Positions 1-24,897 of a DNA stretch of 24,897 nucleotides are shown here, piece after piece. Source of the stretch: a virus; IMG/VR virus record IMGVR_UViG_3300040770_000084, positions 1 to 24,897 of that record; one strand, given 5' to 3'. The position numbers and the translations under genes are program-made. Each line of letters begins with the position of its first letter. Within the stretch, counting starts at the first letter, position 1. The notes beneath the pieces are model-generated. The model was not told where the DNA came from, ran no database searches, and worked only from the letters and a program-made list of their open reading frames with translations.

Positions 1-40
1 CCTTATTATTGCAACCTAAATATTCGTTGTTTGAGTGCAT
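1..40 (-). CDS. Start of a small cysteine-containing protein (partial, runs off window)
   Basis: An ATG (complement of 38-40) opens a frame that reads without a stop to the window edge, giving 13 residues, MHSNNEYLGCNNK. It lies 22 bases beyond the stop of the preceding gene on the same strand. Its short Asn/Cys-containing N-terminus resembles the starts of the next two upstream genes (MNNCYTG and MSNCRET), so it is probably another member of the same series of small proteins downstream of the fibre. An A14 tract on the coding strand lies just upstream, in keeping with A-rich start regions across this genome. Too little is visible to name a function. Confidence 0.45.
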   Translation of the reverse strand, partial: MHSNNEYLGCNNK

Positions 41-62
41 TTTGTTTTTTTTTTTTTTATTA

Positions 63-389
63 TTATGGTTTGCGGTAAACTATTCTGCTGCCCTCCAGAG
101 TGTATAAATATCCTACGGGTAACGCTACATCCGCGTCTGCAGCTGCATCGTCTGCATAAGGTCCCGCCACGCTGACTTCACTGATATAGGGAAGTTCCGC
201 TAGTTGTTGGTCTTTGGCTTGTAATGCGGCTACCAGGGAGGCGTTCACCTCTGTTTGTGTGGCTCCTTCCGCCAGGGATAGGTATGTGATTGAGTTAGGC
301 GTTGCGATGCATGAAGTGGAAGTATAAATTCCTCCGCAGGGTTCTACTGTTGGTGTAGGAACTTCAGTTCCTGTGTAGCAATTGTTCAT
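63..389 (-). CDS. Small fibre-associated protein with Cys-containing N-terminus
   Basis: A 108-residue protein. The N-terminal third carries three cysteines (C4, C18, C27) and is Thr/Pro-rich. Residues about 40-65 look helical, ending in a short amphipathic stretch (ALQAKDQQLAEL). The C-terminus (about 75-108) has a YADDAAADADVALPVGYLY segment, which resembles a C-terminal module I associate with phage tail and fibre proteins (YADDAAAAAAGVPVGGLY type). The role is inferred to be a small virion or fibre-tip component, supported by its place at the end of the fibre gene cluster. Base composition is much richer in G+C than the genes further upstream (35 of 60 bases in 121-180 against 17 of 60 in 1441-1500), suggesting separate acquisition. 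Exact function unknown. Confidence 0.75.
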   Translation of the reverse strand: MNNCYTGTEVPTPTVEPCGGIYTSTSCIATPNSITYLSLAEGATQTEVNASLVAALQAKDQQLAELPYISEVSVAGPYADDAAADADVALPVGYLYTLEGSRIVYRKP

Positions 390-411
390 GTTGATTTTTT
401 AATTGGGATTA

Positions 412-756
412 TTAATTTTGTAATGCTGCAATCTGCGCTTGCATTGTTTCTATTGTCGCTAATTGTTCGGCAACCTTGGTTTCTAATACACAAAGCTTTG
501 TATATGCTACTGCAAGTAAGGAAGCTGCTGTTAGAGGCTCTGGTAGTATGATACAATCCTCTGCAATTCCTGAGAGGTCTAACTCTTCTTTTATGCCTCC
601 AAGTATTGAGTAGGTGTCTGTTATTGCTTCTTCCACGCTTACACAGCTACTTTCGTATAGTCCTGAGAAGGTTGGTGGGGGAGTTTGGTATTCTGCGCAC
701 TCCGCATAAGTTTTAACGCCGCAAGTATTTTTTATTGTTTCTCTGCAATTGCTCAT
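412..756 (-). CDS. Small Cys-rich protein with C-terminal coiled coil, probable fibre accessory
   Basis: A 114-residue protein with cysteines at C4, C12, C20 and C38 in the N-terminal third and two more in the middle. Residues about 90-114 form a short coiled coil (ETKVAEQLATIETMQAQIAAL). The order Cys-rich head, then a segment of the type SCVSVEEAITDTYSILGGIK, then a terminal coil matches small proteins I recognise from phages of Bacteroidota, usually near tail-fibre genes; no function is established that I know of. It sits 22 bases upstream of the 108-residue gene and 10 bases downstream of the 128-residue gene, all co-directional. Composition is GC-richer than the fibre. It could be an oligomeric fibre-tip or collar protein, but this is inference. 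Confidence 0.75.
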   Translation of the reverse strand: MSNCRETIKNTCGVKTYAECAEYQTPPPTFSGLYESSCVSVEEAITDTYSILGGIKEELDLSGIAEDCIILPEPLTAASLLAVAYTKLCVLETKVAEQLATIETMQAQIAALQN

Positions 757-766
757 TTTTTATGTT

Positions 767-1153
767 TTATTGTTCTCTTATTTCTTTTTTTATCGAAGCC
801 ACACAATGCCCCCCGTTGTTCCAGTTCTTGTAATCTACTGCGTAAAGAAAGCCATACCAAAACCAACCTGATAAAGCCAAATCGTTGTCTATCCTTCTTC
901 TGCCTAAAGCACTTGAAATGGTTTCTGATTTATCTCCAAAGCCGCTATTGCTTTTTGAGAACCAAAAGTTTAGTCCTGTTCTGTAGTTGTGGTTTCCAAA
1001 TCTATCACGGTCTATGGCTCCACTTGTAAAATAGTTATTGATGACTTTCCAAAACTGGTAATCTTTACGGTAAACCCATATAGAAGTTAGAAAATTTATC
1101 ACTTCTAAAAATGGAGTTAATATCCATGTGATTATTATTAGTAGTAGTCCCAT
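767..1153 (-). CDS. Small membrane-anchored protein, conserved type, unknown function
   Basis: A 128-residue protein. Residues 1-25 form one hydrophobic segment (MGLLLIIITWILTPFLEVIN), predicted as a membrane anchor or uncleaved signal. The remainder is soluble, with a recognisable pattern of DRDRFGNHNYRTGLNFWF, ETISSALGRR and a late GHCVASIKKE. I associate this pattern with uncharacterised proteins of Bacteroidota phages, but no function follows from it. The start ATG overlaps the previous gene's stop by one base (TAATG), implying translational coupling. Its position after the fibre and before the small Cys proteins would fit a tail accessory or a membrane protein linked to lysis; the sequence does not decide. 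No enzymatic motif is visible. Confidence 0.7.
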   Translation of the reverse strand: MGLLLIIITWILTPFLEVINFLTSIWVYRKDYQFWKVINNYFTSGAIDRDRFGNHNYRTGLNFWFSKSNSGFGDKSETISSALGRRRIDNDLALSGWFWYGFLYAVDYKNWNNGGHCVASIKKEIREQ

Positions 1154-1794
1154 TATTGTAAATTCATTATTATTAATTCTTTTACTGTCATTGGTTCATA
1201 GCCAAATACTTCTGAATTTAAAGTAGCTAATACATCAGCATTAGTTTCGTTATTCATAGCATTAACAAAAGAAGTTTTAACTCCTGTTGTCATGTAAGCA
1301 AGATACTGTTCTTTATACATAGCATAAAGTAAAGCATAAAGCTGTGGATTTTTACTTTGTAAGTAATCATCAGCACTTTGTCTTTCTCCTTTTAATATTT
1401 GTCTTTGTTTAGGACTAGAAAAGCCTACAACTGTTTCCGTACCATCACCTATAAATACAGGTTCAAGATTAAAATATTCAGGTTGTTTAGCTTTAGTATT
1501 AGCTACTTCTCCAGCCCAATCTAAATAAAGAATAGCTTTACCAACTCCTAGAAAAGTATTAGGAAACTCCACACCATTATAGGTGTGGATTCCAATTAAC
1601 TTTTGATAAGTAATTCTAATTGCTTCTTTATCATCTTTAGCATAATAGGATTTAGAAACCCATTGCCCTTTCATGTCAATTACTTTCTCTTTTGCTACTA
1701 GAAAAGAAATGTTATCAAAACTCAAATCAGTTAAGGTATTCCCTAATGTTTGGTATTGTTCTAAGTAATAATTAAGTACTATTTGTGCGCTCAT
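1153..1794 (-). CDS. Unknown protein downstream of fibre (213 aa)
   Basis: A 213-residue soluble protein of mixed helix and strand character with no signal peptide or membrane segment. Features include a Tyr-rich N-terminus (NYYLEQYQTLGNTLTDLSF), a central FLGVGKAILYLDWAGEV stretch, and a helical C-terminal half ending VKELIIMNLQ. It starts 12 bases after the fibre stop and couples to the next gene through TAATG. Base composition is AT-rich like the fibre, and the shift to GC-richer DNA occurs only at its 3' end, so this gene belongs to the resident late operon. Its place suggests a fibre-associated or assembly protein. I do not recognise the family. Confidence 0.7.
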   Translation of the reverse strand: MSAQIVLNYYLEQYQTLGNTLTDLSFDNISFLVAKEKVIDMKGQWVSKSYYAKDDKEAIRITYQKLIGIHTYNGVEFPNTFLGVGKAILYLDWAGEVANTKAKQPEYFNLEPVFIGDGTETVVGFSSPKQRQILKGERQSADDYLQSKNPQLYALLYAMYKEQYLAYMTTGVKTSFVNAMNNETNADVLATLNSEVFGYEPMTVKELIIMNLQ

Positions 1795-1806
1795 AATTTA
1801 TGTTTT

Positions 1807-4800
1807 TTAAACTTGCGGAATAATTAATTTTATCTTCACAATATCTAACTCTCTTACTGATACCTTTACTTTCATAGTTGATGTATATTGAAGCGTAGGT
1901 GTAAATATTAGTGTATTGTTTATGTAAACACCTAAGCTACTGCTTAATCTTTTAACACTAAGCGAATATGTTTCTAACGCGTTTAAACCATCTGTAAACA
2001 AATCAATTACTATCGTACTCTGTCCGCTTTGAGTTCTAGCCCATAACCTTGTCCTACCGTTTGCATTAGTATTTAATTGCTCAAACCAAAAATCATAAAT
2101 TACGGCATTTGTTGCGCTGTCTATTAATTGAAATAAAGTGTACTCATTATACGCTTCTGTCGGTGCGGCATCCAATGGACTTCTCTTATAACTAAAAGAA
2201 ACAATAAATGATGATGTAGGTATTGTAAAAAAAGAAGGGTCAATTACGCCTGTTCCTATTGTATCTTTAACAGCGACTTTAAATTCGCCATCTACATTTG
2301 TGTCAGACGTTCCTGTTTTGTTTATCCAATTAACGTTTTTTGGAACATAAACAGTACCTAAAACAATCAACAAAGCATTATTAAAAGTTGCAGAAATTCC
2401 GTTATTTAAAGTCACCGCATAACTACCTTCCGTTGCACCCGTTGTTACATTTACTTTAACTTCATTATCACTAACAAAAGTGATATAGTTTATAGTTTGC
2501 CCCACAATACTAACAGTCATTGTAGGAGTAAAAAATGCACCTCTAAGAACAAAGTTAGTAGTAGTACTAGGTAAAGTACTATCAGGTACTAAAATTAATA
2601 AGAAAGGAGCAGGCATAAGAGCCATACTATACATCTTTAAATTACCACTTGCATCAGTACCAAGAAGTTTATTAGTAGGGTTTGCGCCGTCGTTTCGAGT
2701 GTTTGGGAATTTGCTAAGTTTTAGTTCTTCGGAAATAGAATTTAATCCGAAAGTATTATCGTTTTTGTTTATTACGGTAAATTCCGTATTCAGGTCAGAA
2801 GAAAGTAAGGCGTTTGTCTTAAGAAAACCATATATATTAACAACTAAATTTGTCGCTGTTTTTGTTGCAAAAGAATATAATTTTTGGTTAGGCGTTAAGT
2901 GGTTTATTGTACAGTTTCCAAATATTTTTAGTATTGGATTAAAATTGTAATTATCAGCACCGCCCGAACTACCATAAGAAAAAAGCGTATTAGCGTTATT
3001 AATTTCGAAGTGACTATCTATCATTTTAACGGCACTATTCAAGGCAGTTCCTATCAATACTCCATTACTATTAACAACACAGTATAAATTTTTAAAAGTA
3101 GGCGAATTGTTTCTTCCAAATATACCTGAACTTGTATTATTGTTAATATTGATTATACCTGAAAAAACCGCTGAACCTATTGAATATAATTTCCCGTCAA
3201 AAACAGAATTATCGAAGTTAACATTTACTGAACCACTACTAAATGTACTTTGTGAGGTTGCACTTGTAGTGATATTTTTATAATATATATCCGCGCTATG
3301 TGTACCGGTAAAAGCACCCATAATAAAAAAACCGGTTGTTGTAATTGATTTATTTTTAAAAACAAAGTCCGTAATTGATTCAAAATTAGTATTGTTTAGT
3401 CTTATGTCGCCAATTCCATAAATGTTTTCTATGTTTACAACGCTATTTTTTACCTGTGAAAACATTCTTTCAATAAATGAACCAGTTAAATTTAAGTTTT
3501 TTATTTCAGCGTTAAAACTTCCAATCCATTGAATATTAAATGAATTACTTACAGTCACGTTTTTGGCATAAATTTCAATATTACCAGCATTATATTTAAA
3601 AAAAGTAGAATTCGCCGAGCCGTTTATATTTGGAGTAAATAATATATTTCCGTTTTTTAAGTTGTATTTTATAGTGGTCGTGGTATTTCCAACCGAAGTG
3701 TTTATTTGTCCTATTACGGTACTATTTGCAAAAGACAAGGTACAAGCTAAAGAAGAATAAAATTCTATGTTTTTATATGGTAAGTTTCCGTTTATTTCGT
3801 ACGTCGAAACGGTTAACATATTAATAATAAAGTCGTTTGGCAAGTTTGGCAAGGCTAAAATATAATCAATCGTTTTGTAAGGCTTTGAAACATCTTCATA
3901 AACCCCCGTCAAATCGACACCGTTAACACTATCTACAAAGTAAGTGAAAGAAGTTTTTGCACCAGATACTACACCAAGTCCTTTATCAAATGCCCATTCT
4001 TTAGTAACAACTTGTTTACCTGTAGTCTCAGCATCTATAATAGCTACTGTAGTACTAGGTAAAATTACTTCTCCAATTTCATTAGCTTGAATACGTAAAG
4101 TTTCAACTTGCATATCAGTACCACTTACAGTTTTTTGTCCAGTCCATACTTGCCACCAAGATTTACCTGTACCTTTACCTGTACCTGCTTTATCAATTCT
4201 AATTCCTCCATCTAAGTTTGGTGCACCTACTGAATCTGTATTAATTATGTATAACGGTTGAAAACTATTGGTATAACCACTAGATAAAAACAATCTTCCT
4301 TCATTATCTGAAGAGAACCCCCAAAAAGTACCGCTTATATTTAATGTTTGTACTGTAAGGTAAACAGTAGTGTTTACTACTAGTTTATAAAGTGTAGTAC
4401 CATTAGATGTATAAATGTCACCATTAGGAACACAAGTAATTTTACTACCAAGTAAAAGTATATTTGTATTTACAAATAATCCAAGTCCACCCGTTTGTTT
4501 CCATAAGTAACCTCCTGATAAAGTGTATAAGTTACCAAAAGAATCTTCTGTGATACTATTTACTACGCTACCTATATTTTGTATAATTACCCAAGTAAGT
4601 GCATTATCTGTAGTGTACTGTAAATTTGAATTAAAATAAGCGTAAAGTTTATTTGAGAATCTTGATGCAAATATGTTAGATAGTCCACCTAAAGTAGTCT
4701 GATTTTCACCGATAAACAGAGTACTACCACCATGTTTTATAGAGTAGATTGTATTATTTATTGTTACAGCTACAGCTATTGGATATCTGCCATAAGTACC

Positions 4801-7614
4801 AATTCTAATAATTTCAACAGTACCTGATGTTATTACATAAATTCCATCATTATATACACCAAAATACATATCTCCATTTGGAGCTAATGCAAATCCAGTA
4901 CCGTTGTACAACAAGTCTCCAAGTTGAATAAGACCTGCATTTTCTAAAAAATTTATAGTTTTACCCGCAGTCGTAGTAAACGATTTGCCAGACTGAGTGC
5001 TAATTGAGTTTACAACACCCAACTCTCTGTTTTTTTGGTTACCAAAAGAAATATCTTTAGAAGGATTAACAGTATCTATCCCTAAGTTAGTTCCATCATC
5101 ATATAATCTTGTATTACCAAGTATATTAACTCCTGTTACTTTTTGCAAGTAATTAACTGCTCCTGTTGCGGAAGTTAACTTAGCATTTAATTGTGCTTGA
5201 ATATTACTTGTAATACCACTTAAATACCCAATAATAATAGCAGTAATAGAACCAATACTTGTAGTACTAGGTAAAACAGTAGTACCTGTAAATGTTGCAT
5301 TATTTCTACTTTTATTACCTTCAATAGACCAAGTATTTGTATCAGTTTTGACATATGTTCTTGTTTCTCCGATAGTAGAAATATAACCACAATCACTAAT
5401 AACTGATATACCTGTTGCACTAGAAGTAATTACTCCAGACCCTTGTTGTGTAACTTTTATTTTAAAACCTATTGGTAATGGGTTTTCAATATTAGTAGGT
5501 AACGTTAAAGAAACTGGGTTAGAACCTGTAAATATAACTTGTTTATTAAAATCTACAAGATTAAAAGTACGAGAAATGCCAGCATCAAATACAATAGTTA
5601 CATAAGGATTAGTTGCTATTGTAGGACTAACTCCTCCTTCAACTCCCCAAGTATTAACTCCTCTTTTAGTATATTTTCTAACTTCGTTCTGTACTCCGCT
5701 AAGACCTACAGCAGTTTGAAAAACAACACCTGTTCCACCTGTAACACTTACAATTCCAGTGTTAGTACCTACAGAATAAAATACAGACCCAATAGGAAAA
5801 TCTAAAGTAGCATCATTAGGAATTATAAGAGATAAGGGATCTATACCATTATACACTAGTTGGTTTAAAACTTCTTCTATTAAAACATTGTGAGGACTAC
5901 TTGTAATTGGTTTAATAGCGGTAAAATAATTAGCTTTTCCACTTAAAAGAGTATCTACAGTTTTAGTACGATAAGTGTCATCATATTTTTCTTTTAAAGT
6001 ACTATTAAATAAAGAATCAAATTCTATTACTTTATCTTGTACTTTAATATTTAAACCATCTGATTTGCTTTTTAATACTACAGCAGCATTAGCAGTTTCA
6101 GCATTAAAAACACCATCATCAGTTATAATAGTTTTTATGGCTCTATCTGTACCTGGAACAGTAGTTAATAATGTAGCTGCTTTTGTAAAAGCAATATCAT
6201 CTAAATAAAAGTTTCTATCTTTACTTGATCTTACTAATACTAAATCAGTAAATTTTTCGTTGTAAAGTTGAAATAAATTTAAGGGTATATTTACTAGTTG
6301 CCATACATCTTTTTTATTTTCTGCAAAATCAAATCTACCATTAGTCATTAAAATCTCGTCTGTAATATCTAAATTTAAGTTTTTAAAATAAATTCTAAAA
6401 TCTACACTTGAATTAGCATTACTTGCTAAATAAATTCTAAAAGTTAAAGTATCATAACTTGAAAAAGATTCAACATTTGGAGAAGTAAAAAGAATACGTT
6501 CTGTATTTGAACCAAATCTATCAACAAAAATAGACTTTGTACCTTTAAATGCTAAACCTGTAAAATCAGGATTTATACTTACACTACCTTGTTTGCTTAC
6601 AACCCATTCTTGATTTTCATCATAAACTTGTTTTCTTATTGCCCCATTAGTAGTCGGAATTAACTCTCCAGCACTTAATAGTATGCTTGTTAAAGCAATT
6701 TCTGTATTAGAATTAATAGTTGGTACTAAAGGTTCCGCGTCATGAGTACCTGTAATACTTGTTAATCCACTTTCGGTTAAATAAATTAAATCAAATCTTT
6801 GTTCTCCATTTGGAATAAAAGTTGTTGGATCTAAAGTTATTTGTCCACTACCGCCTTGTTTTTCTACTGAGTTTATAAGATAATTAGGATAAGTTATATA
6901 ATACAACAAGCCTAATCCAGACCATACTACATAAGCTTGTCCAAGTAATCCAGTTTTAAAGTCAACAGGAGTAACTTTATTTTCTAACTCTGTTAATCTA
7001 TTTTCTAATTCAGTAGGGTCAAATACAGGAAATACAATTACTTCTACAATTTCATCTCCTCTTAAAGATAAAATAGCTAAAGACAAAGTATCAACATCAG
7101 CTGTTGGAATATCAGCACTAGTTAATCCTTCTACACCTTTTTTTACTGCGTATGCACCAGTACTTGTACCTATTAATAAATCATATCTAATATAATCAGG
7201 TGTACTAGCATCTAGTGTAACAGAATAATTACTTGGATTTAAATGCTCTACTTGGTTAATTCTCCAAGCAAATTTAGATGCTTCTATACTAACATTTAAA
7301 CTTGATATTAAAATATCTCCTGTTTTTAATACCGCATCAGGATATTCTAATTCTGTAACTCTATTGTCAATAGTGTTTACATTTTCATTTAAATCGTTTA
7401 AATTGTCATTTACAACAGTTAAATTTTCGTTTATATTTTTAACTTCAGCAGCCGTATTTGCATTTGCATTTGCTAATACTTTTCCATCTTGCGTATTAAC
7501 ATATTCATATAATTGATCTAATTCAGATATAGGTTGTTCTACCTTATCTAAATTAGTAGAAGAGATATTTAAAACTCCTTTTCCTTTATTTATTAATCTA
7601 AATTGTGTTTTCAT
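1807..7614 (-). CDS. Giant modular tail fibre / receptor-binding protein
   Basis: A 1935-residue virion protein. Modules in order: N-terminal attachment and Asn-rich coiled coil (about 45-90); two copies of a beta-rich domain (about 100-190 and 222-320); a galactose-binding-like module (about 335-478, ending NFYLDDIAF); two tandem beta domains ending NTWGVEG (about 597-660) and NTWSIEG (about 704-766); a fibre linker with YDDGTNLGID (about 800-850); a beta-propeller-like stretch with blade motifs such as APNGDMYFG, DSFGNLYTL, VPNGDIYTS and DNEGRLFLSS (about 880-1110); a parallel beta-helix-like region rich in Asn and Ile (about 1210-1620); a TIG-like domain (about 1670-1775); and a LamG-like C-terminal jelly roll (about 1780-1935). 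The propeller and helix modules probably bind surface glycans. LPSTT recurs at three module junctions. Domain names are from pattern recognition, not a search. Confidence 0.88.
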   Translation of the reverse strand: MKTQFRLINKGKGVLNISSTNLDKVEQPISELDQLYEYVNTQDGKVLANANANTAAEVKNINENLTVVNDNLNDLNENVNTIDNRVTELEYPDAVLKTGDILISSLNVSIEASKFAWRINQVEHLNPSNYSVTLDASTPDYIRYDLLIGTSTGAYAVKKGVEGLTSADIPTADVDTLSLAILSLRGDEIVEVIVFPVFDPTELENRLTELENKVTPVDFKTGLLGQAYVVWSGLGLLYYITYPNYLINSVEKQGGSGQITLDPTTFIPNGEQRFDLIYLTESGLTSITGTHDAEPLVPTINSNTEIALTSILLSAGELIPTTNGAIRKQVYDENQEWVVSKQGSVSINPDFTGLAFKGTKSIFVDRFGSNTERILFTSPNVESFSSYDTLTFRIYLASNANSSVDFRIYFKNLNLDITDEILMTNGRFDFAENKKDVWQLVNIPLNLFQLYNEKFTDLVLVRSSKDRNFYLDDIAFTKAATLLTTVPGTDRAIKTIITDDGVFNAETANAAVVLKSKSDGLNIKVQDKVIEFDSLFNSTLKEKYDDTYRTKTVDTLLSGKANYFTAIKPITSSPHNVLIEEVLNQLVYNGIDPLSLIIPNDATLDFPIGSVFYSVGTNTGIVSVTGGTGVVFQTAVGLSGVQNEVRKYTKRGVNTWGVEGGVSPTIATNPYVTIVFDAGISRTFNLVDFNKQVIFTGSNPVSLTLPTNIENPLPIGFKIKVTQQGSGVITSSATGISVISDCGYISTIGETRTYVKTDTNTWSIEGNKSRNNATFTGTTVLPSTTSIGSITAIIIGYLSGITSNIQAQLNAKLTSATGAVNYLQKVTGVNILGNTRLYDDGTNLGIDTVNPSKDISFGNQKNRELGVVNSISTQSGKSFTTTAGKTINFLENAGLIQLGDLLYNGTGFALAPNGDMYFGVYNDGIYVITSGTVEIIRIGTYGRYPIAVAVTINNTIYSIKHGGSTLFIGENQTTLGGLSNIFASRFSNKLYAYFNSNLQYTTDNALTWVIIQNIGSVVNSITEDSFGNLYTLSGGYLWKQTGGLGLFVNTNILLLGSKITCVPNGDIYTSNGTTLYKLVVNTTVYLTVQTLNISGTFWGFSSDNEGRLFLSSGYTNSFQPLYIINTDSVGAPNLDGGIRIDKAGTGKGTGKSWWQVWTGQKTVSGTDMQVETLRIQANEIGEVILPSTTVAIIDAETTGKQVVTKEWAFDKGLGVVSGAKTSFTYFVDSVNGVDLTGVYEDVSKPYKTIDYILALPNLPNDFIINMLTVSTYEINGNLPYKNIEFYSSLACTLSFANSTVIGQINTSVGNTTTTIKYNLKNGNILFTPNINGSANSTFFKYNAGNIEIYAKNVTVSNSFNIQWIGSFNAEIKNLNLTGSFIERMFSQVKNSVVNIENIYGIGDIRLNNTNFESITDFVFKNKSITTTGFFIMGAFTGTHSADIYYKNITTSATSQSTFSSGSVNVNFDNSVFDGKLYSIGSAVFSGIININNNTSSGIFGRNNSPTFKNLYCVVNSNGVLIGTALNSAVKMIDSHFEINNANTLFSYGSSGGADNYNFNPILKIFGNCTINHLTPNQKLYSFATKTATNLVVNIYGFLKTNALLSSDLNTEFTVINKNDNTFGLNSISEELKLSKFPNTRNDGANPTNKLLGTDASGNLKMYSMALMPAPFLLILVPDSTLPSTTTNFVLRGAFFTPTMTVSIVGQTINYITFVSDNEVKVNVTTGATEGSYAVTLNNGISATFNNALLIVLGTVYVPKNVNWINKTGTSDTNVDGEFKVAVKDTIGTGVIDPSFFTIPTSSFIVSFSYKRSPLDAAPTEAYNEYTLFQLIDSATNAVIYDFWFEQLNTNANGRTRLWARTQSGQSTIVIDLFTDGLNALETYSLSVKRLSSSLGVYINNTLIFTPTLQYTSTMKVKVSVRELDIVKIKLIIPQV

Positions 7615-7623
7615 ATTTTGCTT

Positions 7624-8952
7624 TTATACTAAAGTTGTTACTGTTTTTGTATCTCCATACCAAAATATCTCTCCTTGATAAGCAGGATTTACTATCATTT
7701 TTGCACGATAATAATAAGTGGTATTAGGTACTAAATTTCCCCATGCGTATAAAGGGTTAGTATAATCCACTGTAAAAGGAATTAATTCCATCATAGTAGG
7801 ACTAGACTGTGTTACATAATTTAAGAAGTCAGCAGTTAAAGATAATTGTATCTCAGATTGACCCCAATTAGAACCTAAACCACTACTTTGAGGAGAAGCT
7901 CCAAGAGTAAAACTATCTCTAGTAAGATTAGTAATTTCACCTGTTACAATTAAAGGAGCATCTAAATTTATGACATTAGACGTTGCAACAACATCGTCTG
8001 CTATATATTCAATCCAAATATCAGAATCTACTTCTGTTTTGTCATAATTAAGACTATTAATATACTCAGCAATTTGTTCTTCTAGTGTTCCTGTACCAGA
8101 TAAATTAGAATCATATACTTTTATTACTCTTGATATATTATTTTGATCAGACAATGTAATAGCTATTCCTGAGTCTAAAAAAGAGTTTTGAATTAATTTT
8201 ACATAGTCAATGTTATTAGTATAACATTTTAAACAATTTTTAATATAAGAATAATCAAATACAGTATCAATTATTTCTAAATACTTTTGTGTAGGAGAAG
8301 GTACTAAATCAATAGTATTATTTAATAATAAAGTTTTACTATATAAATATATACCATAATAATAACCAGTAATAATAGAATTAAAAAGTTCAGCATTATT
8401 AGCTACAGTACCATTAGTATAGTAGTAAAAATATTCTTTTCCTAACTCAGTTTTTTTATCTACAATAGTTTCGTTAAAAAATAATTGTATAAAATTATAT
8501 AGAGGGGGATTTGTAACAGCGCCTTGCCCGTAAGAGAAAGGTTTAATCGTGTTAGGCAGTATTAAAGTAGTATTAAATATCTTTTGACGCTTAATAGCAA
8601 AAGTACCGTTAAGACTATCTTTACAGGTTTCACTATTTTTACAAGTATCACTACATTTACAATTACATAATATATCTTTTACTTGTTTAACAAATTCTGT
8701 AATGAAACTATCGTTAACATTAAGATATACAAAGTAAGGGTCTAAAAGAGCTGGAATAACTTCTAGTTTATATAATCCATCAGTAGGATATAAACTTATT
8801 TCAGTATTAGAAGAAAACTCTTCAATAACAGTGTCTGATTTATCTTCATTTACTTTTGTTAAAATAAATGTATATGTATCAGTTGTAATAGATTTAAACT
8901 CTTTGATACCAAGTCCTAATCGTATTTCTATTTTTTCATCTTTATAGTACAT
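7624..8952 (-). CDS. Tail/virion structural protein with cysteine cluster and C-terminal FN3-like domain
   Basis: A 442-residue protein. Residues 1-90 look like a beta-sandwich. A dense cysteine cluster follows (C96, C98, C100, C104, C110 in DILCNCKCSDTCKNSETC), and a CLKC pair lies at 240-243; together they could form a structural metal site. The middle is Tyr/Asn-rich. The C-terminus (about 325-442) ends like a fibronectin type III repeat: LVPNTTYYYRAKM, then YGDTKTVTT. It sits 9 bases upstream of the giant fibre and downstream of a strong terminator, so it is probably the fibre's neighbour in the particle, such as an adaptor joining fibre to tail. Some promoter within 8953-9060 or readthrough must drive it. 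Assignment to the virion is by context. Confidence 0.75.
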   Translation of the reverse strand: MYYKDEKIEIRLGLGIKEFKSITTDTYTFILTKVNEDKSDTVIEEFSSNTEISLYPTDGLYKLEVIPALLDPYFVYLNVNDSFITEFVKQVKDILCNCKCSDTCKNSETCKDSLNGTFAIKRQKIFNTTLILPNTIKPFSYGQGAVTNPPLYNFIQLFFNETIVDKKTELGKEYFYYYTNGTVANNAELFNSIITGYYYGIYLYSKTLLLNNTIDLVPSPTQKYLEIIDTVFDYSYIKNCLKCYTNNIDYVKLIQNSFLDSGIAITLSDQNNISRVIKVYDSNLSGTGTLEEQIAEYINSLNYDKTEVDSDIWIEYIADDVVATSNVINLDAPLIVTGEITNLTRDSFTLGASPQSSGLGSNWGQSEIQLSLTADFLNYVTQSSPTMMELIPFTVDYTNPLYAWGNLVPNTTYYYRAKMIVNPAYQGEIFWYGDTKTVTTLV

Positions 8953-8973
8953 AAATTTAAGGGTTTTAAATTA

Positions 8974-9007
8974 ATAAGCCTATTGTTAACTAAAACAATA
9001 GGCTTAT
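8974..9007 (-). terminator. Strong hairpin terminator after the 301-residue gene
   Basis: Arms 8974-8987 and 8994-9007 are a perfect 14-bp inverted repeat with a 6-base loop. On the minus strand the stem follows the stop of the 301-residue gene and is followed by an AT-rich TTAATTTAAAA stretch. The strength of the stem makes termination or 3'-end protection likely. The tail is not a pure U run, so some readthrough into the 442-residue gene is probable. Confidence 0.7.
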
Positions 9008-9060
9008 CTAACAATCAATCAATAAAATTTTACTGTCTAGTTACTATTATTTACTATGTT

Positions 9061-9966
9061 TTACGATGTAAGAGCAGCATAAATAGTAGCAAGAGTTGTA
9101 TTTGCAACAGGAACTACAAGTAGTAAGTTAAGATTAGCTACTGACATTGTAGCTGATACTGTTGGTTGTGCTACCCCTGTCCAACTAACTGATAACGTAT
9201 TGTAAGAAGCTGTAGCACTTGCTTTTAAAGGCTCTTTGTAATACAAGTCATTACTTTCCATATAATTACCGTTTCCTCTAAATACTGAAAGTTCTTTTTC
9301 AATTTCTTGAATTTGAACTCCTGTTCCTTTAGCTAATTTACGAGCTGTAACAGTAATTGGTTGATATTCTGCAAATACTCCGTCAGTTGCAATTCCTAAT
9401 TTAATATCAGAATTAAGAGTTGTTAATTTAATTTGATACTTTCCAGTAGCTTCTTCTAGAGCAGCTACAACTAACGTCTTAGCTACAGGATCAAGGTTAA
9501 TTTTAGCAACAAATCTAGCAAGATATTGAGCACCAGTTTCAGTAGATCTTTTATCTAAACAGATATTAGCAGGAAAATTATCTACTTGATAACTATCTGT
9601 TAAATCTATTAATCTAATACAACCTTCTTTGTTTTCAGCAACAGTAATAGCAGTAGTAGTAGTTGCATTATCACCAAGCTTAAAAATTCCAGCAACACCA
9701 GCAACGTAAGGTTGGTAGTTAATGTTACGTAAAGTTTTAGCAGGGATAACTACAGAAGAATCAAATGTATCAGCAGAGTCTCTTCTAACAAATTGAAATC
9801 CTTTAGCGGCTTTTATAATTGCAGCTGTAACTTCACTTCCAACCATAACAGGAGCTTTGCTCTCGTCAACGTTGTACAATAATACTCCTACTTGACCTAC
9901 AGTTAAATCTGCAATTGTCTTTAGCGTTAAATCGGGAATTGAACTTCCAATTAAAATCTTTTCCAT
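9061..9966 (-). CDS. Putative major tail / tube-like structural protein
   Basis: A 301-residue protein rich in Ala, Thr and Val with alternating beta-strand character and no membrane segment. A mid-region with segments such as AQYLARFVAKINLD, and a C-terminal AKASATASYNT-like Ser/Thr-rich stretch (about 250-301), suit an oligomeric beta-sandwich. Its position after the head-tail connector and before fibre genes, with its own strong terminator, is what is expected for an abundant tail tube or collar protein. The coding DNA is preceded by an A-run (AATAAAAAAAACAAC) just before the ATG. I do not recognise a specific family; a minor capsid decoration protein is the main alternative. Confidence 0.55.
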   Translation of the reverse strand: MEKILIGSSIPDLTLKTIADLTVGQVGVLLYNVDESKAPVMVGSEVTAAIIKAAKGFQFVRRDSADTFDSSVVIPAKTLRNINYQPYVAGVAGIFKLGDNATTTTAITVAENKEGCIRLIDLTDSYQVDNFPANICLDKRSTETGAQYLARFVAKINLDPVAKTLVVAALEEATGKYQIKLTTLNSDIKLGIATDGVFAEYQPITVTARKLAKGTGVQIQEIEKELSVFRGNGNYMESNDLYYKEPLKASATASYNTLSVSWTGVAQPTVSATMSVANLNLLLVVPVANTTLATIYAALTS

Positions 9967-9977
9967 GTTGTTTTTTT

Positions 9978-11066
9978 TTATTCTATTAGTATATTTTCTT
10001 TTACAAATTTATCATACGAATCAGTAGCAATAATACCCTTTATAAGTTGAACTGTATCAGCTATTACTTTATTAATTACTTCATCAGGTAAATCCGATCC
10101 TATACCTAAAAGGTAATCAATTTGTCTAGGTCTACGCAAATAAGTAACTGTAACAGTAGATAATTTAACACTTTTAGGAATTTTTATCTTTAACTGTCCA
10201 GTAGTTCTAACTGCACGAAGCTCATTAATAGTTCCACCTGAAAGCCTAGAATTAGTAATATAAGGTCCGTATTCAGTATCAGTAACTGCGATTGGAGTTT
10301 TAAATGTATTAATCAATTCTGTTTTGTTTGCAGTAGTTTCTTTTTTAATAAAACTAAAGCCTGATAAATTAGTACTTAATGTAGTAACTAACGTTCCTAC
10401 TGTAGACAAAACTAAAGCTTCTGTTCTATTATCATAATGAACAAATAATTTGTTTTCTCTAAGATAGTTAATAACATCTAATTTTATTTGAATAGATTTA
10501 ATAACAGCTTGTATAAAAACAAAAGAACTAATGTAATTTTTGACATCATCTTGTGCAATGTAATCATCAGGTAATTTAGTAAAATCAAATACAGTAGTTG
10601 TTGAGTTACTATTATTACTTTCATTTTGATACGTAATATCTAATTTAAAGCTTGTTATTTCAGCTATAGTAACAGTTTTTAAATCAAACAATAATTGAGA
10701 AGTAAAAAGAACTGTATTAGTAGTACTTACTACAGATTCAAAACAATCATAAGCAGTAATAGCTTGAGCGTTAATCCAACCATAAAAATTAAAAGGAAGC
10801 AATACAATTGCCTCCTCTTTATTATTAACAATAGGATATAACGTCTCTGTTTCAATTAAACTAGCAAGATTATCTAAACTAGTTTGTGTATCAAATAAAG
10901 ATACTTGTTTAGGGTTACTAACTAAATCAGTTTTTTTATTTTTAAAAGTATTTAACGTTAAGTTAAACAACATATCTAACTCTTGAGGTAGAAAGTTTTT
11001 AGACTTGTGTGTATTTACTTTCTGTAATAAAATACCTAAATTGATATGAATTTCAGAAACTGTCAT
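9978..11066 (-). CDS. Putative head-tail connector / adaptor (ring) protein
   Basis: A 362-residue protein. The N-terminus (MTVSEIHINLGILLQKVNTH followed by LPQELDMLFNLTLNTF) resembles an N-terminal helical pattern found in connector proteins of Bacteroidota phages. The C-terminal part has VTVTYLRRPRQIDY, then DLPDEVINKVIADTVQLIKG, a strand-helix arrangement common in adaptor proteins that dock under the portal. In between lies a beta-rich insert with Ser/Asn-rich loops (about 110-270). It starts 6 bases after the 345-residue gene and 11 bases before the putative tube gene. Its position between capsid and tail proteins agrees with a ring protein joining portal to tail. The call rests on motif resemblance and synteny. 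Confidence 0.6.
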   Translation of the reverse strand: MTVSEIHINLGILLQKVNTHKSKNFLPQELDMLFNLTLNTFKNKKTDLVSNPKQVSLFDTQTSLDNLASLIETETLYPIVNNKEEAIVLLPFNFYGWINAQAITAYDCFESVVSTTNTVLFTSQLLFDLKTVTIAEITSFKLDITYQNESNNSNSTTTVFDFTKLPDDYIAQDDVKNYISSFVFIQAVIKSIQIKLDVINYLRENKLFVHYDNRTEALVLSTVGTLVTTLSTNLSGFSFIKKETTANKTELINTFKTPIAVTDTEYGPYITNSRLSGGTINELRAVRTTGQLKIKIPKSVKLSTVTVTYLRRPRQIDYLLGIGSDLPDEVINKVIADTVQLIKGIIATDSYDKFVKENILIE

Positions 11067-11072
11067 AATCTT

Positions 11073-12110
11073 TTATTTAATGTTAAGTTTATCTTGTATA
11101 ATTTTTAGAATAACTTGACCTTGTACATCTGTTTTAATATACTTAGCAGCAGTTTCTAAATCATTACCAATAATAGCATCACCATATTGGATAAGCTTAC
11201 TATTAGTAGGTTGCTTAAGAATATATAAGTTCAGTCCTTGTTGAACGTAATATTTGTAAGCCCAATCAGTATCTCCAATTAAAGTATTAACTTTTACTCT
11301 TAAAACGTGAGAAACCTTACATAAGTTATAAATAATAATCTTCTTATCAACAAGATTATCAGTATCCAGAACTTGTTCTCCAACTGCCAATAGAATTGCA
11401 TTAACTTTTTTCTCATCAGTAATATCTTTCATATTATTAGCAAACGTTGTAAATACATCCATTTCAGATTCTTGTGCTGCCATAGCAACTATTTTCTCGT
11501 AAATGTATCCAACAATTTTAGGAGACTTGTCTTTATCTTCTACTCTGTTAGCAACTCTAGGATGCTTCATAATAAAAGCTAATTTAACAAAATCAGCATA
11601 GTAATCAGCTTGTAATGTAACTGTTTTTGTACCTTCGTTATCAGCTTGATACTCTAATAGATTATGAACAACTTTAAATTTTTCTTCTAATCTTTCAGCA
11701 GCTTCAAATTTACTAATAGCACTTGCACCATGTAACGTTACTATTATTTTAATTTCTATTCCTTGAGCTGTGTCTCTTTTATTAGTACTATCAGGTGGTA
11801 ATAAACTACTAAAATTAGCCCAATACTCTTTAATATGAGTATTAAAAGAATTGTCACTTGTAGATACATCAACAATAGATGGCATAAGTACTCTTTCTAA
11901 AGTACCAGTAACACCTTTTAAAGGCCCTCCACTAGGAGCTAAAACTGATTCTACATAGTAATTAAATTCTTCTTCTACTTGATTAGGTATAGCTACTAAT
12001 CCAGCACGTAGTCTAATATTGCAACCTAACGATACTTTTTTAGACTCACTTTTAAGGTTTAAATCTTCAATTCCTTTTACAATGCTTTTTGGTGTTATAA
12101 TTGTTTCCAT
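11073..12110 (-). CDS. Unknown structural-block protein following the capsid gene (345 aa)
   Basis: A 345-residue soluble protein, mixed alpha/beta in the first half (VSLGCNIRLRAGL, IEIKIIVTLHGASAISKFEA) and mainly helical in the second, ending in a helical tail (GQVILKIIQDKLNIK). No enzymatic motif, signal peptide or membrane segment is visible. It is the first gene after the capsid terminator and is followed 6 bases later by the putative connector, so it probably belongs to head completion or the neck. Its separation from the capsid by a strong terminator suggests lower expression than the capsid. I do not recognise the family. Internal cargo, neck or capsid-associated protein are all possible. 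Confidence 0.65.
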   Translation of the reverse strand: METIITPKSIVKGIEDLNLKSESKKVSLGCNIRLRAGLVAIPNQVEEEFNYYVESVLAPSGGPLKGVTGTLERVLMPSIVDVSTSDNSFNTHIKEYWANFSSLLPPDSTNKRDTAQGIEIKIIVTLHGASAISKFEAAERLEEKFKVVHNLLEYQADNEGTKTVTLQADYYADFVKLAFIMKHPRVANRVEDKDKSPKIVGYIYEKIVAMAAQESEMDVFTTFANNMKDITDEKKVNAILLAVGEQVLDTDNLVDKKIIIYNLCKVSHVLRVKVNTLIGDTDWAYKYYVQQGLNLYILKQPTNSKLIQYGDAIIGNDLETAAKYIKTDVQGQVILKIIQDKLNIK

Positions 12111-12157
12111 TTTAACTTATTATTATAGTTTATATTACTTTATTAATTTAGCAAAAG

Positions 12158-12184
12158 AAACCCCTCTAATTATAAGAGGGGTTT
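12158..12184 (-). terminator. Intrinsic terminator after the major capsid gene
   Basis: Arms 12158-12167 and 12175-12184 form a 10-bp stem (AAACCCCTCT with AGAGGGGTTT) with a 7-base loop. On the minus strand the stem lies 23 bases past the capsid stop and is followed by CTTTTGC, so it reads as a classical terminator. It separates the capsid from the tail genes. Confidence 0.8.
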
Positions 12185-12206
12185 AATATTTAATTCATTA
12201 TTTTAT

Positions 12207-13694
12207 TTAGTATGCAGCAGCGTCACAGTATAAAGAGAAACAATGAGTATTACGTCTAATTGCAACACCAAGTGTTTTTAAGAAGTGAACAGCAGATTTA
12301 TCTTGAGAAGTAGATACTACTAAATCTTTTCCATTACCTGAGTAATCAGAAAATTCTCCACTAGATCCTTTTAACAATGTCATACCTTGCTCAATACCTC
12401 TTACCATAGAACGACCTTTTTGGTTTACCATTTGTACGTTGTTTTCTCCATCATAAACTGACATATCAACAAAGTGCATTTCGTAAGAAGATAATGGTCT
12501 ACCAGAAGTATAATGTAATGGAGACTTATCAGCATATCCAGAATGATCTAAATAAGGCATACTAACAACAGATACCATATGACCATCAATATGACGGAAA
12601 TGTGTAAATGCAGCACCAAAAGTAAGATTCATTGGAGTTCCAGTAATAGTACTGTTTAAAGCACCTTGGAAAATAGTCCATGATTTAGCTTCAGTCATAA
12701 TAGCATTACTAAATTCTTCTTTACCACTAGTACCTGTAAACAAAACAACATTTACATTTTGTTTATCAGAAGCACCATAAAAGATATCAGAAATAATCTT
12801 ATTAATCTTCTTAAAAGTAAGAATACTATAAGTTCCTTTGTTAGGAATCTGAGCTTTTAATCCAGCACCGTATGGAATTGGTAATCCAGTGTCAGGATCT
12901 GTAGTCAAGATATTACCATTAGCATCACGGTTATATTGAGATTCCCAAAGAGACTCTTCACATGAACGCTTAAAGTTCATTTCATGCTCATACTCTTCAA
13001 AAGGCTGCCATAATTTAGTAGTACCTGTTTTAGTAGGTAGTAAATACTCTACTGTACGGTTTCCAACATTACCTGCAAATTCGTAAGATTTTCTAATAAT
13101 ACCAATTTGATTTTTAGCTTTTCCTGGAGTACGTCTATTACTTTCGTTACCAACAGAATAAGCTTCAGAAACGTTAGCTGCACCAATCATTGCCCATTTA
13201 GTACCTGTTTTAATTTCGTCAATAGGTACGTTAGGAGTAGAAGCATTCTTAACTAATTGTAGAGCGTAAAGAAAACCATTAGCTACTTTAACAGGTCTAC
13301 GAATAACACGACACCAAACATTGTTAGGAGATACAACGTTATGTTGAAACTTAAGAAAAGCATCTTTAAATACTACCATAACTTCTTCTCCTTGTACAGC
13401 ACCAACAAAACTAACGCCAGTGTAAGCATGAGACACAACTTCAGATGTATGCTTAAGTTTACCAAATATTGGCCATTCATATTCAACATCTTCTATACCT
13501 TTCCATTGAGTACCATTCATTTGACCTTCTGTAAGAAACAATAAAGGAAAAAGCTTTTGTTCGTTTCCTTGAAGAAACGTTACAACAGGGTTAATAACAT
13601 CACTTTTTGACATCCTTGCTTTAGCTAAACTAAGGTTTGATGTATACCCATCTTCATTGTAAGAAGGGTGAATTAAAATTCTAGCTGAATCCAT
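12207..13694 (-). CDS. Major capsid protein
   Basis: A 495-residue protein, the probable main shell subunit with an HK97-like fold. Evidence is its length, its place directly after the scaffold-like gene and portal, and its own downstream terminator. The sequence style (WPIFGKLKHTSEVVSH, FKRSCEESLWESQYN, GAAFTHFRHIDGHMVSVVSM, SMVRGIEQGMTLL) resembles capsid proteins of Bacteroidota and crAss-like phages. The C-terminus ends in a Cys-containing segment (HCFSLYCDAAAY). No cleavable N-terminal propeptide stands out. A run of eight A on the coding strand immediately precedes the ATG, a strong initiation context for Bacteroidota. The fold cannot be proved from motifs alone. Confidence 0.8.
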   Translation of the reverse strand: MDSARILIHPSYNEDGYTSNLSLAKARMSKSDVINPVVTFLQGNEQKLFPLLFLTEGQMNGTQWKGIEDVEYEWPIFGKLKHTSEVVSHAYTGVSFVGAVQGEEVMVVFKDAFLKFQHNVVSPNNVWCRVIRRPVKVANGFLYALQLVKNASTPNVPIDEIKTGTKWAMIGAANVSEAYSVGNESNRRTPGKAKNQIGIIRKSYEFAGNVGNRTVEYLLPTKTGTTKLWQPFEEYEHEMNFKRSCEESLWESQYNRDANGNILTTDPDTGLPIPYGAGLKAQIPNKGTYSILTFKKINKIISDIFYGASDKQNVNVVLFTGTSGKEEFSNAIMTEAKSWTIFQGALNSTITGTPMNLTFGAAFTHFRHIDGHMVSVVSMPYLDHSGYADKSPLHYTSGRPLSSYEMHFVDMSVYDGENNVQMVNQKGRSMVRGIEQGMTLLKGSSGEFSDYSGNGKDLVVSTSQDKSAVHFLKTLGVAIRRNTHCFSLYCDAAAY

Positions 13695-13737
13695 TTTTTT
13701 TTAGATTTGTAATAATTAATATTAAATAAAGGGTTTT

Positions 13738-15123
13738 TTAACGCAAATTTAAATCTCCAAGAGAGGGGATGTAATTGTCTTGTGTTTTAGGTTTAATTCC
13801 TTTATCACTACTAGCATTACGTCTGTTATTTTTTTGCATTCTTTCTCTTAAACTTTGTACGCTATTAGTAGTAGCAATATTTTTAGCTAAAGCTGAAATA
13901 TCATTACCTTTATAACGTAAATAAGACATTAGTAAGTCACTTTCTACTGTATCTTTATCCGCATCTAGCATATCTTGTGATCTGCCATTTTGTACTGGAT
14001 TAGTCAAATAAGTTAAGAAACCTTCTCTTTCAGGAAGAGGTATATTAATATTAGCTAGTTTACCGTTTTTAACGGTGTTAGTAACCGAAGCCCAATATTG
14101 TTTTGCCTCATTCTCTGCTGTAATCTCTTTTTGTTTAAGGTCATTATCAACTTGTTGTCTGTTGGTTTCTTGATTAGCTTTTAAGACTTTCAAGTTATCA
14201 CTAACTTCTAAGTTGTAATCTTCTTCTCCAAGCGAATCTAAATACTTAGAATAAGCAGGAGTTAATGTTCTACCACTTGCTCTATAAGCTTCTGTGATAT
14301 ATGCTTTTTTTGTTTCAGATGATAAAGACTTAACGTCAACGTTATCAAAATTAACTGCATTAGCTTTAAAACCATCTGCATTTCCATGCAGTTGGATGTG
14401 TTTACGAAGCGAGTCTAATTCGGGGTTACTTTTCATGTAGTTTTCAACACTCCTGCTGTCTACTACTTTAACAACTTTATTAACTAAATCAACAATAGAA
14501 TCTTCACTATCTTCGGGCATATAATTGTCATCGTAAGAAATATTAAAATTCTTAGCTAGAGCATTCATTACCGTTCCAACAGTAGTAGTATCTCTATAAA
14601 GTTCAACTTTACTTTTAACAATTTCGCCATTAGCGTTAACAAAATTACCGTTATCATCAACAGGTAAAGAATCATTAGTAAGGAAGTGCTTAACTTGATC
14701 AGAGGTATACAATATTTTACCTTCTGCATCTACAATAGCGCCTTCTTTATTAAGAGCTTCTCCACCAAATGAATCTACTAAATCGGATAATTGATCGTTT
14801 TCTTCGTCAGAAAGTGTATCACTTGTTTTAGTAGTTAAAACATTAACTAAGTCATCAAAAGACTTAATAGGATTAGAAGTTCCAGTGTCATCAGAACCGT
14901 CATTACTATTATCATCCGTTTGTGATGTAGTTTTATTAGGATCTGGTTGGTCTTCTTTGCTTTTATCAGGAGCAGGGTTTTGATCTTCTTTTTTAACAGC
15001 ATCGCCCGTAGTGTTTGAGTCTGTCGTTTTAGGTTCTTGTGGATTATGTACATTATCTAAAGATACATCATCTAATGCATCTAAATTAGATACACCATCA
15101 TTGTTTTTACTTTCTATTGTCAT
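13738..15123 (-). CDS. Putative capsid scaffolding protein
   Basis: A 461-residue, highly charged protein between portal and capsid, the classical scaffold position. Residues 1-90 are disordered and acidic (Asp, Asn, Ser, Thr, Pro rich). About 125-170 contain two related motifs, NKEGAIVDAEGKILY and DDNGNFVNANGEIVK. A helical middle follows, with a coiled-coil-like KANQETNRQQVDNDLKQKEI near 310-330, and a basic tail (RERMQKNNRRNAS) that could contact the capsid. The profile of an acidic disordered start, helical middle and basic end fits a scaffold that is removed from the mature head. No protease motif is seen in it or elsewhere in the window. A capsid-internal protein is the alternative. Confidence 0.65.
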   Translation of the reverse strand: MTIESKNNDGVSNLDALDDVSLDNVHNPQEPKTTDSNTTGDAVKKEDQNPAPDKSKEDQPDPNKTTSQTDDNSNDGSDDTGTSNPIKSFDDLVNVLTTKTSDTLSDEENDQLSDLVDSFGGEALNKEGAIVDAEGKILYTSDQVKHFLTNDSLPVDDNGNFVNANGEIVKSKVELYRDTTTVGTVMNALAKNFNISYDDNYMPEDSEDSIVDLVNKVVKVVDSRSVENYMKSNPELDSLRKHIQLHGNADGFKANAVNFDNVDVKSLSSETKKAYITEAYRASGRTLTPAYSKYLDSLGEEDYNLEVSDNLKVLKANQETNRQQVDNDLKQKEITAENEAKQYWASVTNTVKNGKLANINIPLPEREGFLTYLTNPVQNGRSQDMLDADKDTVESDLLMSYLRYKGNDISALAKNIATTNSVQSLRERMQKNNRRNASSDKGIKPKTQDNYIPSLGDLNLR

Positions 15124-15136
15124 AACGAGTGTTTAA

Positions 15137-17491
15137 TTATTTATTGCTTGTTGTTTTTCTTTGTGATAAAGCTTTAGACTTTAACTCTAAATCTCTATTG
15201 TCTTTACTTACAGTATGCGAATCCATTTTTTCTTTTCTATTAGCTTCTCTAAGTTTTAATTGTTCTTCAAACGACTTGTCTTCCATTACGGGCTCGTCAC
15301 TTTCTACATTATTATCCATCATCATTTTTCCATCTAGCATTCTATCAGCAGTATATTTAACACCTTCAAGTTTACTATCTATTTCATAACGTTTAAGCTC
15401 TTCTGTAGCTTGTTGAAGTTCAGCTTGCATTTCTTGTAATTGAACAGCTCTTTCTTGGTCAGCTTGTGCAGTTTGCTCTTGTACCATCTGTTGTACTTTT
15501 TCCATCTTTTCTAGTAATACACTAACTTTAGATGTACTATTAGTAGTATACATTTTACTAACAGCAGAAGCAGAAGCTCCATTTTGTAACATAGAACCAG
15601 CAAAACTTCTCATAGCTTCAATTCCTCTAGTATTACTAGTAGCGTCTTTTACAAATACATTATAACTAGAAGAGGCATGATAATTAGCATCATCAACATT
15701 TAATTCAAATATACCTCTAGAAGAATCACTATAAATATAAGCTTCTTTAATACCATTAATCCAAGCGCCTTTAGATATATCTAATAAACCTTGATAATCT
15801 TTTTCAATCATCTTATCAAAAGAACTTACTAAATCATAAGTAATAATAGCACTTCTTACAATAGCTTGTTCTGTAGTAGCTTTGCCTGCATATTGACTTA
15901 CGTCAGAATATCTTTGAGCGTTCATTCCAATAGCTTCCCAATACTCGTTTTTGGTTTGTACTACTAGATTACTAATTTCAGCAATAATACCGTTTAAAGA
16001 CATATCAATTGATTTAATCATTTGAGAAGCAAAAGCAGCATTAGGAGCAGACTCATCAATCCACAATACAGAAGTAGCATCCATATGATAAGCTTGTTTA
16101 GCTGTACTAATACCTTTAGAACGTGGTACTAATCCGTATGGCATAACAAGGACTTTATCTTTATTTTTGTTTATTAGTTTTTCCATGCTGAACTTTAATA
16201 CATTAATAGTTCTTTGATAAACTAAACCTTCTTTAACAATAGAATTAATTTCTCCTACTCTTGTTCTTGCTATAATACCGTTGTAACAAGATTTTAAATT
16301 ACCTTTAGAATCTACATCAGAACGATCAAAAGGAACTTCACCACATTTAAAGAAATAATCCATTACTTTATAACCTTCTATTTTACAAGTAAACCACTCT
16401 TTAGTTATATTAATATCACCAAGAGTAGGTTGTAATTCATAATCAACAGTTACTTCTTTGTCTTGTTCAATACCAAATTCATCTATATAATTTAAAATGT
16501 ATAAATCTTTGTAAGATGTATATACAACATGAAAAACTTCTATTCCATTAGTATAAGCTGACATTGGTACTTTAGAGTTAACGTAATTATTACCTCCAGA
16601 CATAGCACCGTTATTACCAGTATTTGTATATTGAGCGTTAAACTCTCCATAACCATTATTTACTTCTTGTTGAAAAGCTTTAATTTGTTCTTCTTCAATA
16701 CTGTCTTGTAACATTTCTACAATACTATAAGGGCTCATTATACGACGTCTAATATGAACTTCTGCATCTTCTACAAAAGGACTGCCCGCTTTCATGTTTA
16801 AAACAAACACTTCGTTTCTAGGTACGTGTTCAAATACAACTTCATTATTAATAACGTCTTTATAAGTAACACATCCGCCTGTTACAACATAATCATAAAA
16901 AGCTTCTGTAAGTTTAAAGTCAATATCACAATAAAACCTAATAAAATCAAGAGCCTCTTGCCCTTTTATTAGAGTACTATCATTAAAGCTTGCATTAAAT
17001 TTATTAACTATCTCTTCAAGCTCTGGCATTGGGTTCTCTTCGCTTGGTTGCATTCCTGTTACTTTTTGAAACTCACTAAGAACTTTCTTTTTGTGCCATT
17101 CTTTAATAAGCATATCAAGCGCACTATTACGAGAAATATCATCATTAGGATTTAAGTTAACAACTTCATATTCATGTGATCTTGTACCAAACTCTCCAAT
17201 TAGTAATTTAACAATACCCATAAGGATATTATGATTTTGCAGTTTAGATTTATACATAAAGTCTGAATCTGCACCTGAGTCTTGATTAGTAGAACCAAAT
17301 ATAGCTTTATATTCTTTAAAATCTATAAGTCCTTCTACAGCACTAAACAGTTTATTAATTTCTTCGTATTCTGACTTCCAACCCGAAGAATCTATATAAT
17401 GAACAATAGTTTCTTCTATGTTAGTAAGACCAGTATCACTATCCCTAACTGACTTTTCAGCCATTGTTAACATTTGATTTGGTAATGGCAT
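15137..17491 (-). CDS. Portal protein
   Basis: A 784-residue protein forming the dodecameric DNA gate at the capsid vertex. It lies immediately downstream of TerL (6-base gap) and upstream of the scaffold and capsid. The central region has a portal-like pattern seen in large Bacteroidota phage portals: IGMNAQRYSDVSQYAGKAT followed by TEQAIVRSAIITYDLVSSF and LLDISKGAWINGIKEA. The last 130 residues are a Gln/Glu/Lys-rich coiled coil (VQQMVQEQTAQADQERAVQL) and a charged tail, as in crAss-like and related portals whose C-termini extend into the head. Length is at the large end for portals. Function is inferred from synteny and motif pattern. Confidence 0.82.
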   Translation of the reverse strand: MPLPNQMLTMAEKSVRDSDTGLTNIEETIVHYIDSSGWKSEYEEINKLFSAVEGLIDFKEYKAIFGSTNQDSGADSDFMYKSKLQNHNILMGIVKLLIGEFGTRSHEYEVVNLNPNDDISRNSALDMLIKEWHKKKVLSEFQKVTGMQPSEENPMPELEEIVNKFNASFNDSTLIKGQEALDFIRFYCDIDFKLTEAFYDYVVTGGCVTYKDVINNEVVFEHVPRNEVFVLNMKAGSPFVEDAEVHIRRRIMSPYSIVEMLQDSIEEEQIKAFQQEVNNGYGEFNAQYTNTGNNGAMSGGNNYVNSKVPMSAYTNGIEVFHVVYTSYKDLYILNYIDEFGIEQDKEVTVDYELQPTLGDINITKEWFTCKIEGYKVMDYFFKCGEVPFDRSDVDSKGNLKSCYNGIIARTRVGEINSIVKEGLVYQRTINVLKFSMEKLINKNKDKVLVMPYGLVPRSKGISTAKQAYHMDATSVLWIDESAPNAAFASQMIKSIDMSLNGIIAEISNLVVQTKNEYWEAIGMNAQRYSDVSQYAGKATTEQAIVRSAIITYDLVSSFDKMIEKDYQGLLDISKGAWINGIKEAYIYSDSSRGIFELNVDDANYHASSSYNVFVKDATSNTRGIEAMRSFAGSMLQNGASASAVSKMYTTNSTSKVSVLLEKMEKVQQMVQEQTAQADQERAVQLQEMQAELQQATEELKRYEIDSKLEGVKYTADRMLDGKMMMDNNVESDEPVMEDKSFEEQLKLREANRKEKMDSHTVSKDNRDLELKSKALSQRKTTSNK

Positions 17492-17497
17492 ATTTGT

Positions 17498-19834
17498 TTA
17501 TTTAAAGTAGGAATCTATTTCAATACCTGTTATGTTATTTCGCTCATTATATATACTATCATTACTAACTTCACCAAAAGGATTATTAAAATAATCTTCT
17601 GAATCTGTCCTAGGTCTTTCAGGTACTTGTTGCTTATAAAGAGCTTCTTTAATATCATACATACCAATCAATAAACATGATACCCTATCTGCATTCTTAG
17701 AACCGTCATATTTTAATAACTCTTTCAATATAGGTAAATCGTATATCAAATGCAAATTTAATATCGTATTCCCGTGTATATCTTTGCCCCTCGGACTGAT
17801 TAACCAGTTCTTTAAATACACTATTGCAGTCGATTTTCTTTGCGCGTTTCCACCTATCGAGATGCCGTATTTTCTGCCTAATCCGCCCTTTTGTACTTCT
17901 GCTTGATGTTGAAAGGTGGTTTCAGTTTTTAAGATGCTTAGGTAGCCTAATTTCAAGGCATTAGCAAAAACATCACCTCTATCATTTTCGTATAGTACCT
18001 TACTACCAAAGTATGTAGCACCCATGAACATTTGATGGTCATAGTCAGTAGTATCTTCAGTTCTACCAACATATACAGCAACAATTTTATCTCCTTTAGA
18101 AGGTGTCATGTTATTGGAAGCTTCATATATAATAGTACAAGCTAAAGAGTCTTTACTTGTAAAAGTATCTTTATCTTTAGATATTGCAAATGGGTCAACC
18201 CAAGTGTGATATAAGTTATCAGGAATTAAACCAGTAGAAGGGTCTCTATAAGGCTCATCATATATAACCCAACAACCTCGTGAATCTTCTGATTTAGATA
18301 TAGGATAATTACGTATAGCACTAGCAGTTAAAAGTAACTCATCGTCATCCATAAGAGCACGATCTTTAAAAATAGTTTTAGAGTCTTTAACACTAAATAC
18401 ACCTTCACGTCCTACATTATTTTTACCATTAAGTTTACTAACTCTTTTGTAATGAGCATCAATTAATTGTGCATTAAAGATTGCACTTTTAGCTCTACTA
18501 AAAGCTTGAGAAGGTTTCTTAGGTTCTTCCATTAAATGCGCTGTAATTTTAGCATCATCTTTACCGTACAATGCTAAATCTTTGCGTTCAAATTCAATAG
18601 CTCCTTTTACGTCACTATTACCATGTCTATCAATAAGTCCAGGTTTAGACATAAAACAAGGATGAAAGAAACCACAACATTCATCTACAGACTCGTCGTC
18701 CCAATTGTTTACAAAGCCAAGAAATTTTCTACTCATAACATTATAGAAAAGATCTTCAAAACCAGCCCATGCATTTTCTTCTCCACCACCTGTACCAAAT
18801 ACAATCATAAGACCTGTCATTCTAGTACCATCAGTAAGAGACTTTAAAGTAGCATCAAGCACAGCAGAAAGATTAGCACATTTACCAGCTTCTTCTATAA
18901 GTATTAAATCAGCATCTTTACCTCTAATTTTACCACCATCTTTTCCAAGTATAGCAGTATATATATTAGAGAGATAACCACGTTTAGAAGGGTCGCCTCT
19001 ACGTCTGTAACCAATTTCAATATGTGAAAGCGCATTATGTAATCTACCTTTATCCCAATCTGTATTTTTATTAATATTATCAAGAAAAGATAAAACTTTA
19101 TTCATTGTTCCATCTTCAAATAAAGACGCACTATCATAAGCAGCAACTACAGAAGTACTTTTTCTATACAAGTTAGCTTGATTAGCTACTAGCCAACCAT
19201 TTTTATAAGAGTAACCTTTACGTCTAGCTTTACCTACAACAATATGTCTACCTACTCTTTTAGCAAGTTCTATAGATTTAAAGAAATAATAATCTCCATC
19301 CCAAAAAGAAGGAAACATAGCTTCTTTATTTATAATACCTTGTTCTACTTTTTGTAGTTGTTCTCCGTTAGCAGATAGTAAAGCACCACCCTTAACTTCA
19401 AAGTCTTTAGACGCTTGTATTTTAGAATAATTTAAATATCCATAATGTTCTCCAGTAATATGTATTTGTTGTATTTCATATATACCGTTATCATTTAATT
19501 TAAGTTTACCTGGAAGTATAATACCTTCTTTACATTTTTTCTCTTCTTCATCCCAAAATCTATTGTATTCACGTCTGTCCCATTTAGGGTGTGCTTTAGT
19601 GTAACAACCATGCTTTTGAAAATGCTTTGCAGCAGAAGATGCTTCTGAAGTATTAACAAAAGCTATATCTTCAAAGTCAAACATTTCTAATACAGACTCT
19701 GCATCGTTTTCAGGATTAAGATAAGGAGTAGATATAAAAGGAGTTTTATATACTTCTTGATTAATGTTCATAGTATCTAATGCACTATCAAGACTATGCA
19801 CTAAATCATAAGCAGTAGAATCAAATCTTCTCAT
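17498..19834 (-). CDS. terL: Terminase large subunit (packaging ATPase-nuclease)
   Basis: A 778-residue DNA-packaging motor protein. N-terminal ATPase domain: a deviant Walker A at about 200-212 (VGKARRKGYSYKNG), Walker B at 307-317 (DADLILIEEAG) with the catalytic Glu, and motif III at 346-351 (FGTGGG). C-terminal RNase H-like nuclease: acidic candidates D547 (WVDPF), D618 (YENDRG) and D716 (NADRVSC). It powers translocation through the portal encoded just downstream and cuts genome units. It starts 3 bases after the HAD-like gene, which may couple their translation. Codon use within about residues 625-698 (17740-17960) differs from the rest, with TCG, GCG, CCG and GGG codons and five CG dinucleotides in 17821-17880. 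The frame is intact. No small terminase subunit is recognised nearby. Confidence 0.92.
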   Translation of the reverse strand: MRRFDSTAYDLVHSLDSALDTMNINQEVYKTPFISTPYLNPENDAESVLEMFDFEDIAFVNTSEASSAAKHFQKHGCYTKAHPKWDRREYNRFWDEEEKKCKEGIILPGKLKLNDNGIYEIQQIHITGEHYGYLNYSKIQASKDFEVKGGALLSANGEQLQKVEQGIINKEAMFPSFWDGDYYFFKSIELAKRVGRHIVVGKARRKGYSYKNGWLVANQANLYRKSTSVVAAYDSASLFEDGTMNKVLSFLDNINKNTDWDKGRLHNALSHIEIGYRRRGDPSKRGYLSNIYTAILGKDGGKIRGKDADLILIEEAGKCANLSAVLDATLKSLTDGTRMTGLMIVFGTGGGEENAWAGFEDLFYNVMSRKFLGFVNNWDDESVDECCGFFHPCFMSKPGLIDRHGNSDVKGAIEFERKDLALYGKDDAKITAHLMEEPKKPSQAFSRAKSAIFNAQLIDAHYKRVSKLNGKNNVGREGVFSVKDSKTIFKDRALMDDDELLLTASAIRNYPISKSEDSRGCWVIYDEPYRDPSTGLIPDNLYHTWVDPFAISKDKDTFTSKDSLACTIIYEASNNMTPSKGDKIVAVYVGRTEDTTDYDHQMFMGATYFGSKVLYENDRGDVFANALKLGYLSILKTETTFQHQAEVQKGGLGRKYGISIGGNAQRKSTAIVYLKNWLISPRGKDIHGNTILNLHLIYDLPILKELLKYDGSKNADRVSCLLIGMYDIKEALYKQQVPERPRTDSEDYFNNPFGEVSNDSIYNERNNITGIEIDSYFK

Positions 19835-19837
19835 CTC

Positions 19838-20278
19838 TTATAATATTATAGGTTTAATTGATGAATACATTTGCATATATCTAGCTAAAACTGAAGTAGT
19901 AATAATAAAAGAATAACCAAGTAGAATTTCATGTTCAGCAGCAAGGTTATAAAACATTCCAGGTAAAGGTAAATAATCAAAGTTATTAACATCTGTAGCA
20001 TAATCAAAATTAATACTATTAGTTTCTAGTTTAAATTCTTTTTCAAGAGCCTCTGCAATAGAAGTAAAAAGATTTTCTATAGGATTAGATTCTCTTTTAC
20101 GTACAGGTATGTTAGGATAATTACCAACAAGAAAAACCTTATAATTAAGGTTTACGTGTTTAGCAATTATGTCTTTAATCTCATCTGAAAGTAACCAATC
20201 TTCTCTATGTAAAGGAAAAGCTTGTTTACTCTTTATTTTTATTATGTTAGGAATATCTAAAAATATAGCACTATGCAT
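19838..20278 (-). CDS. HAD/PNK3P-like protein lacking most catalytic residues (predicted pseudo-phosphatase)
   Basis: A 146-residue protein whose layout matches the polynucleotide 3'-phosphatase branch of the HAD superfamily. Motif I is AIFLDIPNI (family FDLDGTL): D8 stays but the second Asp is P10. Next comes FPLHREDWLL, equivalent to the family FP..P.DW..L. Motif II, YKVFLVGNYPNI, replaces YKVVIFTNQ.GI, so the Thr is G52. The motif III Lys of RKP.(P/T)GMW is lost in YLPLPGMF, and the motif IV GD is TT at 127-128 in SFIITTS. The fold is therefore probably kept and hydrolysis lost. It lies 3 bases upstream of TerL, suggesting a role beside packaging, for example binding DNA ends or terminase. 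Family alignment is from memory of PNK3P consensus. Confidence 0.7.
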   Translation of the reverse strand: MHSAIFLDIPNIIKIKSKQAFPLHREDWLLSDEIKDIIAKHVNLNYKVFLVGNYPNIPVRKRESNPIENLFTSIAEALEKEFKLETNSINFDYATDVNNFDYLPLPGMFYNLAAEHEILLGYSFIITTSVLARYMQMYSSIKPIIL

Positions 20279-20281
20279 GAT

Positions 20282-20299
20282 TGGTTAAGGTTAAGGTTA
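20282..20299. repeat. Three tandem GGTTAA hexamers
   Basis: GGTTAA occurs three times in tandem directly upstream of the HAD-like gene start and just past the nuclease terminator. On the minus strand it reads TTAACC x3, ending 3 bases before the ATG. It may be part of a promoter or leader for the HAD-TerL operon, or a slippage product. Function unknown. Confidence 0.6.
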
Positions 20300-20305
20300 A
20301 TAATA

Positions 20306-20329
20306 AAAGCTCCCTATATAGAGAGCTTT
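20306..20329 (-). terminator. Hairpin terminator overlapping the nuclease stop
   Basis: A 24-base near-palindrome (stem AAAGCTC with GAGCTTT, continuing into CTATATAG with one G-T position) spans the nuclease stop codon at 20314-20316. On the minus strand it is followed by TTATTATT, completing a terminator. It separates the early-late genes upstream from the HAD-TerL operon. The last nuclease codons form one arm. Confidence 0.7.
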
Positions 20330-21285
20330 CTTTTGTTATCTGTAAATAAAGCTATTACTTCGTTTCGTAAATATGGAACTGGGATATATACAGGCTCTTT
20401 GTTAAGAGGATAATGGATGATGGCTAATCCATTAGGTATAAGTACATATCCCCATTGTTCCATCATATAAGCATAAATTGATAATTGTAAACAATATGTA
20501 TGATACTTAGAAGCTGGTATGTGAGCTATAGGTGCATTAAAGGTTTCATCAGTTATAATCCAAGTATCGCTTTTAACCCACTCAGTACCTATTTTTTCTT
20601 TTTTATAATAACCAGGTGTATCATGCATATCAGCGGCATTACTTTTCCAGTCTAAAATAGAAAAATATTTGCCCTTTATAATAGGACAGTCAATAGTACC
20701 TGCTATACCATATCTAGACATATATATTCTTTTCTCTGAAAAAACTGTAGCACCTCTTAATACAAGTGGCTTTAGTTTATTATAAATAAAAGGATATTCA
20801 AGTCTAAGATGAGAAGCATCTAAATCATTTAAAGTAGAAATGTTTTTACCTGCTTTAAAAGGATTACTTTCATAAGTTATAAGATCATTATCTTTAGCAC
20901 CTATATCATTTCTAGTTTTATTAATACCTAATTCAATGCCGTTATGAATTGTATTTCCTCTGATACAAGCTTCAGTAGTTTTAACTACCCATTTAGCTTT
21001 AGTCATTTCTTGAAGTTGTACATAATAACTTTCTTTCATTAAGTCATCAAGTTTAAACTTAACTGTACCTAGTCTAATAGCTTGTTCTTCTGGATAAGGT
21101 TTAAGTTTGTAACCAGCATCTTTTAGACCTGTATACATACTCCAAAAGTTATTGTCAAACTTGTTTTTATATTTATCTAATAATGTAGTTACAGAAGTAT
21201 ATACAAGATTGTTCTCATCAGTATACTTATGATCTGCTTCTGTAAACGTTAAAGTTTTTGCTTGTCCTTGTATAATTGGTGTCAT
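20314..21285 (-). CDS. RecB/Cas4-type PD-(D/E)XK nuclease
   Basis: A 323-residue predicted DNA nuclease. Visible motifs follow the RecB-family order: an N-terminal HKYTDENNLVYTSVTTLL signature typical of phage members; H114 in GNTIHNGIE; D199 in GIAGTIDC; D212 and K214 in ILDWKS (the core DxK); and Q267 with Y271 in YCLQLSIYAYMME. All expected catalytic residues are present, so it should be active with a divalent metal. Only one cysteine (C265) lies near the C-terminal motif and no four-Cys Fe-S cluster is seen, unlike true Cas4. It starts one base after the 222-residue gene. Context beside packaging genes suggests processing of replicated DNA or ends before packaging, or host DNA breakdown. 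Confidence 0.85.
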   Translation of the reverse strand: MTPIIQGQAKTLTFTEADHKYTDENNLVYTSVTTLLDKYKNKFDNNFWSMYTGLKDAGYKLKPYPEEQAIRLGTVKFKLDDLMKESYYVQLQEMTKAKWVVKTTEACIRGNTIHNGIELGINKTRNDIGAKDNDLITYESNPFKAGKNISTLNDLDASHLRLEYPFIYNKLKPLVLRGATVFSEKRIYMSRYGIAGTIDCPIIKGKYFSILDWKSNAADMHDTPGYYKKEKIGTEWVKSDTWIITDETFNAPIAHIPASKYHTYCLQLSIYAYMMEQWGYVLIPNGLAIIHYPLNKEPVYIPVPYLRNEVIALFTDNKRKLSI

Positions 21286-21286
21286 A

Positions 21287-21955
21287 TTAATCTTCTCTAT
21301 TACCTAGCTGTCTATCTCCAACTACGATGTTACTTTCATTATCCTCTTGAGAATACTGTTCTTTTAAATCTTTAATAGTAGTAGTAAGTTTTGGCATACT
21401 GTTTATTAAAGCTATGATATTAGATTGTACTTTATTGATAGCATCTAGTTTACCTAATAATCGTGTTACAATTTCTAATTCTTCTAATGTATATTCTTTA
21501 TTCTTTTTACTAGTAGTTTTAACTGCTTCTTTTAACTCTCCTTTTAAAGTTCTAACAATATCTAATAAATCTTTAGTATCATGTCCTAATTCAAATAGAG
21601 CAGAATCAGCAGAAAAGTATGCACTACCTAAAGAACTTAATTGTTGTAAGTCTTTATATTTTTCGCAAGCTTTTTCAAATACTTTATCTACTTTCCAATT
21701 ATCAGGTAAACCACTAAGCTCTATTATATGTATATGACATATGCCAAGAGGTATGTTATAAAATTCACTACGAGGATCTAAATGATAGTATATATATTTC
21801 ATTTCTCCACAAGCTACTATTTGATGTTTACCTTGTAAATCTTTTTTACTTCCTTTGTCTCTTTTAAAAAGAACTGCAAAGTCATTTATAAGAAGACATT
21901 CTTTTTTGTGTATAACAATGTCTCCATCTTCTTCTCCAATAAATTGTCTAGTCAT
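21287..21955 (-). CDS. Unknown protein upstream of the nuclease (222 aa)
   Basis: A 222-residue soluble protein. The N-terminal half is beta-rich (DGDIVIHKKECLLINDFAVL, ICHIHIIELSGLP); the C-terminal half is helical, about 120-205 (DLLDIVRTLKGELKEAVK, EELEIVTRLLGKLDAINK), followed by a short acidic tail. No enzymatic motif is visible. Its ATG overlaps the stop of the preceding gene by 4 bases (ATGA), and the nuclease gene follows after one base, so the three are almost certainly translated together. It may be a nuclease partner. I do not recognise the family. Confidence 0.7.
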   Translation of the reverse strand: MTRQFIGEEDGDIVIHKKECLLINDFAVLFKRDKGSKKDLQGKHQIVACGEMKYIYYHLDPRSEFYNIPLGICHIHIIELSGLPDNWKVDKVFEKACEKYKDLQQLSSLGSAYFSADSALFELGHDTKDLLDIVRTLKGELKEAVKTTSKKNKEYTLEELEIVTRLLGKLDAINKVQSNIIALINSMPKLTTTIKDLKEQYSQEDNESNIVVGDRQLGNRED

Positions 21956-22392
21956 TTTCTTTTCTTTTTTACTAAAACCTTAAAGTTTAAAAAATGAGGA
22001 GAGTTACTAGGAATAGCTTTAACTTCATCTACAGTTAAAGCTTTAGCATTTACACCTAATCTTTCTAAAGTCTTATAATTAATACTAGAAGATACTCTAG
22101 CTAAATAATGGTAGTATTCTCTATCTTTAGGAGATAGGTTATTATCTTCATCAAGAACAGTCTTAAACAATTCGTTTTTCTCTTTGTTTCTTTCTCTTCT
22201 ATTTGTCCATATAAACTTTAGAAAACCCTTCCAATATATAGGTATATTTCTAGCAAACCCAAAAGCAGTTGCAGTTAGTTGAATATCAATTATATCAACT
22301 ATAGAATTAAAAGATAAATCTTTATTGTATTTGTCTTTCATTCGCTTTTGTACTTCTACTATTATTTCAACTAGAGTGTTATCTATTTGCAT
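21952..22392 (-). CDS. Unknown basic protein (146 aa)
   Basis: A 146-residue protein, basic overall with a KKKRK C-terminus. The N-terminal part is helical (LVEIIVEVQKRMKDKY), followed by a distinctive segment, TATAFGFARNIPIYWKGFLKFIW, that I associate with conserved small phage proteins of unknown role. The charged tail suggests nucleic acid or partner binding. It ends in an ATGA overlap with the 222-residue gene and starts 3 bases after the 173-residue gene. A small terminase role is conceivable by position but no helix-turn-helix is evident, so none is claimed. Confidence 0.65.
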   Translation of the reverse strand: MQIDNTLVEIIVEVQKRMKDKYNKDLSFNSIVDIIDIQLTATAFGFARNIPIYWKGFLKFIWTNRRERNKEKNELFKTVLDEDNNLSPKDREYYHYLARVSSSINYKTLERLGVNAKALTVDEVKAIPSNSPHFLNFKVLVKKKRK

Positions 22393-22395
22393 ATC

Positions 22396-22917
22396 TTATT
22401 TATTACTGCCGTTCATCATTCTAATAATATCGGCTTCTCTTTTCTTAATAGAATCTTTTTCTTCCTGGTCAACTCTAGCTTTAACTACTTCCATAGTCAA
22501 TCCTTCAGCTTTAAGTTTATCTATTAAGTTAAGTTTGTTTTGCAATTCATAAGAATACTCTTGTTGCATAATATTATAAAGAGCTTTAGAGCCATTAGTA
22601 AACCATCCTTGAATAGCTTCTCTTTCTATATTGAAAAGAGATTTTTCAATAGGCTTTAAATAATACATATTATAAAGATAAATAGATTCTCCAATAATAT
22701 TTTTAGATTTATCTATAACATAAACTCTAAATAAATATAAGCTATCATTGTAATTAGCGTACATAGCAGGTCTTTCTTTTTTATCTACAAAAGTAAAATC
22801 AACTTTAAAAGAAAGTTTAGCATTATTAGCTTGCATTTCATTAGTAATAGTTGCAAGTGCAGTAGTCATTATACGTCTGTATATAATAAGGTCTTGAGGT
22901 GTAATATCGGTTGCCAT
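22396..22917 (-). CDS. Unknown protein at the start of the late block (173 aa)
   Basis: A 173-residue protein with a beta-rich core (AKLSFKVDFTFVDKKERP, SLYLFRVYVIDKSKNIIGES) and a helical C-terminus (LQNKLNLIDKLKAEGLT, then charged DQEEKDSIKKREADIIR). No motif identifies a function. It is the first clear gene of the minus-strand block, about 80 bases downstream of a possible 49-codon ORF and 250 bases downstream of a candidate promoter. As operon leader it could be a late regulator or assembly protein; nothing in the sequence decides. Confidence 0.65.
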   Translation of the reverse strand: MATDITPQDLIIYRRIMTTALATITNEMQANNAKLSFKVDFTFVDKKERPAMYANYNDSLYLFRVYVIDKSKNIIGESIYLYNMYYLKPIEKSLFNIEREAIQGWFTNGSKALYNIMQQEYSYELQNKLNLIDKLKAEGLTMEVVKARVDQEEKDSIKKREADIIRMMNGSNK

Positions 22918-22997
22918 CGTTATTAGGTTTTAATTGATTAGTATAAATTCGTTATTATTATAAACAGAAAAATAGGTATTATTAGTACCTATATTTT

Positions 22998-23147
22998 CTA
23001 TATTATTTTAGTATGTAGTTCTATTAGTATTAGTATATCTAATAGTGTTATTAGTACAATAGTTTGATCTGCCCTTAATGTAGATATAGTTCGTATTAAT
23101 CCCTCATATCGTTTAGATATGCCAAATATAATGTTTCTATCGTTCAT
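22998..23147 (-). CDS. Possible small membrane peptide (49 aa)
   Basis: An ATG (complement of 23145-23147) opens a 49-codon frame ending in TAG at 22998-23000. The product starts MNDRNIIFGISKRYEGLIR and carries a hydrophobic stretch, TIVLITLLDILILIEL (about 29-44), suitable for one membrane span. It is co-directional with the late genes and downstream of the candidate promoter at 23167-23196. Codons CTA and ATA dominate, which may simply reflect AT-rich noncoding DNA, so this call is tentative. Confidence 0.35.
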   Translation of the reverse strand: MNDRNIIFGISKRYEGLIRTISTLRADQTIVLITLLDILILIELHTKII

Positions 23148-23166
23148 ATGTACTATAGTATAATGT

Positions 23167-23196
23167 TAAAATTATGTTAAAGTTTTTAATAAACAA
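23167..23196 (-). promoter_or_regulatory. Candidate Bacteroidota-type promoter for the late block
   Basis: On the minus strand TTG (23194-23196) is followed after 19 bases by TAATTTTA (23167-23174), close to the Bacteroidota pattern TTG-N19-TAnnTTTG but with the last base differing. It lies 20 bases upstream of the small ORF and 250 upstream of the 173-residue gene. In DNA this AT-rich such matches arise easily by chance. Confidence 0.3.
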
Positions 23197-23259
23197 TACG
23201 ACAAGTCTCAATACTACGGGCAATCATACGGTCACAACTAAACACTATATTATATATAT

Positions 23260-23301
23260 AAAAAAATATAATATTACTAACAAAAAAAAATATAATATTA
23301 C
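23260..23301. repeat. 18-base direct repeat, period 24, in AT-rich DNA
   Basis: AAAAAAATATAATATTAC occurs at 23260-23277 and again at 23284-23301. Flanking DNA is almost pure A/T with phased A-runs, suggesting curved or easily melted DNA. It is a candidate unwinding element or binding site. Confidence 0.6.
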
Positions 23302-23397
23302 ACAGCTAATTATATATAAAAATAAAATGTATATATAAAGATAAACGTATATGTACGTACTAACCTTGTTTTTTTGACTTTAGATAGGGGGAGAAGA

Positions 23398-23450
23398 ATT
23401 GGAATTAAATTTAATTGGATAGGATTGGGGAGATTGGATATAATGATTGG
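23398..23450. repeat. Five ATTGG copies in a G-rich segment
   Basis: ATTGG starts at 23398, 23414, 23424, 23433 and 23446, all in the same orientation, within a stretch that is strongly purine-biased on the plus strand. A perfect 14-base palindrome, AATTAAATTTAATT (23403-23416), sits between and touching the first two copies. The arrangement resembles short iterons next to an AT-rich element. Confidence 0.5.
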
Positions 23451-23563
23451 ATGTAGTTATTGTAGGGGTGGAAAATTTTATATGAGTAATATGTTCACGT
23501 ATGCACCCATATAGTTACCCCCACTACTTTTCGTGGAATTTAAATACCCGTACCCTCTTTGGG

Positions 23564-23597
23564 TTTGGATTATTTGAATTTAACTTCCACAAGTTTG
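23564..23597 (+). promoter_or_regulatory. Weak candidate promoter for the plus-strand gene
   Basis: TTTG (23564-23567) is followed after 22 bases by CAAGTTTG (23590-23597), which differs from the Bacteroidota -7 pattern TAnnTTTG at one position. Transcription starting near 23605 would include the 23-codon leader ORF and the hairpin before the 219-residue gene. Tentative. Confidence 0.25.
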
Positions 23598-23616
23598 AGT
23601 TGAAAAAGTTTTCTTT

Positions 23617-23688
23617 ATGAAAACAACAGTGTACACTGCTTTTCTCTCATACAACCACCTTACCATTGTATTGATACAACGGTCTTAA
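23617..23688 (+). CDS. Possible 23-residue leader peptide (upstream ORF)
   Basis: ATG at 23617 reads MKTTVYTAFLSYNHLTIVLI then QRS and a TAA stop at 23686-23688, 40 bases before the 219-residue gene. Its second half is encoded by the nested hairpin at 23655-23696, so a translating ribosome would disrupt that structure. This arrangement resembles leader peptides that control downstream expression. The product has no known homologue to me, and it could be a chance frame. Confidence 0.35.
   Translation: MKTTVYTAFLSYNHLTIVLIQRS
23627..23638. promoter_or_regulatory. Perfect 12-base palindrome, operator candidate
   Basis: CAGTGTACACTG is a perfect palindrome located just after the leader ORF start and about 90 bases before the 219-residue gene. 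Its two-fold symmetry suits a dimeric repressor site. As RNA it would form only a weak 4-bp hairpin. Confidence 0.4.
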
Positions 23689-23696
23689 CAAGGTGG
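23655..23696 (+). promoter_or_regulatory. Nested hairpin in the leader of the 219-residue gene
   Basis: An outer stem CCACCTT (23655-23661) pairs with AAGGTGG (23690-23696). An inner stem of CC and TTGTAT (23663-23671) pairs with ATACAA and GG (23674-23682) across one A-C mismatch. It ends 32 bases before the start codon and has no T tail, so it is more likely a regulatory or stabilising 5' leader element than a terminator. Confidence 0.5.
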
Positions 23697-23728
23697 CATA
23701 GCACTCGTAACTTAAAACCCTTTATATT

Positions 23729-24388
23729 ATGAATACATTTATTGTAAACTCCGCAGATCTTATTACGAAAACTGGTACTGAAGCTTTCGTAGGTCTAACC
23801 GTTACTATTAACGGAAAGCAAGAACAAATTGCTCGTTCTTGTAAGCAAGCATTGTTGGATATGCATAAGTCAGCTCGTGCTTCTAGCATTCCTGCTGACT
23901 TGTTTGAAAACGGTGTATCTTCTGCTAATCCTCTTATGGTTAATCAATTCCGTAACGCTGTTATTGGTTTGGTTAATAAAGCTGGATTTGCTGAACTAAG
24001 CTTCCATGAAGCTGGAGATACTTACGTAGCTATTGCTGAGTCATCTGCCGTAAGAGCAGGAGAGGCACAAGTTGGCGATACACTTAACTTTCTAAAGAAA
24101 GGTTCTCGTGTTGAAGGCTTCTTAACGTTCCCTCTTACAGACTTGGAGCTTGCTCAACGTGCGTTCTTAGATACTGCTAATCCTTTGCTTATTATGCAAG
24201 GCTTATTTGGTATTACGGCTCCTGCTCCTGTTGTTACTCCTGACCCTATTCGTAATCTTGATGCTGGAAAAAGTATTGAAGACGAAATGGAGAAAGAAGT
24301 GTTCGGCGCTGACTTTGAGTCCCCTGAGGACGAAATAGAAGAGGAAGAAGCTCCTGCTCCTATTATTACGGCTAAGAAAGCGAAATAG
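23729..24388 (+). CDS. Unknown abundant-type protein with acidic C-terminal tail (219 aa)
   Basis: A 219-residue soluble protein and the first clear plus-strand gene. The N-terminal half alternates strands and helices (MNTFIVNSADLITKTGTEAF, VGLTVTINGKQ), the middle has VGDTLNFLKKGSRVEGFLTF, and the end is disordered: Pro/Ala-rich, then acidic (about 185-210: EMEKEVFGADFESPEDEIEE) and a final basic AKKAK. An acidic tail of this sort is common in single-strand DNA binding proteins, but no OB-fold motif can be claimed. Codons GCT, CGT and GTT are favoured, unlike the late genes, suggesting strong expression. A structured leader lies upstream and a terminator downstream. Function unknown; early DNA-metabolism protein is a guess. 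Confidence 0.75.
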   Translation: MNTFIVNSADLITKTGTEAFVGLTVTINGKQEQIARSCKQALLDMHKSARASSIPADLFENGVSSANPLMVNQFRNAVIGLVNKAGFAELSFHEAGDTYVAIAESSAVRAGEAQVGDTLNFLKKGSRVEGFLTFPLTDLELAQRAFLDTANPLLIMQGLFGITAPAPVVTPDPIRNLDAGKSIEDEMEKEVFGADFESPEDEIEEEEAPAPIITAKKAK

Positions 24389-24410
24389 TAGCTAATTTGG
24401 CTTCTTGTAG

Positions 24411-24485
24411 AACCCTTAATCCTACCGCAATAGAACTCCACCACCTACGGGTATAAAGTGTGGATATATTGCGGTAACTAGGGTT
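24411..24485 (+). ncRNA. Large stem-loop, candidate structured RNA or mRNA 3' element
   Basis: The left arm (24411-24432, AACCCT...TACCGCAATA) pairs with the right arm (24467-24485, TATTGCGGTA...AGGGTT) with a short internal bulge. A second stem, TCCAC (24437-24441) with GTGGA (24460-24464), closes an 18-base loop. It begins 22 bases after the 219-residue stop. There is no T tail, so it is not a plain terminator; it may protect the mRNA or act as a small RNA. It does not fold as a tRNA. Confidence 0.4.
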
Positions 24486-24507
24486 GGACATGTGTCCTCT
24501 CTTTGTC

Positions 24508-24604
24508 GAGCTACTTGTAGAGCTTCTTGTGTCTTTACATTGTAGAGCTTCTTGTGTCTCTGTTTACGGAGTTACTTGCGTCTCTCATTGTCGAGCTACT
24601 TATG
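24508..24604. repeat. Degenerate tandem repeat, period 24-25 bases
   Basis: Units beginning GAGCT(A/T)CTTGTG start at 24508, 24520, 24545, 24569 and 24593; the first is a half unit. Consensus is about GAGCTTCTTGTGTCTCT plus a variable CATTGTA-like end. A related GCTTCTTGTAG lies at 24400-24410. Drift between units with conserved starts suggests repeated protein-binding sites or an old expansion. Confidence 0.65.
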
Positions 24605-24612
24605 TTACCTAG

Positions 24613-24642
24613 ATACTTCTATTCACTCGTGAGTAGGAGTAT
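24613..24642 (+). terminator. Strong hairpin terminator of the 219-residue transcript
   Basis: ATACTTCTATTCAC (24613-24626) pairs with GTGAGTAGGAGTAT (24629-24642) over 14 positions including two G-T pairs, and is followed by TTATTTTAGTT. The long stem and T-rich tail support termination on the plus strand, after the tandem repeat. Confidence 0.7.
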
Positions 24643-24657
24643 TTATTTTAGTTACTA

Positions 24658-24698
24658 TTAAACTCAGATTTCAATCCACAGTTAAACTCACATTTCAA
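24658..24698 (+). repeat. 17-base direct repeat, period 24, upstream of a membrane-protein gene
   Basis: TTAAACTCAGATTTCAA (24658-24674) recurs at 24682-24698 with one change (G to C), and a shorter TTAAAAAACTCA follows at 24701. They lie between the terminator and the next start codon, a position suited to operator or activator sites for that gene. Confidence 0.5.
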
Positions 24699-24717
24699 CC
24701 TTAAAAAACTCATTATT

Positions 24718-24897
24718 ATGAAAACAATTAAATCATTCCTACTAGGTTTAATCCTAACAGCCTTATCAATAGCTAGTTTTATCTATGCTATTACTTTATT
24801 TAACTATACAACCATAACCTATACTGAACTAGGTAAAGAAGAACCAATTAGTTTTACAACTGTGTTCTTAGCTAGTGGTATATTATTAGTATTTGCT
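24718..24897 (+). CDS. Small membrane protein (partial, runs off window)
   Basis: ATG at 24718 opens 60 codons without a stop to the window end. Two hydrophobic segments are visible: about residues 6-27 (SFLLGLILTALSIASFIYAI) and 47-60 onward (VFLASGILLVFA), separated by a short polar loop with TYTELGKEEPIS. An inner-membrane protein with at least two spans is predicted. It has its own upstream region with a direct repeat after a terminator, suggesting an independent promoter. Function unknown; the C-terminus is missing. Confidence 0.65.
   Translation, partial: MKTIKSFLLGLILTALSIASFIYAITLFNYTTITYTELGKEEPISFTTVFLASGILLVFA

Follow-up and report, generated by a model that had tools for sequence, protein, structure and literature searches.

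A predicted pseudophosphatase of the PNK3P type encoded next to terL in a crAss-like phage

The DNA analyzed here, which we call the window (the whole stretch of 24,897 nucleotides), comes from an uncultured crAss-like phage, as a record of 24.9 kb. This origin (Crassvirales) is recognized by the terminase large subunit (TerL), portal and major capsid proteins, which match PHROG families and are encoded in the conserved crAss-type order. A search with TerL returned 148 phage records, those among the matches listed being crAss-like or related Bacteroidota phages, while a search of cellular genomes with terL yielded zero relatives. The locus considered here comprises the following features:

15137..17491, minus strand: portal protein, downstream, same direction (PHROG 6547 at 1.9e-73)
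17498..19834, minus strand: terL, terminase large subunit (PHROG 6681 at 5.9e-87; adjacency in relatives)
19838..20278, minus strand: probable PNK3P-fold pseudophosphatase, 146 aa, ATG start (open reading frame, PNK3P homology, AlphaFold model, PNKP match in the PDB)
19895..19900, minus strand: T127-T128, replacing motif IV Gly-Asp (alignment with intact relatives)
19970..19972, minus strand: L103, replacing motif III Lys (alignment with intact relatives)
20123..20125, minus strand: G52, replacing motif II Thr/Ser (alignment; invariant in the 7 closest sequences)
20249..20257, minus strand: motif I, with nucleophile position D8 kept and general-acid position P10 (lost) (alignment with intact relatives; hhalign to intact phage PNK3P)
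20305..20330, minus strand: conserved terminator-like hairpin between the nuclease and PNK3P-like genes (11-bp, U-rich tail, -14 kcal/mol, z -3.45)
20314..21285, minus strand: PD-(D/E)XK nuclease, homologue of crAss PDDEXK_a, conserved upstream neighbor (PHROG 298 exonuclease at 1.8e-24)

The coordinates of the 146-aa open reading frame were reproduced, and its stop codon lies 3 bases from the terL ATG (at 19834). The initial annotation had described the gene as 'fused by context' to terL: the adjacency stands, the fusion does not, since these are two separate neighboring genes. The nuclease encoded upstream aligned with crAssphage gp83 at 99.9% (hhalign). Upstream of it lie two conserved small genes (22396-22917 and 21952-22392) with no Pfam match. 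We rejected the identification of the first of these, a 173-aa gene, as crAss gene 86 on sequence grounds: hhalign against gp86 gave no similarity, and the equivalence is positional only. At 23729-24388 (plus strand), a divergently transcribed gene encodes a protein of 219 aa that contains an acidic segment close to its C-terminus (EDEIEEEEAPAP...) and has no Pfam match, possibly a protein of the ssDNA-binding type.

When searched alone against Pfam, the window protein matched PNK3P (PF08645) at 19.1 bits (E 0.0012), the Pfam cut-off being 22, and a direct search with it of viral contigs and phage records returned zero relatives. Relatives were reached via TerL matches, by reading the gene upstream of terL, and later by a wider TerL search and a scan of terL neighbors. 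The closest form clade A (L001-L005 and L012; 62-83% identity), and a sister clade B comprises L006-L011 and L020 (about 24-32%). Against PNK3P, clade A members scored 21-26 bits (L001-L003 and L005 at 22.8-25.7, L004 at 20.8) and clade B members 38-51 bits; a match at E<=0.01 was obtained for 25 of the 25 members of a broader alignment. The clade B profile retrieved mammalian PNKP from the PDB at 4.5e-10, the clade A and clade B profiles align end to end (5e-28), and four family members match PHROG 415 (phage polynucleotide kinases). The landmarks pointed out in the initial annotation (FLD, FP..REDW, YKVFLVGN, PGMF and SFII) are all found in the window protein.

An AlphaFold model built from the family alignment (pLDDT 91.2, pTM 0.87) has the HAD Rossmann fold of the PNKP phosphatase type. 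Comparison of such a model with PNKP had been proposed as a check, and the outcome of no HAD/Rossmann similarity was excluded: the top PDB match by Foldseek was mouse PNKP, as a nucleophile mutant (D170A) with DNA (E 4.8e-6, probability 1.00), VIA-align gave Z 13-15 to PNKP and GmhB over ~138 of the 146 residues and 10.5-11.7 to T4 Pnkp, and several polynucleotide phosphatase/kinases were among the best viral structure matches. The model of an intact relative, L058, reached a pLDDT of 94.7. Judged from the Pfam matches and the predicted fold, the window protein is genuinely related, as had been suggested initially, to the PNK3P (polynucleotide 3'-phosphatase) proteins, one branch of the HAD superfamily.

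Its resemblance to characterized proteins is nevertheless partial. It shares with the mammalian PNKP domain (PF08645; PDB 3u7g/3zvn/1yj5) the fold and the motif order, and the LITT.SGK / DW / NQ / PG landmarks run across the phage family, but it is a stand-alone 146-aa domain without kinase, encoded in a phage late operon, and it has replacements at the acid and in motifs II, III and IV. T4 Pnkp, a bifunctional enzyme with active kinase and phosphatase, serves in tRNA repair. It likewise contains a HAD 3'-phosphatase domain, as do PHROG 415 proteins, whereas the window protein has neither the kinase domain nor an active phosphatase site. GmhB (D,D-heptose bisphosphate phosphatase) and the HisB N-terminal domain belong to the same HAD subgroup (VIA Z 12-15), but they are metabolite phosphatases with intact sites, and the landmarks of the window protein are of the PNK3P type.

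HAD phosphatases require a nucleophile, a general acid, a motif III Lys and motif IV acids. In the window protein, the motif I signature DxDxT is reduced to D8, the acid position being occupied by P10 and the Thr being absent; G52 and L103 stand at the motif II Thr/Ser and motif III Lys positions, and T127-T128 at motif IV, neither column of which is acidic. This column mapping, made initially from the one sequence, was reproduced by alignment with catalytically intact relatives, in which the columns do correspond to HAD motifs. P10, G52, L103, T127 and the kept D8 are invariant across seven sequences (the window protein and clade A), among which 66 of the 146 positions are invariant; the replacement residues thus look fixed rather than drifting. 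The window protein is expected to be devoid of phosphatase activity, because the acid, the motif III Lys and the motif IV acids are required in HAD phosphatases. The coordinated loss of catalytic residues with a retained fold, as first proposed, is borne out by the motif comparison and the confident AlphaFold model. Loss of catalysis need not abolish end binding, as judged from the crystallization of PNKP carrying a mutated nucleophile with ssDNA (PDB titles 3u7f, 3u7g and 3u7h). However, the motif II and III phosphate contacts are also lost, which makes specific 3'-phosphate recognition unlikely in the window clade.

Elsewhere, the same locus encodes intact proteins. A complete DxD / (T/S)NQ / RKP / GD...D site is present in the terL-linked relatives L058, L059, L062, L064, L076 and L124, and L066 is nearly intact (one motif IV Asp only is missing). 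These relatives are homologous to the window protein (25-30% identity for those compared) and share its neighborhood, but they carry the full catalytic set. The alignment of homologues that had been called for, regarding conservation of the loss, hence shows replacements that are invariant in clade A together with same-locus relatives that are intact. The motif III column is occupied by Lys in every intact member and by a hydrophobic residue (L/M/F/I) in every degenerate member. At the nucleophile column, most degenerate lineages have T, I, S, N, E or M (T or I in clade B), D being retained by the window clade, L061 and L068.

In the TerL tree, the lineages whose PNK3P gene is linked to terL number 28 and group as a single clade (support 100/99), and intact and degenerate members are interleaved. 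Unordered parsimony gives 4 changes; if regain of the site is impossible, the all-degenerate clades number 6 (43-row tree) or 7 (31-row tree, by-eye count). One loss is clear in the L071/L076 pair (support 95/96 and 91/94 in two TerL trees), and the remaining ones hang on weaker nodes, hence a range: the active site would have been lost about four to seven times, as read from the TerL tree and assuming no gene exchange between phages. Note that extremely diverged copies precede terL in L068 (4382-4816), L070 (2992-3453) and L071 (2930-3382): motif I or II is nearly unrecognizable in them and their open reading frames are full-length.

The interpretation we favor is that the window protein derives from a phage 3'-end phosphatase, persists as a conserved pseudophosphatase and has probably been reused for binding. 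From the relatives, the ancestor would have been a phage 3'-end phosphatase with a complete site, whose gene formed a late cluster with the PD-(D/E)XK nuclease gene and terL. As this lineage has lost the acid, the motif III Lys and the residues of motifs II and IV, Mg-dependent phosphoryl transfer would not be expected from the chemistry of the family. Since the fold, the open reading frame, the adjacency to terL and the sequence constraint have been kept, the protein should still have a job, most likely the binding of a DNA or RNA end or of a cluster partner (TerL or the nuclease). It might serve as an adaptor or regulator whose production is coupled to that of TerL. A packaging or end-binding role is plausible, and assigning the protein a specific terminase or DNA-end role is tentative. 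The protein is acidic (pI 5.8), which is atypical of DNA binders and counts against DNA binding, and the retention of D8 in the window clade, which makes some residual chemistry possible, counts against the pseudophosphatase reading. The most detailed version, in which a DNA-end phosphatase was repeatedly turned into a non-enzymatic packaging accessory and the dead PNK3P binds TerL or DNA ends during packaging, we consider unlikely.

The position of the gene bears on this point. Adjacency to terL is old and widespread, which favors a functional link: in 24 of 27 loci, intact and degenerate alike, the terL ATG stands at -17 to +10 nt relative to the end of the PNK3P frame (the exceptions are L064, 218 nt; L066, 785 nt; and L070, no ATG found). 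The terminator that had been noticed upstream of the gene was confirmed as an 11-bp hairpin, which six relatives share and whose stem shows compensatory changes among them; a similar hairpin is found in L006, a clade B member, and is absent from the tested stretch of L010. A generic terminator scan did not list the 20305-20330 hairpin, and a sigma-70 promoter scan gave fewer matches than shuffled sequences, so that no promoter is claimed. Given the conserved hairpin upstream, the PNK3P-like gene appears to be part of the terL transcription unit in the window clade. In the outgroup L088, the intact PNK3P gene follows the PD-(D/E)XK nuclease gene and lysis-type genes precede terL; in the outgroups L135, L136, L144, L153 and L187, the intact PNK3P gene precedes the nuclease gene. 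As adjacency to terL is common to the intact relatives and the outgroups show linkage to the nuclease, adjacency marks a PNK3P/PDDEXK/TerL cluster rather than a specific partner of TerL, and the location of the outgroup PNK3P beside the nuclease instead of terL weakens a terminase-specific role.

A binding protein unrelated to packaging, whose late-cluster position matters only for timing (for instance a decoy or sensor of damaged DNA, of 3'-phosphorylated RNA, or of a host defense or repair factor), is on the unlikely side, yet it survives best among the alternatives. The conserved unit is, indeed, the cluster, with a variable order, lysis-type genes separate PNK3P from terL in the outgroup, and unrelated genes fill the slot between nuclease and terL in other crAss-like phages; such a protein would, however, leave unaccounted for the tight coupling to terL in most of the 27 lineages checked and the terminator that parts the gene from the nuclease in the window clade and one sister lineage.

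The wider neighborhood is itself varied. The crAss-like structural block includes terL, portal, PDDEXK_a and gene 86 (PMC7886860), and the window has the same order of nuclease, small genes, terL, portal and major capsid protein; the slot is occupied in gut members by lysis-type or small genes. An unrelated ~130-aa protein (MKKILLITSSERIAKEF...) is encoded between nuclease and terL in L084 (4032-4433) and L096 (4589-4990), and in L028 (4362-4760, 132 aa) and L031 (3976-5001, 341 aa) an extra gene separates the nuclease from the PNK3P-like gene. Intact PNK3P near the PD-(D/E)XK nuclease and/or TerL recurs in L122-L138, L144, L153, L187, L196 and L201-L203, on contigs of diverse crAss-like and related phages and in more than one gene order, the exception being L130, which is the degenerate L061 copy.

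That the gene is decaying, a phosphatase no longer needed whose coding sequence drifts toward loss, is improbable. The four to seven or so separate losses of the active site and the very divergent remnants in L068, L070 and L071 would fit with decay, and constraint in clade A, to which all our selection figures refer, is only moderate: dN/dS over 21 pairs is 0.18-0.65 for the PNK3P-like gene and 0.14-0.29 for TerL, that is, roughly twice the terL value. Against decay, however, all 21 pairs give a value below 1, all members have full-length open reading frames, the replaced positions are themselves invariant in clade A, and the predicted fold is complete and confident. Full-length frames and purifying selection (in clade A) are what retention as a selected protein, the view taken at the outset, entails.

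Even less probable is an enzyme with changed chemistry, in which Asp8 would act as nucleophile on another substrate, other residues substituting for those lost. Asp8 is invariant in clade A, and some non-phosphatase HAD enzymes lack the second Asp, but here the motif II, III and IV residues are lost too, including all the motif IV Mg acids, and the sister clade has lost the nucleophile, so that no single chemistry fits the family. The gene for the small terminase subunit (TerS) usually directly precedes terL, as the PNK3P-like gene does. A TerS function, which would also suit the fact that no TerS is recognized by sequence in crAss-like phages (PMC7886860), is the least probable of all and was rejected because the predicted fold does not fit (a HAD/Rossmann domain over the whole length and not the helix-turn-helix TerS fold); moreover, gene 86, the TerS candidate published for crAss-like phages (PMC7886860), is located upstream of the nuclease, where the window has the uncharacterized gene 22396-22917 with no gp86 similarity, and outgroups have no PNK3P-like protein at this place.

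Two further candidates were discarded. The protein does not appear to be the regulator of another, active PNK3P encoded by the same phage: each gene-bearing contig checked carries a single PNK3P, and these contigs include four genomes of 81-83 kb with a degenerate copy. Nor was there evidence of a kinase and a ligase making up a tRNA/RNA-repair set, AAA_33 being present only in open frames of more than 5000 codons or below the cut-off and no RNA ligase scoring above the cut-off in ten gene-bearing contigs. Open frames of more than 5000 codons containing an AAA_33 kinase-like stretch were seen at L116 and L117, which lie in the contigs of L002 and L010, both crAss-like genomes.

A term search of PMC7886860 for phosphatase gave no mention, and the Crassvirales review PMC10136315 mentions phosphatase for tail spikes only. 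The open literature searched, which includes both papers and leaves subscription papers mostly outside, holds no description of a terL-linked phosphatase in crAss-like phages, and nothing relevant in it pairs crAss-like phages or terminase with a 3'-phosphatase or PNKP.

What is new is the occurrence of intact relatives beside terL and the repeated loss of the site with the open reading frame and the adjacency to terL kept. To our knowledge, viral pseudoenzymes have mostly come to light as isolated examples. Here, a single gene at a single locus offers intact enzymes and, as read from the TerL tree, several losses with the protein retained, a natural series that lets one ask which roles a repair phosphatase has besides catalysis. 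Packaging and nuclease functions of crAss-like phages are still unexplained (PMC7886860, PMC10136315), and the PNK3P/PD-(D/E)XK/TerL cluster supplies a candidate protein for binding to TerL, the nuclease or DNA ends. If true, a dead PNK3P acting as a packaging accessory would be a kind of terminase accessory without earlier description.
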